From: Anaerolineaceae bacterium
Lineage (GTDB): Bacteria > Chloroflexota > Anaerolineae > Anaerolineales > Anaerolineaceae
Length of the DNA stretch: 64,000 bases
Assembly (NCBI GenBank): GCA_002702705.1
Contig: PABH01000042.1
Span: 1 to 64,000, forward strand
Direction: 5' to 3'
In this document: positions 1 through 64,000 of the stretch, in pieces
Layout: every line of letters starts with the position of its first letter
How positions within the stretch are numbered: position 1 is the stretch's first letter
Notes under the pieces: generated by a model
Told to the model about the DNA's origin: nothing
Database searches by the model: none
Seen by the model: the letters and a program-made list of their open reading frames with translations, nothing else
Position numbers and translations under genes: made by a program

Positions 1-30
1 CTTTTCAAGTTTTGTCCTAGTACAAATTGA

Positions 31-96
31 GTTCACTTTTGAACCGCAATTAGTTCACTTTTAAAGTGTTATCGGTTCACTTTTAAAGTTTCGTTG
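31..96. repeat. 22-bp phased direct repeats upstream of trpB2 promoter
   Basis: The decamer GTTCACTTTT occurs at 31-40, 53-62 and 75-84, an exact period of 22 bp (about two helical turns). In the second copy it extends to the palindrome CACTTTTAAAGTG. A second phased pair, TTGACAAGCC at 94-103 and 116-125, has the same 22-bp period and its second copy contains the -35 box. This looks like a tandem operator for an activator or repressor of the trpB2 transcript. The binding protein is unknown. Confidence 0.6.
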
Positions 97-115
97 ACAA
101 GCCCTTATTTAACTC

Positions 116-143
116 TTGACAAGCCTTTAAAAAACCGTATAAT
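116..143 (+). promoter_or_regulatory. Promoter of the trpB2 T-box transcript
   Basis: TTGACA at 116-121 and TATAAT at 138-143 are both perfect sigma-70 consensus hexamers with a 16-bp spacer. The predicted start near 150 places the whole T-box leader in the transcript. Confidence 0.8.
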
Positions 144-149
144 CCTAAC

Positions 150-487
150 AACATCACAAATAAATAAAAACTGTGAAGAGGAAAAGTAAATTTCGTCCAG
201 ACGGTACAGAGAGCAGTAAATGGTGAGAAGCTGCCCGAACAATGAAATTGAATGGTCCTCGGAGTTGCAGGATGAAAGTTTAGCAAGTAGTCCGTGCCGG
301 AATTGCCACCGTTATCAGGGTAAAAGGTATCGCGAGTTATCGCCGTACCTGTCGAGTGAGGCTGGCTTTTTGTAATTTCCTAGTGTTTCATCAGGAAATT
401 TTTTGCTTAAAAACCCAAAAAGTTAACCTAAATGAGGTGGCACCACGGACCTAGCGTTCGTCCTCTATGGACGCTGGGTTTTTTATT
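150..487 (+). promoter_or_regulatory. Tryptophan T-box riboswitch leader
   Basis: The leader shows the conserved T-box order: an AGTA motif at 185-188, a Stem I with GGTG-containing loop around 205-235, the specifier region with UGG (Trp) at 253-255, and the antiterminator T-box core at 431-448 (AATGAGGTGGCACCACGG). The UGGC at 438-441 would pair with the acceptor end of a tRNA with discriminator G, as in tRNA-Trp. Uncharged tRNA-Trp is expected to stabilise the antiterminator and switch on trpB2. The specifier was assigned by aligning this leader with the threonine leader at 46653-46880. Confidence 0.88.
449..486 (+). terminator. Intrinsic terminator of the Trp T-box
   Basis: A hairpin pairs ACCTAGCG...GTCC with GGACGCTGGGT (449-479) and is followed by a run of T. 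Its 5' arm begins directly after the T-box core, the usual competition between terminator and antiterminator. Confidence 0.85.
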
Positions 488-543
488 TCCTGCGTCCAGG
501 TAGAAAATCTGAAACTTAATTCATATCTTCTTGGAGGCATATC

Positions 544-1923
544 ATGCAAAAACAAACAAAATTTTTACTTTCCGAAAACGACATTCCCCGTTATTACTAT
601 AACATCATGGCAGACAGCCCAGTCCCCGCCACCCCGGTCTTAAATCCAATGACCAAAGAACCGGTCACACCGGATTTCTTAAGTGCCCTCTTTCCGATGA
701 ACTTAATCGAGCAAGAGATTAGTATGGATCGTTATATTGAAATTCCGGATGAAGTGCGTGAAATTTACAAACTCTGGAGACCAACCCCTCTAATCCGTGC
801 CCACCGCCTGGAAAAAGCACTTGATACACCAGCCCATATTTATTTCAAGTACGAAGGTGTTTCCCCTTCCGGCAGTCATAAATCCAATACGGCAGTTGCC
901 CAGGCTTATTATAATAAAATCGCAGGCACCAAAGCATTAACAACCGAAACCGGCGCCGGACAATGGGGCTCCGCTTTATCGATGGCTTGTAAATTTTTTG
1001 ATCTTGATCTTGAAGTTTATATGGTGCGGGTGTCTTATGAGCAAAAACCTTACCGGCGATACTTGATGGAAACCTACGGGGCACAGGTGTATCCCAGCCC
1101 CAGCACCCGCACCCAGGCAGGTAAAGCAATTTTGGCGCAAGATGCGGACAGTCCCGGCTCATTAGGTATTGCCATTTCGGAAGCTGTTGAAGCGGCTGCT
1201 ATTTCCAACGGATTGAAAAAATATGGTCTCGGCTCTGTATTAAATCATGTCCTATTACACCAATCCGTCATAGGTGAAGAAGCCATTAAACAAATGGATA
1301 TGGCCGATGAGTATCCGGATGTAGTGATCGGCTGCGTTGGCGGCGGTTCAAACTTCGCTGGGATTGCATTCCCCTTCTTACGGGAAAAATTATTAAATGA
1401 CCGCGATACCCGTTTCATCGCTGTAGAACCGACAGCCTCCCCCACTTTAACCCGTGGTAAATACGCATTTGACTATGGTGATACGGCTCAGATGGCGCCA
1501 ATTGTTAAAATGCACACCCTCGGTCACGATTTTATCCCCGCGAAAATTCATGCTGGTGGTTTACGTTATCATGGTATGGCACCCCAAATGAGTATGATGG
1601 TGGATGCAGGTTTGGTAAACGCAGTCGCAATCAGTCAGATGGATGTATTTGAAGCAGCCAGCCTTTTTGCAACAACAGAAGGTATCCTCCCGGCACCTGA
1701 ATCAGCTCATGCCATTCGCGGAGCGATCAATGAAGCGATGGATGCCAAAGCTCTCGGAGAAAAACGAGTTATCTTATTTAATCTCTCCGGTCATGGACAC
1801 TTTGACTTAACCTCTTATCAGGCATACAACGAAGGCAAATTGGAACATTACGATTATCCGGAAGAAGCCATTGCCTCGATTGATGAACGATTACCAAATG
1901 TTTCTCTTGGTGTTACAAACTGA
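544..1923 (+). CDS. trpB2: Tryptophan synthase beta-like protein TrpB2
   Basis: PLP-dependent enzyme of the TrpB2 branch, expected to form L-tryptophan from indole (or possibly O-phosphoserine) and serine. It has 459 residues, longer than the roughly 400 of standard TrpB, as is usual for TrpB2. The PLP lysine is K113 in [18 protein letters not shown] follows, and GGGSNFAG near residue 265 is the phosphate-binding loop. The start has an SD (TTGGAGGC) six bases upstream. No trpA or other trp gene is adjacent, which fits TrpB2 acting alone. Control is by the Trp T-box directly upstream. Family assignment is firm; the physiological substrate is inferred. Confidence 0.93.
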
Positions 1924-1949
1924 TCTTCTCCTCCGAAAATCTGTTGTAA

Positions 1950-1986
1950 AAACGCCCCCACCTTTCCGATGGGGGCGTTTGTTTTT
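1950..1986. terminator. Bidirectional terminator between trpB2 and the kinase gene
   Basis: A perfect stem AACGCCCCCA/TGGGGGCGTT (1951-1960 and 1970-1979) has a T-run on the plus side and, read in reverse, a T-run on the minus side. It serves both convergent genes. Confidence 0.85.
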
Positions 1987-1992
1987 AAGTAT

Positions 1993-4900
1993 TTATTCAG
2001 CAACAGGAATTGTGATATGAAAAGTGGTACCTTTTCGATGTTGGCTTTCAAACCAAATTTTTCCACCCTGCATCTCAACCAGGCTGCGGGTAATATTTAA
2101 ACCCAATCCTGTACCAGCAACCTCCCGCGTTTTGGGGTCCTCTGAACGGAAGAATTTTGTAAATATTTTTTTCTGATCTTCTTCCGATATACCAATGCCA
2201 GAATCTTTTACCCATAGGTGGACGACTTTTTCAGCGCCGTCTTCATCCCATTGATTATCACTAACCTCCGCAGAAATATAAATCTGACCACCTGATTCCG
2301 TATATTTATGAGCATTGGAAACTAGATTCACAACCACCTGCGCTAATCGGGTTGAATCTGCCCAGATGGGTGGCAGTTCATCATTTAATTCCAAAACCAA
2401 TTGTTGTTGTTTATCCTCAATTTGGCGTTTTGTGGAACGAATGACCTCTTCTACGACATCTTGAACCGAAATGGCCTTAAACTCAAGACGCAGCCGCCCT
2501 GCCTCAATTTTTGAAAGATCATTCAAATCCGATACCAGGGTATTCATTCTTTCAATATTGGAACGAATCGTACCCAAAAAATTGCCTTGGGCCTCATTCA
2601 CTGCTCCAACCGCACCGGCCGCCAACAACTCGGTATACCCTTTAATAGAGGTCATCGGATTTTTTAATTCATGGGCAACAAAAGAAACGAACTCACTTTT
2701 GGCTACATTTGCAGATTGCACTTCAGCATATAATTGGCCATTTACAATCGCAATTGAAGCATGGTCACTTAACCGTTGTAAAAAGCCCATCATTTCTTCT
2801 GTTAATAATTGAGGTTTCGTACTTTCCATCAATAATACGGCGATTGTTTGCGTTTCACGGCGGATCGGGATCAATACCTGCACCCTTGTTTTGGGTAATA
2901 TGCCTGTTTCATCCACATTTAAGCGGCTTTGAAGAGGAAGTCCATTTTCAATAACTTTGTTAATATGAAATTGGTTTAATCCAATCATTTGTTCAGAAAA
3001 ACGTTTTAATAAGTCTGAGTTGTATCCAATCTCTTCAACAATCTTTACGCCTTCTTCATTAACAAATCCAATTAATCCTGCATCAGTTCCAGCTTGTTTT
3101 AAAGCCCATTCGATGGTAATCCGCATAGCACGCTGCATATCCAGACTTGTGTTTAATTCACGATCAATACGCTGCATAACGGATAATTCTTCAACACGTT
3201 CGGCTAAAGCCTGATCCGTTCGCATATATAGACTGGCATTTTCCAGCGCAACAGAAGCTTGAGCTGCAAATGCAGCTAATATTTCGAGGTCGTTATTTGA
3301 AAAAGGCAAACGATCCAAACGATTAAGTACTTCAATTACACCCAAGACCTCATCTTTAACAATTAACGGTACAACAAGTAAAGATCGGGTTGTAAAACCG
3401 GTTTGTTTATCGGTTTTGGAAAACCAATCTGGTGTTTCAGCCACATTGTTACTGATAATCGGCTGGCGTGTTTTAACCGATTTCCCCACCACACCGGCTC
3501 CTTTGGGAATCCGTTTGTTCTGTAATTCCGCAGCTACTGGGCCAATCACCAACCGAAAAACCAAATCATTAGTTTCTTCATCAACCATTAATAAACTACC
3601 CGCTTCGCAGTTTAATATTTCTACTGAATTTTTTAACACATTTTCAAGAATGGGTTCCAATTCCAGATTAGAAGATAGTTGGCGAGTAAGTTCATTCAGG
3701 GTTGCCAATTGTTTTGCTCTTTTTTCTGTTTCCTGCAGTAAACGAGCCTTTTCAATCGCACCTGCTACCTGATCCGCTATGGACTGCAACAACCTGGTTT
3801 GCTCTTCAGTAAACCGTTCATGCGGGTTGCGGCGGGCAATGATCATCGTTCCAATCGTTTGAGCACCGGTATTAAGTGGTGCGAAAATCATGGCATGAAT
3901 TCCCTCACGGATAATCATTGCATTTTCATCCCGACAGGCTTGCACATAATCAACAACCGTTAAGGAGCGTCTGCTCTCCGTAACAATCGACTCTAAGGTA
4001 ATACCGGGGGGCAAGGGACGTTGTTCTCGTTCAAATACTCGTTCGTCTTCTTCCACGCAAAATACTTGAATAAATGTATCCGTATGAGAGTCGCGCAGTA
4101 CCAGGTAAAAATCTTCCGCTGGAAGTACCTGCGTGGTTTGGGCATAAATTAGTTCAAAAATATCATCCAGTTCAATTGTATAGTTCACACCTTGTGCCAC
4201 GCGGGTCAAAACATTCATTTCGTTAACCCGACTCTCCAAATTACCAATTACCTGAGAACGTTCAATCGCTAATGAAGCCTGGTCTGCTAATGCATCCAGG
4301 TAATTAAGCTCATTAATTGAAAACAACTCACCAGATAATCTATCACCTATCGCCAGCCAACCTAATAACCGACTTTGCCCTTGAAGGGGAATAAATAACC
4401 CCGTATCCAGAATCTTTATTCTGGCTTCTTCATCTTTTATTTGAGTGGGTATCTGATTGGGAAATTTAATGATTTGTGGTGATCTTTCACCAGATAAAAA
4501 TTGAACCAATGGTGAACTGTTGGAAAACCGCAAATCGGTGGTTGTTTGGTTTTGAATTTTTCGGGGTTGATAAAAACCAGTCATGGGATTATAGATAAAC
4601 ACGTGGATCTTATCTGGCTGGACAGCTTCTTTAATATCATTCGTTAATAAATCAATGATATCTTCCAATTTAACCAAACCGGTTAGATCTCCACTAAAGG
4701 TATTTAATCGATCTTGATAAGCCTGCTGGCTGCGGAAGAACAAACGATCCAGCCAGTCTTTTAACCAATTTCTTAAAGGGTTAAAAACCAAAGCCAATAG
4801 AAAAAAAGCCAAACCAATAATAACCGGATTATCCATTAAAAATCTTCCGCGAAAAACAAGTCCCACACCTGCCACCAACAAACCATATCCCACCGTGATA

Positions 4901-5964
4901 AAGAGCGCTAATAAAGCATATTGTGCTGAACGGGTTAAAACATAACTTGTTTGAAGAATGCGGAATTGGCGTACCAAATATCCCACGGCAATCGGAAAAA
5001 CCAACAGAGGAAGCAACAACCAGGGCGTATAGGAAATATTAAAACCCAATCCATTTCCCATAAGCCAGACACCCAATGGTCCAAATGCCACAAACCCTGT
5101 CCATAAAATGACCGAACCACGCTGGCGATCTGCCGGGTTTTTAGCGGTCAACATGCCTTCTCCAGCAAAGACAAAAGCTATAAAATAAGCTGCACCAGTT
5201 ATTAAAAAGATCCAACGGGCATATTGTGTAAACAAACCTTGAGCATTCTGGAGAGGGGTGATTATCGAATAAACATACACAATCCCGGAAAGTGCGGCTA
5301 ATACGATCAGGATGTATTTTTTAATCTTTCCCTGGCCGATCATTACACTAGCCAACCACACCAACGATAAACCCGAACTTAACAATGCCAACAACCAGAT
5401 ATAAATGAGTTGGTTGGTTGTGACAACATCAAAAGACAAGGCTAAAACAATTGCAATGGAACTGGTGAAATAAGAAAAAGAATATTCTTTTCCCATTTCT
5501 TTTTGATTCCAAAAATTCCAAAAAGCCATCACAATAAACAAACCCGCTAAAATAAATGGGAAATAAAAATAACCCAATCGGTCATAGATGGAAAATGTAG
5601 TTTGCGTTTGGGAATAGTTCTTTGATTCGTTTTGAGCAGATTTTACCGAGATTTGGAGGGTATCATTCGATTCAAAACCATTTAAGATTTGTTGTAATTC
5701 CCCCTTATTCTGGACAGCCTCACCATTTATGGTTTCGATTGTTATTTGGTCATAGGCATTCAAGTCAGTGAATTCACTTTTTTCGACCTGAAAAAGTTGG
5801 TACGGGCTGATTTTTAAATTCGGTTCAATAAACCGTCCAAGAAAAGGATCTTGCATCCAATCTACACCCAAAAGCAAGCCATAAACCAATAAACCAAGTG
5901 TGATGAGTAAATAAGCTGCTACGCCGAGCTCAGAAATTCGGTTTTTGGATTTGATTTTTTCCAT
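1993..5964 (-). CDS. Multi-GAF membrane sensor histidine kinase
   Basis: Sensor kinase of 1323 residues. Residues 1-410 hold one N-terminal membrane segment, an exposed stretch at about 45-125 that resembles a PDZ-like fold (ITIETINGEAVQN), then a block of several membrane segments. Four GAF-like domains follow at about 425-580, 582-745, 755-915 and 925-1080. HisKA carries phospho-acceptor H1098 in VAHELKNPMTS. The HATPase domain shows the N box (NLVSNAHKYTES) and G boxes (DSGIGIS, GTGLGLNI). It lies 18 bp downstream of a NusG-like gene on the same strand, so the two are probably co-transcribed. No response regulator is adjacent. Such GAF arrays usually sense small ligands or redox state; the signal is unknown. 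Confidence 0.85.
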   Translation of the reverse strand: MEKIKSKNRISELGVAAYLLITLGLLVYGLLLGVDWMQDPFLGRFIEPNLKISPYQLFQVEKSEFTDLNAYDQITIETINGEAVQNKGELQQILNGFESNDTLQISVKSAQNESKNYSQTQTTFSIYDRLGYFYFPFILAGLFIVMAFWNFWNQKEMGKEYSFSYFTSSIAIVLALSFDVVTTNQLIYIWLLALLSSGLSLVWLASVMIGQGKIKKYILIVLAALSGIVYVYSIITPLQNAQGLFTQYARWIFLITGAAYFIAFVFAGEGMLTAKNPADRQRGSVILWTGFVAFGPLGVWLMGNGLGFNISYTPWLLLPLLVFPIAVGYLVRQFRILQTSYVLTRSAQYALLALFITVGYGLLVAGVGLVFRGRFLMDNPVIIGLAFFLLALVFNPLRNWLKDWLDRLFFRSQQAYQDRLNTFSGDLTGLVKLEDIIDLLTNDIKEAVQPDKIHVFIYNPMTGFYQPRKIQNQTTTDLRFSNSSPLVQFLSGERSPQIIKFPNQIPTQIKDEEARIKILDTGLFIPLQGQSRLLGWLAIGDRLSGELFSINELNYLDALADQASLAIERSQVIGNLESRVNEMNVLTRVAQGVNYTIELDDIFELIYAQTTQVLPAEDFYLVLRDSHTDTFIQVFCVEEDERVFEREQRPLPPGITLESIVTESRRSLTVVDYVQACRDENAMIIREGIHAMIFAPLNTGAQTIGTMIIARRNPHERFTEEQTRLLQSIADQVAGAIEKARLLQETEKRAKQLATLNELTRQLSSNLELEPILENVLKNSVEILNCEAGSLLMVDEETNDLVFRLVIGPVAAELQNKRIPKGAGVVGKSVKTRQPIISNNVAETPDWFSKTDKQTGFTTRSLLVVPLIVKDEVLGVIEVLNRLDRLPFSNNDLEILAAFAAQASVALENASLYMRTDQALAERVEELSVMQRIDRELNTSLDMQRAMRITIEWALKQAGTDAGLIGFVNEEGVKIVEEIGYNSDLLKRFSEQMIGLNQFHINKVIENGLPLQSRLNVDETGILPKTRVQVLIPIRRETQTIAVLLMESTKPQLLTEEMMGFLQRLSDHASIAIVNGQLYAEVQSANVAKSEFVSFVAHELKNPMTSIKGYTELLAAGAVGAVNEAQGNFLGTIRSNIERMNTLVSDLNDLSKIEAGRLRLEFKAISVQDVVEEVIRSTKRQIEDKQQQLVLELNDELPPIWADSTRLAQVVVNLVSNAHKYTESGGQIYISAEVSDNQWDEDGAEKVVHLWVKDSGIGISEEDQKKIFTKFFRSEDPKTREVAGTGLGLNITRSLVEMQGGKIWFESQHRKGTTFHITIPVAE

Positions 5965-5982
5965 AAAAGCCTTCTTATTAAT

Positions 5983-6504
5983 TTATTTTTGGGTGTTTTT
6001 TTTCTTTTTTTCAATATGTCCCACATGTAGTTCTACTGGAACATAATGGTCACTTAACATCTTCAATAATATCCGCACTCGTTCAGAACCTGTTAAACAA
6101 ATATCAAAAATCGCCTCATACCCTTCAAATGGTCCGGATTTGATTGAAACTGAATCACCGTGATGAATATCCACAAAGAATTCTCCTCCCTTTTTTTGGA
6201 TCTCACCAAGTTTTGTTTGAAGCTCTTTAATAAAATGGTCCGGGACAACAGGTGGGTCGCCACCAAAGGAAACCAAACTTTTCGCATACGGCATCCATTG
6301 GAAGGTAGAAACCCCTACCGATTCAATATCTACGCGAACAAAAAGATATCCAGGGAAATAAGGTCTGATCTTCCGCGATCGCGGATTAACCGGATTTACA
6401 TTTATACGGGGATAAAAACACTCATAACCGCGTTGTTCTAATTGTTTCCACAACAAATTTTCTTTATTGGGATGGCTGTTAATGGCATACCATGCTAAAG
6501 ACAT
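5983..6504 (-). CDS. NusG/RfaH-family transcription elongation factor
   Basis: Protein of 173 residues with an N-terminal NGN domain (starts WYAINSHPNKENLLWKQL; FPGYLFVRVD near residue 55) and a C-terminal KOW motif (GDSVSIKSGPFEGYEAIF, near 120-137). It is shorter and more divergent than housekeeping NusG and lacks the secE/rplK neighbours, so it is probably a specialised paralogue of the RfaH/LoaP type. These normally help RNA polymerase through long operons, often polysaccharide ones. It is the first gene of a two-gene unit with the GAF kinase. The lysine-rich C-terminus is unusual. The SD is weak. Confidence 0.8.
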   Translation of the reverse strand: MSLAWYAINSHPNKENLLWKQLEQRGYECFYPRINVNPVNPRSRKIRPYFPGYLFVRVDIESVGVSTFQWMPYAKSLVSFGGDPPVVPDHFIKELQTKLGEIQKKGGEFFVDIHHGDSVSIKSGPFEGYEAIFDICLTGSERVRILLKMLSDHYVPVELHVGHIEKKKKNTQK

Positions 6505-6611
6505 TTAAAAATTCTTTCTTCTCTTATTTTTTATAAACCCAATGAGATAAACGACTAAATGTATTATACACGATCCAATTTTTCAAAAATCGATCCCGCC
6601 TTACAATGCTG

Positions 6612-7523
6612 TTAATTTTCATCAATCTCTGAATATTGACCTGTATATTTTGGGTTAATTTTGTTTTTAATGATCTTAAATAACACGCTGAAAACAAATA
6701 AAATCACAAAAAAAACCACTAAACTCAACTGCGGATTATATTCTTTAATCAAAAACAACGCTGGAGATGGAAGGGATGTTCCTTGAAATGTAACGAATGA
6801 TGTGGCATATAAATTATTAAAAAAATGCACTCCAAGTGCCGCTTCAAGGCCATTCGTCCGAATTGTTAATACCCCCAAAAGAATTCCGATACCAATATAA
6901 AAAGGCATCGTGGTCAAAAATCCATACTCCGACACTTCCGTATTGGCTCCATGCAGCAGACCAAATAATAATGCTTGGGAAATCACAACAAACAGGACAT
7001 TTGACCAGATCCTGCCAAATGCCTGCATTAAATAACCACGAAACAAAAATTCTTCCGCGCTTATTTGAATTGCAATTAAGCCAATGGCAACAAAAAAATA
7101 GACCAATACGGCAGGGAAATCCACATTAATCTGATAATTTTCCGGTTGTACCAAGCTCAAGAAAAGATCACCCCCGGCAGAAAGTAAAAACCATAAAGCA
7201 CCAGCCGCAGCAAAAAATCGCCACCGAAACCTTTTTTCCGGGGATAAAACCGACCAAATGGTGCGCCTATGTAAAACTCTAATACCAAAAAATAAAACGA
7301 TCAGGATTGCGCCAAATGGAAGCATGGTAATCCAGAGCAAAGTTGTTGGGGGATACGAAAAAATATCAAGATTGCCCTCAAAAAAGAAACCGACTCCCAA
7401 TAACACTGCCTGAACCACAAAGGTCAACGCAACCGTCATCACGATCACTAGCAAATAAATCCAAAACCCGTTTTTACCCTGATTGGCGGCTTCCAAATAT
7501 TTTGTTTTAGTCATTGGTTTCAT
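6612..7523 (-). CDS. CPBP family intramembrane metalloprotease
   Basis: Membrane protein of 303 residues with about eight hydrophobic segments. It contains the CPBP/Abi signature EEFLFRGYL (near residue 155) and, further on, the second motif FGLLHGAN, giving the Glu and His residues that bind the catalytic metal in this family (Rce1/CAAX-protease-like). The substrate is unknown; family members process prenylated proteins or bacteriocin-type peptides. A second in-frame ATG lies three codons into the frame and could be the true start. It stands alone between the NusG-like gene and a divergent gene. Confidence 0.82.
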   Translation of the reverse strand: MKPMTKTKYLEAANQGKNGFWIYLLVIVMTVALTFVVQAVLLGVGFFFEGNLDIFSYPPTTLLWITMLPFGAILIVLFFGIRVLHRRTIWSVLSPEKRFRWRFFAAAGALWFLLSAGGDLFLSLVQPENYQINVDFPAVLVYFFVAIGLIAIQISAEEFLFRGYLMQAFGRIWSNVLFVVISQALLFGLLHGANTEVSEYGFLTTMPFYIGIGILLGVLTIRTNGLEAALGVHFFNNLYATSFVTFQGTSLPSPALFLIKEYNPQLSLVVFFVILFVFSVLFKIIKNKINPKYTGQYSEIDEN

Positions 7524-7711
7524 GAATGTTTTTTTATAATTCCTTTTCTGAAAGCAAACGCGCGATTTAACCCATTAAAGTTTATTTATATTAAAAGATG
7601 AAGCTGTTTTTCCCGATTGGATTTCATCATTTTTTTATTAATATTTATCAATTACTCGTGCATAAATTTAACGATAGTAATTTTACCTATTTTTACTATA
7701 CTTAGTGTAAG

Positions 7712-9919
7712 ATGCCAAACCAAATTTCAACTTTTTCCCCGGGGACGCAGGAAACTCCTTCCATTCCATTAGAAAGGTATTTACCTCCTTATCAATTTGG
7801 GATGCTGCCAGCAATGGTAAAGAAAAAAGGGATTAATGGTGGCTGGATACTTGACCCACTCGGCAGCCAACCCCTGGCGGCGTTAGATCTTGCAAAATCC
7901 GGTTATTGTGTATTTGTATCCAGCAATAACCCTATTTTGACCTTAATGTACGAAGTCCTGGCATACGGTCTACCAAAGTCCGAATGGATTGCCGCATTAT
8001 ATACATTAGGTACCCTAAAAATTCATGATGAGCGATTTGAAAATTTTTTGCAAAAACCGTTCATTTCACAGTGCCCTAAATGTGGCAAAACAACGTCCCA
8101 CGTCAGTTTTATTTGGAAAAAAGGAGCAGATCTACCCCATCTTAAAAAGATCGATTGTTCAATCTGTGGAAATACCTTTCAAGAACCGATCAGCCAAATG
8201 GATATTAACAACCTTGCACAAATTGGCAATCCAGCACTCCATCAATCCCGTGCAGAGCAGCGCATTTTTTCAGACGAGGATCCACCTCCTCAAACATTAC
8301 AGTTCTTAAAAGAAGCCTATATTCCCAGAACTTTAGCTTCTGTTGTCACATTATTTAATCGTCTCGATGGGATTCAAACAACGGAAATTCGAAAAAAAAT
8401 AATCGAATTATATATCGTTGTTGCTTTTGATTATGCAACAACCCTTTGGCCGCACAATCAATTTAAAACCAGACCACGGCAAATCGTCACGCCGAATGAA
8501 TTTGAAGAATTTAATTTATGGTTAAAAATGGAGGAAGCTGCCAACCAATTTAGCTTGTTTACCGATAAAATTCCACTCACTTTTTATCCTGAATTTCCTC
8601 CGGCAAGCGGTGGAATATGTTTATATCCCCATCGTTATCGTGAAAATGAGATTGATCAGCGTCCAAGTTTTGATGTGACAGCCACAGTTTTACCTCGGCC
8701 CAACCAAGCACTTTGGAGTTTCTCAGCGATTTGGTCGGGTTGGTTGTGGGGCAATCAATCCGCCCACCAAATTAAATCAGCCCTTTCCCGTCAACGTTAC
8801 GATTGGTTTTGGCTCACAAATGCTCTTAAAAAGATTTTTAACCAATCCTCTCAAAACATACCCTGGTTGGGGATTGGGCCGGAATTAACTTCCGGTTATG
8901 CAGTTTCTTATCTCGCAGCTGCTGCCGCAAACGGTTTTCGTCTGACGGATTATGCGGTTTCTCCCTATGAAAAAATTGCCCAATTTTATTGGAATAAGTC
9001 TTACCACCCCATTGCAATCGGTTCTCCACCCACAATGGATAAAATGCTTATTGAGTACTTGACGAGTAAAGGGGATTCCGCTAGTTATCAGGAATTATTA
9101 GATTATTATGTTTTACGAGCCGCAAAGGAAGGATTAATTCTAAAAAGTGGGATCATACCGGATGATAACCTGTACGCAAACATTCAAGTACGGTTTGAAA
9201 CAAACTTGAAGAACACCAATCTCATAACAAAAATTGATCAAGACAGCCTCGAATTTGGTGAATACTGGTTAACCTCCCCTTCAAAAGAAATTATTCCACT
9301 AATTGACCGAGTGGAAGAACATTTTATAGACTATATAAATAAAAATGATTTATTCCGTTTGATCGATATAAAACAACGGATTGACAGCGTTTTACCGGCC
9401 TATTTACCCTCATCAGAAAATTGGTTAAGAAGATTGCTGGAATCTTATTGTGAAATGGATTCATCCCACGATTGGAAATGTAAACCAAAAGAAAAATATT
9501 CAATACGCAAAATGGATATCGAAGAAATTGAAACCATTTTAATAAAAATGGGGCAAGTTTTATCCTTTTCAGTAATCTCAGAAAATGGAATGATCCTTTG
9601 GAAAACCCAAACCAGTGCCCCCTCTTATCAATTTTTTATCACAGATTCCAGTATTCTGACAAACTTTACTCCGCAGATGAAGATCAACCAAGGAATAGAA
9701 AACGTAATGATTTACCCAGGAAGCCGGGCTGAACTGTTAGCCCATAAAAATAAAACAAACCTTATTTATCAACGCTTCTTAAAGCACCTTCATTTCGTCA
9801 AATTCCGGCACATTCGCCAGCTAAGCCAAAGTCCGGATCTTTCATTACAATCCTGGCAGGAAAAGATCGACTCCGATCCTGCTGAATGGAAGTTGGTTAA
9901 CCAATTAACCATGTTTTAA
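7712..9919 (+). CDS. Large protein resembling a degenerate DNA methyltransferase
   Basis: Protein of 735 residues that I cannot assign to a named family. Residues 44-75 (ILDPLGSQPLAALDLAKSG and following) look like the SAM-binding motif I region of an adenine-specific DNA methylase, but with DPLGS in place of DPxxGSGT. A zinc-ribbon pair follows: C121/C124 and C149/C152. A helical segment and then a second block with the sequence FDVTATVLPRPNQALWSF (near 325-342) occupy the place where a catalytic DPPY would be expected. None is present, so activity is doubtful. The C-terminal 280 residues look like helical or winged-helix DNA-binding material. A -10 box TATACT (7697-7702) sits 9 bases before the ATG with no SD, so the mRNA is probably leaderless. 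Confidence 0.45.
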   Translation: MPNQISTFSPGTQETPSIPLERYLPPYQFGMLPAMVKKKGINGGWILDPLGSQPLAALDLAKSGYCVFVSSNNPILTLMYEVLAYGLPKSEWIAALYTLGTLKIHDERFENFLQKPFISQCPKCGKTTSHVSFIWKKGADLPHLKKIDCSICGNTFQEPISQMDINNLAQIGNPALHQSRAEQRIFSDEDPPPQTLQFLKEAYIPRTLASVVTLFNRLDGIQTTEIRKKIIELYIVVAFDYATTLWPHNQFKTRPRQIVTPNEFEEFNLWLKMEEAANQFSLFTDKIPLTFYPEFPPASGGICLYPHRYRENEIDQRPSFDVTATVLPRPNQALWSFSAIWSGWLWGNQSAHQIKSALSRQRYDWFWLTNALKKIFNQSSQNIPWLGIGPELTSGYAVSYLAAAAANGFRLTDYAVSPYEKIAQFYWNKSYHPIAIGSPPTMDKMLIEYLTSKGDSASYQELLDYYVLRAAKEGLILKSGIIPDDNLYANIQVRFETNLKNTNLITKIDQDSLEFGEYWLTSPSKEIIPLIDRVEEHFIDYINKNDLFRLIDIKQRIDSVLPAYLPSSENWLRRLLESYCEMDSSHDWKCKPKEKYSIRKMDIEEIETILIKMGQVLSFSVISENGMILWKTQTSAPSYQFFITDSSILTNFTPQMKINQGIENVMIYPGSRAELLAHKNKTNLIYQRFLKHLHFVKFRHIRQLSQSPDLSLQSWQEKIDSDPAEWKLVNQLTMF

Positions 9920-10211
9920 TAAGTACAATGAGCAAACCTATCAAAACCGAAGCGACAAGAACACTTAACATAACGATTAAAAGCGATTTGATCGAATAGG
10001 GTTGGATTTTGTTCCGAATCTGATAAATGGTTGCAGCTCCGCTCGATAAAACGACCAGTATAAAAAAATCCCAATTGGTTTGATGGAAAAGGATTGATCG
10101 AATCACAACAAGTATCATGGTGCCAAAGGCTAAAATCAAAAACCCAAGGCGATAACTGGCATTTTCGACTGCATAAAAACGTTCATCGCGAATATTAGGC
10201 TCGTTTTTCAT
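9897..10211 (-). CDS. Small membrane protein paired with an HTH regulator
   Basis: Protein of 104 residues with three to four hydrophobic segments (about 22-40, 45-62, 75-100) and no recognised catalytic motif. Its start overlaps the stop of the HTH gene (ATGA), so translation is coupled. Its 3' end overlaps the convergent 735-residue gene by 23 bp. A small XRE repressor next to a small multi-pass membrane protein is a common but poorly understood pair in Gram-positive and Chloroflexota genomes. Confidence 0.7.
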   Translation of the reverse strand: MKNEPNIRDERFYAVENASYRLGFLILAFGTMILVVIRSILFHQTNWDFFILVVLSSGAATIYQIRNKIQPYSIKSLLIVMLSVLVASVLIGLLIVLIKTWLIG

Positions 10212-10426
10212 CCTATATCTCCTTCCAGAAAAAACAACTCTTGCACTTGTTTATCCAATCTTTTTGCAATTAAAAAGGCCAACAAAGCAGAAGGTGTATA
10301 CTGTCCTGTTTCAATCGAACTGATTGTTTGCCGCGAAACACCGGCCAGATTTGCCAAGTCTTCTTGAGACAAATTTTTCTCCGCTCGTGCTACTTTTAAC
10401 CGATTGCCTAGTTGAACTTTTTTCAT
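10208..10426 (-). CDS. XRE-family helix-turn-helix transcriptional regulator
   Basis: Protein of 72 residues that is almost entirely an XRE HTH domain (LKVARAEKNLSQEDLANLAG then VSRQTISSIETGQ). It has an SD (AGGAGA) ahead of the ATG. It heads a two-gene unit with the overlapping membrane protein and probably represses its own promoter, which carries a duplicated 16-bp element. Confidence 0.88.
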   Translation of the reverse strand: MKKVQLGNRLKVARAEKNLSQEDLANLAGVSRQTISSIETGQYTPSALLAFLIAKRLDKQVQELFFLEGDIG

Positions 10427-10443
10427 TAGGTCTCCTGATTAAG

Positions 10444-10505
10444 AGTATAACGATTTTCCAAGTAATGTCAAGCAAACTAGTCAAAACAACAAGCAAACTT
10501 GTCAA
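10444..10505 (-). promoter_or_regulatory. Promoter and duplicated operator of the HTH gene
   Basis: On the minus strand TTGACA (10466-10471) and TATACT (10444-10449) are separated by 16 bp. Upstream, CAAGCAAACTNGTCAA occurs twice (10469-10484 and 10490-10505, plus-strand reading) with a 21-bp period. The downstream copy overlaps the -35 box. The core CAAGCAAACTTG is an imperfect dyad, suitable for an XRE dimer. Autorepression is inferred. Confidence 0.7.
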
Positions 10506-10597
10506 TTCGCTTTGTTTTAACGCTGTTAATTTCCATGTCTGCTATCATCCACGTAAACACTGCCCACTGATAGATTAACTTCCCCCTATTTTTTCCC

Positions 10598-11050
10598 TTA
10601 TTTTCCTTCCAGATCAGCGATCAATGTTTTCATCTCCGCAATCTCTTTGACCTGTGCGCTGATAATTCCATCGGCGAGTTCACGAACGCGCGGATCAGTA
10701 ATATTAGCATTCTTACTGGTTAAAATCGCAATAGAATGGTGTGGAATCATGGCACGCATATAAGAGACATCACCAATGGTTGCCTGACTTCTTACCAACC
10801 ATAGTGAAAGTACAAAAACCAGAATACTGCCGACAATAATTCCGGTATTTGCGCGTTTATTGGTATACATTTTGCCCATAAACAAAAGCATAATCACCGC
10901 CATGACTGCACCCATAATTAACGCCATATAAAGTCTTGTTTCACTGAAAAAGATATGATCCCATTGATAGGTGTTTAAATACATCAGTCCAAGCATAATC
11001 ACTGTTGCCGTTCCAACCATTGCACCAAATCTCGCATAATTGTTTTTCAT
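10598..11050 (-). CDS. DUF305 domain membrane protein
   Basis: Protein of 150 residues with three N-terminal membrane segments (about 8-25, 38-58, 68-86) followed by an exported DUF305 four-helix domain. That domain shows the family signature YMRAMIPHHSIAILTS and later ELADGIISAQVKEIAEM. DUF305 proteins are ferritin-like helical bundles often linked to copper or other metal handling; the ligand here is unknown. A strong SD (AGGAGGAGG) precedes the ATG. It appears monocistronic. Confidence 0.85.
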   Translation of the reverse strand: MKNNYARFGAMVGTATVIMLGLMYLNTYQWDHIFFSETRLYMALIMGAVMAVIMLLFMGKMYTNKRANTGIIVGSILVFVLSLWLVRSQATIGDVSYMRAMIPHHSIAILTSKNANITDPRVRELADGIISAQVKEIAEMKTLIADLEGK

Positions 11051-11193
11051 ATTTCCTCCTCCTAAAAATACGGATTAATTCCCCATATCTTAAGTATAAA
11101 AAAATTAAAATACGATGGAAGACACTGTACAAGGAAATATGACAGCAAGAAGAAGGCGTCAAAACACGGATACGAACTAACTCCAAGCGATCC

Positions 11194-14100
11194 TTAAGGG
11201 GTTGCGGCAATAGTTGTAGGATCCAAGGTGGAACCTGTGGTCGGAACACCTGTGGGCTCAACCGTCGCGGCTGTTGTGGGGGCTGTAGTCGAACTAGGAG
11301 TTAAACTTGGTGCCACGTCTGCCGTTGGTTCGGGTGAAGGAGGTAAAGGTGTCGGACTAATTGTTGGAGCCGGCGGTGTTGGTGTGATAGTAGGCGGCGG
11401 GTTAGTGGCAGTGGCTGGCGAAGTTGGTGTCGGTGTAAATGTTGGGGTAGGCGTTAACGTCAGTGTCGGGGTTGGGGTAACCGTAAAGGTTTCTGTTGCT
11501 GTTGGCGTAGGTGTAGCTGCATTGATTCTAACCCTTATCTTTTTCTCAGCATAATAACCATCATTTTGATTTTCAATGGTAATTCGCAGGGTGTATTCAC
11601 CTGGTTCGATTTCATCTTCAAACAAATCCCAGGTATAGATCTTTTCCACATCATTAAAAGATCGATCAGCTTCATATAACAATTTCCAATCATTTGGATC
11701 TGAACCACGCCCATATTCCAGGCGCATCTTTTTGTAGTTACTGGTAGCATTTACTACAGCATAAATATCAAAAGGATTAGCGGTGATTTCCTGACCTTCT
11801 GTTATACCGGCAAAAATAATCTTAGGACGGGAATCATCAATCTGGCACTCACGTTCCGGGGCAAACAATACCGGCGAGTCGAAACCTATACTTTGTGCCC
11901 AGGCCTGACCTTGCGAGGATTCTTTTATCCACTTAACTGCCAGTGGATCGGTGACATTTAAAACGAATTCTTCTTTCGTAAAATCACTGCAAGCAGCGGA
12001 AGCTTTCAATCCAGTCCAGGTATCGATATTCATTTTTTGCCACAAATCTTCACTTTGTGGTGCGGGAAGTTGGTCGTAAGCAAACATCTCACTACGTTGG
12101 CTTGGACACCACTGTGATGGTTCTGTACCGGATACACTGCAAATTACACGATCAACAACACCAGCCGGACGAACAAAACTAGAAGGATTTCCACCTGTAA
12201 TTTGATTGATCATCATTTGCATTGCTTCCGCCCAAATCGGTGCGGCCCCACTTAAACCACTGGTATTTTGCATCGGAGAATAATCAGCATTTCCTACCCA
12301 CACACCAATTGCGATATCAGGTGTATAACCCAATGTCCAGTTATCACGAAAATCATTGGTTGTACCTGTTTTTGCTGCAGCCTGAAATGGCAGATTTAAT
12401 ACAGAATTTGCACCAAACATTGGAGAACGAGCCTGATTATCCGAAATAATCGAACTAATTAAATATGCATGTTCAGCCCGCACCACCAGGTCACCAGCTG
12501 GCTGTTGATATTCATAAACAACATTCCCCAAATGATCAACTATTTTGGTAATCGCTACGGGGGGAACTTGGAGACCATTATTCGCCAGGGTGGCATAAAC
12601 TTTCGTCATTTCTAACAAAGTGACATTACCACCACCTAAGGACAAAGAAAGACCATAATCATCACGGGTTAACGTACTGATACCAACCCTTTCAGCAAAA
12701 TTAATAAACCCATCTTCCTGTGATGTCGTCGGATCATCATAGATTTTCACAAAATCCAAAGCCTTTACCGCAGGGATATTAAATGAATTTGCTAAAGCAG
12801 AACGCACGGTAGCTGGTCCATGAAAACGTCCATCATAATTAACTGGTTCGTATGGTGGGCGAGGATCATTCGGGTCGCCAGATGGAGAAAATCCGGTAGG
12901 TATATCCCAAATTAAGGTCGATGGAGTCCAACCTTTTTCAAAAGCAGCCAGATAAACCAATGGCTTGATGGAAGAGCCTGGCTGCCTCGGCGCAATGGAC
13001 ATATTCACCTGCCCAGAAATGGCTTCATTATTAAAGTCTGCTGAACCAACCATCGCCAAAATTTCTCCTGAAGCAGGCCGGATGGCGATTAATGCACCAT
13101 TGGTGGCATTTTTATCCGCTAGTTGTGCCACCTGATTTGTGACTATTTGCTGAGCTTTTTCTTGTAAACTTGGGTCCAGTGTCGTATATACCGTGAAACC
13201 GGAACGGTAAATGGTCTGTGGATCAAACTGTTCTTCTAATTGAGCGCGAATATAATTCACCCAATGCGGATATCGCATGCTGTAATCATGCGGTACAAAT
13301 TGATAGTTTTCAATTTCTTCCGCCGCAGAAGCCACTTCATTCACACAAACATCTTCCAACCCATTACCCACATAAATACAATTCTTTTCTGCCGATAAAC
13401 GATACATTAATATTAAAACTTGTTTATGCCGGTTTAATGTTGCTTCACGATTTGTGTAAATATCATAAACAGCAGGAGCTTGCGGTAATCCTGCCAGGAA
13501 GGAAGCCTGAGCCAGGGTTAAATTTCCAGCAGTGGTATTAAAATAAGTTTCGGCAGCAGCTTCAATTCCATACGCCAAATTACCATAATTATTTTCATTT
13601 AAAAACAATTCCAGAATTTCTTCTTTACTGTAATTTCTCGTGATCTCTGCCGCTAAAACGATTTCTCTAGCCTTTCGTTCATAGGTACGGGTAAAACGTT
13701 CCGTATCATCCAATAAAAGCATTCTGGCTAATTGCTGGGTTATGGTAGAGGCACCAGAAACAATATCACCCGCTGTATAATTTTGCCAAAAGGCACGGGC
13801 GACAGCTACTGGGTCAAAACCGGGATGGTTATAATATTCCTTATCCTCCGTAGCGATCGTGGCAGCTATTAAAAAAGGTGAAATATCTTCCAAGGGGACA
13901 TAAGTGCGGCGTCCTGCATTCGGATCTAATATTTCGTAGATTACGTTTCCATTTCGGTCTAAAATACGGGTTGTTTCAAATTTGGCGGCCCGTTCTCTTA
14001 AATCCTTTACATCCGGTAATCCATCGGCAATTTTAAAGTATTGGTAAACGCCAAGTGATCCGGCAATGATGGCGAGCAAAATCAAAAGAAATAACCCACC

Positions 14101-14841
14101 AACAGCCACCTTCAAAAAACATCCCAATCCGCTTCGAAAACCACCCCCATCGGATTCAGCCCGGACTTTCTTTTTTTTCTTCTTTTTGGAATCAATCACA
14201 TTCGGTTGGGTCATCTCCGTATATTGCTGGGGCGGTGGATAACCTCCGTATGCAACCGGCGAAACCCGTGTTGCCTGCGTATCAAACTCATTTACCCGAT
14301 TGGGCAAAAAAGGCTGGGTCGCTCCTGGCGGTGGTGGAATGGTTTCCATTTCATCAAAAGGCACAGCTGGTTTGGTTTTTTCCATTTCTGGTTCTGATTT
14401 GTTTTGTGAAGCGTTCTCAGATTCTACAGGCCAGGGACGTGAACCAAGATCATAACGCGACTGCCAAACTTGATCTGAATCACCGGATTCTGAAGAATCC
14501 GACGGAGGACCAGATTGTTCCTTTTCCGGTTTATCCTTTTGAAGATCATCAATATCCGCAGCAAACCAACCCGCTGTTTGATCAGGAGCTCCGGTAGGAT
14601 GCCTTGAATCAATTGGTTTTTCCTTTGAGGTTTCTTGTTCTTGTGATGATTCTTGCAGATTCGATTCATCAGTTTTTGCAGTATCTTCATTCTCAATGGT
14701 TTCGTTAGGTTCTTTTTTCCTACGAATTGGTGGCGTTACCGCACCAGGATCTGCATTTTCTATGGATGAAATCAATCGGCGGAATCGTTCGCCGGCATCA
14801 TCCGAATTATTTTGTTCAATGTTATTGTCATTATTTTCCAT
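11194..14841 (-). CDS. Bifunctional penicillin-binding protein (PBP1A type)
   Basis: Peptidoglycan synthase with transglycosylase and transpeptidase domains, 1215 residues from this start. A charged, disordered N-terminus (1-235) precedes one membrane segment at about 240-268. The GT51 domain has its catalytic Glu in ATEDKEYYNHPG (near 330). The penicillin-binding domain has S623 in GSSIKP, SFN in ALANSFNIPAVK, and KTGTTNDF. A predicted Ig-like segment and a Thr/Pro-rich tail of about 110 residues end the protein; the tail probably spans or anchors in the cell envelope. A GTG four codons upstream (14853) is possible, but GGTG is well placed for the ATG used here. It lies divergently from a leaderless glycosidase-like gene. 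Confidence 0.93.
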   Translation of the reverse strand: MENNDNNIEQNNSDDAGERFRRLISSIENADPGAVTPPIRRKKEPNETIENEDTAKTDESNLQESSQEQETSKEKPIDSRHPTGAPDQTAGWFAADIDDLQKDKPEKEQSGPPSDSSESGDSDQVWQSRYDLGSRPWPVESENASQNKSEPEMEKTKPAVPFDEMETIPPPPGATQPFLPNRVNEFDTQATRVSPVAYGGYPPPQQYTEMTQPNVIDSKKKKKKKVRAESDGGGFRSGLGCFLKVAVGGLFLLILLAIIAGSLGVYQYFKIADGLPDVKDLRERAAKFETTRILDRNGNVIYEILDPNAGRRTYVPLEDISPFLIAATIATEDKEYYNHPGFDPVAVARAFWQNYTAGDIVSGASTITQQLARMLLLDDTERFTRTYERKAREIVLAAEITRNYSKEEILELFLNENNYGNLAYGIEAAAETYFNTTAGNLTLAQASFLAGLPQAPAVYDIYTNREATLNRHKQVLILMYRLSAEKNCIYVGNGLEDVCVNEVASAAEEIENYQFVPHDYSMRYPHWVNYIRAQLEEQFDPQTIYRSGFTVYTTLDPSLQEKAQQIVTNQVAQLADKNATNGALIAIRPASGEILAMVGSADFNNEAISGQVNMSIAPRQPGSSIKPLVYLAAFEKGWTPSTLIWDIPTGFSPSGDPNDPRPPYEPVNYDGRFHGPATVRSALANSFNIPAVKALDFVKIYDDPTTSQEDGFINFAERVGISTLTRDDYGLSLSLGGGNVTLLEMTKVYATLANNGLQVPPVAITKIVDHLGNVVYEYQQPAGDLVVRAEHAYLISSIISDNQARSPMFGANSVLNLPFQAAAKTGTTNDFRDNWTLGYTPDIAIGVWVGNADYSPMQNTSGLSGAAPIWAEAMQMMINQITGGNPSSFVRPAGVVDRVICSVSGTEPSQWCPSQRSEMFAYDQLPAPQSEDLWQKMNIDTWTGLKASAACSDFTKEEFVLNVTDPLAVKWIKESSQGQAWAQSIGFDSPVLFAPERECQIDDSRPKIIFAGITEGQEITANPFDIYAVVNATSNYKKMRLEYGRGSDPNDWKLLYEADRSFNDVEKIYTWDLFEDEIEPGEYTLRITIENQNDGYYAEKKIRVRINAATPTPTATETFTVTPTPTLTLTPTPTFTPTPTSPATATNPPPTITPTPPAPTISPTPLPPSPEPTADVAPSLTPSSTTAPTTAATVEPTGVPTTGSTLDPTTIAATP

Positions 14842-14926
14842 AAGTTTCACCACATACTTGATTGGCTTTTTGTTTTTTTGGTAATGCTAATTATAGTTTC
14901 TACTAATAAATTCTAGCATAAATCAA

Positions 14927-14955
14927 TTGACCACTTTTAGTTATCCCCGTACAAT
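14927..14955 (+). promoter_or_regulatory. Promoter of a leaderless gene
   Basis: TTGACC (14927-14932), a 17-bp spacer, then TACAAT (14950-14955). Only six bases separate the -10 box from the ATG at 14962, so transcription should begin at or next to the start codon. Confidence 0.75.
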
Positions 14956-14961
14956 CTATTT

Positions 14962-17313
14962 ATGCACAATTGGCATCTTGGAACGAAAGATCCGTATAGT
15001 TTACTGCTTACCAGTGATTTTCGAGTGCACGGTACGCATGGAAAATATGATAACACTTGGGAATTACAATTGGAAGGTGGTGAACGGGGTGGAATTTCCA
15101 TTTATTCAACGCTGGCTTTAAGAACCCTCAGCACTCGTTTGTTCCCAATTTTTTATAAGGAAAATCAGATCATTGATAAATCCTCTGATTTTAATAACCC
15201 CCCGGTTTTAAAAAAGTTTTTTTCAAATTATGCACTCATTGAATACGCTCCATTTGAGGGCCTCGATATTCAAACCCATATCTGGCTTCCTGATAACCAA
15301 ACACTTCTTTCCAAATCAATCATAAAAAATAACGCCGGATCCGCATTTGAAGGTAAAGTCAATTGGGTTATGTCTTTGACGCCATTAGAAACAGGGATGG
15401 CAGCCCATTTAGAAGAAAACAATCATGAGTTCTTTTTACTCGGACAGGCACAAAACGCGTATGTTGCATTTCTCCTTAATAACGGCGCAAAACCCGGAGC
15501 CTTGTCCTATCCGTCGCTTTCTCTACCACTTCAAATATTACCGGAAGGTCTTTCAACTCATCAATGGGCTTTTACCTGTCATGAAGATAAAGAAGATTTA
15601 CTTTCAAAATGCAAATCCTTAATTCAATCCGATTTCGAAGCCCTGACTGCTCGGATGGGTGTTTTCCAACAACGGGACGAAATAATAATTCAATCCAATC
15701 ATGTAGAATGGGATGCTGCATTTGCTTTTAGCCAAAAAAACGCGTTACAGTTTTTTATGCCTGATATCACGGAAGATTTACCAGTCGCAATTTTAAAAAG
15801 CAGAAATCCCGAACAACAAAACTTAGTCTATCTACATGAGTTACCTCCAATTGAAAAATTATCTATTTTGGACGTATGGTACCTGGCTGGTGTTTTGCCT
15901 GGATCATTCTCATCGATAAAAGTGATCGTAGATCGTTATCTCCGTTTTATTAATGCTACGGAAGAGACCGTTACCATTCAACCTTATCCAATCCTGGCTG
16001 AAATGCTTTGGAAAATTTACGAAAAAACGGAAGATTTAGCCTGGTTAAAACAAGCATATCTCACCAGTATCAAATCATTAAATTTCTGGTTTACCGAAAA
16101 TCAGGATCAAGATCAAGATGATATCCCTGAATGGTCACATGCGCTTCAATCTCAATTTGAACAAATCCCAATTCACAATTATTGGCATCCCGATGGAATT
16201 GGCACTAATTCTCGATGGATTGAATCACCATTTTTGGCAAGTTTGATTTTAAATGAATTAAACCGAACCAATCAAATGGCGGAAATTTTAGAAATTACGG
16301 ATACAAAAGAATGGATCGAAGCAAAACAGAAAAAAATAAAAACCTATATTAACGATTCCTTTCATAATAGAAAAAAAATCTTCAAATATCGCGATAGCAT
16401 CACCCATGCCAGCCCTAGCGGTTACAAAATTTTTGAAACAGGTCAATCCGGGATTTATAAAATAAACAAGAATCTCCGTTCAGATTTTCGATTAAATGTA
16501 AAAATCTTTTTTGAAAAAGAAACAACCCGGAAAATAAGAATTTTTATTCATGGCAAAACAAAAGAGGGCAATACCGTTGAAGAGATCTCAACCCGTCAGA
16601 TTATGTGGAGTGATCAATTCGGTGTTGCCACCAGCAAACAAGTTTACACAAAAATTAATTCCATCGAAGTGGAAGCATTATCCTTAAGCGAAAAAGTCAT
16701 CATATCTGTTTCGGATTATGCGGAAGAAGATATTACATCCATCTTCCCAATTTGGAACAACGATATATCTAGCCAAAGAGTTAACCATATTACCAATCGC
16801 TGGTTAATCCCCGAACTTCTACAGCCTTTCGGACTGCCCCTCATACCGGTGGATAAACAACCAAAAGGAAGTGATCTATTTAACAATGTAGATTTATATC
16901 TCAATCGTTTTATTTTGGAAGGACTTATAAAACATGGGCAGTTGGAATTGGCATCACAACTCTATACAAATTTGATGAATGCGGTTGTTAAAAATTTAAA
17001 GTTATTTAAACGCTTTTACAAAAGTTATGATGCTAGTGACGGATACGGTTCTGGCGACTATAATATAGTTAACGGATTGCTTCCTGTCGAAACTTTTCTA
17101 AGATTGATAGGAATTGGTTTCTGGTCAGAAAGTAAAATCGAATTTACACACTATAACCCTTTTGATGAGCCAATCCGAGTACAACATCGCGCAATCACTA
17201 TTCTTTGCGATCGCGACCACTTTAAAATAACATTTCCTGGTGGTGATTTTTTCCAAATCAAGGGAAATCTTCCTCAACGTTTTTACTTGACAACACCCAC
17301 GATAAAAAATTGA
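14962..17313 (+). CDS. Glycosidase-like protein, (alpha/alpha)6-barrel type
   Basis: Protein of 783 residues without signal peptide. Its middle and C-terminal parts resemble amylo-alpha-1,6-glucosidase/GH63-like barrels. Regularly spaced helical blocks are visible (EMLWKIYEKTEDLAWLKQAY near 345; YWHPDGIGTNSRWIESPFLA near 407; and a block near 650-720 ending YKSYDASDGYGSGDYN). An inserted beta-rich segment at about 475-600 splits the barrel. It is unlike a secreted hydrolase, so the substrate is probably an intracellular glycan. The stop is followed 11 bases later by the start of the cyclic-di-AMP-receptor-like gene. Family level only; substrate unknown. Confidence 0.5.
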   Translation: MHNWHLGTKDPYSLLLTSDFRVHGTHGKYDNTWELQLEGGERGGISIYSTLALRTLSTRLFPIFYKENQIIDKSSDFNNPPVLKKFFSNYALIEYAPFEGLDIQTHIWLPDNQTLLSKSIIKNNAGSAFEGKVNWVMSLTPLETGMAAHLEENNHEFFLLGQAQNAYVAFLLNNGAKPGALSYPSLSLPLQILPEGLSTHQWAFTCHEDKEDLLSKCKSLIQSDFEALTARMGVFQQRDEIIIQSNHVEWDAAFAFSQKNALQFFMPDITEDLPVAILKSRNPEQQNLVYLHELPPIEKLSILDVWYLAGVLPGSFSSIKVIVDRYLRFINATEETVTIQPYPILAEMLWKIYEKTEDLAWLKQAYLTSIKSLNFWFTENQDQDQDDIPEWSHALQSQFEQIPIHNYWHPDGIGTNSRWIESPFLASLILNELNRTNQMAEILEITDTKEWIEAKQKKIKTYINDSFHNRKKIFKYRDSITHASPSGYKIFETGQSGIYKINKNLRSDFRLNVKIFFEKETTRKIRIFIHGKTKEGNTVEEISTRQIMWSDQFGVATSKQVYTKINSIEVEALSLSEKVIISVSDYAEEDITSIFPIWNNDISSQRVNHITNRWLIPELLQPFGLPLIPVDKQPKGSDLFNNVDLYLNRFILEGLIKHGQLELASQLYTNLMNAVVKNLKLFKRFYKSYDASDGYGSGDYNIVNGLLPVETFLRLIGIGFWSESKIEFTHYNPFDEPIRVQHRAITILCDRDHFKITFPGGDFFQIKGNLPQRFYLTTPTIKN

Positions 17314-17324
17314 AAGGAGCCAAA

Positions 17325-17666
17325 ATGCAAAAACCAAGCGAAGAAGGACTTCTTTTTTTAGCTGTCATCCAGGCTCAGGACATTGATCAAGCTGAAGAAG
17401 CACTGGAACGGCTAAATATTAACACTACCCGCCTTTCCAGCCTGGGAGGGTTTTTAGGACGCCGTAATGCAACCCTGTTAATTGGTCTGCCTTTATCAAA
17501 AAAAGAAGCCATCATGCAAGCACTGAAAAAAACCTGCCGTCAGCGGATTGAGTATATTGCAGTTCCTCTTGAAAGCGCCCCACTACCCCTGCCGGCCCCT
17601 ACGCCAATTACAATTGGTGGAGCAAATATTTTTTCGATCGATGTTGAATATTTTGAGGAGGTATAA
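17325..17666 (+). CDS. Cyclic-di-AMP receptor-like protein (DarA/PstA type)
   Basis: PII-like protein of 113 residues. It shows the DarA/PstA pattern: an N-terminal strand (LLFLAVIQAQD), the nucleotide-binding turn LGGFLGRRNATLLIG, and the C-terminal ITIGGANIFSIDVE strand after a Pro-rich loop. Compared with the second copy it has G where the consensus has R in GGFLR. The ATG at 17325 has a good SD (AAAGGAG); the upstream TTG at 17310 lacks one. It precedes a compact paralogue by two bases, so the two are translated together and may form heteromers. Confidence 0.8.
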   Translation: MQKPSEEGLLFLAVIQAQDIDQAEEALERLNINTTRLSSLGGFLGRRNATLLIGLPLSKKEAIMQALKKTCRQRIEYIAVPLESAPLPLPAPTPITIGGANIFSIDVEYFEEV

Positions 17667-17668
17667 CC

Positions 17669-17935
17669 ATGAAACTAATTATCGCAATTGTTCGTGACCG
17701 AGATGCTGATCCGGTTTCCAAAGCCCTCACCACACACAATTTTCGGGTTACCCATATAGCCTCTACCGGGGGGTTTTTACGCCGGGGAAATTCCACTTTA
17801 TTAATTGGTGTAGATGATGAACGAGTCGAAGCGGGTTTAGAAGTAGTTCGAAATAATCTTGAACCAGCAGATGATGTGGATCAAAAAAGAGCTACAATCT
17901 TCGTTGTCAATGTCAACCAATACTTACAATACTGA
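17669..17935 (+). CDS. Compact cyclic-di-AMP receptor-like protein
   Basis: Protein of 88 residues, against about 109 for typical DarA. The N-terminal half matches the family closely (MKLIIAIVRDRDAD; STGGFLRRGNSTLLIGVDDE). The long loop before the last strand is missing and the chain goes straight to RATIFVVNVNQYLQY. An SD (GAGGAGG) lies inside the end of the preceding gene. The shortened loop, which in PII-like proteins usually contacts partners, suggests a different output from its neighbour. Ligand binding is inferred from family. Confidence 0.8.
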   Translation: MKLIIAIVRDRDADPVSKALTTHNFRVTHIASTGGFLRRGNSTLLIGVDDERVEAGLEVVRNNLEPADDVDQKRATIFVVNVNQYLQY

Positions 17936-17963
17936 TATTTAACAAAGCTTAACAGAAACAAAC

Positions 17964-17992
17964 TTGATTTTTTATATCATTCACGGTAAATT
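17964..17992 (+). promoter_or_regulatory. Probable promoter of the DUF4013 gene
   Basis: TTGATT (17964-17969) and TAAATT (17987-17992) with a 17-bp spacer, about 58 bp before the start codon. Confidence 0.5.
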
Positions 17993-18049
17993 TTAAAGGT
18001 CTGTTATATTTTCGTTTATTAAAAAATTTTGGGAAGGAGATTTATTCAA

Positions 18050-18700
18050 ATGAAATTTGGAGATGCATTTACTTATGTTTTCCAAGATCAAGATTGGTTT
18101 AAAAAACTGATTATCCCCGGATTGGTCATGTTAATTCCTATTCTTGGTCAAATTGTTGTGCTGGGGTGGTCATTAAAGGTTACTCAAAACGTGATTCGAA
18201 ATGACCCAAGCCCATTACCAGAATTGGATTTTGGCGGTGATCTCAGTATGGGTTTTAAAGCCCTTGTTGTCAGTCTCGTTTATTCTTTACCATTTCTGGT
18301 TATTTATATACCCTTTATGATTATCACGGCGGTGGCTGGAAACAGCGGTGACGATACGATGATGACCATCATGGGGATTGCTGGAGCTTGTTTTGGTTTG
18401 ATTGCAGCCCTCTATGGCATTGTAATAGCTTTCATTATTCCTGCTGCTTATGCCCGCACCGCAGTTGAAGATTCCATTGGTGCTGGTTTGAAGTTTGGTG
18501 AAGTATTTGCAATGATTAAAAAAGCCTTTGTTCCTTACTTGCTGGTTGTTTTAGGAACAATTGTTTCCAGCTTTATTGGATCCCTGGGTTCAATAGCCTG
18601 CGTAATTGGTGTGCTCGTTACCATGCCTTATGCTATGGCAATTAATGGCCACTTATATGGCCAGGCTTATATGGAAGCGAAGGATTTACAAACCTTATAG
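18050..18700 (+). CDS. DUF4013 family membrane protein
   Basis: Hydrophobic protein of 216 residues with about five membrane segments. The N-terminal FGDAFTYVFQDQDWFKKL followed by IIPGLVMLIPILGQIV and the WSLKVTQNVIRND stretch are typical of DUF4013 proteins, whose role is unknown. The ATG at 18050 follows GGGAAGGAG; the TTG seven codons earlier is unlikely. It is a single gene with a strong terminator. Confidence 0.78.
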   Translation: MKFGDAFTYVFQDQDWFKKLIIPGLVMLIPILGQIVVLGWSLKVTQNVIRNDPSPLPELDFGGDLSMGFKALVVSLVYSLPFLVIYIPFMIITAVAGNSGDDTMMTIMGIAGACFGLIAALYGIVIAFIIPAAYARTAVEDSIGAGLKFGEVFAMIKKAFVPYLLVVLGTIVSSFIGSLGSIACVIGVLVTMPYAMAINGHLYGQAYMEAKDLQTL

Positions 18701-18714
18701 TTCAACCAACAATC

Positions 18715-18750
18715 AAACACCCCTGGATAAATACCAGGGGTGTTTTTTTT
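18715..18750. terminator. Terminator between DUF4013 gene and amrA
   Basis: A perfect 12-bp stem AAACACCCCTGG/CCAGGGGTGTTT (18715-18726, 18734-18745) followed by a T-run. It is symmetrical enough to act for both convergent genes. Confidence 0.85.
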
Positions 18751-19324
18751 ATTCTTCAAATTCTTCAACCTGATAAATCGAAACATCTAGTTTTTTCTTC
18801 AACCACAGATCACCACTAGCACCCATTTTATGACATAAGGCTGTTAAAAAAGAGTCAACCTCAGGAATTTGCTCCCAAACCTGGGGCAAAAATGTTGCCC
18901 TTCGTTTTCCATCTTCAATCACCACCCCATCCACATGGGGGCTTATTTTTTTTTGCAGTTCTTCTGGATTGGCATATTCTACCTTCACCGGTTTTGTCAG
19001 TCGGGAAATTTCAATTTTTAATTGTGCCAGTTCATGACTTTGTACAGGAGAGAAACGGTAATCTTCCAATGCAGCAGCAATTGCATGATCACGTACATCT
19101 TCAATTAAAGGTTGATAAGCCGTTAAGGTACCAATACATCCACGAAGCTGCCCGGATGTTTTTTTTGTTAAGGTAACAAAAGATGCCCCATTTTCTCTTA
19201 AATTAGTTGATAAGTGTTGAATATCCAACCTGGGAAGGCGCTCCCCTTTTACCGCATATTCAATCGCTAATCTGGCATGCTGCAGCAATAATACTTTTTC
19301 GTCTTCTGACAGTTTGGTTCCCAT
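18749..19324 (-). CDS. amrA: AmmeMemoRadiSam system protein A (AMMECR1 domain)
   Basis: Protein of 191 residues with the AMMECR1 fold; the hallmark LRGCIGT is at about residue 60. The AmmeMemoRadiSam set normally pairs this protein with a Memo-like protein and a radical-SAM enzyme; neither is nearby. Its start lies six bases after the stop of a flavin reductase gene, so the two form an operon. The role is not established; a part in redox or nucleotide modification has been proposed for the family. Confidence 0.88.
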   Translation of the reverse strand: MGTKLSEDEKVLLLQHARLAIEYAVKGERLPRLDIQHLSTNLRENGASFVTLTKKTSGQLRGCIGTLTAYQPLIEDVRDHAIAAALEDYRFSPVQSHELAQLKIEISRLTKPVKVEYANPEELQKKISPHVDGVVIEDGKRRATFLPQVWEQIPEVDSFLTALCHKMGASGDLWLKKKLDVSIYQVEEFEE

Positions 19325-19330
19325 AAAAAA

Positions 19331-19813
19331 TTACGCTCCTAACGTATGGTATGCTCGATTGTAATATACCAGGGGTTCTCCTTCTGAGGTTTTTGAAGCA
19401 GTGACCTGCCCAATAAACATCGTCGAAGCGGGTAAATCAAATACCTGTACCACTTCGCACTCTACCCAGGCTAAGCCTCCCTTGATCAAAGGTATCTCTG
19501 TTTGTAGATAAAAAACATCAATACCTTCAAAACGATTCCCGCCTTCAGGGATCCGCCCAGCAAATTTGTCCGATAATTCATATTGATCTACGCTTAATAA
19601 ACTGACACCAAACTTGCCCGAATCTTGCACTAGATCATAAGTGCGAGTATTTTTTGCTAAAGTCACAACAACCATTGGTGGTTCAATTGATATCGAGGTG
19701 AAAGAATTAACTGTCATCCCATGAATTTTACCTTTATAAGCACTGGAGACAATCGATACTCCGGTTGTCCAATGGCGCATTACTTCTTTTAATTCTTCCG
19801 ATGAATCTTGCAT
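19331..19813 (-). CDS. Flavin reductase family protein
   Basis: Protein of 160 residues of the HpaC/flavin reductase-like fold (split barrel). It starts LKEVMRHWTTGVSIVSS, carries the FMN-binding stretch GMTVNSFTSISIEPPMVVV, and ends with the characteristic VYYNRAYHTLG. It likely reduces FMN/FAD with NAD(P)H or binds flavin as a stand-alone protein. An SD (CGGAG) lies eight bases before the ATG. It is the first gene of a unit with amrA. Confidence 0.88.
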   Translation of the reverse strand: MQDSSEELKEVMRHWTTGVSIVSSAYKGKIHGMTVNSFTSISIEPPMVVVTLAKNTRTYDLVQDSGKFGVSLLSVDQYELSDKFAGRIPEGGNRFEGIDVFYLQTEIPLIKGGLAWVECEVVQVFDLPASTMFIGQVTASKTSEGEPLVYYNRAYHTLGA

Positions 19814-19940
19814 GGTTTTTCTCCGAGTAAATAAATTCAGATTTTAATATCTGTACTATACTTAATTATAAAATGATCTCGAGCGAATACCATAAAATAA
19901 ATAAACTTGTACAATTTAGATAAAAAAGACAATATTTTAC

Positions 19941-19969
19941 TTGCAATCAAATTTTAACTAAGGTACTAT
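19941..19969 (+). promoter_or_regulatory. Promoter of the amidase / L,D-transpeptidase operon
   Basis: TTGCAA (19941-19946), 17-bp spacer, TACTAT (19964-19969). The -10 box overlaps the first in-frame ATG (19968), and the expected start of transcription (19976-19977) coincides with the second ATG at 19977. This indicates a leaderless message beginning at that codon. Confidence 0.65.
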
Positions 19970-19976
19970 GCTTAAA

Positions 19977-20756
19977 ATGATTAAAAAATCAAAATCTTCT
20001 GGTGTTAATAAAAAATCCCGTTATCAATTCCAGGTTGGGAATGCCCTATTGAGTATTACTGGTATTGCCATCCTGGCGGCTACCATTTTTACCATGTGGA
20101 CCCCAGCCAATTTATTCTCCAACCGGATGAAAAATATTTATGAGATATGGCAATCTCAGGAAACCTACACTGTACCGACACCTACCCAATCCTCACCTGC
20201 CAGAATTGGGATAGTTGCCGGACATTATGGTCATGATTCTGGAGCTGTATGTAGTGATGGGTGGACAGAGGCAGAAGCCAACTTAACAATTGCCTCCTTA
20301 GTAATGCAAAAATTAAAAGAGCGCGGTTATACCGTGGACCTTTTGGAAGAATTTGACTCTCGATTGCAACAATATAAAGGTTTGGTTTTGGTTTCCATTC
20401 ATAACGATTCGTGTGAATATGTGAATGAAGGTGCAACTGGATTTAAAGTTGCAGCCCAAAGTGCTTACCCTGAAAAATCAGACCGGCTTGAAAAATGTAT
20501 GATTCATCGTTACCAAACCATTACTGATATGTTCTTTCATGTCAATTCTGTTACACCTGACATGACCAGTTACCATACCTTTAATGAAATCCATACCGAT
20601 ACCACAGCTGCGATTATTGAGACTGGCTTTATGAATCAAGATGAAGATATACTCCGCAACCACCCCGATCTGGTTGCAGATGGCATTGTAGCTGGTATTG
20701 AATGTTATATTCACAAAGAGAACGTTCCTGATAATTACTTACAAGATACGCCATGA
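19977..20756 (+). CDS. N-acetylmuramoyl-L-alanine amidase (Amidase_3)
   Basis: Exported zinc amidase that cleaves peptide stems from peptidoglycan. A signal anchor lies at about residues 25-45 (ALLSITGIAILAATIF), then a short linker and the catalytic domain from about 75. Zn ligands are the His in IVAGHYGHDSG, the Glu in WTEAEANL, and the His in VSIHNDS; the catalytic Glu is in AAIIETGFMN. The start is set at the second ATG because the promoter -10 box covers the first. Its stop overlaps the start of the first L,D-transpeptidase (ATGA). Confidence 0.88.
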   Translation: MIKKSKSSGVNKKSRYQFQVGNALLSITGIAILAATIFTMWTPANLFSNRMKNIYEIWQSQETYTVPTPTQSSPARIGIVAGHYGHDSGAVCSDGWTEAEANLTIASLVMQKLKERGYTVDLLEEFDSRLQQYKGLVLVSIHNDSCEYVNEGATGFKVAAQSAYPEKSDRLEKCMIHRYQTITDMFFHVNSVTPDMTSYHTFNEIHTDTTAAIIETGFMNQDEDILRNHPDLVADGIVAGIECYIHKENVPDNYLQDTP

Positions 20757-21892
20757 CAATAAATAATCAACCTCCTTCAGAAGCCGAACTGGCCTTAAGA
20801 AAAGCCCGTACTGCACTACGGAATAAAAATATCAGCGAAGCTGTACATTGGGCTAATATCACCATTCAAAACGATCCCATGCAAGAGGAAGGTTGGTTAA
20901 TACTGGCTGCTTTTGCACCTCCCAAAGAAAGTATTCGTTTTCTGAGAATGGCGCTAAAAATAAATCCCAAAAGTGAACGTGCACAACAAGGGTATTTGTG
21001 GGCAAAAAAGAGGTTGAGAGCGGAACAACCAGAAACAAAATTTGAGCCAAAACCCGAATTTAATGCCAAACCAAAAAACGAACCCCTTTCAGAACCAAAA
21101 CCAATCGTTGTAAAACCGGAATCATCGGTCAATAAACCGATTCCAGAAATATTACAAGAAGCACCAAAAACCCCTTCCAAGCCAGCAAAGAAAAAAAAGA
21201 GGAGCTGGTTATTTTGGATATTACCATCGAGTTTAGTTTTGATTCTTATTTTTGTGATTGCAGCTGCATTTTTGTTTGTTCCTCAATTTGAAACCGTTTT
21301 TGCTCGACAGCCTGCCGGAGAACGACCATCTGCAGCGCTCCTCAAGGTCACTATCACACCAACTGCAACACCTACCAGTACTCCCACTGCTACTCCAACA
21401 CCAACAGCCACACCAACAAATACACCTACAGCAACACCTACCAGTACCCCTACCAATACGCCCACGCCAACCTTAATTCCTACCAATACACCACTACCTT
21501 CGCAAGATGGGGTTGTTATTCCGGAAGGGATTGAAGCAGACACCCGTTGGATCGACATTGATCTCAGCGAACAAATGGTGTATGCCTACGAGGGGAATAA
21601 GCGGGTTAATTCTTTCCTGGTCTCAACCGGCACAGCTGCCCATCCAACCGTAGTGGGACAATTCCGGATCTATGTAAAATACCGCTATGCTGATATGTCT
21701 GGCCCGGGATATTATCTGCCGGATGTGCCTTATGTAATGTACTTTTACCAGGGATATGGACTTCACGGCACATATTGGCATAGTAATTTTGGAACACCCA
21801 TGAGCCACGGCTGTGTTAACTTTGAAACTTCCGAAGCGGGATGGATTTATAATTGGGCATCCGTTGGCACCCTGGTAAATGTTCATCAGTAA
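20753..21892 (+). CDS. Membrane-anchored L,D-transpeptidase with TPR-like N-terminus
   Basis: YkuD-domain enzyme of 379 residues, expected to make 3-3 peptidoglycan cross-links or attach proteins to the wall. A cytoplasmic TPR-like region (about 5-85) and a Pro/Lys-rich stretch lead to one membrane segment at about 150-172. An outside Thr/Pro linker follows (195-248), then the catalytic domain with HGTYWH and C354 in SHGCVNF. The N-in topology with a cytoplasmic TPR is unusual for this family. It is coupled to the amidase by a 4-bp overlap and followed after 14 bp by a second L,D-transpeptidase. Confidence 0.9.
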   Translation: MTINNQPPSEAELALRKARTALRNKNISEAVHWANITIQNDPMQEEGWLILAAFAPPKESIRFLRMALKINPKSERAQQGYLWAKKRLRAEQPETKFEPKPEFNAKPKNEPLSEPKPIVVKPESSVNKPIPEILQEAPKTPSKPAKKKKRSWLFWILPSSLVLILIFVIAAAFLFVPQFETVFARQPAGERPSAALLKVTITPTATPTSTPTATPTPTATPTNTPTATPTSTPTNTPTPTLIPTNTPLPSQDGVVIPEGIEADTRWIDIDLSEQMVYAYEGNKRVNSFLVSTGTAAHPTVVGQFRIYVKYRYADMSGPGYYLPDVPYVMYFYQGYGLHGTYWHSNFGTPMSHGCVNFETSEAGWIYNWASVGTLVNVHQ

Positions 21893-21906
21893 GATAAGGG
21901 TATTTT

Positions 21907-22974
21907 GTGTTTGAACTGATAAAAAACGATCTGTTATCTCTCAGTCGTAGAGATTTTCTAAAATATAGTGGGGCTGCATTTGGATCATTATTTTTAATGC
22001 CACTCCAAGATCGAGGCTGGCTGCCAAAAAAAGTTCAACCGAATGATGGACTAACCCATGCGTACGGGCGTGTCATTTCCGAAGCATTAAATGTTTACCA
22101 AAAACCTTCTCTTGAATCCAAGTTGGTTACTACCATTTGGAAAGATGAGGTTTTACCGATTGCTGGTGTGACTATTGGAGAAGAAGAACCTGCCTATAAT
22201 CGTATATGGTATGAAATGGAAGGGGCTGGATTTGTTCATTCCGGCAGAATACAACCCGTGGATATTAACAAAAACCCTATCATCGAAAATTTACCTGAAA
22301 CGGGAAAACTAATTGAGATAACAGTTCCATATACGGATGCAATTTGGCATCCAAAATCACCACATATCATCACATACCGGCTCTATTTTGGAACCGTTTA
22401 TTGGGTTACCGAGATTGTGAAAGATCAAAAAGGGAAGGTATGGTATAAAGTTCCGGATGATAAGTGGGATATTCATTATTATGTCGATGCAGAACACGCC
22501 CATTTTATCGAGCCGGAAGAGATTACACCTCTTTCACCAAACGTCAGTCGGGAAAATAAATGGATTGAAATTCTATTAGAAGAACAAGCCGTCATCGCGT
22601 ATGAAAACGAACGGCCCATTTTTTTTGCAAGAACGGCCACCGGAGCTCGTTTCATTGATGGCGATTTTCGCACCCAACCGGGTAATTATCTCACGAATCG
22701 TAAACGCCCCAGTCGTCACATGGCTGCGGGTGATCCAGCTGCACCTAACAGTTATGATTTACCAGGGATACCCTGGATTTGTTATTTAACCGAAAGTGGT
22801 ATTTCCTTCCATGGAACCTATTGGCATAATGATTATGGAAAACCTCGCAGCCACGGCTGTATAAACCTTACCCCGGACGATGCACGTTGGGTATATCGCT
22901 GGACACTGCCAATCGTCCCCCCTGACCAGGAAATTCGCAATGCCGATCACGGCACATATGTATATATACATTAA
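21907..22974 (+). CDS. L,D-transpeptidase with Tat-like signal
   Basis: Protein of 355 residues, GTG start with AAGGG upstream. A twin-arginine signal (SRRDFLKYSGAAFGSLFL, about residues 13-30) directs export of the folded protein. The middle part (about 45-105) looks like an SH3-type domain (RVISEALNVYQKPSLES). The YkuD domain has HGTYWH and catalytic C318 in SHGCINL. It is the third gene of the amidase operon, so the three probably remodel cross-links together. Confidence 0.88.
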   Translation: MFELIKNDLLSLSRRDFLKYSGAAFGSLFLMPLQDRGWLPKKVQPNDGLTHAYGRVISEALNVYQKPSLESKLVTTIWKDEVLPIAGVTIGEEEPAYNRIWYEMEGAGFVHSGRIQPVDINKNPIIENLPETGKLIEITVPYTDAIWHPKSPHIITYRLYFGTVYWVTEIVKDQKGKVWYKVPDDKWDIHYYVDAEHAHFIEPEEITPLSPNVSRENKWIEILLEEQAVIAYENERPIFFARTATGARFIDGDFRTQPGNYLTNRKRPSRHMAAGDPAAPNSYDLPGIPWICYLTESGISFHGTYWHNDYGKPRSHGCINLTPDDARWVYRWTLPIVPPDQEIRNADHGTYVYIH

Positions 22975-23139
22975 AGAGTAAGTTTTTTTCTTCCTTCGTG
23001 TGCTTTTTTCATCATAATTATTTTTCAGTGGTTAGTTTTTTTAAAAAACTTTTCTCTTTTCATTAATAGTTTTTCACTCTTTTTAATACAGTTCATATAA
23101 TACAATGATAAACTTAACTAATAAAAATAAGGAGCGATT

Positions 23140-23565
23140 ATGTCGAAAAAAGCAGTATTTGCCGGATTAATCTTTGATGAATTTGATCGCCCTGTTGAAA
23201 TCGCATTTGTAGGACAAGATCCATGTTACGTCGTCGATGACCAGGGTTTTCGACGTCATATCATTTCAGAAACAGTTGACCGCCAGGTTTTGGATCAAAT
23301 GATGGAAATGGTTGAAGGCAATGAAGATGCCATCACGGATCAAACAGCCAAGATGTTGGGACAGGATGACATCTTTACACGGGCGATGATCGCTAATCAA
23401 ATCAAACAAATGGATAAACAATTCGATCAACTTCTTCAAACTGGCATCCCTGAAGATGCGCGAGCATATATGGGGATGATGGGATTTAAAATTATTATTG
23501 ATGTGCACGGCAACGTGATTAATGTCTTTCAGCCCGGAATGGGCATTGAAGGTGATGAAGATTAA
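23140..23565 (+). CDS. Hypothetical protein, 141 residues
   Basis: I do not recognise the family. The protein is soluble and acidic, with a short beta-rich start (KAVFAGLIFDEFDRPVEIAF), a central helical part rich in Met, Gln and Asp, and a C-terminal segment GFKIIIDVHGNVINVFQPGM. A clear SD (AAGGAGC) and a TATAAT-like box upstream (near 23095) support expression. It is followed by a GNRA-loop hairpin (CACCGAAAGGTG) and the CnoX-like gene, possibly in the same transcript. Confidence 0.7.
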   Translation: MSKKAVFAGLIFDEFDRPVEIAFVGQDPCYVVDDQGFRRHIISETVDRQVLDQMMEMVEGNEDAITDQTAKMLGQDDIFTRAMIANQIKQMDKQFDQLLQTGIPEDARAYMGMMGFKIIIDVHGNVINVFQPGMGIEGDED

Positions 23566-23625
23566 CCACCGAAAGGTGATAATATAAATTCACCTAAAAT
23601 ATGAAAACGCTATTAAAATAAGATT

Positions 23626-23651
23626 GGTGCAATTACCTGCACCCCATTTTT
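23626..23651 (+). terminator. Weak hairpin between hypothetical gene and cnoX-like gene
   Basis: GGTGCA/TGCACC (23626-23631, 23638-23643) followed by a short T tract. It may be a weak terminator or attenuator within the pair. Confidence 0.4.
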
Positions 23652-23704
23652 GATTAAGAACCATAGGATAGGTTTACCAAAATTCCTGGTAAGCGGAGAA
23701 AACT

Positions 23705-24538
23705 ATGACCTCAGATTATATTATTGAAGTAAATGAAACCGATTTTGAGTACGAAGTTTTATCTTTTTCTCAAAACACACCCGTTGTGGTGGATTTTTGG
23801 GCCACCTGGTGTCGTCCATGCAAGACATTAAGCCCTCTGCTTGAAAATTTAGCACATGAAGCTATGGGTGCTTTTCGTTTGGCAAAAGTGGATGTGGATG
23901 AAAATCCTAATTTGGCTATCCAATTTGGTGTTCGCACAGTGCCAACCGTTAAAGCAATTAGTATGATGCAAGTGGTTGGAGAATTCGTTGGCAATCAACC
24001 AGAAGAACGTGTCCGAGCCTTTCTGGCGAAAATCACCCCGCCCAGTCAATACAGCCTGTCCATAGAAAAAGCGGAGAGTTTACTTGCAAACCAAGAATGG
24101 GAAAAGGCAGAGGAAACATTCAGTGAATTAATCGAACATCACCCTAACCAGCCTGATTTGCTTTTAGGTCTCGCCAAGGCTTCTTTAGGTTTAGGTGATG
24201 CATTTGAAGCATTATTAATCCTACGTAATTTCCCCACCAGCCGCCAATATGCCCGTGCAGAAATTCTATTACCTTATGCCGAATCGTTGGCTTATTTTAA
24301 AAAAGATCAACTTCCTCAGGAACATGATTTGGACTTTGCGTTTCAAAACGCGATCCGGTTAGCCTCAAAAGGCAATTTGCCCTCCGCCCTCGATGGTTTA
24401 TTAGATATCCTGCGCCAAGAAAAACGTTATCGGGATGGTATTGCACACAAAGTTGTATTATCCTTACTTGAATTACTAGGGGAAGAGGACCCCCTCACCC
24501 GAAATTATCGAACAGAATTAGCGACAATTCTATTCTAA
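23705..24538 (+). CDS. cnoX: CnoX-like thioredoxin with TPR tail
   Basis: Protein of 277 residues. The thioredoxin domain (1-110) has an intact WCRPC active site (C36, C39) and the cis-Pro loop VRTVPTVKA. The C-terminal half is TPR-like (SIEKAESLLANQEWEKAEE and later blocks). This architecture matches CnoX/YbbN, a chaperedoxin that protects proteins from oxidation and hands them to GroEL in other bacteria; groESL is in this window but 29 kb away. E. coli CnoX lacks CxxC, while this one keeps it, so it is probably also a reductase. SD GGAG precedes the ATG. Confidence 0.85.
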   Translation: MTSDYIIEVNETDFEYEVLSFSQNTPVVVDFWATWCRPCKTLSPLLENLAHEAMGAFRLAKVDVDENPNLAIQFGVRTVPTVKAISMMQVVGEFVGNQPEERVRAFLAKITPPSQYSLSIEKAESLLANQEWEKAEETFSELIEHHPNQPDLLLGLAKASLGLGDAFEALLILRNFPTSRQYARAEILLPYAESLAYFKKDQLPQEHDLDFAFQNAIRLASKGNLPSALDGLLDILRQEKRYRDGIAHKVVLSLLELLGEEDPLTRNYRTELATILF

Positions 24539-24552
24539 CCAATATGAGATAA

Positions 24553-24596
24553 AAAAATGCCCTCAATCGAAAAATAACGATTGAGGGCATTTTTAA
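24553..24596. terminator. Bidirectional terminator after cnoX-like gene
   Basis: A 15-bp perfect stem AAATGCCCTCAATCG/CGATTGAGGGCATTT with A- and T-runs on both sides serves this gene and the convergent lipoprotein gene. Confidence 0.88.
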
Positions 24597-24608
24597 TTCA
24601 TGTAAAAA

Positions 24609-25577
24609 TCAATTACTTAAGGTGATGACTGTCCAGGTGGTCGGATCTACCAGACTTCGGTAAGGCAAATTAGAAACCATCGACTGCTGTAATTTTTCTC
24701 CTGAATTATCATTATCCGAAACGGACAATCCAAAACCAAATTGTTTTCCACTCGATGGAGAAACACCAAATGCACTCCAAGGAATCGCAATTTCAATCCG
24801 GTAGATGCCGTCCTCTTTTGTGGAAGCAACCTTCGTGCCACTGACACCACCGGCACTACCGCTGGGGAACCATCGGAATACTTCTTTTTCACCTTCAATA
24901 CTGCCTTTACCTGGTGAAATGCCAATTTGATAATCATCATTACTTAAATAGGCAGTGTTTAAATCACCATACAAGTTGGTATCTAACAAGATCTCAATAC
25001 TATCCCCCTTATAGATGTCCATCCCGGTCGCATCCTGGACATATTTATCATCGTATACTTTGACCGCAACATAAAAATAATCATTGTCCCAGGCAGTTCG
25101 GAAAGAGGCTTCCAAATCAGCACTATCTTTCCATTCACTTTTGCCATAGACAACATAAGTCGCCGGATACTTTGTCGAATCCCACTCATCCCACACACCG
25201 TCAAAGGTTGGGGCAGTACTCATTTTTTTAGCATAGACCCATTGCCCACCTCGAATTGGCTGTGCGGTGTTGGTGGCGGCTGCCACTGTGGAGGTCGATG
25301 TGGATGCAGATGTTGCAGTTAAGACTACTGGGGTATTGGTTGCCTCAGCAGGAGCTGTCGTTGGGGCAGCAGTTTGTTCTACCTGGGTTACAACAACCAC
25401 AGGGGGGGTGATGGTCGGCGGAATTTCTCCTTCCTGAGAAAATAAGGCCGTCATCGTGTAATTTGGGGTAGGGAACAGGATTGGGGTTGGGTTTGGTTTT
25501 GCTCCCGGCATATTACAAGCACTTAAAATTAATACAACCAAGATGAATAAAACCATCATCCTTAATTTTTTCTTCAT
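24609..25577 (-). CDS. Lipoprotein with CBM9-like sugar-binding domain
   Basis: Exported lipoprotein of 322 residues with lipobox ILSAC (C21 from this start). A low-complexity Thr/Ala/Pro linker (about 30-105) carries a C-terminal CBM9-like domain beginning FDGVWDEWDSTKYPATYVV and including DDKYVQDATG, KGDSIEILLDTN and ending with IAIPWSAFG. CBM9-type domains bind sugar chain ends. The ATG used is preceded by GGAGGAAGTT; an ATG four codons upstream overlaps that SD and is rejected. Monocistronic. Confidence 0.82.
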   Translation of the reverse strand: MKKKLRMMVLFILVVLILSACNMPGAKPNPTPILFPTPNYTMTALFSQEGEIPPTITPPVVVVTQVEQTAAPTTAPAEATNTPVVLTATSASTSTSTVAAATNTAQPIRGGQWVYAKKMSTAPTFDGVWDEWDSTKYPATYVVYGKSEWKDSADLEASFRTAWDNDYFYVAVKVYDDKYVQDATGMDIYKGDSIEILLDTNLYGDLNTAYLSNDDYQIGISPGKGSIEGEKEVFRWFPSGSAGGVSGTKVASTKEDGIYRIEIAIPWSAFGVSPSSGKQFGFGLSVSDNDNSGEKLQQSMVSNLPYRSLVDPTTWTVITLSN

Positions 25578-25742
25578 AACTTCCTCCATACACTTATTCG
25601 GAACTTCTTTTTAAATTCAAAATGTTGCAACTAATATACCATCCCTGTAAAGACGGGTTTTAAGAATAATTTGTTCCAATGATTTATTAAAAAAACCTAG
25701 TCGAATCATTTCTTAACTTCTCAAAACAATTTATGTCCAATC

Positions 25743-26981
25743 TCATCCTTTTTGAAAAAAACCAATCTGTTCAATATGGTACGTCTGCGGAAAAACATCT
25801 ACGGGGGTAACTTCTACCACTTGATATCCTTGTTCAACAAATCGTTTTGCATCGCGGGCAAAGGTGGCGGTATCACAGGAAACATACACCAGTGTTTCTG
25901 GTTGTTTGTTAATGATGGCATCTAAAACTTCGGGCAGCAAACCCGCTCGAGGTGGATCGACCAACACAACATCAGCGTTTCCTTCAATACCACCAAGAAT
26001 ATCTTTCACATCTCCCATATACAAACTGATGTGATCATACTCATCCAGGTTGGCTGCGAAGTCTTCACAAGCACTTTCGGAGCTCTCCACAGCGAACACC
26101 TCTTTAAAGCGTGGCGCAAGAAAAGCTGTGAATAACCCCACACCACTGTATAGTTCAATCAAACGATCTGCCTTTTGAGGCAGGTATTTTAATACTTGAT
26201 CAACCATTTTCGCTGCCTGTTTGGTATTCACCTGAAAAAAGGATTGTGCTGAAACTTTAAATCGTTTCTCCTTCACTTGCATCACAAGATGGTCATCACC
26301 AGCCATTACGATCACCCCGGCTGGGCTGAGGTGAACGACGGAAATGGGCATATCTAATTCCATGGTGGGCAACTGATCGTGTTTTTCACTTTCAAGAATC
26401 ACCATTAAATCATCCTCTTCACCACAGCGAAAATGTACCTGTTTCAACCCGGGATAAGTTTCCAAATCAAGTGTTTGCCACAGATCAAGAATAGCGGTTT
26501 GTGGTAAATGGCATTCAGATAAGGGGACTACCTGATAATCAAAGGCAGACAAAAAACCGGTTTGGCCTTCTTCTCCCACATGAAATTGCACCGAATTTCG
26601 GTAATAAAATTCTTCATCTGCAGGGATGATGGGGCTTATATTGGGGTTTTCAAATCCACCCAGGCGCGTTAATTGATCCAAGACGATTTGTTCTTTTATT
26701 TTTAGTTGATCCCCATAGGAAATATGTTGGTAATGACAACCACCGCAAACTTCAAAATGGATACATTTAGGGCTGATACGCTGATCAGATGAGGATAATA
26801 AGGCAATTTTTTTGCCTTTCATAAAACGTTTTTTTTCAAAAACCGGCCGAATCCGTGCTTCTTCGCCCGCCAAAACAAACGGAGTGAAAACCGCCCGGCC
26901 ATCTTCCAGCCTGCCCATCACTTCTCCGCCATAGGTATACGTTTCAAACTTTACGTTGTAGTCTTTATTGTTTTTTTTCAT
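25743..26981 (-). CDS. rlmD: 23S rRNA (uracil-5-)-methyltransferase, RlmD/RumA family
   Basis: RNA methyltransferase of 412 residues. An N-terminal TRAM-like domain (about 8-60) precedes an iron-sulfur motif with C73, C79 and C82 (KCIHFEVCGGCHYQH). The SAM-binding Rossmann domain has ELYSGVGLFTAFLA and DVVLVDPPRAGL. The nucleophile is C369 in YVSCDTATFARD. It makes 5-methyluridine in 23S rRNA; whether it targets the U1939, U747 or another site cannot be told from sequence. Stand-alone gene. Confidence 0.88.
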   Translation of the reverse strand: MKKNNKDYNVKFETYTYGGEVMGRLEDGRAVFTPFVLAGEEARIRPVFEKKRFMKGKKIALLSSSDQRISPKCIHFEVCGGCHYQHISYGDQLKIKEQIVLDQLTRLGGFENPNISPIIPADEEFYYRNSVQFHVGEEGQTGFLSAFDYQVVPLSECHLPQTAILDLWQTLDLETYPGLKQVHFRCGEEDDLMVILESEKHDQLPTMELDMPISVVHLSPAGVIVMAGDDHLVMQVKEKRFKVSAQSFFQVNTKQAAKMVDQVLKYLPQKADRLIELYSGVGLFTAFLAPRFKEVFAVESSESACEDFAANLDEYDHISLYMGDVKDILGGIEGNADVVLVDPPRAGLLPEVLDAIINKQPETLVYVSCDTATFARDAKRFVEQGYQVVEVTPVDVFPQTYHIEQIGFFQKG

Positions 26982-27336
26982 ATCACACCTGTTCGCCTTC
27001 CAAAAGGATTATATCAAATCAGGCAAATATTATTCACCATAATCTTTTTTAGGGTGGTGTTTCACGAGATCTGCTTAAAAACGCTAGTTCTTTTTTATGA
27101 GCATCAGAATCGTAGATTTTTTTTATGATTTTTACTGGTTTTTAATTGATTTCTCCAGGCTATGGACAAAAGATGTGGAGGCAAAAATTGAAAACTTTTT
27201 TATCCGCTTTGCAGTATGCCGTAAACTATTTCCAAATTGCACTCGCAATACAAAGTAAAAAGCTATATAATTCAGATAAAGTCAGTATTAATTATTTACT
27301 TTAATTAAAAACTCATTAGAATTGATATTACAAATC
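26982..27336. other. AT-rich intergenic stretch upstream of the act operon
   Basis: About 350 bp between divergent genes. I see no ORF, tRNA or strong hairpin. It probably holds upstream regulatory sequence for the act operon, whose core promoter starts at 27340. Confidence 0.5.
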
Positions 27337-27374
27337 CATTTGTCAGTTCGCCGAAAGTTGTATAATGACAAATG
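27337..27374 (+). promoter_or_regulatory. act operon promoter flanked by an inverted repeat
   Basis: A perfect 9-bp inverted repeat, CATTTGTCA (27337-27345) and TGACAAATG (27366-27374), brackets the promoter. One arm contains the -35 (TTGTCA, 27340-27345), the other overlaps the end of a consensus -10 (TATAAT, 27361-27366). The 15-bp spacer is short, so an activator or DNA-bending regulator may be needed. A leader hairpin GGGTTTC/GAAACCC (27377-27383, 27403-27409) follows near the transcript start. Confidence 0.65.
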
Positions 27375-27443
27375 GGGGGTTTCCCTGTTTATTGGTATAT
27401 CTGAAACCCAATCTTCAAACCTTCCAAATCAGAGGAGAAGAAT

Positions 27444-28418
27444 ATGAAAAGGTTCAGGTTTTTGTTAAGCGCTTTTGTTGTTGTAACAATAACAAGTGGT
27501 TTGCTGCTAACAATCGTTTCCAATGGTATTGCACAAAAAGGCTTTCCTGACACGCAAGAAATTATCGCAGGCGCGCAATTATATGATGATTGGACGGTTG
27601 TTAGCGAAGGAGGCGAGATACCAACCGGAGATCATCCCATCTGGTCTCGACAATCTCAAAACACCCAAAGTGGATTGGATACATGGCGCTGCATTACTTG
27701 CCACGGTTGGGATTACCAAGGCAATGAGGGTGCGTTTCGCAGCGGAGCTTATGCTACTGGATTTCCTGGTGTTTTATCTGCTTCTGCAATGGATAATGAA
27801 ACATTGGTAAACACCCTTAATGGAACCAAAGATCCACAACACGATTTCAGTACTTTTTTAACCGATGAAGAATTAAATCAATTGGCAGATTTTCTGCAAT
27901 ACGGATTAATTGACGATAATTTATATATTGATCCTGTTAGCCGAAAAGTTACAGTGGGGGATATCAATAACGGGCAAACAAAATATGAAGAAAGCTGCCT
28001 TTCCTGCCACGGAGAGGATGGGACACAACAACCTTTCCGATATGAAGGGAAACAAATCAGCCTTGGTACATTGGCTGTACAGGACCCCTGGCGGTTTTTA
28101 CACCGTACTCGTTTTGGCACAGCCCGTGCGCCAGAAATGCCCGTTGGTGTTAATCTCGGCTGGTCAGAACTGGATGGTCGAGATGTTTTGATGTACGTAC
28201 AGACCATTTTTCCAACCGGATTTGAAAACCCGGAACAACCTCCAGCTCAAATAGAAGAGGTAGAAAATCAAGGAGGACCGGCACAGAATTGGATCACTGG
28301 TATTTTAACCGCCTTTGGTGCCATGACGGTAAGCCTTGGATTCGCTCTTTTATTAGGTGCCGCATTAATCGGCATTATTTTATTATTGGTTTGGTTTTTA
28401 AGAAACCAAAAATCATAG
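27444..28418 (+). CDS. Membrane-anchored diheme cytochrome c
   Basis: Exported protein of 324 residues: signal peptide 1-31, two c-type heme sites CITCH (near 87) and CLSCH (near 182) in two cytochrome c domains, then a C-terminal membrane helix at about 290-315. SD GAGGAG precedes the ATG. It heads the act operon, before ActA, and is not one of the standard subunits. It may be the electron acceptor of the complex or replace a missing subunit. Candidate Met ligands lie in the distal parts of both domains. Confidence 0.85.
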   Translation: MKRFRFLLSAFVVVTITSGLLLTIVSNGIAQKGFPDTQEIIAGAQLYDDWTVVSEGGEIPTGDHPIWSRQSQNTQSGLDTWRCITCHGWDYQGNEGAFRSGAYATGFPGVLSASAMDNETLVNTLNGTKDPQHDFSTFLTDEELNQLADFLQYGLIDDNLYIDPVSRKVTVGDINNGQTKYEESCLSCHGEDGTQQPFRYEGKQISLGTLAVQDPWRFLHRTRFGTARAPEMPVGVNLGWSELDGRDVLMYVQTIFPTGFENPEQPPAQIEEVENQGGPAQNWITGILTAFGAMTVSLGFALLLGAALIGIILLLVWFLRNQKS

Positions 28419-28444
28419 CCCCATCGATTAATAAGGAGAAACAC

Positions 28445-28984
28445 ATGAAACCAAACGTACCTTGGTGGCAGCGCGGCAGTATCCGTATTTCTATTGTGCT
28501 CGTGCTGCTCATCCTCGTGGGTGGTGCAGGTGTAGGTATTTATTACACTCAGGCACCCCCGGAACAACCAATACCTTTCCCCCATAACTTTCATGTTGGG
28601 ATCGGTGCCGAATGTATGTATTGCCATACTGGCGCTGCCACGGGTCCAAGCGCGGGATTGCCCACCACCAATAAATGCTGGGGATGTCACCAACAACTTG
28701 AACCTCGCAATGAAAACCTGAAACTGGTTGCAAGTTTTGCTGAAAACGAGGAATCAATTCCTTGGGTACCGGTTGCCTTACAACCCGATTTTGTCAAATT
28801 TAATCACCAACCACACATCACTGCAGGTGTAAGTTGTGAAACCTGCCACGGGGATGTGGCTAGCATGACAGTGGCAGAACCACAGCCGCGCCACAACATG
28901 GGTTGGTGCTTGGATTGTCATCAAAAAATGTCAACCCCAGAGGATTTTGTCCGTCTCTCGGATTGTGCGACCTGTCATTATTAA
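28445..28984 (+). CDS. actA: Alternative complex III subunit ActA, pentaheme cytochrome c
   Basis: Protein of 179 residues with an N-terminal membrane helix (about 11-33) and five CXXCH sites: CMYCH, CWGCH, CETCH, CLDCH and CATCH (the last right at the C-terminus). Five hemes match ActA of alternative complex III, which carries electrons out of the quinol-oxidising core. The ATG used has GGAG ten bases upstream. The longer reading frame extending 52 codons upstream lies inside the preceding cytochrome gene and is not used. Confidence 0.9.
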   Translation: MKPNVPWWQRGSIRISIVLVLLILVGGAGVGIYYTQAPPEQPIPFPHNFHVGIGAECMYCHTGAATGPSAGLPTTNKCWGCHQQLEPRNENLKLVASFAENEESIPWVPVALQPDFVKFNHQPHITAGVSCETCHGDVASMTVAEPQPRHNMGWCLDCHQKMSTPEDFVRLSDCATCHY

Positions 28985-29004
28985 GCCAACGGAAAGGAAC
29001 CAGT

Positions 29005-31161
29005 ATGAGCAATAAAATCTCCAGGCGCGATTTTCTAAAAATTTCCGGGATCGGTGTCACCGCCGCAGCCGTTTTAACCGGTTGTGGTCCTGCCTCCCGT
29101 TATGTCGTACGACAATCTTATGTGGATATGCCGGAATATAACCAGACCGGAAAAAGCACCTATTACGCCACGACTTGTCAGGAATGCCCGGCGGGTTGTG
29201 GTTTGATTGTACGTACCCAAGAAGGTCGAGCCATAAAAGTTGAAGGAAACCCTAATCATCCTGTTAATCAAGGAAAAGTATGTTCCAGAGGATTAACAAG
29301 TGTGCAAGGATTATATAACCCAGATCGGATTGGCGGCCCCCTGCAGCGCACCCGTGGTGACCGCAGCAGCCAACCCCTCACCTGGGAAGAAGCCGTTTCA
29401 ACCGTTCAAAACGGTTTATCCAATCCGGAAAAAACCGCCTTTTTATTAGGATTAATGCCGGATCATCTTTTCGATCTGGTTACAGAATTCAGTGAAACCA
29501 CCGGCGCAGCTGCCCCGGTACGCTACAGCGCTCTCGGCACTTTAGAAGGGCGCGCTACCCTGTTAGCCGCCAGCAAAAAAATGTATGGCACGGATCAGTT
29601 CCCTTATTTTGATCTTAGTGCTGCCGATGTCGTTTTTAATTTTGGTGCAGACTACTTAGAAACCTGGCTTTCGCCATTAGCCTATAGCCGTGGTTATCGA
29701 AAAATGCGGAAACAGGAATTTGGCAAACGCGGTTATATTGTTGCCTTTGGGGCAAGACAATCCCTGACCGCTTCTAATGCAGATGAATGGATTCCCGTCA
29801 CACCGGGCAGCGAAGGCCTGGTTGCTTTGGCTATTGGTCAGATAACCGCACGGCTCAAAGGCCAAACAATTCCAGCCTTATTTGCCGGTGTTAATTTACA
29901 GGCAGCAGCAGATGCAGCCGGGATAAGCCTGCAAAAATTACAACAATTAGGTCAATTATTTGCGAATGCTGAAAATTCATTGGCGATTCCAGGTGGTGCA
30001 GCGTTAACCACCTCAGTCGGTTACGAAACCGCTCAAGCTGTGTTGGGATTAAATATTCTGGCAGATAATCTTGGCAAACCGGGCGGTGTATTCCTTGCAC
30101 CAGGCACCACCTCAACTGCCAGTATGGAAGCAGTTAAAACCCTTATTCAACGATGCTTAGATGGTGAAGTAGATACCCTATTCATTCATGGTTGTAACCC
30201 CATCTTTGAACTGCCCGATAAGCTTGGTTTTGAAAAAGCCCTTGAAAAGGTAAAAACCATTATTTCATTTGCTCCTTTTGAAGATGAAACCGCACTAGTA
30301 AGTGATTTTGTTTTCCCGGACCATACCGGTTTAGAGTCCTTTGGTTATCAACGCTTATTAGCTGGCACAGATCGATCCACATATTCTTCGATCCAACCGG
30401 TTGTTCAACCCGTCCATAACACCAAATCCACCGTTGACGTACTCTTAGCAGCCGCAGCAGCGATCCCCGCTTTAAGTGCCAATCTCAACTATACGGACGA
30501 AGTTGATTTTATCCAACAAAAAATTTCCAGCCTGATTCAGGCAGGTGGTTTTTTCACTGCTAGCGAAATGCCCACCTTCTGGAGTAAATGGCTCCAGTTT
30601 GGCGGCTGGTGGAAAAACGCAGCAAATTTTGGTACGCCACGAGACGCAACAAAACTAGACCTGGAACTGAACATGAATACACCGCAAAAAGTAACGGAAG
30701 GAGAAGAATTTCACCTGGTTACTTTTTCAACACAAATGGGTGATGGACGCGGTGCAAACCGCCCCTGGCTTCAAGAAACGCCTGATCCACAAACCACTGT
30801 CACCTGGAATTCATGGATTGAGATGCACCCGGCAACAGCGGAACATCTCGGCATTATGGATGATGATATTGTAGAGATAACGCCTATCGGTGGTACCAAT
30901 ACAATCGAAGCCATAGTTTATTTATACCCAGCTATTCGACCCGATACGGTTGCCATTCCATTTGGACAGGGGCATACTGCTTTGGGACGCTGGGCAGAAG
31001 GCCGCGGTGTAAATCCCGCTAAATTGTGGTCAGAAACGACCAACCAGGCTGGAGAATTAACCATCAGCGACACGTTGGTTACCATCACTCCAACCGGAAG
31101 ACGCCGTCCATTAGCCCGTCAAGAAAGCAGGGTTGGTGTTTATGGCGATGGTGAACATTAA
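29005..31161 (+). CDS. actB1: Alternative complex III subunit ActB1, molybdopterin-oxidoreductase-like
   Basis: Protein of 718 residues. A Tat signal with lipobox (ISRRDFLKISG ... VLTGC) directs export. An N-terminal cluster motif C-x2-C-x3-C (TTCQECPAGCG) with a fourth Cys in KVCSRG would bind 4Fe-4S. A molybdopterin-enzyme-like body follows, with the C-terminal cap near residues 560-680. In alternative complex III this part has lost the molybdenum cofactor. ActB is usually one chain with the ferredoxin part; here that part is the next gene. The ATG at 29005 has SD AAAGGA; a longer frame upstream overlaps actA. Confidence 0.88.
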   Translation: MSNKISRRDFLKISGIGVTAAAVLTGCGPASRYVVRQSYVDMPEYNQTGKSTYYATTCQECPAGCGLIVRTQEGRAIKVEGNPNHPVNQGKVCSRGLTSVQGLYNPDRIGGPLQRTRGDRSSQPLTWEEAVSTVQNGLSNPEKTAFLLGLMPDHLFDLVTEFSETTGAAAPVRYSALGTLEGRATLLAASKKMYGTDQFPYFDLSAADVVFNFGADYLETWLSPLAYSRGYRKMRKQEFGKRGYIVAFGARQSLTASNADEWIPVTPGSEGLVALAIGQITARLKGQTIPALFAGVNLQAAADAAGISLQKLQQLGQLFANAENSLAIPGGAALTTSVGYETAQAVLGLNILADNLGKPGGVFLAPGTTSTASMEAVKTLIQRCLDGEVDTLFIHGCNPIFELPDKLGFEKALEKVKTIISFAPFEDETALVSDFVFPDHTGLESFGYQRLLAGTDRSTYSSIQPVVQPVHNTKSTVDVLLAAAAAIPALSANLNYTDEVDFIQQKISSLIQAGGFFTASEMPTFWSKWLQFGGWWKNAANFGTPRDATKLDLELNMNTPQKVTEGEEFHLVTFSTQMGDGRGANRPWLQETPDPQTTVTWNSWIEMHPATAEHLGIMDDDIVEITPIGGTNTIEAIVYLYPAIRPDTVAIPFGQGHTALGRWAEGRGVNPAKLWSETTNQAGELTISDTLVTITPTGRRRPLARQESRVGVYGDGEH

Positions 31162-31188
31162 AGGTATTAGAAAATAAGGAGAACCATC

Positions 31189-31917
31189 ATGGCTGAATTA
31201 TTAAAAGAACAGGAAGAAACACAAAAATGGGGCATGGTTATCGATATGGATATCTGTTCCGGCTGTCAAGCATGTGTAACTGCTTGTTCTATGGAAAATA
31301 ATGTTCCTTTCGTAGGTGAAGATGAAATGGCATATGGGCGTGGACTCCAGTGGATGCGCATCCGACGCTATTGGGAAGGAGAATATCCCGAAGTAACCCC
31401 AACCCACCAACCCATGTTATGCCAGCAGTGTGGCAGTGCTCCCTGCGAACCCGTTTGCCCAACTTTTGCATCAGTTCATTCACAAGAAGAACAAATTAAC
31501 GTGCAGGTCTATAACCGCTGTATAGGTACCCGCTATTGTGCGAACAACTGTCCATTTTCTGCCCGGGTTTTTAACTGGTTCGATTATGAAACACCGGCTC
31601 CTATGAATTCTTATCTAAACCCGGATGTCTCGGTACGACGCCGCGGCATTATGGAAAAATGTACTTTCTGTGTCCAACGTATCGTTCATGGTCGTCAGCA
31701 AGCAGCCGCAGAGGGACGTGAGGTGGAGGATGGTGACATCGTCCCGGCCTGCGCCCAGGCTTGCCCCACGGATGCAATTGTGTTTGGTGATCTGAGTGAT
31801 CCGGAAAGCAAAGTAAGTAAAATGTCACGCAGTGACCGTGCGTTTAAGGAATTGGAAGAACTCGGCACACAACCGAAAGTAATCTATTTGAAGGGAGGGA
31901 AATCCTATGGCGGCTGA
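31189..31917 (+). CDS. actB2: Alternative complex III subunit ActB2, iron-sulfur protein
   Basis: Ferredoxin-type subunit of 242 residues with Cys clusters of the DmsB/HybA/PsrB kind: CSGCQACVTAC, CQQCGSAPCEPVC, CANNCPF and CTFCVQR, then ACAQACPTDAI. These would hold up to four clusters that pass electrons from the NrfD-like subunit. SD AAGGAG lies nine bases before the ATG. No signal peptide is present, so export with the Tat-dependent ActB1 is likely. The stop overlaps actC by 11 bp. Confidence 0.9.
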   Translation: MAELLKEQEETQKWGMVIDMDICSGCQACVTACSMENNVPFVGEDEMAYGRGLQWMRIRRYWEGEYPEVTPTHQPMLCQQCGSAPCEPVCPTFASVHSQEEQINVQVYNRCIGTRYCANNCPFSARVFNWFDYETPAPMNSYLNPDVSVRRRGIMEKCTFCVQRIVHGRQQAAAEGREVEDGDIVPACAQACPTDAIVFGDLSDPESKVSKMSRSDRAFKELEELGTQPKVIYLKGGKSYGG

Positions 31918-33358
31918 TGCAAAATCACTGCTTAATGGAAGAAAAACGGCTCACGTAGAAACGGAAGCCGAAGAATTAAGAAAAGAACACCTCATGCTCG
32001 ATCCAATGCCCAGAGATGAAATGAACGACATGGTAATGGAAGCGATGACAACCACCACCAAAACCTATTGGGTTTGGGTGATTGGTTTTGGTATCGCGGT
32101 TGCCGTTCTCCTATTTGGCGCTTGGGGTTATATGATTGCAACCGGTATGGGTGTCGCAGGTATCCGCAGACCTATTTATTGGGGTATCTTCATCGTCACC
32201 TTCGTTTTTTGGATCGGTATTTCCCACGCTGGCACCTTTGTATCGGCGATTTTACGAGTCTTCAAAGCTGAATTCCGCCGGCCATTTACGAGAGCGGCTG
32301 AATTAATGACGACCTTTGGTTTAGCAGCTGGTGCGATTTATCCACTTGTCCACCTTGGTCGAGTTTGGGTATTTTACTGGATGATCCCTTACCCGAATGC
32401 CCGCTGGTTGTGGCCAAACTTCCGTTCCGCTTTGGAATGGGACCTGTTGGCAATCACAACCTACCTGCTCAGCAGCACCATTTACCTGTTTTTACCCCTT
32501 ATCCCTGATCTGGCTATGGCCCGGGATCGATCAACAGGTATCCGCCATTTCTTTTACAAAACCTTTGCATTGGGATGGCGCGGCACGGAAGCAGAATGGA
32601 CTCGATTACGTAAAGCGATTGGCATCTTCGCCTTTGCGATCATTCCAGTTATGTTCTCAGTCCATACCATCGTTTCCTGGGATTTTGCTGTCGGGCAAGT
32701 CGCCGGATGGCATTCCACCATTTTCGGCCCTTATTTTATTATCGGTGCGATTTTATCTGGTGTCTCTGCCGTTGTCACCATTTTATACGTTTTACGAAAA
32801 ACTTTAAAAAATATGGATTATTTTATCCGGCTGGAGCATTTTGACGGGCTCGGAAAACTAATTCTCATCTTTTCAATGGCATGGGCTTATTTCTTCTTTA
32901 ACGAATATTTGCTTTCCTGGTATGGTGGCGAAGCTGCTGTGAAGCAGGTTCTCACCCTCCACGCAACCGGACCCACCGCATGGGTGTGGTATTTGATGTT
33001 GATTTGTAATGTGGCAATTCCTTGGTTGTTCCTATGGAATAAAAAGGTACGCCGTACACCATGGTTAATGTTTATCATCACATTGTTGGTTAATGTGGGT
33101 ATGTACGCCGAACGGTATACGATTATCCCCCTTACTTTAGGTCATCAACGTTCACCATTTGATTGGGGCATTTATAACCCCACCATTGTGGAAGTCAGCA
33201 TTGCCTTGGGCACCTTATGTTTGTTCATTTTCCTGTACCTTCTCGCTTCCAGGGCCATACCATTGGTGCCGGTTTGGGAAGTTCAGGAAGGACAAATGGC
33301 CCATTCTATTCGCAAAGTTGGTAAAACGGAAGTTCCATCCGTTACCGAGTTAGAATAA
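31907..33358 (+). CDS. actC: Alternative complex III subunit ActC, NrfD/PsrC-like quinol-binding membrane subunit
   Basis: Integral membrane protein of 483 residues with about ten helices. The NrfD-family pattern is visible: IYWGIFIVTFVFWIGISHAG near 100-120, and later FAFAIIPVMFSVHTIVSWDF. In the complex it binds menaquinol and may couple quinol oxidation to proton movement. Start is an ATG with SD GGAGGG, inside the end of actB2. Confidence 0.9.
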   Translation: MAADAKSLLNGRKTAHVETEAEELRKEHLMLDPMPRDEMNDMVMEAMTTTTKTYWVWVIGFGIAVAVLLFGAWGYMIATGMGVAGIRRPIYWGIFIVTFVFWIGISHAGTFVSAILRVFKAEFRRPFTRAAELMTTFGLAAGAIYPLVHLGRVWVFYWMIPYPNARWLWPNFRSALEWDLLAITTYLLSSTIYLFLPLIPDLAMARDRSTGIRHFFYKTFALGWRGTEAEWTRLRKAIGIFAFAIIPVMFSVHTIVSWDFAVGQVAGWHSTIFGPYFIIGAILSGVSAVVTILYVLRKTLKNMDYFIRLEHFDGLGKLILIFSMAWAYFFFNEYLLSWYGGEAAVKQVLTLHATGPTAWVWYLMLICNVAIPWLFLWNKKVRRTPWLMFIITLLVNVGMYAERYTIIPLTLGHQRSPFDWGIYNPTIVEVSIALGTLCLFIFLYLLASRAIPLVPVWEVQEGQMAHSIRKVGKTEVPSVTELE

Positions 33359-33368
33359 AGGAGGAATC

Positions 33369-33896
33369 ATGGATACAAGCATTCGATTGATCCTCTTTAA
33401 AGAAGATCAAATTAACCAAGCAAGTGATGCAATTGAAACGCTTCACAATCAAGGCATTCACGACAAGGATATTTCCGTTATTTCCGGTGTTCCCTTCACC
33501 GAAAAAATGCTGGGGCGTCCCATGGCATGGACACGGGTTCCGCTAATAGCTATTTCCGGAGCTGTGGTTGGATTTATCATTGCTAGTCTTTTAAACTTCC
33601 TCACACCCAACCTGTATAAAATGTATGTGGGCGGTATGCCTCTAACACCGATTCCTACTTCGATTGTCGTCACTTTTGAACTTACCATGTTAGGTTTATT
33701 AATTGCCACCTTTTTGGGTGTATTTGTGGAAATGATCTCTCCAAGTTATGGTCCCAAAGGTTATCACCCCAAAATCAGTGATGGATATATCGGCATCTTA
33801 TTTAGCTGCCCAGCCCATATTGAAGAAAAAACCTGTTTGGAATTACAGGATTTGGGCGCTGAAATGGTAGACCCGGAGGAGGTAAAACAACCATGA
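33369..33896 (+). CDS. actD: Alternative complex III subunit ActD (DUF3341)
   Basis: Protein of 175 residues with the DUF3341 pattern: a soluble ferredoxin-like start (SIRLILFKEDQINQASDAIE), two membrane helices (about 56-76 and 99-122), and a cytoplasmic C-terminal part (YIGILFSCPAHIEEKT). It stabilises the membrane domain of the complex in characterised examples. It lies ten bases after actC with SD AAAGGAGG and overlaps actE by four bases. Confidence 0.88.
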   Translation: MDTSIRLILFKEDQINQASDAIETLHNQGIHDKDISVISGVPFTEKMLGRPMAWTRVPLIAISGAVVGFIIASLLNFLTPNLYKMYVGGMPLTPIPTSIVVTFELTMLGLLIATFLGVFVEMISPSYGPKGYHPKISDGYIGILFSCPAHIEEKTCLELQDLGAEMVDPEEVKQP

Positions 33897-34408
33897 TCAA
33901 ACGACTCATTATTGTAATGGCCTTACTTGCTGCCCCCTTAGGAATTGGTTTGTTATTTACCTATGACATAATCAAAATTGATTGGATAAGTTTTATGGAA
34001 ATTCAATCCAGTTATCGCCCAATGGAAGACCCCTTACCGTTACCACCTCGTTCAGTACCGGTACAAGGTGTGGCTTATCTTCCTGAATTGGGTGTACCAG
34101 TTAATCCGGTCGCTGCTGAATCGGAATCCCTTACGAGGGGTAAAAAACTATATGATACTTCCTGTGCCTTATGCCATGGCGCTACAGGGGAAGGAAATGG
34201 TGGTTTTTCCAGTTTCCTGACCAAATATCCTCCCGCTAACCTTTTAGATGCGGATCGGAAAAGCTTGAGTGATGGTGCCATTTTTGTGACCATCACCGAA
34301 GGTATACCCGGGAGGATGCCCCACTTACGAGAAAACCTGCCAACACCGGAAATGCGCTGGGATGTCGTAAATTACATCCGCGTTCTCCAACAACAATCCG
34401 GAAATTAA
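33893..34408 (+). CDS. actE: Alternative complex III subunit ActE, monoheme cytochrome c
   Basis: Protein of 171 residues with an N-terminal membrane anchor (4-25) and one c-type heme site CALCHG (about 88-93). The distal Met is probably in GRMPHLRENL. It overlaps actD (ATGA). It is the last gene of the operon; no ActF and no terminal oxidase gene follows before the terminator. Confidence 0.88.
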   Translation: MIKRLIIVMALLAAPLGIGLLFTYDIIKIDWISFMEIQSSYRPMEDPLPLPPRSVPVQGVAYLPELGVPVNPVAAESESLTRGKKLYDTSCALCHGATGEGNGGFSSFLTKYPPANLLDADRKSLSDGAIFVTITEGIPGRMPHLRENLPTPEMRWDVVNYIRVLQQQSGN

Positions 34409-34418
34409 TTCATCAAGT

Positions 34419-34460
34419 TCAAAAATAACCTCTCAATAAACCGAGAGGTTATTTTTCTTT
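34419..34460 (+). terminator. Terminator of the act operon
   Basis: Stem AAAATAACCTCTC/GAGAGGTTATTTT followed by a T-rich tail, starting 12 bases after actE. Confidence 0.85.
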
Positions 34461-34477
34461 AACTTTTTATCAAACCA

Positions 34478-34506
34478 TTGACAAACAAAAAAACTATGGT
34501 TAAATA
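34478..34506 (+). promoter_or_regulatory. Promoter of a short hairpin transcript
   Basis: A perfect TTGACA (34478-34483), 17-bp spacer, and TAAATA (34501-34506). Predicted transcription start is near 34513, at the base of the hairpin that follows. No ORF follows. Confidence 0.6.
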
Positions 34507-34511
34507 TAGTT

Positions 34512-34556
34512 ATAGCGTTGTTGAATGCCCCCCTCATTCAATAGCGCTATTTTTTA
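34512..34556 (+). ncRNA. Candidate small RNA: single hairpin with C-rich loop and T-run
   Basis: An uninterrupted 16-bp stem (34512-34527 with 34535-34550, including two G-U pairs) closes a seven-base loop CCCCCCT and is followed by TTTTTT. It has its own TTGACA promoter at the correct distance and lies after the true act terminator. The C-rich loop is complementary to Shine-Dalgarno-type G-rich sequence, as in several known trans-acting small RNAs. It could instead be a backup terminator; function is inferred. Confidence 0.5.
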
Positions 34557-34576
34557 TTCCATAGAAACCAGATACT

Positions 34577-35275
34577 TTACCAAATTTTAGGAATTAATTT
34601 ATATCGCACTTCTTTTGCATATTCAATATAACCGGGCAAATCCTCCCGTAAAGTCTCATCCTCCCAGCTCGTCCTAACAAAAACTAAAGCTATAAATATT
34701 AAAGCAAGCAACAGTCCCCAAATAGATTTTAAAACCAGTGGGGTCATTAGAATGAATATAACCACACCCAAATAACCAGGATGGCGAACGATACGGTAAG
34801 GGCCCTTATTGATAACCTGATGTCCACGATCCGATTGAATGCGTACTACGCCGGAAAAAAATCGATTGGAATACATCGCCCATTGGGTAAAACCAGAACC
34901 AGCTAGAATCAAAAGAATGGCGGCAACCCACAACCATAATGGGATTTGCGGGGACCAACCATTACGAGCATCAACTGCACAAAAAGAACCAATAAACCAG
35001 GAATTATATGCCATCATAAACGCCAAAAAAATATCCCGTTTTGAGGTTCCTTCTCCAATTTTTGATCGTTCAGCCAACAAATCGCCATGGTTAGGTAACA
35101 AAATCAGAGCATTCAAGATCTGTCCACCCGCAACAATGATCAAAAACACCCAACCGGCAGTCCATTGAAAATTTCCATATATCAACATTAAAATTAACAT
35201 AAGCAAAAGCCAGAAGATCAACTGGCGAGCCCCCCAACGAATTATTCCGCGTTTTAAATCATTTTTTTGCTGCAT
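34577..35275 (-). CDS. Isoprenylcysteine carboxyl methyltransferase-family membrane protein
   Basis: Membrane protein of 232 residues with about six helices. The C-terminal half has the ICMT/PEMT-type SAM-binding motif GPYRIVRHPGYLG and, near the end, EDETLREDLPGYIEYAKEVRYKLIP. In bacteria these enzymes methylate small or lipid substrates; the substrate here is unknown. SD GGAGG lies a few bases before the ATG. Single gene. Confidence 0.82.
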   Translation of the reverse strand: MQQKNDLKRGIIRWGARQLIFWLLLMLILMLIYGNFQWTAGWVFLIIVAGGQILNALILLPNHGDLLAERSKIGEGTSKRDIFLAFMMAYNSWFIGSFCAVDARNGWSPQIPLWLWVAAILLILAGSGFTQWAMYSNRFFSGVVRIQSDRGHQVINKGPYRIVRHPGYLGVVIFILMTPLVLKSIWGLLLALIFIALVFVRTSWEDETLREDLPGYIEYAKEVRYKLIPKIW

Positions 35276-35364
35276 TCATCCCTCCAAAATAACCATCAAA
35301 GTAACAAAAAAATTATTTTTTTAATTGTAGTACAGGAAATATTTTTCTGGTAAAATTTTTCTTC

Positions 35365-35964
35365 ATGAAAACAACAATGCATCTCATTCGACATGGTCAA
35401 ACCGATTGGAATATCAAAGGTCTGTATCAGGGACAGTTAGATATTCCCCTTAATCAAACTGGCATACAACAGGCTAAACAAGCTGCTTTATCGATTTCCG
35501 GAAAAAAATTTGATGCTGTGTATGCCTCAGATTTAAGCAGAACAAAACAGACCGCAGAAATTATCGTCCAGGGGTTAAACCTGTTCGTTCATACCGATTC
35601 CAGGCTGCGGGAAATTTATCATGGTGAATGGGAAGGACAACTTTATCAAGAAATTAAAGCATCCCAACTGGAGAAATTAATTTCCATAAGAACCAATCCT
35701 TTTCATGACAGGCCGCCTGGAGGAGAATCAATTGGGGAAGTTGCGGAGCGAATGATTGATTGTTTGGATGAGATCAATCAAAACCACCCCGATCAAGACA
35801 TTATTATCGTTTCTCACGGGATGGCTATTGCAACCATATTATGTGTGGTTCAGGGACTGCATTTAAATCAGGCGACCACCCTTATTCCCGGCAACAGTAT
35901 CATAAACACCATTCAATGGTGTCCAGAAAAAAGACAATCTTTTCTAAAAATAAACAAAAGATAA
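35365..35964 (+). CDS. Histidine phosphatase family protein (phosphoglycerate mutase-like)
   Basis: Protein of 199 residues. The phosphohistidine motif LIRHGQTDWN is at residues 7-16, with SDLSRTKQTAEI, the E of REIYHGEWEG, and the second catalytic His in IIVSHGMAI. It resembles cofactor-independent-looking small phosphatases such as CobC or GpmB; the substrate cannot be set from sequence. The -10 box TAAAAT ends nine bases before the ATG and no SD is visible, so initiation is probably leaderless. A strong terminator follows. Confidence 0.85.
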   Translation: MKTTMHLIRHGQTDWNIKGLYQGQLDIPLNQTGIQQAKQAALSISGKKFDAVYASDLSRTKQTAEIIVQGLNLFVHTDSRLREIYHGEWEGQLYQEIKASQLEKLISIRTNPFHDRPPGGESIGEVAERMIDCLDEINQNHPDQDIIIVSHGMAIATILCVVQGLHLNQATTLIPGNSIINTIQWCPEKRQSFLKINKR

Positions 35965-35965
35965 C

Positions 35966-35996
35966 AAATCCCCCCATCGATTGATGGGGGGATTTT
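35966..35996. terminator. Bidirectional terminator between phosphatase gene and tRNA-Ser
   Basis: A 13-bp stem AAATCCCCCCATC/GATGGGGGGATTT with a four-base loop. The T-run on the plus side ends the phosphatase gene. On the minus side the hairpin begins three bases after the tRNA CCA end. Confidence 0.85.
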
Positions 35997-36086
35997 TGGC
36001 GGAGAGAGTGGGATTCGAACCCACGGTACCTTTCGGTACACCCACTTTCCAGGCGAGCGCATTAGGCCAGACTATGCTACCTCTCC
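35997..36086 (-). tRNA. tRNA-Ser (anticodon GGA)
   Basis: The reverse complement folds as a type II tRNA with acceptor GGAGAGG/TCTCTCC, a long variable arm (GTGGGTGTACCGAAAGGTACC region), TTCGAATC in the T loop, and anticodon loop CTGGAAA, anticodon GGA. Discriminator G and an encoded CCA end are present (35997-36000). Confidence 0.95.
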
Positions 36087-36135
36087 GTGCGAACGATATT
36101 TTACCACTAGTGATGAACAATGTTAAGGATTTTCA

Positions 36136-36771
36136 TCAACTTAATTTTTTAATCCACGACCAAATCAAATCAACCTGATCTCCCATGCGGTGATCACTAT
36201 CCACTTCAACCAATGTAACTTGATTTGGATATTTCTTCACATAAAACCTGCTGCTGCGAAAGGGTACAACATCATCCTGCCGTCCATGCAAAATAGTGAC
36301 CGGCACTGGCGGTTGAATATAATCCTTATACTGTCGAGCATCAATAGAAAAACTTTGGTATAACGGCAAATTCTGATTAAATGCGTAGTGAAATACTTCA
36401 CGGTATCCTTTTTCTTGTGATTTTTTGGCTTCTTTACGATTCGCAAAATTAAACCGCAAAGCCGGCGCTAGTAAGAGGACATGTGGGATGCCGTCAAATA
36501 AGCGCGCATAATGCAAAGCCACCAACCCACCCAAGGAACTACCGACCAATAGTGGTTGTCTTATCTCAAAATCCAAAATATACTGCCGCAGCCGATTGAT
36601 CATTCCCGTAATTGTCATATAAGAAAAATCTTGCTGAGTCGGGTTAAAATCAAAAGCATAAAAATTAACTGTTGGATCTAATTCATTTTTTTTCTGTAGC
36701 CATTCCGCCTTACTGTTTTTAGCAGATGATGCAAAACCATGCAGGTAAATCACATTGGGTTTATCGGTCAT
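36136..36771 (-). CDS. YqiA/YcfP-like alpha/beta hydrolase
   Basis: Protein of 211 residues from this start. It opens with VIYLHGFASSAKNSKAEWLQ (the oxyanion HG), has the nucleophile elbow GSSLGG, the acid in LHGRQDDVVP, and the catalytic His in VDSDHRMGD. It resembles small esterases of the YqiA family. A GTG two codons upstream overlaps the SD GGGAG, so the ATG at 36771 is preferred. It follows tRNA-Ser on the same strand but has its own start signals. Confidence 0.8.
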   Translation of the reverse strand: MTDKPNVIYLHGFASSAKNSKAEWLQKKNELDPTVNFYAFDFNPTQQDFSYMTITGMINRLRQYILDFEIRQPLLVGSSLGGLVALHYARLFDGIPHVLLLAPALRFNFANRKEAKKSQEKGYREVFHYAFNQNLPLYQSFSIDARQYKDYIQPPVPVTILHGRQDDVVPFRSSRFYVKKYPNQVTLVEVDSDHRMGDQVDLIWSWIKKLS

Positions 36772-37062
36772 AATCACTCCCTATAATTTAAATATCCAGT
36801 ACTTATGTTAAATATACCGTAAATTTTTTTATTTTGTTTTCCTTCAATAAGCCCATGCATCAGGGCTGTTCGCGAAGTAGCACTGAAAAAAGATTTTTGA
36901 CCCCAAAATTTCTCTATACGCCATGTATAGCAATTCATGTCAACCTGCTTTGCGAATTTGGCCTATATATCACTTCAATTCTTCACAAATCCTTGCCTTT
37001 TGTTATCACGATCCACCATTATTTTTTTCTTAACTTTTCGTTTTTCACTTCGATTAAAACCA
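36772..37062. other. Intergenic stretch with no recognised gene
   Basis: AT-rich. The only structures I see are a short palindrome CTATAC/GTATAG (36914-36919 and 36925-36930) and a weak pair TTCGC/GCGAA. No convincing ORF. Confidence 0.5.
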
Positions 37063-37091
37063 TTGCAATATATAAACATGTCCTTTATAAT
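37063..37091 (+). promoter_or_regulatory. Promoter of tRNA-Val
   Basis: TTGCAA (37063-37068), 17-bp spacer, consensus TATAAT (37086-37091), about 16 bp before the mature tRNA. Confidence 0.8.
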
Positions 37092-37106
37092 ATCGGCATG
37101 TTGATT

Positions 37107-37180
37107 GGGCGGTTAGCTCAGCTGGTTAGAGCGTTGCGTTGACATCGCAAAGGTCGTAGGTTCGAGTCCTATACCGCCCA
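37107..37180 (+). tRNA. tRNA-Val (anticodon GAC)
   Basis: A 74-nt cloverleaf: acceptor GGGCGGT/ACCGCCC, D-arm AGCTCAGCTGG, anticodon loop TTGACAT with anticodon GAC, T loop TTCGAGTC, discriminator A. CCA is not encoded, unlike tRNA-Ser nearby. Confidence 0.96.
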
Positions 37181-37182
37181 CT

Positions 37183-37218
37183 AAAAAACCGTTTGGAGAT
37201 ATAACCAAACGGTTTTTT
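37183..37218 (+). terminator. Terminator of tRNA-Val
   Basis: Stem AAAAAACCGTTTGG/CCAAACGGTTTTTT with an eight-base loop, directly after the tRNA. Confidence 0.9.
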
Positions 37219-37260
37219 CTTTCCCAAATTGATCCTTGCTAATTATTGTATAATCAACCT

Positions 37261-38850
37261 ATGGCCTACAAAGTATTCCTGGTTGAAGATGAAATTGTCA
37301 CGCGCGAAGGTATTCGGGACAACGTTGATTGGAAAGCAGCTGGCTTTGAATTTTGCGGGGAAGCGTCCAATGGGGAATTAGCATTACCATTGCTTGACGA
37401 ATCTAAACCAGACGTATTAATCACGGACATTAAGATGCCCCATATGGATGGGCTTCAACTCAGTAAAATTGTGCGCAAACATATGCCGTGGATAAAAGTA
37501 ATAATACTTAGTGGGCATGATGAGTTCAATTTTGCTCAATCCGCGATCAAATTAGGAGTCACCGAATATTTATTAAAGCCGGTTAGTTCCCATGATTTGC
37601 ATATAACCCTTACCAAACTGGCGTTAAGCTTGGATCAAGAAAAACAAGAACGTGAGCAATTAAAATCATTAAAGTCCAAATTGGAAGACAATTTTGCATT
37701 AACCCAAGAAAAATTCCTGATCCGATTAGTAACAGGGGGGATTTCATCCACTGAAGCCGTAGAACTTAGTCTTCAATTAGGTTTGGATATCATAAGTAAA
37801 TTTTATTTGGTAATGTTGATTAAGATTGAACCCCCTGATAAAACTTATCCATATGATTTCCAGGTTTATAAACGAGCAGAACAACTTATCTTTGATATGG
37901 TAAAAGATGATCCCGACCTGATTTTGGCCAAAAAAGAATTTGAAGATCTTGTACTTTTCGTTAAAGGGGATAGTTTGGAACAAATCACCCAAGAAAGTTT
38001 GTTCCGTGCAGATTTATTCAAGAACATTATTCAAACCCAAACCGGCTATTCGGCAAATATATCAATTGGCAGCCCACAAGAACGATTGGGTGCTATTCAC
38101 CATTCATTTGCTGAAGCATTGATTCTCCAGAAAACAACTCCTGTTCAAGAAAGTGATCAATTCACTTCTTCAACAATTGAAATTCCTCCTCTTGACCATA
38201 AAGCGATTGAAAATTACCTCAGATACGGGGCCATTTCCAACTTTGACGATTTCTTTTCAAAAACTCTGGAAACGATCGGAAGAATTGGCTTACAAATACC
38301 AATCATCAAACAATATTTATTTGTTGATCTTATTTTGACCCTGACCCAATTTATTAGTGATGTTGATAATTCAATAATCCCCCCCTTCTCTGATATTAAC
38401 TCAATACAAAAATCTTTGTCTGATATAACAACAATTGAACAAATTCAAGAAAGAATCAAAAATTTCTTTAATGAAGCGATTAATGTACGAAAATTAAATA
38501 ATAACAATGATTATGAGTTGTTAAATAAAATAGAAGAATTTATTCATCAAAATTTTCAAAATGCAGATTTAAAAATGAGTGATGTTTCGAAAATTTTTAA
38601 TCTCAGCCCCAGCTATTTCAGCGCTTTTTTTAAAGAGGAAGTCGGCGTCACGTTTCGTGATTATATCTGTGATTTACGGATTGAGCATGCTAAAAACCTT
38701 CTTGTTTCAACTCATTTAAAATCCTCAGTAATTGCTTACAAATCCGGATACAACGATCCTCATTATTTTAGCTTTATTTTTAAGAAAAAAACTGGAAAAA
38801 CACCGAAAGAATTCCGAAACTCTTCAGAGGATGGCGCACATGCAAAATAA
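37261..38850 (+). CDS. AraC-type response regulator (YesN family)
   Basis: Protein of 529 residues. The receiver domain (1-125) has phospho-acceptor D56 in LITDIKMP and K in LLKPV. A long middle region of about 290 residues resembles the YesN linker. The C-terminal AraC HTH (about 420-520) includes MSDVSKIFNLSPSYFSAFFK and IAYKSGYNDPHYFSFIFKK. A consensus -10 TATAAT (37249-37254) lies six bases before the ATG, with no SD, so the operon mRNA is probably leaderless. It overlaps the kinase gene by 11 bp and probably controls the transport operon downstream. Confidence 0.9.
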   Translation: MAYKVFLVEDEIVTREGIRDNVDWKAAGFEFCGEASNGELALPLLDESKPDVLITDIKMPHMDGLQLSKIVRKHMPWIKVIILSGHDEFNFAQSAIKLGVTEYLLKPVSSHDLHITLTKLALSLDQEKQEREQLKSLKSKLEDNFALTQEKFLIRLVTGGISSTEAVELSLQLGLDIISKFYLVMLIKIEPPDKTYPYDFQVYKRAEQLIFDMVKDDPDLILAKKEFEDLVLFVKGDSLEQITQESLFRADLFKNIIQTQTGYSANISIGSPQERLGAIHHSFAEALILQKTTPVQESDQFTSSTIEIPPLDHKAIENYLRYGAISNFDDFFSKTLETIGRIGLQIPIIKQYLFVDLILTLTQFISDVDNSIIPPFSDINSIQKSLSDITTIEQIQERIKNFFNEAINVRKLNNNNDYELLNKIEEFIHQNFQNADLKMSDVSKIFNLSPSYFSAFFKEEVGVTFRDYICDLRIEHAKNLLVSTHLKSSVIAYKSGYNDPHYFSFIFKKKTGKTPKEFRNSSEDGAHAK

Positions 38851-40369
38851 TATTATGGACATGGGATATATTCCTGATTCTGCCTCTTCTAAATATTTAA
38901 ATAAATTCATTAATTTGTTTAGCCGCATAAATATTTCACTCCATTCCAAGATACTCCTTTCTTTCATCATCATTATTGTTCTAATGGTTTTGATTAATAC
39001 CATGATGATTGTGGAATTTCTGCACATTAATAAACAGTATGACGCTATCATTACGAATATAACCATCGCTAACGATTTAAACGCCTATATTAAACCAGCC
39101 ATTGATACTGAAATGTGGAATATTGTGGCAGGTAAAGTTGAATTTAACAACGGAAATCAATTTGAAATCCTTCAACAAGCGGAAAGCCAAATTGAATTAT
39201 TGGTCTCTAATACAGATTCTGATGAGTCGAAGATCAAACTAGATGTAATTCGGAGAACATTAAACACGCTTGCTCTATACGTTGATAAGTTAGGAGCGCA
39301 AATAACAGCTGGCAGTCGTGTTGCCGAAAACGAACTTGTATTAGAAGATATCCGGGGAGTTTCAGAAGTTGTAAAAGAAACTGTTCAGGATTATATGCTG
39401 TTTGAAGTCCAGCAAGCAGAATTAAAATATCTTGAAAATCAATCCAGGCTTAACCGTTGGATTATCGTTTATTTTGTTTTACTTCCAGTCATTGTTGCGT
39501 TCTCTTTTTCGGCGGCTTGGATTATTTCCGCAAGTATTTATTACCCAATCAAAAAACTACAGGATCTTACGACAACAATCACCAAAAACGACTTGGAAGC
39601 TCTTGTAAACCGTTCTAACGTAGATGAAATAACCGAACTACGTTTAAATTTCAACATTATTACCAGTAAAATCCGAGAATTATTAGACGCGAAGGTAAAA
39701 GAACAAGAAAATTTAAAAAAGGCTGAACTTAAAGCATTACAAGCCCAAATAAACCCTCATTTTTTATATAATACACTGGATACAATTGTATGGATGGCAG
39801 AAGCTAATAAATCAGCCCAGGTTATTAAAGTAGTTCGGGCATTATCAAGCTTTTTCCGCATTGCTCTTAGCCGTGGAAAAGATTGGATATCCATTCAACA
39901 GGAAATAGAACATGTTCGTAGTTATTTATATATCCAAAAAATTCGTTACCGTGATATTTTGGAATATGAAATTGATGTGGATGAATGCATTCTCTCCAGC
40001 ACAATTTTAAAATTAACCTTACAACCGTTGGCTGAGAATGCACTTTATCACGGGATTAAAAACAAACAAAAAGGTGGTCTTATCAGCATACGCGCAAAAA
40101 AAGCAGAGGACAACTCCATTATTCTGCAGGTTGAAGATACCGGCGTTGGATGTACTCCCTTCAAATTAGCTAAGATACGTGACAGCTTAAAAAATCCATC
40201 AGATGAGGTTTTTCATAATGAAGAAGGGTTTGGGCTTGCCAATGTAAATAAGCGAATCAAGCTTTATTATGGTGATCAGTATGGTTTAAACATAGAAAGT
40301 GAATATCTTGAAGGAACGATAGTCACTGTGAGAATCCCGTTACAAGATGATTATAATACACCCCATTAG
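38840..40369 (+). CDS. YesM/LytS-type sensor histidine kinase
   Basis: Protein of 509 residues. Two membrane helices (about 38-59 and 207-230) bracket an exported, mostly helical sensor domain of about 145 residues. A HAMP domain follows, then the His_kinase domain with H307 in INPHFLYNTLDTI and an ATPase domain (LTLQPLAENALYHGI, DTGVGC, GFGLANVNKRI). The ATG at 38840 is set nine bases after GAGG; the ATG three codons earlier touches the SD. The sensor domain has no evident sugar pocket, so it may read the adjacent binding lipoprotein. Confidence 0.88.
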   Translation: MQNNIMDMGYIPDSASSKYLNKFINLFSRINISLHSKILLSFIIIIVLMVLINTMMIVEFLHINKQYDAIITNITIANDLNAYIKPAIDTEMWNIVAGKVEFNNGNQFEILQQAESQIELLVSNTDSDESKIKLDVIRRTLNTLALYVDKLGAQITAGSRVAENELVLEDIRGVSEVVKETVQDYMLFEVQQAELKYLENQSRLNRWIIVYFVLLPVIVAFSFSAAWIISASIYYPIKKLQDLTTTITKNDLEALVNRSNVDEITELRLNFNIITSKIRELLDAKVKEQENLKKAELKALQAQINPHFLYNTLDTIVWMAEANKSAQVIKVVRALSSFFRIALSRGKDWISIQQEIEHVRSYLYIQKIRYRDILEYEIDVDECILSSTILKLTLQPLAENALYHGIKNKQKGGLISIRAKKAEDNSIILQVEDTGVGCTPFKLAKIRDSLKNPSDEVFHNEEGFGLANVNKRIKLYYGDQYGLNIESEYLEGTIVTVRIPLQDDYNTPH

Positions 40370-40378
40370 GATAAAAAC

Positions 40379-41377
40379 ATGTCCAAAAAATCACACCCAT
40401 TAATAATTTTGGTTTTATTTATCATCATATTTGAAATTGCTGGTTGCCAGAATATTTCTAATCAAAAAACTCAATCCCAGACTATAGTCCCTAATCAAAA
40501 GACTTACCAAACCATGGTAGTTGGCTTCTCACAACTTGGTGCAGAAAGTGAATGGCGAACTGGCAATTCGGAATCCATTAAAGAAGCGGCCAGTGAACTT
40601 GGTGTTGAGTTATTGTTTTCTGATGCACAACAAAAACAGGATAACCAAATTAAGGCGATCCGTACTTTCATTGCACAACAAGTTGATGTAATTGGTGTCT
40701 CCCCTATTGTTGAAACTGGTTGGGAATCTGTATTTCAAGAAGCAAAAGAAGCTGGAATACCAATTATTTTGGTTGACCGTCGTGCAAACGTTCCTGAAAA
40801 CCTTTATGCGGTTCATCTTGGTTCAGATTTTGTTGAGGAAGGACGTAACGCAGCACGCGTAATGATTGATTTGTTAGATGATAAAGGAAATATTGTTGAG
40901 TTAGCTGGTACGGAAGGATCTGCTCCGGCAAATGATCGTTATAACGGTTTCCGGGAAATACTCGAGAATCATCCAGACATGAAAATTATCGCTTCTGAAT
41001 CAGCTGATTTTACCCGTGCTAAGGGGAAAGAGGTGATGGGAGATCTTCTTATCAAATATGGGGACCAAATTGATGCGGTTTATGCCCATAACGATGATAG
41101 TGCTATTGGTGCGATTAAAGCAATTGAGGAATACGGATTACGTCCAGGGGAAGATATTATCATTGTTTCTATTGATGCCATTCGAGATGCCTTTCATGCA
41201 ATGATCGCTGGAAAACTTAATGCAACCATTGAATGCAATCCATTATTAGGCCCTAAGTTTTTTGAAGTAGCCCTCCAAGTTGTGAATGGAGAAGAACTAC
41301 CAAAGTGGATTCCTTCAAAAGAATCAATATTTTTCCCGGATAATGCCGCAGAAATTTTACCTTCTAGAAAATATTAA
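40379..41377 (+). CDS. YtfQ-like sugar-binding lipoprotein, probable sensing partner
   Basis: Periplasmic-binding-protein-like lipoprotein of 332 residues with lipobox EIAGC (C23). Typical family sequence follows: VGFSQLGAESEWRTGNSESI, DAQQKQDNQIKAIR, VYAHNDDSAIGAI, ending LPSRKY. It is close to the YtfQ galactofuranose-binding family and a paralogue of the protein at 41775. It lies nine bases after the kinase gene and is cut off from the transport genes by a terminator, so I infer it presents the sugar to the kinase, as XylFII does for LytS in Clostridium. Confidence 0.85.
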   Translation: MSKKSHPLIILVLFIIIFEIAGCQNISNQKTQSQTIVPNQKTYQTMVVGFSQLGAESEWRTGNSESIKEAASELGVELLFSDAQQKQDNQIKAIRTFIAQQVDVIGVSPIVETGWESVFQEAKEAGIPIILVDRRANVPENLYAVHLGSDFVEEGRNAARVMIDLLDDKGNIVELAGTEGSAPANDRYNGFREILENHPDMKIIASESADFTRAKGKEVMGDLLIKYGDQIDAVYAHNDDSAIGAIKAIEEYGLRPGEDIIIVSIDAIRDAFHAMIAGKLNATIECNPLLGPKFFEVALQVVNGEELPKWIPSKESIFFPDNAAEILPSRKY

Positions 41378-41441
41378 CTAAAATCGTAAAATAATTAACC
41401 AAATTAAAATTGTAAATATTTTTATATAAAAATTCCACAAA

Positions 41442-41492
41442 AAAATTAACTCATTCCTCAATGAAATTAATTGAGAAATGAGTTAATTTTTG
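41442..41492 (+). terminator. Terminator after the sensing operon
   Basis: A long hairpin with outer arms AAAATTAACTCATT/AATGAGTTAATTTT (41442-41455, 41477-41490), inner arms CTCAAT/ATTGAG, and a T-run. It separates the regulator-kinase-binding protein unit from the transport operon. Confidence 0.82.
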
Positions 41493-41774
41493 TTAACCTA
41501 ATGTTAATCAAATGTGTCCTCCGGCATAATTTTGGTTAACAAGTGCTAACCTAAACACAGGGCAGTAATAAAAAGGAGGTTATCAAAAAGAATAAAAGAA
41601 TTTTAATAAAAAGAAGTGTTTGCCAGGTTATGTGTGCCCAGACAAACACTCCAGACGGGTGTAACTCAAATAAAGTTTATATGAATTACACACAAAAAAA
41701 TTATACTTCAAAAAATCTCCCAAAGAGATAAATCCCAAAATCTATAATAAAAAATAATATTTAAGGAGAGAAGA
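41491..41774 (+). promoter_or_regulatory. Regulatory leader of the sugar transport operon
   Basis: Two similar elements, GTTAACCTAATGTTAAT (from 41492) and GTTAACAAGTGCTAACC (from 41535), each hold half-sites 10-11 bp apart and lie 43 bp from one another, the spacing expected for an AraC-type regulator. Downstream are a hairpin AGTGTTTG/CAAACACT (41615-41622, 41643-41650), an inverted repeat GTGTAACTC/GAATTACAC (41659-41691), and an orphan Shine-Dalgarno AAGGAGG at 41573-41579. The promoter hexamers are not clear. Confidence 0.5.
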
Positions 41775-42758
41775 ATGTTCCGTCTAAAAACATTTGCATT
41801 TTTAGCTGTAATTGCTGTTTTAATTTTGTCAGCTTGTTCAACTGCCGCACCTCAGGAAACTGCAGAAGAAACCTCTTGTGCCCCCAACTGCGAATTTACA
41901 GATATGGTTTTTTGCTACCCGCAACTCGGTGCAGAAAGTGATTGGCGAACGGCAAACACAGCATCTTTTAAAGAAACTGCTGGTGATTTAGGAGTTCGTT
42001 TGATTTTCTCGGATGCTCAACAAAAACAAGAAAATCAAATTTCAGCCATGCGATCTTGTATCCAGCAGGGTGTGGACGTAATTGGTTTGCCCCCGGTTGT
42101 TGAAGATGGATGGGAACCAGTATTAACGGAAGCCAAAGAAGCAGGTATTCCAGTTATCATCGTTGATCGTTCCGTAACAGCTGATTCAAGCTTGTATGCA
42201 TCTCATATCGGTTCCGATATGTTCCTTGAAGGTCAACGAGCAGCAGATGAAATGAACAAACTTTTACCTGATGGGGGAAAAATTGTTGAATTGAGTGGTA
42301 CAACCGGTTCTGGTGCCGCTGTAGGTCGTGCCGAAGGTTTCCGAGCCAATCTGAATGACAATATTGAAATTGTCGATTCACAAACTGGCAATTTCACCAC
42401 CGCCGAAGGAAAACCTGTTATGGAAGCCTTCTTGAAGAAATATGAAGGTGAAATTGATGGTGCTTTCATCCATAATGACAACATGGCAATTGGTGCTGTA
42501 GAAGCTATGAAATCTGCTGGTTTAGAGCCTGGAGACATTGTCATTGTTTCAGTCGATGGCACACGGGGCGGATTCCAATTAATGATCGATGGATGGGTAC
42601 AAGCAGATGTGGAATGTAATCCCTTGCTTGGCCCTCAAGTTTACGACATGGCATTGGCTTTGATGAATGGACAAGATATTGATCGAGAAGTTCTCACCGA
42701 TGAAACTGTTTACTTCCCGAATGAAGCCGCAGACTTATTACCAAGTCGGAAATATTAA
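41775..42758 (+). CDS. ytfQ: YtfQ-like sugar ABC transporter substrate-binding lipoprotein
   Basis: Lipoprotein of 327 residues with lipobox LILSAC (C21). YtfQ-type features are PQLGAESDWRTANTASFKET, FSDAQQKQENQISAMR, VEDGWEPVLTEAKEAGIPVI, IHNDNMAIGAVEAM and the LLPSRKY end. E. coli YtfQ binds galactofuranose; the same sugar is likely but not proven. It starts with SD AAGGAGAG. Two permeases and the ATPase follow after a hairpin that may raise the amount of binding protein over membrane subunits. Confidence 0.9.
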   Translation: MFRLKTFAFLAVIAVLILSACSTAAPQETAEETSCAPNCEFTDMVFCYPQLGAESDWRTANTASFKETAGDLGVRLIFSDAQQKQENQISAMRSCIQQGVDVIGLPPVVEDGWEPVLTEAKEAGIPVIIVDRSVTADSSLYASHIGSDMFLEGQRAADEMNKLLPDGGKIVELSGTTGSGAAVGRAEGFRANLNDNIEIVDSQTGNFTTAEGKPVMEAFLKKYEGEIDGAFIHNDNMAIGAVEAMKSAGLEPGDIVIVSVDGTRGGFQLMIDGWVQADVECNPLLGPQVYDMALALMNGQDIDREVLTDETVYFPNEAADLLPSRKY

Positions 42759-42809
42759 AATCTCACCCAAATGAAAAAGGACTCCCGGGGATTAGGGTTT
42801 CCGAAATCG

Positions 42810-42840
42810 TTGAGAAGCGGTGTTTCCCGCCGCTTCTCAA
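42810..42840 (+). terminator. Intercistronic hairpin after ytfQ
   Basis: A perfect 11-bp stem TTGAGAAGCGG/CCGCTTCTCAA without a long T-run. Such hairpins after binding-protein genes usually stabilise the upstream mRNA or partly stop transcription. Confidence 0.7.
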
Positions 42841-42895
42841 CCAAACTATTTTCTCAGAACACTAATCATTACGAAATCGAAAGATTAGAATTTTT

Positions 42896-43975
42896 ATGAA
42901 AAATAACACACCTTTGGTTAAACGTTTTCGTCAAAGCCAATTGTTTTGGCCTCTTATTGCATTAAGTTTACTGCTGATTGTGGACGCTATTTTTGCACCA
43001 AATTTTTTTAAGATTGGAATTGTTCAAGGTCATCTATACGGTAATTTGATTGATGTAGTTAACAATGCGGCTCCATTAATGCTTGTCGCAATAGGCATGA
43101 CGCTGGTCATTGCTACTGCGGGGGTAGATCTTTCTGTAGGAGCGGTGATTGCCATTTCTGCGGCAATGGGTACTGTTTTAATTAATCCTGCTTTGGGAAA
43201 TGAATTAATCACAAATGATATTTTGGCAGCAAACGCTACAAATACTCCTTTGTGGTTAGTTGTAGTGGCCAATCTTGCAGCTGGAACTCTATGTGGTGTG
43301 TGGAACGGATTCCTTGTGTCACGAGGAAAAATTCAACCCATGGTTGCAACATTAATCCTCATGGTTGCAGGACGTGGTATTGCCCAACTCATAACAAACG
43401 GTCAAATCATGACTGTTTATTACAAACCATATTGGTGGTTTGGTAACGGGTTTATCTTGGGTCTGCCGGTTTCTATGTATATTGTAGCAATTGTATTTGT
43501 TCTAGCCTGGTTACTGATCCGGAAAACTTCAATTGGTTTATTTATTGAGATCGTAGGTACAAATTCCAGAGCAGCTTATTATTCGGGAATCAGCGAAAAA
43601 AATGTTAAGTTAATTGCATACACCTTCTGTGGTTTCTGTAGTGCCGTAGCTGGCCTCATCCTAAGTTCTTATATACATGGATGTGATGCAAATAACATCG
43701 GATTATTATATGAACTTGATGCTATTCTTGCAGTTGTAATCGGTGGAACATTAATGTCCGGTGGACGATTTTCCTTACTTGCCAGTGTTATTGGTGCACT
43801 CATCATTTGGACTTTTACAATCACGATGTATACCTTTGGTGTCCCGGCGAACGCCTTATTAGCTGGTAGAGCAGTATTAGTCCTTATCGTAATTCTGCTG
43901 TATTCCGATTATTCACGACGTCTTATCAACCGCTTAATCGAACGTAAAGGACAGACTCATGGTGCAACGAATTAA
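42896..43975 (+). CDS. ytfT: Sugar ABC transporter permease (YtfT-like)
   Basis: Membrane protein of 359 residues with about nine helices, ribose/galactose-type BPD_transp_2 family. Characteristic stretches are IATAGVDLSVGAVIAISAAMG, the coupling segment around EIVGTNSRAAYYSGI, and VVIGGTLMSGGRFSLLAS. It overlaps the next permease gene by 17 bp and would form a heterodimer with it. The SD is weak. Confidence 0.9.
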   Translation: MKNNTPLVKRFRQSQLFWPLIALSLLLIVDAIFAPNFFKIGIVQGHLYGNLIDVVNNAAPLMLVAIGMTLVIATAGVDLSVGAVIAISAAMGTVLINPALGNELITNDILAANATNTPLWLVVVANLAAGTLCGVWNGFLVSRGKIQPMVATLILMVAGRGIAQLITNGQIMTVYYKPYWWFGNGFILGLPVSMYIVAIVFVLAWLLIRKTSIGLFIEIVGTNSRAAYYSGISEKNVKLIAYTFCGFCSAVAGLILSSYIHGCDANNIGLLYELDAILAVVIGGTLMSGGRFSLLASVIGALIIWTFTITMYTFGVPANALLAGRAVLVLIVILLYSDYSRRLINRLIERKGQTHGATN

Positions 43976-44939
43976 AACCTTTATCAGCGGTAACGCCCCT
44001 CTACTAACAACGATCGTGATTTTTATCATTGTTTATATCATTGGTGGCCAGCTCTACCCAAGTATGCAAAAACCCCAAGTTTTCTTTAATTTGTTTATTA
44101 ATAACGCAAGTCTTCTAATCATATCAATTGGGTTAACCACTGTCATTCTGACAAAAGGCATTGATCTTTCAGTGGCAGGTGTAATTGCCATGATCTCAGC
44201 TGCTTCTGCAGCATTATTAAAGGCAGGTTGGAGTGCCGGTGTTGTTATTCCACTGATGTTATTAATTGGAATTGCATTTGGCTTCATCATGGGCTGCATC
44301 ATCCATTATTTAAAAGTCGAACCCTTTATCGTCACTTTGATGGGACTCTTCTTTGCTCGAGGTATGGCTTATATCATCACACTCTCCTCTCTTACGATCA
44401 CGAATGACACATACCGATACTTAGCACTCACAAAACTTCATATTCCATTCTTTAAAAGCGCTTACCTATATATTCCTTCACTAATAGGACCAATACTTTT
44501 GTTAGTTACATTTTATTTATTAAAATACACACGGTTTGGCAGAACCGTTTATGCCATTGGAAATAATGAGCAATCGGCCTGCTTAATGGGACTCCCAGTA
44601 GCACGTACAAAAATCATTGTTTATTCTTACGGCGGTTTATGCTCAGCCATTGGGGGTATCGTTTTCAGTATTTCATTACTTTCGGGTTATGGTGGCTATG
44701 CTCCAGGGATGGAGTTAGACGCAATCGCTTCCGTCGTAATTGGTGGAACCTTACTTTCGGGTGGTGTTGGCAATGTCATCGGAACTTTATTTGGTGTACT
44801 CATTAATGGCACCATTGTTTCTATATTGCAATTCAACGGGACACTAAGTTCTTGGTGGACAAGGATTGGGGTTGGCTTACTAACTTTGATCTTTATTGGA
44901 ATTCAAAGTCTATTCTATATGAGAAAAAAGCATTCATAA
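43959..44939 (+). CDS. yjfF: Sugar ABC transporter permease (YjfF-like)
   Basis: Second permease, 326 residues, same family: ILTKGIDLSVAGVIAMISAA, VYAIGNNEQSACLMGLPVA and SVVIGGTLLSGGVGNVIG. SD AAAGGA. Paired with the preceding permease and followed after 28 bp by the ATPase. Confidence 0.9.
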   Translation: MVQRIKTFISGNAPLLTTIVIFIIVYIIGGQLYPSMQKPQVFFNLFINNASLLIISIGLTTVILTKGIDLSVAGVIAMISAASAALLKAGWSAGVVIPLMLLIGIAFGFIMGCIIHYLKVEPFIVTLMGLFFARGMAYIITLSSLTITNDTYRYLALTKLHIPFFKSAYLYIPSLIGPILLLVTFYLLKYTRFGRTVYAIGNNEQSACLMGLPVARTKIIVYSYGGLCSAIGGIVFSISLLSGYGGYAPGMELDAIASVVIGGTLLSGGVGNVIGTLFGVLINGTIVSILQFNGTLSSWWTRIGVGLLTLIFIGIQSLFYMRKKHS

Positions 44940-44967
44940 TTCTTCTTTGTTTTGGGAGTAAACATAA

Positions 44968-46485
44968 ATGGTTGAAAACAACCAAGAAATCATAAAAATG
45001 GAAAAAATTTACAAATCCTTTCCTGGTGTTCAGGCATTAGAAAATGTGGATTTTTGTTTAAAACAAGGTGAAATTCATGCATTGGTTGGTGAAAACGGTG
45101 CGGGAAAATCAACCTTGATAAAAGTAATGACTGGGGTTGAACGGCATGATAGTGGTCACATTTTTTTTGAAGGGGAAGAAATTACCATACGCTCACCGCA
45201 GCATGCTCAAATTGTTGGAATTAGTACCGTCTATCAAGAAGTTAACTTATGTGATTACCTTACTGTAGCAGAAAATCTATTGCTTGGTCGTGAACCACAC
45301 AATCATTTTGGGATTGATTGGAAAGCAATGAATGAACGAGCTAAACACATCCTTGCTGATTTAGGTATCCATATTGATGTAACGAGACCTTTGGGATATT
45401 TTTCAACAGCCATTCAACAGATAACCGCTATTGCACGAGCATTGGAAATCACATCAGCGAAAGTATTAATTCTTGATGAACCAACCTCAAGTTTAGACAT
45501 CCATGAAACGGAACAGATATTCCGTGTAATGAAAAAACTTAAAAACGATGGGGTAGGGATCATTTTTATTACTCATTTTATTGACCAAATTTATGAAATC
45601 TCTGATCAAATAACAATTTTAAGAAACGGAAAACTGGTTGGCTCTTATGAAACGAATAACCTTCCAAGATTATCCCTTATCTCCAAAATGATTGGTCGAA
45701 ACCTCTCTGATTATGACGACATGAAAGCTACAAAATTGGAAACAGCAAAAAATATCGATAAAGAACCCTTTTTTGTAGCAAATTCTCTAGGGTTACAAGA
45801 CGCAATCACCCCATTTGATTTAACATTACATGCAGGAGAAGTGGTTGGCTTTGCTGGTTTACTTGGTTCAGGAAGGACAGAAATAGCCCGTTTATTATTT
45901 GGAATTGATCAGCCGGATCAAGGTACTGTAACCTTTGATCATACTAAAATTAAAGAATTTTCACCTATAGCATCTATTGAACGAGGGGTCGGTTTATGTC
46001 CGGAGGATCGTAAAAGGGAAGGGATTGCCGGAGACCTCACAATACGTGAAAACATCATTCTTGCCATACAGGCAAGAATGGGATGGTTTAAATATATAAG
46101 TTTACAAAAACAATACGAGCTGGCTAATCATTATATAAAATTATTAAACATCTCTACACCCTCCCCTGATCAACCCGTCAAAAACTTGAGCGGTGGCAAC
46201 CAACAAAAGGTGATTCTTGCACGATGGTTAGCAACAAATCCCCGTCTTTTGATCCTGGATGAACCCACGCGCGGAATTGATGTCGGGGCAAAAGCAGAAA
46301 TTCAAAAATTAGTGCTTTTGTTAGCAGAAGAAGGGAAATCTATCATTTTTATTTCATCCGAATTAGAAGAGGTTCTGCGTACCAGCCATCGTATTGTCGT
46401 TTTACGTGATAAAAAGAAAATCATTGAATTTACAGAAGAAGTAAGTGAACAAAAAATTATGCAATCAATTGCTGGCGGAGACTGA
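44968..46485 (+). CDS. ytfR: Sugar ABC transporter ATP-binding protein (YtfR/RbsA-like)
   Basis: Tandem ATPase of 505 residues. Domain 1 has Walker A GENGAGKSTLIK, and Walker B ILDEPTSSLD. The signature region of domain 1 reads FSTAIQQITAIARAL, a divergent LSGGQ. Domain 2 has GLLGSGRTE, the LSGGNQQKVILARWL signature, and LILDEPTRGIDVGA. This degenerate second Walker A is normal for the RbsA family. It completes the ytfQ-type importer. A weak inverted repeat follows the stop. Confidence 0.92.
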   Translation: MVENNQEIIKMEKIYKSFPGVQALENVDFCLKQGEIHALVGENGAGKSTLIKVMTGVERHDSGHIFFEGEEITIRSPQHAQIVGISTVYQEVNLCDYLTVAENLLLGREPHNHFGIDWKAMNERAKHILADLGIHIDVTRPLGYFSTAIQQITAIARALEITSAKVLILDEPTSSLDIHETEQIFRVMKKLKNDGVGIIFITHFIDQIYEISDQITILRNGKLVGSYETNNLPRLSLISKMIGRNLSDYDDMKATKLETAKNIDKEPFFVANSLGLQDAITPFDLTLHAGEVVGFAGLLGSGRTEIARLLFGIDQPDQGTVTFDHTKIKEFSPIASIERGVGLCPEDRKREGIAGDLTIRENIILAIQARMGWFKYISLQKQYELANHYIKLLNISTPSPDQPVKNLSGGNQQKVILARWLATNPRLLILDEPTRGIDVGAKAEIQKLVLLLAEEGKSIIFISSELEEVLRTSHRIVVLRDKKKIIEFTEEVSEQKIMQSIAGGD

Positions 46486-46601
46486 TTGTAGGATAGCTTT
46501 TTCAACCTATCAATGCTATTTTTAATCACAGAGAACAAAAAAACTTATTTGGATTTGACGCGATTTACGAAAAAACATTGGATTAGATTTGAAACAATCC
46601 C

Positions 46602-46630
46602 TTGACTTTTACATCTTAACTCTTTATGAT
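46602..46630 (+). promoter_or_regulatory. Promoter of the thrS T-box transcript
   Basis: TTGACT (46602-46607), 17-bp spacer, TATGAT (46625-46630), just before the T-box leader. Confidence 0.78.
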
Positions 46631-46652
46631 TGGGTAACAATAATTAAAACAC

Positions 46653-46880
46653 AATGACCAGGACGAGTAGCTGTTAAGTCCCTGCCAGAGAAAAAAGGTC
46701 ACCGGCTGAAAACCTTTTTGAGGAAGAGAACAGTGAAAACCCCCTGCGAGTGGAAACCTGAAATTGAGTAAGGCAACCGGCTGGCTCCGTTAAAAGCCCC
46801 AACGAGATACCCAATGTGGGTAATCTGGGTGGAACCGTGAGATTAACTCTCGCCCCAGTGGTGAGAGTTTTTTATTTTTT
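46653..46880 (+). promoter_or_regulatory. Threonine T-box riboswitch leader with terminator
   Basis: Standard T-box: AGTA motif at 46666-46669, the Stem I loop around GGTCACCGGCTG, specifier ACC (Thr) at 46739-46741 followed by the conserved GAGTGG, and the T-box core AATCTGGGTGGAACCGTG (46822-46839). UGGA at 46830-46833 would pair with a tRNA carrying discriminator U. The terminator stem ACTCTCGCC/GGTGAGAGT (46846-46868) is followed by T's. Uncharged tRNA-Thr is expected to turn on thrS. Confidence 0.92.
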
Positions 46881-46915
46881 AATCAACTTTTAACAAATGC
46901 CGAACGGAGGTTCTT

Positions 46916-48706
46916 ATGGCGAAACAAACAAATCAAGCTTATGAAAATTCAAATCTATTCCGCATCCGGCACTCAACTGCACATGTGATGGCTGAAGCTG
47001 TTTTAGATCGTTTTCCTGATGCAAAAATTGCAATCGGCCCCGCGATTGATGATGGTTTTTATTATGATTTTGATCTACCCCGCGCCCTAACTCCGGAAGA
47101 TTTATCTGAAATCGAAAAACGGATGAAACACATCTTAAAGGGAAATCATAAATTCGAAAAAGAAGTTATTAGTGCAGAAGAAGCCAAGAAATTTTTTGCC
47201 GACCAACCCTTTAAATTAGAACTGATTGAAGGGCTGGAATCCGGTGGGCTGGATGAACACGGTAATCCATTGGAAGAAAAACCGGAAATCTCACTGTACA
47301 AAAGTGATACCTTTGTTGATCTTTGTCGTGGACCGCATGTTGAAAGCACAAAAGAAATCAATCCAAAAGCGATTAAGTTGCTTTCCGTAGCTGGCGCTTA
47401 TTGGCGAGGTGATGAAAAACGTCCCATGTTACAGCGTATCTACGGAACAGCCTTCGAAAATCCGGAAGACTTAAAAGAGTATCTCTGGAAGTTAGAAGAG
47501 GCGAAAAAACGTGATCACCGTAAAGTTGGCAAAGACATGGAATTATTCTCTGTCAGTCAGGAAGTTGGTCCCGGGTTAATTTTATGGCACCCAAACGGCG
47601 GGTTAATCCGTCACCTGACCGAAGAATATTGCAAAAAAGAACATCTTGCCAATGGTTACGACATTGTCTATTCACCGCATATTGGACGGGCTAATCTATG
47701 GGAGACCTCAGGCCACCTTGGTTTTTACAATGAAAATATGTTCTCGCCGATGAAGATCGAAGAGGATGAATATTATGCAAAACCCATGAACTGCCCCTTC
47801 CATATCATGATTTACAACAGCAAACTTCATTCCTATCGCGATTTTCCAATCCGTCTGGCCGAATGGGGTACCGTTTACCGTTACGAGCGCTCTGGCGTGC
47901 TGCATGGTTTGCTGCGGGTACGTGGATTCACACAAGATGATGCCCACCTGATTTGCCGTGAAGATCAAATGCCGGAAGAGATTGATGAAGTACTCAATTT
48001 CTGTCTGCACATCTTACGCCATTTTGGAATGAATGAATTCCATGCTTATCTTTCCACCCGTGATCCCGAAAAATCGGTTGGAGAAGAAAAAGATTGGCTG
48101 GCCGCACAGGACGCATTAAAAGCCGCCTTGGAGCGGGCAAACCTTGCTTATGATATTGATGAAGGTGGTGCTGCTTTTTATGGCCCCAAGATTGACTTAA
48201 AGATGATCGATGCCCTCGGGCGAGAATGGCAGCTCAGTACCATACAATTTGACTTTAACCTCCCTGAACGATTTGATATGACCTATATTGGTGAAGATGG
48301 ACAGCCTCACCGTCCAATGATGATTCACCGGGCTTTATTAGGTTCCATCGAACGTTTTATGGGTGTTCTGATTGAGCATTATGGTGGTGCATTCCCCGTC
48401 TGGTTGATGCCGGTACAAGTGAAGCTTATCCCGATTGCGGACCGGCATGTGGATTATTCACATGAAGTTGCAAAACAGTTAAAGAAAGCCGGCCTGCGGG
48501 TTGAAGTGGATGATGGAAACGATCGTATGAATGCCAAAATCCGCAAAGCCCAATTGCAAAAAGTACCCTATATGCTCATCATTGGAGATCAGGAACTGGA
48601 AGCTGGGGAAGTAGCCTTACGTTTACGCAGTGGAGAGAACCCCGGTCCAATGTCTGTGGAAACTTTTGTAGAACGCGCATTAAAAGACATCGAAGAATTG
48701 GTGTAA
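46916..48706 (+). CDS. thrS: Threonyl-tRNA synthetase lacking the TGS domain
   Basis: Enzyme of 596 residues that charges tRNA-Thr. The usual N-terminal TGS domain (about 60 residues) is absent; the chain starts almost at the editing domain, whose metal motif RHSTAHVMAEA is at residues 18-28, with CRGPHV later. The catalytic core has class II motifs (motif 2 around TVYRYERSGVLHGLLRVRGF) and zinc ligands in MNCPFH and MMIHRALLGS. The anticodon-binding domain starts near VKLIPIADRH. The ATG has SD CGGAGG at the right distance, so the shorter form is the true product. Controlled by the threonine T-box. Confidence 0.95.
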   Translation: MAKQTNQAYENSNLFRIRHSTAHVMAEAVLDRFPDAKIAIGPAIDDGFYYDFDLPRALTPEDLSEIEKRMKHILKGNHKFEKEVISAEEAKKFFADQPFKLELIEGLESGGLDEHGNPLEEKPEISLYKSDTFVDLCRGPHVESTKEINPKAIKLLSVAGAYWRGDEKRPMLQRIYGTAFENPEDLKEYLWKLEEAKKRDHRKVGKDMELFSVSQEVGPGLILWHPNGGLIRHLTEEYCKKEHLANGYDIVYSPHIGRANLWETSGHLGFYNENMFSPMKIEEDEYYAKPMNCPFHIMIYNSKLHSYRDFPIRLAEWGTVYRYERSGVLHGLLRVRGFTQDDAHLICREDQMPEEIDEVLNFCLHILRHFGMNEFHAYLSTRDPEKSVGEEKDWLAAQDALKAALERANLAYDIDEGGAAFYGPKIDLKMIDALGREWQLSTIQFDFNLPERFDMTYIGEDGQPHRPMMIHRALLGSIERFMGVLIEHYGGAFPVWLMPVQVKLIPIADRHVDYSHEVAKQLKKAGLRVEVDDGNDRMNAKIRKAQLQKVPYMLIIGDQELEAGEVALRLRSGENPGPMSVETFVERALKDIEELV

Positions 48707-48712
48707 ATTTTA

Positions 48713-48742
48713 TTGACGCAGGTCTTTGGGATATGGTATATT
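48713..48742 (+). promoter_or_regulatory. Promoter of infC
   Basis: TTGACG (48713-48718), 18-bp spacer, TATATT (48737-48742). It begins seven bases after the thrS stop and gives a leader of about 65 nt. Confidence 0.7.
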
Positions 48743-48812
48743 AAGATCGGTAAGATTAGAACATTCTTAATATATTGTACGCCCTTCGTTAGCGCTTGAA
48801 AGGAGACACGCT

Positions 48813-49340
48813 ATCAGTAACTCAGAATTCCGTGTAAATGAAACAATCCGTGTAAAAGAAGTTCGATTAATTGGAGCGGATGGAGAAAATGTGGGTGTTG
48901 TGCCCACCAAAAGAGCTTTAGAAATTGCGCATGAAGCCGAATTGGATTTGGTTGAAGTTGCCCCTGGAGCAAACCCGCCCGTTTGCCGGGTAATGGATTA
49001 CGGCAAATTCCTTTACGAACGAACCAAAAAGGAAAGAGAAGCCCGTAAAGCCCAAACAAAAATTGAGATCAAAGAAATCCGCTTACGGCCAAAAACCAAT
49101 GAACACCATCGGGGTTTTAAAACCCGTGACGCACGCAGATGGTTGGAAGATGGTATGAAAGTTAAAGTTACCATCCGATTCCGTGGCCGTGAAATCACCT
49201 ACCCCGAAATCGCATTGGAAGATTTACGCGAAATTGCAGAAGAATTACAAGATGTGGCAGTTGTGGAGCAGAAACCAAATTTGGAAGGCCGCAATATGTC
49301 CATGATGCTTGCTCCAGCCAAGGGCGTTGGGAAAAAATAA
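48813..49340 (+). CDS. infC: Translation initiation factor IF-3 with AUC start
   Basis: IF-3 blocks premature 50S joining and checks start codons. Standard-start reading gives a GTG at 48891, but the conserved N-terminal sequence (FRVNETIRVKEVRLIGADGE) lies upstream in frame. The only start with an SD is ATC at 48813 (AGGAG at 48801-48805, seven-base gap), giving 176 codons including the stop. Rare AUU/AUC/AUA starts are known for infC and allow IF-3 to repress its own synthesis. The C-terminal domain has VKVTIRFRGREITYPE. Classic infC-rpmI-rplT order. Confidence 0.9.
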   Translation: MSNSEFRVNETIRVKEVRLIGADGENVGVVPTKRALEIAHEAELDLVEVAPGANPPVCRVMDYGKFLYERTKKEREARKAQTKIEIKEIRLRPKTNEHHRGFKTRDARRWLEDGMKVKVTIRFRGREITYPEIALEDLREIAEELQDVAVVEQKPNLEGRNMSMMLAPAKGVGKK

Positions 49341-49363
49341 ACTTTTCGGAATAAATTTAAAAC

Positions 49364-49433
49364 TTTCCGATTTTAGATTTTTATAGTATAATTCGTGGTC
49401 GCGCATGCTCTCATGCAGACCGCGAATTTTTTT
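49364..49433 (+). promoter_or_regulatory. Internal promoter for rpmI-rplT fused to the infC terminator hairpin
   Basis: TTTCCG (49364-49369), 17-bp spacer and consensus TATAAT (49387-49392). The -10 box runs directly into a strong hairpin (49391-49427, arms ATTCGTGGTC and GACCGCGAAT with an upper GCATG/CATGC stem) followed by seven T's. The hairpin can end the infC transcript; for RNA from the internal promoter it would sit at the very 5' end as an attenuator. Confidence 0.6.
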
Positions 49434-49461
49434 ACTATATTATTAATAGAGGAGTTCCAAA

Positions 49462-49686
49462 GTGCCTCGCAAAGCGAAGACAACCAAATTCAAACTAAAG
49501 ACTCATAAAGCGACTTCCAAACGATTTCGCACGACTGGGTCCGGCATGTTGGTTCGTACCAAAGGCGGTAAAAGTCACTTACGACGCCGCACTTCAAAAC
49601 GATCCAAACGTATGTTATCCGAAATGATCGAAGTTAAGGGTGACAAAATTGCCAAACGCATTCGCCTACTGGCCCCCTATATCTAA
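49462..49686 (+). CDS. rpmI: 50S ribosomal protein L35
   Basis: Basic protein of 74 residues with the L35 start PRKAKTTKFKLKTHKATSKR and GGKSHLRRRTSKRSKRM. GTG start with SD GAGGAG. Lies between infC and rplT. Confidence 0.95.
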   Translation: MPRKAKTTKFKLKTHKATSKRFRTTGSGMLVRTKGGKSHLRRRTSKRSKRMLSEMIEVKGDKIAKRIRLLAPYI

Positions 49687-49803
49687 TTAAATTAGATTCA
49701 GGAACCAGACACAGGCTGTTCGTCTAACCATTTTAGTGCGGCTGTTGGGTGTAAAACGGATGAGGAAATCATCGGCGCCCAGGGGTTCGCAAAGGAGTAA
49801 GTA
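49687..49803 (+). promoter_or_regulatory. Structured spacer between rpmI and rplT
   Basis: A palindrome ATCTAATTAAATTAGAT (49681-49697) covers the rpmI stop, and several GC-rich paired segments follow (GGCGCCCAGGGG region). In other bacteria L20 represses this operon by binding structured leader RNA; this spacer is a candidate site, by inference only. Confidence 0.35.
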
Positions 49804-50154
49804 ATGCCACGTGTAAAAAGTGGACCGCAAGGTTATCGTCGTCATAAAAAAGTATTAAAGATTACAAAGGGCCAATACGGAACCCGCAGTAAGCTGTTCC
49901 GGCGCGCAAATGAAGCGATGTTAAAAAGCCTTTGGTATGCCTATCGTGATCGCCGCAATCGCAAACGTGATCTGCGCCGTCTGTGGATTACCCGTATTAA
50001 TGCAGGCGCTCGCCTGAATGGTACCACCTACAGTCGATTAATCCACGGTATGCACCAATCCAACATCCTCATCAATCGCAAGATGCTGGCAGATTTAGCA
50101 GTCCGTGATCCACAAACCTTCACTGCTGTGGTTAATAAAGCCCTCGAGGTTTAA
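49804..50154 (+). CDS. rplT: 50S ribosomal protein L20
   Basis: Protein of 116 residues with L20 signature MPRVKSGPQGYRRHKKVLK, GQYGTRSKLFRRANEAM and RDRRNRKRDLRRLWITRINA. SD AAAGGAG. It assembles the 50S subunit and is usually the autoregulator of this operon. Confidence 0.97.
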   Translation: MPRVKSGPQGYRRHKKVLKITKGQYGTRSKLFRRANEAMLKSLWYAYRDRRNRKRDLRRLWITRINAGARLNGTTYSRLIHGMHQSNILINRKMLADLAVRDPQTFTAVVNKALEV

Positions 50155-50180
50155 AACGCGGTTCCTGAAAGTGCAAATTA

Positions 50181-50219
50181 AACCGGTTGGAAAACAAATT
50201 CCAGCCGGTTTTTATTTTA
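50181..50219 (+). terminator. Terminator of the rplT transcript
   Basis: Stem CCGGTTGGAA/TTCCAGCCGG (50183-50192, 50199-50208) followed by TTTTTATTTT. The T-rich tail also forms the -10 region of the next gene. Confidence 0.85.
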
Positions 50220-50229
50220 TAATTGATTC

Positions 50230-51015
50230 ATGATCACATCCGATAAAAATCCAAAGATACAACGGGTAAGAGCCCTGATCGAACGCAGCAAAGAAAGAAA
50301 AAAACAAGCAGCGTTTGTAATTGAAGGCGTGCGTTTAATGGAAGAAACCTTGCTTTCCAGCTGGAAAACCGACCTCATTTTAATTTCAGATAACCTCTCT
50401 ACACGTGGAATGAGTCTGGTTGATCAGTTTCGAGAAAAAGATGCTGCCGTTGAAGAAATACCACTTGCCATGATGCAAAAACTGGCCGATACGGAAACTC
50501 CCCAAGGTATTTTAGCCGTTGTTAACCAACCTTCACCACAAATCCCCCAAACGATGGATTTTGTATTAATTTGTGACGGCATCCGTGATCCCGGAAATTT
50601 GGGTACTTTGTTACGAACCGCCGATGCGGCGAATGTACAGGCTGTATTCTTAACCGCAGGCACTACCGATCCATTTGCACCTAAAGTAGTACGTTCCGGT
50701 ATGGGAGCACATTTTCATATTCCCATTTTTAAAATGGAAGGTGAGGAAATTAAAACAATCCTCACAAATCAACAAACACCTTTAAAAGTTTATGCTGCTT
50801 CCGCAGATGCCAATCAATCCCTTTGGGAAACTGATTTAAAGCAACCTTCAGCCATTTTGGTGGGGAATGAAGCCTTTGGTCCAACGCAAGCCGGAAAATC
50901 GCTGGCTGATCAGGGAATCAGCATACCAATGCCGGGCAAAAGTGAATCACTGAACGCGGCAATTGCAGCCAGTATTTTATTGTTTGAAGTCGTCCGGCAA
51001 CGACAGAAAAAATAG
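50230..51015 (+). CDS. SpoU/TrmH-family RNA 2'-O-methyltransferase
   Basis: Protein of 261 residues. An N-terminal substrate-binding domain (about 1-95; FVIEGVRLMEETL) precedes the SPOUT knot with motif 1 DGIRDPGNLGTLLRTADAA, motif 2 ILVGNEAFG and motif 3 IPMPGKSESLNAAIAASI. It methylates a ribose in rRNA or tRNA; the target is not clear, though its place next to rplT is common for 23S rRNA enzymes. TATAAT (50218-50223) sits six bases before the ATG and there is no SD, so the mRNA is probably leaderless. Confidence 0.88.
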   Translation: MITSDKNPKIQRVRALIERSKERKKQAAFVIEGVRLMEETLLSSWKTDLILISDNLSTRGMSLVDQFREKDAAVEEIPLAMMQKLADTETPQGILAVVNQPSPQIPQTMDFVLICDGIRDPGNLGTLLRTADAANVQAVFLTAGTTDPFAPKVVRSGMGAHFHIPIFKMEGEEIKTILTNQQTPLKVYAASADANQSLWETDLKQPSAILVGNEAFGPTQAGKSLADQGISIPMPGKSESLNAAIAASILLFEVVRQRQKK

Positions 51016-51017
51016 TA

Positions 51018-51213
51018 TTAACCACAATTCCCCTTCGGAGCACAGGGCACACGAAGGGCACTAATAAAAAAGCCATTTATTTATATTTTTTATCAAATGA
51101 GAACTGCTAAGTTCTTCATTTGTTTTATCAAAGCAATTCAATATATTAAGAATTTGAAATAAATTTGTTTTTCTTTTACTCTTCTTGGTGTTCTTAGTGT
51201 CCTTAGTGGTTAA
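51018..51213. repeat. MITE-like intergenic repeat element
   Basis: A 196-bp AT-rich non-coding block bounded by the perfect inverted repeat TTAACCAC (51018-51025) and GTGGTTAA (51206-51213). Next to the right end lie three 9-bp tandem units (TTCTTGGTG, TTCTTAGTG, TCCTTAGTG); related CACRAAGGG units are at the left end. The middle holds an imperfect hairpin, CAAATGAGAAC with GTTCTTCATTTG. The organisation looks like a non-autonomous mobile or dispersed element. Copy number elsewhere is not visible here. Confidence 0.6.
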
Positions 51214-51226
51214 TGTCAATGCCGAG

Positions 51227-51964
51227 CTACCGCACCTGTTTAAAGTTGATCAGGATCAAATTCCGTTCACAATCATCATATGTATCAAAATATACTTTAT
51301 CAGAAATGGGAATCCCAGCCTGATCTAATAACTGCAGGTATAATTTTCCACTCGAATTAACAGGGGCATCTGCCAATGTGATTTCAAATCCGGAAGGGCC
51401 ATAAGGAGATGAATCAAGGGTAAGGCTCAAATAATCAACCTGCTGCCCATTTAATGAGCCCCGCAACCAAACGCGAATCCCTTTTACCGGACGCCCTTGC
51501 AAATCAAAAACCTGTCCGGCTACACCTAACCAATTACATCCTAAATCCGGTTTAAATATCGCACCATTAATTGCATTGATCGAATTTTGTACTTTAAAAG
51601 AATAATAACCAACAAAAGGGGTAGCCGTTGGTTCAGAAGGAGTGACTTCTGCAATCGGTGTCCCATCTTGCAAGATCATTTCCTGGGTTGCCGTTGGTTC
51701 CGGCGTGTTAATCAATACCTCAACTACTTCAGGCGTTTCCGTCCAAACTTCCGGCAGTTCTACCGGATTTTCTGTTGCCGTGGGTAAAACAACTACCTCA
51801 GGCATTTCATACGGCGGAAAAGGGTTAAAAATCGCATAAGGATTAAAATAAATTGTTATCTGTACCAAAAGTACAGCACTGACCAACAAAAATACAAGCA
51901 GTGTTAAAAAGTTCCAGACGGCGTCAAAACTTTTTCGTTTTTGTTTTTTTGCCAATTTGATCAC
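51227..51964 (-). CDS. Membrane-anchored extracellular protein with Pro/Thr-rich linker
   Basis: Protein of 245 residues, unknown function. A short basic N-terminus and one membrane helix (about 16-40) lead to a Pro/Thr/Glu-rich linker (47-118). A C-terminal beta-sandwich-like domain has the sequence CNWLGVAGQVFDLQGRPVKG, typical of carboxypeptidase-regulatory/Ig-like folds, with two cysteines (near 140 and 233) that could bond. It lies next to a parvulin-type lipoprotein gene on the same strand (25-bp gap) and may share its transcript. Confidence 0.7.
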   Translation of the reverse strand: MIKLAKKQKRKSFDAVWNFLTLLVFLLVSAVLLVQITIYFNPYAIFNPFPPYEMPEVVVLPTATENPVELPEVWTETPEVVEVLINTPEPTATQEMILQDGTPIAEVTPSEPTATPFVGYYSFKVQNSINAINGAIFKPDLGCNWLGVAGQVFDLQGRPVKGIRVWLRGSLNGQQVDYLSLTLDSSPYGPSGFEITLADAPVNSSGKLYLQLLDQAGIPISDKVYFDTYDDCERNLILINFKQVR

Positions 51965-51989
51965 CTCCGATTGGGATCACCAAAATAAA

Positions 51990-52907
51990 TTAATTCAAAA
52001 TTTTAATATCACTTTGGTTTTTGTGTTCTTCGACCCAATGTCTAAGTGCTTGATTTTGATAAATTAATAACGCATCCTGAGTTAAATTACGGACACCACG
52101 TTCCATAACTTGAATGATTTGGTAACCGTAATCGGTTTCTAAAACGGGCGTATATTCATCTGGCTCCAAGATAAAAACCGCTTCTTCCACACCAGGGATA
52201 ACCAGGGTGTTTCTCGGAAACCAACCCAGTTCACCACCACTAATCGGATCATATATCCTGGCTATTGTTGCAAAATCCGCGCCAGTTTCTAGTTGTTGGT
52301 AGATTTGGTCGGCCAGAGTTTTAGATTGGACCATGATTTGCCTTGCTCGCACTTGTTCAGCTTCCAATGGCACTTCGCCGATAATTTTTTCTTTCATCCA
52401 TCCAGCTTCCAATGAAAGCCGGTACAATCGGTGAAAACTTTCTTGCGAGTAATGATTGTCACCAAGCCATTGATTAAAAACATCCTCTCCCCCTGCTTCC
52501 GAGATGACAAGATTTAAACGATCTTGATAAAATTCTTCCGTCACTTCATATCCTGCGGCTCGTGCATTCTGTGCCAATAGGGTTGTAACAATCATATCTT
52601 CCAGAACAATCGCTCTGCCGGTGTCTTCATCAATATCTTTTTGGCTTAGGGCAATTCCATCCAATAAACGCAAATATTCTTCTTCAAAGTCCGAAACCAA
52701 AACCGCTTCCCCATTTACCATGGCTGCTGCTGGTAAGGGAGTGCTGGTAGGGGTCGGCACTTCAGTCGCGATGGTTGCCACCACCGCCGTAGGTTGAATG
52801 CCTTCTGTTGATTCTATAACTGGTGTGGATTGGTTTGTTGTGCAAGAAGATAATCCACAAAAGGAAAAGACAATTAACGAAGTAAGTATTAAGGGTCGAA
52901 GTTTCAT
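51990..52907 (-). CDS. SurA/PrsA-like peptidyl-prolyl isomerase lipoprotein
   Basis: Exported lipoprotein of 305 residues from this start, with lipobox GLSSC (C22) and a Thr/Pro linker. A SurA-N-like helical domain (about 60-170; VNGEAVLVSDFEEEYLRL) is followed by a parvulin domain (ARQIMVQSKTLADQIYQQL, ISGGELGWFPRN, TDYGYQIIQVMER). It likely folds secreted proteins. The start is set at the ATG seven bases after a TATAAT (52915-52920, minus strand) with no SD, another leaderless case. A frame extending 21 codons further upstream crosses the groL terminator and is rejected. Confidence 0.88.
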   Translation of the reverse strand: MKLRPLILTSLIVFSFCGLSSCTTNQSTPVIESTEGIQPTAVVATIATEVPTPTSTPLPAAAMVNGEAVLVSDFEEEYLRLLDGIALSQKDIDEDTGRAIVLEDMIVTTLLAQNARAAGYEVTEEFYQDRLNLVISEAGGEDVFNQWLGDNHYSQESFHRLYRLSLEAGWMKEKIIGEVPLEAEQVRARQIMVQSKTLADQIYQQLETGADFATIARIYDPISGGELGWFPRNTLVIPGVEEAVFILEPDEYTPVLETDYGYQIIQVMERGVRNLTQDALLIYQNQALRHWVEEHKNQSDIKILN

Positions 52908-52923
52908 TCTGCTGATTATAACC

Positions 52924-52956
52924 AAAAAAAAGCAGGTCGTGTAGTTCACGACCTGC
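52924..52956 (-). terminator. Terminator of groESL
   Basis: A perfect 10-bp stem GCAGGTCGTG/CACGACCTGC (52932-52941, 52947-52956) with a run of T on the minus strand. The -10 box of the next gene follows directly. Confidence 0.9.
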
Positions 52957-52977
52957 CAGCTTGTTAACAACTTTGGT

Positions 52978-54612
52978 TTAGTATTCAGGCATGGGAGGAC
53001 CAGCGGGAGCTGGATTCTTTTCCGGAATATCAGTAACGAGAGCTTCTGTGGTCAGGATCATAGCTGCGATAGAAGCAGCATTTTCCAATGCGCCACGGGT
53101 TACTTTGGCAGGATCAATGACGCCGCCTTTTACCAGGTCGCCGTATTCACCGGATAATACATCATAACCAAACCGCGGGTTATCGTTATCTGCCTGTGAT
53201 TTGCGAACGTTTTCAATAATGACGGAACCTTCTTTACCAGCGTTCTCAGCAATTTTACGCATTGGAACTTCCAAAGCTTTGCGGACAATATTAACGCCGA
53301 TTTGTTCGTCTTCATTTTCCATCTTGACACCATCAAGGGATTTGATCGCATTGACTAATGCAACCCCACCACCAGGGACGATACCTTCTTCAACTGCAGC
53401 ACGGGTAGCGGAAAGTGCATCTTCAACTCGATGTTTCTTTTCTTTCAGCTCAGTTTCAGTTGCAGCACCCACACGGATGATTGCAACACCACCGGCTAAT
53501 TTTGCCAGACGTTCTTGCAGTTTTTCACGATCGTAATCGCTTGTGGTTTTGTCAATTTCAACTTTGATCTGGTCGATGCGGCCTTTAATACCAGCTTCGT
53601 CACCTTTACCGCCAACGATGGTGGTATTGTCTTTATCGGCAACAACTTTTTCAGCTCGGCCGAGGTCTGCCACAGTGGTGGTATCCAGTTTGCGTCCGGT
53701 CTCTTCAGAGATGACCTGAGCACCAGTCAAAATTGCAATATCTTGTAACATTGCTTTACGGCGGTCACCAAAACCAGGAGCTTTGATGGCTAAAACGTTC
53801 ACCATACCGCGAATCTTGTTCAAAACCAGGGTGGCGAGGGCTTCACCATCAATATCTTCGGCGATGATCACCAATTCACGTTTGCCAACCTGAACCAGTT
53901 TTTCTAAAACCGGAACAATATCCTGAGCGGCGGAGATTTTCTTGTCATAGATCAAAACATAAGGTTCGCTGATAACAGCTTCCATGTGTTCGGTGTCAGT
54001 TACGAAATAGGGGGAAATATAACCTCGATCAAACTGCATACCTTCAACATATTCCTGCTCAAATTCCAAACCTTTGGATTCTTCAACAGTGATCACACCG
54101 TCTTTACCAACTTTGTCCATCACATCCGCAATCAGTTCTCCAATGGAACGATCTTGGGCGGAAATTGTGGCAACATTGGCGATTTCGTTCTTTTCGCGAA
54201 TTTCAATTGCCTGACTTTTAATTTCATCAGCAACGATCTTGGAAGCAGCTTCAATACCGCGTTTTAAGAGCATTGGGTTGGCGCCTGCGGCTAAGGTTTT
54301 TAAACCTTCGGTCACAATAGCGTGTGCCAATACGGTTGAAGTAGTAGTGCCATCACCAGCGATGTCGTTGGTTTTTGTGGCGGCTTCTTTTAATAACTGG
54401 GCACCCATATTTTCAAAGGGATCTTCCAATTCAATTTCTTTTGCAACGGTGACACCATCGTGGGTAATGGTCGGGGAACCGAATTTGCGATCTAACGCAA
54501 CATTGCGGCCTTTGGGTCCTAATGTTGTAGCAACGGAAGTAGCAACAACATCAATACCATTCTTAAGTTTGCGGCGAGCTTCTTCACCAAAAACAATCTG
54601 TTTGGCTGCCAT
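52978..54612 (-). CDS. groL: 60 kDa chaperonin GroEL
   Basis: GroEL of 544 residues with all hallmark segments ([62 protein letters not shown]). The C-terminus ends AGPPMPEY and lacks the GGM repeats of E. coli. It is downstream of groS in the CIRCE-controlled operon. Confidence 0.98.
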
Positions 54613-54642
54613 ATCTATTAAACTCCTTAATTCGTATAAAAA

Positions 54643-54933
54643 TTATTCTTCAACAATAGCAAGTAAATCACTCTCGCGCAGGATGAGCAGTTTTTTATTT
54701 TCGACTTTGATTTCAGTACCAGAATATTTGGCAAATAAAACAACGTCGCCTGCTTTTACATCCATTTCAACACGTTTTCCCTCGTCATTGTGTTCACCAG
54801 GGCCAACAGACAAAACTTTACCCTTTTGGGGTTTTTCTTTTGCTGTTTCGGGCAGAACGATACCACCTGCGGTAATTTCTTCCACATCGATCGGTTCAAC
54901 CACTACACGACTACCAAGCGGTTTTAAATTCAT
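54643..54933 (-). CDS. groS: 10 kDa co-chaperonin GroES
   Basis: GroES of 96 residues ([18 protein letters not shown], the mobile loop [10 protein letters not shown], and [18 protein letters not shown]). The ATG used follows AGGAGGAAATA; an ATG seven codons upstream overlaps this SD and is not used. Confidence 0.96.
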
Positions 54934-54975
54934 TATTTCCTCCTGCTTTTGCATAAAGGGTTAGGTTTTTAGTTT

Positions 54976-55002
54976 TTAGCACTCTTGTCAATAGAGTGCT
55001 AA
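54976..55002. promoter_or_regulatory. CIRCE element (HrcA operator)
   Basis: TTAGCACTC, nine bases, GAGTGCTAA: an exact match to the CIRCE consensus. It lies just after the groESL -10 box, so HrcA binding would block transcription until heat shock. hrcA is not in the window. Confidence 0.97.
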
Positions 55003-55012
55003 ACCGATACAA

Positions 55013-55041
55013 ATCTTACCGTTCTTTAAGGAGCAAGTCAA
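55013..55041 (-). promoter_or_regulatory. Promoter of groESL
   Basis: Minus-strand TTGACT (55036-55041) and TAAGAT (55013-55018) with a 17-bp spacer, immediately upstream of CIRCE. Confidence 0.88.
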
Positions 55042-55094
55042 GAGTATTTTTTGAATTCTAATAAATTTCTGATATGTTTTTTATAATTACTTTA

Positions 55095-56429
55095 TTATTC
55101 CCGACAAATTTCTTCACCAGTTAAAACAATTGACATGACGTTTGGATCATCTTCAAATTGGGAACGGATTTGGGTAAAAATATCCATGGCACGTTCACAA
55201 TAATCATCAGTTCGTAAGTGCATCGCTGAAAGCACAGAACCATAGGTAAAATAATACAAAACCGTATTCTGTGTCAAAGGCAAGCCTGCGATCTCTAATT
55301 GTTCGGCTCCCTCAGGACAAAAATCAGATTGGTTCCGAATCTTACAGCTCTCTTCACCAGTACATCCGACGGTTGCACATTTTAACACTTCAATGGCACT
55401 TTCATAATTTCTTGATTTAAAATAAATCACACCCAATTGTCCATACACATCGGGATCAGCAGGTGTAAATTCCAATGCGGCGTATGCATTAAACGAAGCA
55501 GCAAAAAATTGTCCCATTCGGCTGTAGGTATTGGCAATTGCCAAATATGGAATCGGATCATTGATTTTGTTTTGTTCATTGATCTTAACTGCTTTTGCAA
55601 ACCATTCCAAGGCTAAATCATATTTTTGTAATTGGCGGTAATTCACCCCAATCGAAATATATAAAAAAGTTAAATTGGGCGTAATTTCAGCTGCTTTTTT
55701 ATATTGTTCGATGGCTTCTGCATATCCATTACCCAACGATTCCAAAACATATCCCATCACACGGTGAACATCCATTAAACTATCGTCAGTTGCCACAGCT
55801 TGTTCCGCGAATTTAATAGCATCCTGATACCGTGCCTGGTCCATATTAATTTCAGCCATATAAGCCATAGCCAAAGCGTTTTGACTGTCAAACCGTAAGG
55901 CATTCTGAGCAGCGCTTTTGGCATCCAGTAAATATCGTTCCCTATCTTCACCTGAATAGACGGGGTTCGAAAACCAGTCATAAGCTAAAGCCTGAGCTGC
56001 ATATGCGTTGCTGTATTCCGGGCCTACTTCCACTGCTTTATCAGCCGAAGCCATTGCATCCATTAGACGTTGTTTTCGTTGAGCATCAGTGGTTAATAAG
56101 GTCGCAGAATAAACCTGAACACGAGAAAGTTCTGCCCAAATTTCCGGGTTATTGGGTTCTAATCGGGTTGCTTCTTGAAAAGCGATTAGTGATTCATTTA
56201 ATTTCCCAGCCTCAAAAGCAGTTTCCCCTTCAAAAGCATACGAATTGGCAGTACGTGTTGGAGTCGGGGTAGGCAAAAATAAGGGCTTGATTTCCTCAGT
56301 GACTAGCACCTCTCGACTGATGAACAAACCAATAACAATTAACAATAATAAAAAGTACATCCGCACATAATTATTGCGGCCGCGTTTTGATCGGAAGAGA
56401 TCCCGTTCCTCAGGAATCTTAGTACCCAT
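55095..56429 (-). CDS. Membrane-anchored TPR protein
   Basis: Protein of 444 residues. One membrane helix (about 22-40) and a short FLPTPTPTRT linker precede at least six TPR-like repeats (for example SLIAFQEATRLEPNNPEIWAE; EAIEQYKKAAEITPNLTFLY), probably outside the cell. A Cys-rich segment near 365-385 (CATVGCTGEESCK) may form disulfides. It is paralogous to the gene 20 bp upstream and in the same operon. It is likely a protein-protein scaffold; no enzyme motif is visible. Confidence 0.8.
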   Translation of the reverse strand: MGTKIPEERDLFRSKRGRNNYVRMYFLLLLIVIGLFISREVLVTEEIKPLFLPTPTPTRTANSYAFEGETAFEAGKLNESLIAFQEATRLEPNNPEIWAELSRVQVYSATLLTTDAQRKQRLMDAMASADKAVEVGPEYSNAYAAQALAYDWFSNPVYSGEDRERYLLDAKSAAQNALRFDSQNALAMAYMAEINMDQARYQDAIKFAEQAVATDDSLMDVHRVMGYVLESLGNGYAEAIEQYKKAAEITPNLTFLYISIGVNYRQLQKYDLALEWFAKAVKINEQNKINDPIPYLAIANTYSRMGQFFAASFNAYAALEFTPADPDVYGQLGVIYFKSRNYESAIEVLKCATVGCTGEESCKIRNQSDFCPEGAEQLEIAGLPLTQNTVLYYFTYGSVLSAMHLRTDDYCERAMDIFTQIRSQFEDDPNVMSIVLTGEEICRE

Positions 56430-56449
56430 TGTTTTCCTTTTCTTTAAAA

Positions 56450-57703
56450 CTAAGGCGTCGTTGAATCCGCATTGGCCGAATCGCCGTCTGTTTCTTCCGG
56501 CGTGATAATTAATTCTCCATCAGCAACTTGTTGGCAGATGTTCACAATTTCTTCAGCATTAAACATCGCAAACTCATCATTCGCTACATTTTGGATCAAA
56601 GCCTGGGATAATTGTAATGCTTCACCACATTCCCCAGCTTTTGCCAGTGCAAGCCCGTAAGTATAAAAATAAGCAGCAGTATCATAACTTAAAGGTAATG
56701 GCTCCACTACCACACCATCCTCGGTCTGCCCGCCTTTAATTACTAATCCCAATTCAGTTATGGCTTTCCCATATTCACCATTTCGATATAATAATGTGCC
56801 TAAATTACCATGCCAATCAGGATTACTAGGTTCATCCCGGACAGCAGTTTCCGCATATTGAATTGCAGTGGTAAATTCACCCTGTGTAAAATAAACTCGG
56901 GAAAGCAGAAAGTCTGGCATAGGATCCGTCGGATTAAGATTATCCGCCAATCGAAATTCATCCGTAGCTAGATTATATTCAGCCAATTCATTGGTACGGT
57001 ACACTCTACCCAGTGCCAGATGAAGATCAGCAATATTCGGATTTAGATTGATTGCTTTTTCATACTGTAAAACCGCTTCCTGATACTGTCCATATAAATA
57101 GAGGATATACCCGCGCGCGCGATAAGTTTCCAAAGCATTTGGAGACAGTTCTTGCGCCTTCTGGGAAATACTTCTTGCCTCTTCAAGAACCGTAAAGTCA
57201 CCGTCCTGAATATATTGCAAGCCATACACTTCTGCTAAATGTGCATAATGGACACCATTGTTTGGATCAATGGCGATAGCTTGATCCAAAGCGGATTTTG
57301 CATCCAAAAATTGACCGGTTAATCCCAATGCCCAACCCCTTAATGAAAATGCCATTGCATTTGCATCATTTAACAACATTGCGTTTCCTAAATTTTCAAG
57401 AGCATCATCATAGGACTTTAGATAAATTTGCAAACGCGCCAGTGAAATATAGCTGCCGGCATTATCCGGATCAACCCGAATCGCTTCCTTATAAGCATTC
57501 ACAGCTTGAATTAACTTACCTTCATTTTCCAGAGCTTGCGCATCCGTCAAATAAGACTCTGGCGCTTTGGTAGCGGTAGGCGTTGGTACAAAAGGCGGTT
57601 GAATGGTTGTGCCAATTAATTGATTTAAATAGACCACACCGCCAATTAATACTAATAAAACAAATACACGAATCGGATTCATCCGCCTACGGCGGCGATT
57701 CAT
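56450..57703 (-). CDS. Membrane-anchored TPR protein, paralogue
   Basis: Protein of 417 residues from this start. An Arg-rich N-terminus, a membrane helix (about 9-27) and a FVPTPTATKA linker precede seven or more TPR repeats (KLIQAVNAYKEAIRVDPDNA; SALDQAIAIDPNNGVHYAHL; QEAVLQYEKAINLNPNIADL). The ATG used has SD AAAGGG; the upstream ATG lies nine codons earlier. It is the first gene of the TPR pair. Confidence 0.82.
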   Translation of the reverse strand: MNRRRRRMNPIRVFVLLVLIGGVVYLNQLIGTTIQPPFVPTPTATKAPESYLTDAQALENEGKLIQAVNAYKEAIRVDPDNAGSYISLARLQIYLKSYDDALENLGNAMLLNDANAMAFSLRGWALGLTGQFLDAKSALDQAIAIDPNNGVHYAHLAEVYGLQYIQDGDFTVLEEARSISQKAQELSPNALETYRARGYILYLYGQYQEAVLQYEKAINLNPNIADLHLALGRVYRTNELAEYNLATDEFRLADNLNPTDPMPDFLLSRVYFTQGEFTTAIQYAETAVRDEPSNPDWHGNLGTLLYRNGEYGKAITELGLVIKGGQTEDGVVVEPLPLSYDTAAYFYTYGLALAKAGECGEALQLSQALIQNVANDEFAMFNAEEIVNICQQVADGELIITPEETDGDSANADSTTP

Positions 57704-57736
57704 GTGAAACCCTTTCTTTTTAATATACATAATTCG

Positions 57737-57766
57737 ATATTATCATTAGAATTTTTTGACTGTCAA
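57737..57766 (-). promoter_or_regulatory. Promoter of the TPR gene pair
   Basis: Minus-strand TTGACA (57761-57766), 18-bp spacer, TAATAT (57737-57742). Confidence 0.75.
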
Positions 57767-57819
57767 GTTCTACAATAGCAAATTTGGATTAGGATTTATT
57801 AATCTATCCATTTTTCGGC

Positions 57820-57848
57820 TTGCCTTTCCCAACTGATAAAGCTAGAAT
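57820..57848 (+). promoter_or_regulatory. Promoter of leaderless trmD
   Basis: TTGCCT (57820-57825), 17-bp spacer, TAGAAT (57843-57848). Exactly six bases then separate it from the ATG. Confidence 0.75.
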
Positions 57849-57854
57849 CAGCGC

Positions 57855-58586
57855 ATGCGTTTTGACATCTTTTCTTTATTCCCTTCTGTTTTTTCACCCT
57901 ATTTTGAGGTATCTATTCTTCAAAAAGCAATTGAGAAGAATTTAATCGAAGTCAATGTTCACAATATCCGCGATTGGACAATGGACCGACACCATATCAC
58001 CGATGATACACCCTACGGCGGCGGTGGCGGCATGGTGATGAAAGCTGAGCCAATCTTCACCGCGGTAGAGGACGTTCTCGGACAACCACCATCCTGCCCA
58101 GTCATTTTAATGAGTCCGCAAGGTCGGCCTTTCACTCATAAAATTGCCGAAGAACTAGCCCAACTCCCCCAGATCGCTATTGTTTGCGGCCGATATGAAG
58201 GCGTGGATGAACGGGTTCGGCAGCATTTAATAACCGATCAGTTATCCATTGGTGATTTTGTTATTACAGGGGGAGAGTTACCCGCCTTAATGGTCGTTGA
58301 TGCCGTTTCACGTTTCATTCCCGATGTTCTGGGGGATCCAACCGGAGCGGTGGATGATTCCTTCGCCAGTGGTTTATTGGAGTATCCGCACTATACCCGG
58401 CCAGAAGAATTTCGAGGTTGGCGTGTTCCTGATGTATTACTCTCCGGTCACCATGCCAAAATTATCGAATGGCGGCGGGAACAAGCCTTACAGCGCACTT
58501 TTCAACAGCGCCCAGATTTATTAAAAAACTATCCCTTAACAGAAAAAGATAAAAAGTTTTTATCCGAACTTAATAAAAAAAGTTAA
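57855..58586 (+). CDS. trmD: tRNA (guanine-37-N1)-methyltransferase TrmD
   Basis: Enzyme of 243 residues, normal length, that makes m1G37 to prevent frameshifting. It starts [13 protein letters not shown] and has the trefoil-knot SAM site ([49 protein letters not shown]) and the C-terminal [17 protein letters not shown]. No SD is present; the promoter spacing indicates a leaderless message. rimM and rplS, its usual partners, are not beside it. Confidence 0.97.
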
Positions 58587-58643
58587 ATCAACTCCCTTTG
58601 AAAATAAACCATACAACCATAAATTAGAAAGGGCTTTTATACG

Positions 58644-59918
58644 ATGCAGCAAAAATTGAGTTACCCAAAAACATTTTTACTTGGCTTTGGTTTTTTTGGT
58701 GTCAGTGTCATCTGGTCGGTTTACAATGCCTACGTGCCCATCTTTTTGGATGGCCGGTTTGGGTTAAGTGCCGGTTGGATTGGTTTTTTTATGACATTAG
58801 ACAATATCGCCGCTTTATTAATTCAACCCCCTATCGGTGCCTTATCTGACCGCTTACGTACACCGATTGGTAGGCGGATGCCCTTTATTTTAATTGGTGC
58901 ACCCATTGCCGCGGCTGCGTTTGGTTTAATACCTGTTGTCAGTTTTCTACCCTTGTTTGTTGTTTGTACCAGTTCCCTCTTGTTAAGCATGGCCTTGTGG
59001 CGAACACCTGTGGTTGCCCTCATGCCTGATATCACTCCTTCTAAATACCGCTCACAAGCCAATGGTGTCATTAATTTTATGGGTGGTGTCGGTGCCATTA
59101 TCGCCTTTTTGATTGGTGCGAACCTATACGAAATGAATCCGGCTTATCCCTTTTGGCTTGGTTCTGTACTGGTGGTTGTCTCATCCCTATTAGTATTTGC
59201 CTTCATCCGTGAACCAAAAGATTATGTGATCACGGAAGAAGAAAAACCAAGTTTGATCAAAGCATTGGTTACAATTATTAAAGAAAAAGAAAAAAGCCCC
59301 TTGCGAATTTTATCTGCCATTTTTTTCTGGTTCCTGGCATATAATGCAATCGAAGCATTCTTCACCTTATATGCAGTCAAACATCTTAACCTCTCCGGTG
59401 CTGATGGTTCCCGCTTATTAGGACAACTTTCATTAATTTTTGTTATCATGGCTCTGCCATCGGGTTATATTGGCGCCCGCTTTGGTCGGAAAAAAACCAT
59501 TATGACCGGTATTTTTATCATGGGTTCTGCTATTCTGACCATGTTCTTCGTATCACCCGAAGTCCTCACTATTTTATATACAAAATTACCCGTGATTGGC
59601 AATTTTTACACCGTTTCGATTGTGTTAATGGTGGCTGGTTTCTCTTGGGCATTAATTAATATTAATTCCCTGCCAATGGTGGTTGATATGACAGATGATG
59701 TCCACATCGGCACCTTTACCGGTCTGTATTACATGGCATCGACCATGGCTGCCATCCTTGGACCAAATTTAAATGGTTGGTTGATTCAATTAAGTAACGA
59801 TAATTACAGCCTGATTATGTTATTTTCTCCAATATTTATGCTGCTAGCTTTCATTATGATGGCTGGTGTTAAACGTGGTGAGATCAAAACAAATGACAAT
59901 TTGTCTGACATTTCTTAA
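58644..59918 (+). CDS. MFS transporter, SLC45/GPH-like
   Basis: Membrane protein of 424 residues with 12 predicted helices. The loop after helix 2 has QPPIGALSDRLRTPIGRRMPFILIG, typical of the sucrose/SLC45-like and GPH sugar-cation symporters. A second RFGRKK follows helix 8. The substrate is probably a sugar or glycoside; not determinable. SD AAAGGG. It lies 57 bp after trmD and may be co-transcribed. Confidence 0.85.
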   Translation: MQQKLSYPKTFLLGFGFFGVSVIWSVYNAYVPIFLDGRFGLSAGWIGFFMTLDNIAALLIQPPIGALSDRLRTPIGRRMPFILIGAPIAAAAFGLIPVVSFLPLFVVCTSSLLLSMALWRTPVVALMPDITPSKYRSQANGVINFMGGVGAIIAFLIGANLYEMNPAYPFWLGSVLVVVSSLLVFAFIREPKDYVITEEEKPSLIKALVTIIKEKEKSPLRILSAIFFWFLAYNAIEAFFTLYAVKHLNLSGADGSRLLGQLSLIFVIMALPSGYIGARFGRKKTIMTGIFIMGSAILTMFFVSPEVLTILYTKLPVIGNFYTVSIVLMVAGFSWALININSLPMVVDMTDDVHIGTFTGLYYMASTMAAILGPNLNGWLIQLSNDNYSLIMLFSPIFMLLAFIMMAGVKRGEIKTNDNLSDIS

Positions 59919-59929
59919 CGTTTGTAGGC

Positions 59930-59982
59930 TTGCAATTCAATCCCCACAAATGTTATACTATTGAACGTGTGAATTCTCACAC
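59930..59982 (+). promoter_or_regulatory. Promoter of the BMP transporter gene with start-site palindrome
   Basis: TTGCAA (59930-59935), 18-bp spacer, TATACT (59954-59959). At the predicted transcript start an inverted repeat GTGTGA/TCACAC with a four-base centre (59967-59982) could be an operator, or a 5' hairpin that stabilises the RNA. Confidence 0.7.
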
Positions 59983-60014
59983 AATACTAACCATTTTTTC
60001 CGGAGGAGTATCAA

Positions 60015-61106
60015 ATGTTTAAGAAAGTATCACTTTTGCTTGCACTTTTGGTTGTTGCTTCCATGGTGTTAACTGCTTGTCAGCCCGCCGCACCAGCAGA
60101 ACAACCTGCAGCAGAACAACCGGCCGCCGAAGAACCAGAAATGAAGTTCAAGGTTTGCCAAGTCACCGATACCGGTGGTATTGATGACAAATCGTTCAAC
60201 GCCACAGCATGGAAAGGCGCAGAAGACGCCGTCGCCGAATTAGGTGTTGAAGCCAAATATTTGGAATCTCAAGAAGTTGCCGATTATGAAAAAAATCTGA
60301 ATGCATTCATCGAAGAAAAATGCGATTTGATCATCACAGTCGGTTTCTTACTGGGTGATGCAACCAAAGCTTCCGCCGAAGCCAACCCGGATTTCGAATA
60401 CACCATTGTGGACGTTTCCTACGATCCCGTAATCCCGAACGTTGTGGGTCAAGTTTTCCAAACCGATGAAGCCGCTTTCTTAGCTGGTTACCTGGCAGCC
60501 GCCACAACCCAAACTGGTAAAGTTGGTACCTTCGGTGGTTTACCAATCCCCCCAGTAACCATCTTCATGGATGGTTTCGCCCGTGGCGTGATGTACTACA
60601 ACGAAGTTAAAGGTACAAACGTGGAAGTCCTCGGTTGGGACATCAATGATCCCGAAGGTGGTTTATTCACCATGTCCTTTGATGATCAAACCAAAGGTAA
60701 AGAATTTGGTATCCAATTAATGGACGAAGGCGCTGACATCATCATGCCAGTCGCCGGCCCCGTTGGACTTGGTACCGCTGCCGCCATTACCGAACGTGGT
60801 TCTGGCTACATCATCGGTGTGGATGCCGACTGGGTACTCACCAATCCCGATTACGCACCCATCATCTTAACCTCCGTCCTCAAGAAGATGGACGTTACCA
60901 CATTCAACGTCATCAAAGACGCAATGGAAGGTAACTTCACTGGTGGTATCACCGCTGGTACCATCGAAAATGGTGGTGTTGATTTAGCACCTTTCCATGA
61001 ATTAGACGGTATGGTTTCCGATGAATTGAAAGCCGAATTAGAAGATGTCCGCGCAAAATTAATTGACGGCACCATCACACTCAGTGACGCTTTCAAAGTT
61101 CAATAA
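60015..61106 (+). CDS. BMP family nucleoside-binding lipoprotein
   Basis: ABC-importer binding lipoprotein of 363 residues: lipobox LTAC (C22), an Ala/Pro/Gln/Glu linker, then the Bmp/PnrA fold (CQVTDTGGIDDKSFNATAWKG; DLIITVGFLLGDATK; and the GGLPIPPVTIFMDGFARG segment). PnrA-type proteins bind purine nucleosides. A strong SD (GGAGGAG) and regular codon choice suggest high expression. A terminator separates it from the ATPase and permease genes. Confidence 0.92.
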   Translation: MFKKVSLLLALLVVASMVLTACQPAAPAEQPAAEQPAAEEPEMKFKVCQVTDTGGIDDKSFNATAWKGAEDAVAELGVEAKYLESQEVADYEKNLNAFIEEKCDLIITVGFLLGDATKASAEANPDFEYTIVDVSYDPVIPNVVGQVFQTDEAAFLAGYLAAATTQTGKVGTFGGLPIPPVTIFMDGFARGVMYYNEVKGTNVEVLGWDINDPEGGLFTMSFDDQTKGKEFGIQLMDEGADIIMPVAGPVGLGTAAAITERGSGYIIGVDADWVLTNPDYAPIILTSVLKKMDVTTFNVIKDAMEGNFTGGITAGTIENGGVDLAPFHELDGMVSDELKAELEDVRAKLIDGTITLSDAFKVQ

Positions 61107-61118
61107 TTTCTAAAAATA

Positions 61119-61158
61119 AAAAAACAGCGTGCTAAAAATTAGCACGCTGTTTTTTTAT
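61119..61158 (+). terminator. Terminator after the BMP gene
   Basis: A stem CAGCGTGCTAA/TTAGCACGCTG with A- and T-runs (61121-61157). Confidence 0.9.
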
Positions 61159-61409
61159 TTTAAAGGAGATTTTTTACTTGTCGTTTTCTAACAAATAGTT
61201 CTCTGTTAGCAGAATTGGGCTAAATATACAAAAAGTGACATTTTAAAACAAATCAAGTGAACAAAAAATAAATTTAATTGTCTGACATTGTACTAAATAT
61301 TTCACCTTATGGTAAAATAAAATTTATTAAGTACTTCCCCACACAGGAGCCAAAACAACCAATCATTTCGCTCCTTTGTGTCCCAAAAAATTTTAATCCG
61401 GAGAAATAA
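61159..61409 (+). other. Intergenic region before the ABC ATPase gene
   Basis: No gene seen. An unused SD-like AAAGGAG lies near 61165. A possible -10 box TAAAAT is near 61315. AGGAGC and GCTCC (61346-61375) form a small inverted repeat in the leader. Confidence 0.45.
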
Positions 61410-62969
61410 ATGACTCCCGTACTCGAACTCAAAGGAATTACGAAGCAGTTCCCTGGTGTTCTTGCAAACGATCATATTGATCTGACACTCAATAAAGGAG
61501 AGATTTTAGTCCTCTTGGGTGAAAATGGCGCAGGGAAAACAACACTCATGAATATCTTATATGGGTTGTATCAACCCACAGAGGGGGAAATTTGGGTAGA
61601 AGGAAAAAAGATTGAAGTCCATTCCCCCACAGACGCCATTAACGCCGGGATTGGTATGGTACATCAGCACTTCATGTTGATTCCCGTCTTCACCGTCACT
61701 GAAAACGTCATGTTGGGCGATGAATCGACCAAAGCAGGCGGTTTTTTGGATCCGGAAACGGCGGCACAAAAAATCAGACACATCTCTAATCAATATAATT
61801 TGGCCGTTGAACCAAGTGCCTATGTCAAAGACCTGCCGGTGGGCGTGCAGCAGCGGGTGGAAATCATCAAACTGCTTTACCGTGAAGCAGATATTCTCAT
61901 CTTTGATGAACCTACTGCCGTTTTAACCCCGCAAGAAGCAGATGAATTATTTGTTATCATGCGGGAGTTGGTCAATCAGGGCAAATCAATCATCTTTATT
62001 ACCCACAAGCTCCGTGAGATTCTCGATGTGTCAGACCGTATTATGGTTGTTCGCCGCGGTAAGATTGTCGGAGAAACGACCCCACAAGAAGCCGATCAAA
62101 ATAAACTGGCAGCGATGATGGTAGGACGCGAAGTTCAATTAGATCTAGAAAAGAGTCCTGCTCAATTGGGGGAAACCGTTTTAAGTGTCACGGATCTAAC
62201 AGTTACTGATGATCAAAAACAAATCACGGTTGATAATGTTTCACTTACCGTACAAAGTGGTGAAATTCTTGGAATCGCGGGTGTACAGGGCAATGGACAA
62301 ACGGAACTGGTAGAAGCCATTACTGGTTTACGTAACCCCATTGATGGGAAAATCGAGATTCTTGGCAATAATATTACCCACGCCACACCCCGTCAGGTTA
62401 CGGAATTAGGTGTTGCGCACGTTCCGGAAGACCGGCAAAGAGACGGATTGGTTTTGTCATTCCCAATTTATGAAAACCTGGTCTTAAACACTTATTACCA
62501 GGAACCATATGCAAAAGGCGTCAACTTGTATTATGACCGTATCTATAAAAATGCGGATCAGTTAATTGAAGATTTTGATGTCCGTACACCCGGTGCGAGT
62601 ACCCCAGTAGGATCTCTTTCCGGTGGTAATCAACAAAAAGTGATTATTGCTCGTGAATTATCTCGCCCAATAAAATTTTTAGTTGCTTCTCAGCCAACCC
62701 GCGGTCTGGATGTGGGTTCTATTGAATATATCCATAACCGCATTGTTAAAAAACGCGATGATGGCTGTGCCGTTATGTTGGTTTCCCCTGAGCTTGATGA
62801 AATTATGAAATTATCTGATCGAATTGCGGTCATGTATCGGGGAAAAATCATCGCCGTGCTTGACGCAAACAAAGTCACCAAAGAAGAAGTTGGTCTTTGG
62901 ATGGCTGGTATCAACCCGAATGATAGCAAAAATAACAATCGGGAATCAGCCAATAACCAGAAAATTTAA
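61410..62969 (+). CDS. ABC transporter ATP-binding protein, nucleoside (BMP-linked) type
   Basis: Tandem ATPase of 519 residues. Domain 1: Walker A GENGAGKTTLM, signature-like LPVGVQQRVEIIKLL, Walker B ILIFDEPTAVLTPQEA. Domain 2: VQGNGQTELVEA, LSGGNQQKVIIARELS, and FLVASQPTRGLDVGS where the usual DEPTRG has become SQPTRG, as is typical of the NupA/YufO branch. It energises the nucleoside importer with the permease that follows after 12 bases. Confidence 0.92.
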   Translation: MTPVLELKGITKQFPGVLANDHIDLTLNKGEILVLLGENGAGKTTLMNILYGLYQPTEGEIWVEGKKIEVHSPTDAINAGIGMVHQHFMLIPVFTVTENVMLGDESTKAGGFLDPETAAQKIRHISNQYNLAVEPSAYVKDLPVGVQQRVEIIKLLYREADILIFDEPTAVLTPQEADELFVIMRELVNQGKSIIFITHKLREILDVSDRIMVVRRGKIVGETTPQEADQNKLAAMMVGREVQLDLEKSPAQLGETVLSVTDLTVTDDQKQITVDNVSLTVQSGEILGIAGVQGNGQTELVEAITGLRNPIDGKIEILGNNITHATPRQVTELGVAHVPEDRQRDGLVLSFPIYENLVLNTYYQEPYAKGVNLYYDRIYKNADQLIEDFDVRTPGASTPVGSLSGGNQQKVIIARELSRPIKFLVASQPTRGLDVGSIEYIHNRIVKKRDDGCAVMLVSPELDEIMKLSDRIAVMYRGKIIAVLDANKVTKEEVGLWMAGINPNDSKNNNRESANNQKI

Positions 62970-62981
62970 CGAGGTGTTGTC

Positions 62982-64000
62982 TTGACACAAGATAATGAAA
63001 ACAAGCATAACTTCAATAAATTGAATCATGTCGCAGAAGAAGTGCTGGCTGACTCAACCAAAAAGAAGTCCATTTGGCAAACCATGCTCATTCCGGCGCT
63101 TGCCATCCTCACCGGCCTAATTTTAGGTGCGGTCATTATTATCTCCACTAGTGAGGAAGTTTATACTGGTTTCCAACAATCTTTTGGCGCAGGGTTATCT
63201 GCTTCATGGAGCGCTGTTGCCAATAGTTACAGCTCCCTTTTTAAGGGTGCATTTGGTGACCCGGCTTACATCATCGAATCCTTACGTAGTGGTGATGCAT
63301 TGGAAATTCGCCGGGCTTTAAATCCTTTCCTGGAAAGCCTCGTCGTAGCAACACCTTATATATTTGCAGGTCTAGCCGTTGCCCTTGGTTTCCGCGCTGG
63401 CTTATTCAATATTGGTGTTGAAGGGCAGTTATTCATGGGTGCCATCGCCGCCACTTACGTTGGCTATTCAATCAAAGGTTTACCCGGTTTCATTCACATG
63501 CCGCTGGCCTTATTAGCTGGAGCTGCGGGAGGTGCCATTTGGGGGTTTGTTCCCGGTTGGTTAAAAGCAAAAACTGGCGGGCATGAGGTAATCAATACCA
63601 TCATGATGAATTGGATTGCTTTCCGATTAACGGAATGGTTATTAACCGGACCAATGACTCGTCCAAACGCAGGACGAATTCCTGTCAGCCCAATCATTGA
63701 AAAATCTGCTGAAATTCCACAGTTTTTCAAAGCACCAATTCGTTTTCATTTAGGCTTTTTTATCGCTTTAGCAGTGGCATATCTCATCTATTGGTTGTTA
63801 TTTAAAACAACATGGGGTTTTAATCTCCGAACAGTCGGGGCAAACCCGCGCGCTGCAAAATATGCCGGGATGAATATTGCTCGAAATACGATTATGGCAA
63901 TGACCATTTCTGGCGCATTGGCAGGTTTAGCTGGGGCTAATCAGGTTCTGGCAATTAACCGTTCCATGGCCATTGGTCTTTCCTCTGGATATGGATTTGA
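62982..64000 (+). CDS. ABC transporter permease, nucleoside type (partial)
   Basis: The reading frame starts at TTG (62982) with SD GAGGTG and stays open to the window edge (339 full codons), so the gene is cut off. A basic cytoplasmic start leads to a helix (MLIPALAILTGLILGAVIII). Typical of the family are GLFNIGVEGQLFMGAIAAT-like sequence, the EAA-like NLRTVGANPRAAKYAGM, and GALAGLAGANQVL. It resembles YufP/NupB. Confidence 0.9.
   Translation, partial: MTQDNENKHNFNKLNHVAEEVLADSTKKKSIWQTMLIPALAILTGLILGAVIIISTSEEVYTGFQQSFGAGLSASWSAVANSYSSLFKGAFGDPAYIIESLRSGDALEIRRALNPFLESLVVATPYIFAGLAVALGFRAGLFNIGVEGQLFMGAIAATYVGYSIKGLPGFIHMPLALLAGAAGGAIWGFVPGWLKAKTGGHEVINTIMMNWIAFRLTEWLLTGPMTRPNAGRIPVSPIIEKSAEIPQFFKAPIRFHLGFFIALAVAYLIYWLLFKTTWGFNLRTVGANPRAAKYAGMNIARNTIMAMTISGALAGLAGANQVLAINRSMAIGLSSGYGF

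Follow-up and report, generated by a model that had tools for sequence, protein, structure and literature searches.

Locus organization

Three genes of an Anaerolineaceae bacterium, encoding a YesN-type response regulator (RR), a YesM/LytS-type histidine kinase (HK) and a GafA/YtfQ-type binding lipoprotein (SBP1), are well supported as a three-component sugar sensor. SBP1 had originally been predicted to act as a kinase-side sensor by analogy with XylFII-LytS, and gene association, phylogeny and the modelled fold of the kinase ectodomain now give that proposal good support. The DNA analysed, referred to here as the window, comprises 64,000 nt (GCA_002702705.1, contig PABH01000042.1, positions 1-64,000, forward strand).

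We consider the following scheme likely as a whole; the contact, the ligand, the direction of signalling and the target promoter in it are what we infer. SBP1, lipid-tethered outside the membrane, would close on its ligand (a furanose, L-arabinofuranose being the most likely) and would dock on the kinase dimer at its four-helix-bundle ectodomain. The kinase would phosphorylate the YesN-type regulator, which would turn on a second lipoprotein (SBP2) and a Gaf-type ABC importer. Labour would thus be divided, with SBP1 working mainly or only for the kinase and SBP2 for the importer.

All genes lie on the + strand in the order RR-HK-SBP1, a hairpin, and SBP2-permease 1-permease 2-ATPase. The regulator (37261..38850, from its ATG to its stop) carries receiver Asp56 in DVLITDIKMP and an AraC-type HTH (Pfam Response_reg and HTH_18). 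Its stop is overlapped by the kinase gene (38840..40369, ATG at 38840), whose product matches Pfam His_kinase PF06580 and HATPase_c, has a proposed phospho-acceptor His307 (INPHFLYN), N-box Asn400 and G1 Asp433, and is the single PF06580 match in the whole genome. Pfam and the structure model thus place a LytS/YesM-type kinase with an extracellular domain beside a YesN-type regulator. SBP1 follows at 40379..41377. On the importer side are SBP2 (41775..42758), a YtfT-like permease 1 (42896..43975; Pfam BPD_transp_2, NCBIfam and permease tree), a YjfF-like permease 2 (43959..44939; Pfam BPD_transp_2 and NCBIfam) and a YtfR-like ABC ATPase (44968..46485; Pfam ABC_tran and NCBIfam). Gene order and spacing therefore place one SBP gene with the kinase and regulator genes, in a putative kinase operon, apart from the SBP of the importer. 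The predicted coordinates and gene content (binding lipoprotein, YesM-type kinase, AraC regulator) agree with the open reading frames and Pfam matches, and the prediction of two paralogous YtfQ-like lipoproteins, the second heading the transporter, is borne out by Pfam and NCBIfam.

A terminator had also been placed between the two lipoprotein genes. The spacer does hold a strong A+T-rich hairpin (41443..41489, + strand) of -22.1 kcal/mol (z -7.4, with 0 of 200 shuffles as good), in an A-tract/T-tract context. The terminator scan reports it on the minus strand only; it may be a two-way terminator, and judging from the sequence it is plausible that it ends the kinase-operon transcript. The spacer was also searched for the -35 block that SBP2 promoters of the relatives have in common. 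The best site was equalled in 10 of 300 shuffles, and 4 sites in the rest of the window scored higher; we therefore claim no shared promoter block.

The two binding lipoproteins

Both lipoproteins match Pfam Peripla_BP_4 and have YtfQ as their best NCBIfam model (324.6 bits for SBP1 and 267.8 bits for SBP2). These scores lie below the equivalog cut-off of 510 bits, as did every protein of the importer locus with respect to its own NCBIfam equivalog cut-off, so that we call them GafA homologues and not the named equivalog. A lipobox is visible by eye in each (IAGC with Cys23 in SBP1, LSAC with Cys21 in SBP2). They are identical at 156 of 326 aligned residues and are therefore old paralogues. 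By chain scores SBP1 is closest to GafA/YtfQ chains (281 bits to GafA) and much more weakly related to XylFII (48.7 bits to 5xsj_X) and to 6gq0 (68 bits), which we take to be AraP.

For comparison of the binding pockets we used a list of RbsB contacts that we assume to be correct. Nine of the 11 positions aligned with these contacts are identical across SBP1, SBP2, E. coli YtfQ and the Shewanella and Mycobacterium GafAs, and both lipoproteins of the window retain an intact furanose pocket with its conserved residues (Ser, Trp, Arg, Asp, Arg, Arg, Phe, Asn, Asp).

Association of the kinase with SBP genes

We examined 94 loci, among which 68 have a full-length kinase homologue and 19 a homologue of the cytoplasmic half only (L034 and L077 being the same locus, which enters the count twice). 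A same-strand SBP gene lies beside HK or RR in 64 of the 68 full-length kinase loci, and the remaining 4 are at contig edges. When only GafA-type SBPs (at least 150 bits) are considered, a same-strand gene adjoins 54 of the 68 full-length kinases compared to 0 of the 19 cytoplasmic-half-only kinases, a contrast that is limited to one strand because a divergent GafA-type SBP faces the kinase in 5 of those 19 loci (L105, L108, L113, L139 and L151), belonging to a divergent importer in the first four. The association of kinase type and SBP spans Chloroflexota, Bacillota and Spirochaetota. SBP-HK-RR units with no importer ATPase of the same family nearby were found in L081 and L114 (the SBP of L114 being weaker, at 128 bits), where the contig extends at least 4.7 kb on both sides, and in L096 and L094 with shorter flanks.

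Phylogeny of SBPs, kinases and importers

The 14 kinase-operon SBPs form a single clade (96/97) separate from the transport SBPs. SBP2-type proteins form a clade of their own (100/100), and SBPs from one-SBP loci fall outside both. Between the two clades 44 columns are fixed differently (15 kinase-side and 11 SBP2-type rows). An independent-pairs test of the 15 most kinase-enriched SBP1 positions had 5 supported pairs among the rows listed, with which none could reach 0.05.

Two loci separate the kinase module from the importer. L080 and G254 are within the kinase clade (100/99) and the SBP1 clade (99/92) of the window, and their permease and transport SBP are outside its importer clade (100/100). 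L080 is on a single contig; the G254 locus is split across two contigs, the junction falling within the kinase gene. The SBP, kinase and permease trees thus assign the sensor SBP to the kinase module rather than to the importer. The mirror-tree comparison of 8 loci lends this no support, as the ectodomain does not track SBP1 (r 0.49) more than SBP2 (r 0.66). In L027, where the contig ends, the SBP next to a kinase of the two-SBP group is not a member of the dedicated clade.

Kinase ectodomain

The extracellular sensor region (about residues 50-205; 38987..39454) is modelled as a four-helix bundle with a mean pLDDT of 92.2. VIA-align ranks the LytSN chains of XylFII-LytS first and second (5xsj_L and 5xsd_L; Z 16.9 and 16.8; rmsd 2.2 and 1.9 over 121 and 120 residues). 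Helical bundles generally score high, designed and chemoreceptor bundles reaching Z 16.5 and 15.5 compared to 16.9 for LytSN. Foldseek puts the LytSN chains at ranks 2 and 4, behind another kinase sensor, 4k0d; with the full-length kinase, the best 50 of 822 matches are mostly kinase catalytic parts, with GanS first. Identity to LytSN is about 10%, and LytSN is absent from the 35 sequence-profile matches of the ectodomain up to E 10. A Pfam search of 69 ectodomains found each family in 2 of them at most, and 4HB_MCP_1 in 1.

Sensing and transport

It is improbable, in our estimate, that SBP1 plays a double role, feeding the importer as well as signalling to the kinase, as the lone SBP presumably does in one-SBP loci. 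Such loci, with the layout RR-HK-SBP-ATP-P1-P2, occur in G084, G256 and G246 and resemble many Bacillota loci; since their lone SBP sits between kinase and importer, the same SBP fold can probably serve both, and PMC10384115 names two systems where a single SBP does both sensing and transport. However, the importers of two-SBP loci have their own SBP, which belongs to another clade, and different importer lineages are found beside the sensor lineage. The latter observation also counts against SBP1 being a mere second transport SBP in the kinase operon, with the kinase sensing alone or sensing transport. We hold this to be very unlikely: although the SBP1 pocket is intact and resembles that of SBP2, and the mirror-tree does not favour SBP1, kinases of this type are accompanied by an SBP in three phyla, and some SBP-HK-RR units have no such importer nearby. 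The division of labour between SBP1 and SBP2 is thus the reading that we prefer. Because one-SBP, two-SBP and other-importer loci coexist, the system is well suited to studying how a binding protein gets divided between sensing and transport.

Ligand

The sensor had been predicted to be of a galactofuranose type, a label that is not established and goes back to what the relative in E. coli is called. Comparing the pockets, as had been proposed, shows the furanose pocket kept in both lipoproteins; according to PMC10191376 and our alignment, its residues do not tell D-Galf from L-Araf. L-arabinofuranose is the likelier ligand, given the linkage of ara genes to two related loci. In G263, of the same family, the genes of an FGGY kinase, araD and araA form a single run with the Gaf importer, and a YesM-type kinase of the window's sort was not found in that genome; in G278, RR-HK-SBP1 has araA, araB and araD upstream of it.

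That the sensed sugar is D-galactofuranose instead appears rather unlikely to us. Both lipoproteins have Asn at the site of GafASw Phe40, like Mycobacterium GafA; Phe40 is proposed to exclude galactose and the Mycobacterium protein binds both sugars (PMC10191376, in part). All 16 chosen genomes have a galK match (above cut-off in 15), and araA was found in 7 of the 16. Against this reading stand the ara genes linked to G263 and G278, the araBDA genes of the window's own genome, which lie elsewhere than the locus, and the sections of PMC10191376 consulted, where many links of gaf genes to arabinose and no direct link to galactose catabolism are reported. The arabinofuranosidase domain PF06964 has no match in the window's genome and is present in 8 of the 16 chosen genomes.

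Returning to L-arabinofuranose, we tentatively raise the doubtful idea that SBP1 reads the ring form. Because GafA-type pockets hold furanoses, it would report L-arabinofuranose freshly cut from plant polymers, before conversion to the pyranose. If true, the kinase would be switched by freshly released sugar rather than by sugar as such, a mechanism common to Chloroflexota, Bacillota and Spirochaetota.

Comparison with known systems

These results suggest a GafA-based addition to the XylFII-LytS/AraPSR/CuaDSR kind of SBP-assisted sensors. In three phyla, such sensing would then also cover furanose-binding proteins of the GafA family and a kinase ectodomain for which Pfam has no family. We take YesN to be the regulator partner of XylFII-LytS in Clostridium beijerinckii (D-xylose). 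The window resembles that system in having a sensor SBP with a LytS-type kinase, a separate transport SBP and an ectodomain model nearest LytSN by VIA-align; it differs in the GafA/YtfQ family of SBP1 and in the ectodomain sequence. Like the window, AraPSR and AraEGH of Geobacillus stearothermophilus (L-arabinose) combine a kinase and regulator with a sensor lipoprotein distinct from the transport SBP, but the presumed AraP chain scores far under GafA. SBP2 and the importer are homologous throughout to the furanose importer GafABCD/YtfQRT-YjfF, with the furanose pocket kept, whereas here the permease genes precede the ATPase, the kinase system adjoins and the equivalog cut-offs are not reached.

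According to PMC10384115, XylFII-LytS has two SBPs, the sensor SBP apart from the transport SBP; a two-SBP system of Geobacillus stearothermophilus is cited there. The same source describes CuaDSR and CuaABC of Ruminiclostridium cellulolyticum, where CuaD of the kinase operon binds CuaS and the transport SBP CuaA does not. The window shares the layout in two operons (putative here), with a sensor SBP beside the kinase and a second SBP beside the importer, but the sugar there is cellobiose and the CuaS ectodomain model has 7 helices compared to the four-helix bundle here. No description of a YesM/YesN system with a GafA-type SBP was found in the open literature searched. In Parageobacillus thermoglucosidasius, genes of ChvE-like and arabinose-binding-like SBPs adjoin YesM-YesN near arabinose genes, and the authors raise that SBP and kinase may be in contact (PMC13068155, in part); the SBP there is described as ChvE-like and not GafA, and the adjoining of SBP genes to YesM-YesN is common to both loci.

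Gene content and conservation of the kinase-SBP unit

The genes of the YesN-type response regulator (RR, 37261-38850), the YesM/LytS-type histidine kinase (HK, 38840-40369) and two GafA/YtfQ-type lipoproteins, SBP1 of the kinase operon (40379-41377) and SBP2 of the importer (41775-42758), are open reading frames at the originally predicted positions, and the domain search bore out the domains assigned to them. Two permeases and an ATPase follow SBP2, to 46485. The top NCBIfam models are YtfQ for both lipoproteins, YtfT and YjfF for the permeases and YtfR for the ATPase, with every score below the equivalog cut-off. RR Asp56 and HK His307, Asn400 and Asp433, which we take to be the catalytic landmarks, are all present, and the 5.9 Mb genome has no PF06580 match other than HK. 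Close to the window's end (61419-62852) is a further ABC ATPase-like stretch, which shares about 33% identity with the ATPase of the importer.

Searching for the kinase in 298 genomes from the class (cut-off 1e-30) gave matches in 20, the window's own genome included. The match covers the sensor part in 13 others, that of G109 beginning at residue 163, where its contig starts, and only the cytoplasmic part in the remaining 6. RR, HK and an SBP occur together in every compared locus of this search where the contig continues. A two-SBP locus is shown or begun in nine of the 13 genomes (G278, G211, G231, G137, G021, G103, G207, G109, G254), a single SBP runs straight into the importer in three (G084, G256, G246), and the contig of G147 stops after the SBP.

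Among the matches listed in a scan of named genomes, the best 80 loci belong to Anaerolineae, Caldilineaceae, Bacillota (mostly Lachnospiraceae) and Spirochaetota; the window probably comes from the same section of the Chloroflexota. The 94 loci examined comprised 68 with a full-length homologue, 19 with the cytoplasmic half only, 5 cut, and 2 without a kinase ORF of the size used. A same-strand SBP adjoins HK or RR in 64 of the 68 full-length loci and is of GafA type in 54, whereas none of the 19 cytoplasmic-half loci has a same-strand GafA-type SBP (18 have a weaker, other SBP). Since an opposite-strand GafA-type SBP faces the kinase in five of these 19 (L105, L108, L113, L139, L151), the contrast reflects operon layout and not proximity alone. 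Some ten Bacillota loci (e.g. L085, L090, L100, L115, L123) have a GafA-like kinase-side SBP, at about 200-250 bits, and an importer SBP with only about 30% identity. In L081 and L114 the SBP-HK-RR unit lies on a long stretch of contig that has no importer ATPase of this family; the L114 SBP scores only 128 bits.

Phylogeny of the binding proteins

In a quick tree built on 103 SBPs (SH-aLRT support only), proteins labelled kinase-side, transport-side or both clustered yet were mixed across Bacillota and Spirochaetota, a pattern that suggests several divisions of labour. A more careful tree had 36 rows, covering the Chloroflexota side and E. coli YtfQ. Here a single clade (96/97) unites 14 kinase-operon SBPs; 13 of their loci show a second SBP, and the contig of L075 ends earlier. 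The SBP2 type is likewise one clade (100/100), which extends to G263 and G219, genomes where no such kinase was found. The sole kinase-side SBP outside the 14-member clade is that of L027, where the context is cut off; forcing all 15 together gave p-AU 0.054, which is not a clear rejection.

In the kinase tree the window groups with G278, G254 and L080 (100/99), whereas in the permease tree G254 and L080 fall outside the window's importer clade (100/100). The G254 locus is spread over two contigs with the break inside the kinase gene. One RR-HK-SBP1 lineage thus lies beside different importers with SBPs of their own. This is the best evidence in our analysis that SBP1 belongs to the kinase. 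A third locus, L074, has a dedicated SBP1 and another importer, with the kinase placement unresolved. A mirror-tree comparison across 8 loci showed no advantage of SBP1 over SBP2, and the residue-level test could not demonstrate for any single residue that it marks sensor-class SBPs beyond shared ancestry.

The unit resembles known systems. For CuaDSR, binding to the kinase is reported for the SBP encoded in the kinase operon but not for that of the importer (PMC10384115); the same paper describes two SBPs with distinct roles in C. beijerinckii and G. stearothermophilus. For Parageobacillus, a YesM-YesN pair adjoining arabinose-type SBPs is described in PMC13068155. The unit in the window forms a branch of its own, based on the GafA family, and no earlier description of a GafA-based RR-HK-SBP unit turned up in the open-access literature searched.

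Kinase ectodomain

The ectodomain (HK residues 30-245) was modelled from 69 homologues as four long helices with a mean pLDDT of 92.2. Foldseek gave no match under E 0.001; its top match was the kinase sensor 4k0d (Anaeromyxobacter-type locus name Adeh_2942), and ranks 2 and 4 were LytSN, the LytS ectodomain of the D-xylose system XylFII-LytS (E 0.012 and 0.025; TM-score to target 0.84 and 0.85). When Foldseek's top 1000 chains were realigned with VIA-align, LytSN took ranks 1 and 2 (Z 16.9 and 16.8), compared with 16.5 for a designed bundle, 15.5 for the chemoreceptor MCP2201 and 12.8 for TorS. Because helical bundles without kinship may reach about 13-14, the match supports, rather than proves, a modelled fold akin to LytSN.

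Binding pocket and ligand

The two lipoproteins were compared at 11 positions aligned to the residues of E. coli RbsB that we take to contact ribose. Only one of these differs between them (Ser108 in SBP1, Pro106 in SBP2), and nine of the 11 are identical in SBP1, SBP2, YtfQ and two GafA structures. In PMC10191376, exclusion of galactose by Shewanella GafA is tied to Phe40. Both lipoproteins have Asn at that place, which was fixed via its distance to an Asp. Because of this Asn and the contact positions, the pocket permits both furanoses, galactofuranose and L-arabinofuranose. The genomic context favours L-arabinose. In G263, of the same family, genes for an FGGY kinase, araD and araA come after SBP2, both permeases and the ATPase, and a LacI-type gene comes before them; in G278, araA, araB and araD lie upstream of RR. 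Catabolic genes alone leave the ligand unsettled, because 7 of the 16 genomes chosen yielded araA and all 16 a galK match. In the window's own genome araB, araD and araA are on a separate contig, C30 (L166:2517-11366), in one run with a dehydrogenase and a different sugar transporter (SBP of Peripla_BP_4, ATPase, permease); this arabinose operon could belong to the same regulon.

Hairpins, leaders and promoters

The predicted terminator after SBP1 is plausible. The SBP1/SBP2 spacer holds a 25-nt inverted repeat folding at -22.1 kcal/mol (as good in 0 of 200 shuffles), but the terminator scan calls this hairpin for the minus strand only. This putative terminator may end transcription both ways. 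Two more inverted repeats lie within the long SBP2 leader (41605-41700; fold z -2.7, equalled by 2 of 200 shuffles). By eye, a TATAAT occurs 6 bases before the RR ATG (37249-37261), directly after a tRNA-Val gene and a hairpin; it is absent from the window's predicted-promoter list. Given this spacing, the kinase operon mRNA may be leaderless. Two T-box leaders, at 46645-46860 and 164-468, score 97.1 and 115.8 bits, above the gathering score; the former is directly 5' of an ORF at 46916, by reading a candidate threonyl-tRNA synthetase.

In nine relatives the spacer between SBP1 and the importer SBP contains a stem-loop (L023:12341-12356, L024:6751-6766, L025:6520-6535, L030:8820-8835, and in L028, L029, L033, L036 and L080), with a consensus near GCRTTTC-NNCCCGGGN-GAAAYGC, directly 3' of a promoter-like block of about CATTGA-17-TATRNT. 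The 7-bp stem shows compensating changes, with 93.7% of 63 cells paired and three pairs altered on both sides, and its covariation score was equalled by 1 of 500 shuffles. The loop of about 9 nt contains self-complementary CCCGGG or CCGGG. A tenth relative, L074, has CCCGGG without the stem and was excluded from the set; the window, L032, L067, L068 and L027 showed none. When a model of the stem-loop was run against 16 genomes (150 candidates scored per genome), the source spacers ranked first (E up to 0.002) and hits elsewhere were weak (0.004-0.03); the window had no site under E 0.9. The stem-loop may act as a 5'-leader element, perhaps one that makes a loop-loop contact, or as an operator. 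In G231 the same operon has a second CCCGGG-motif match, in the gap separating its two permease genes (L025:9326-9341).
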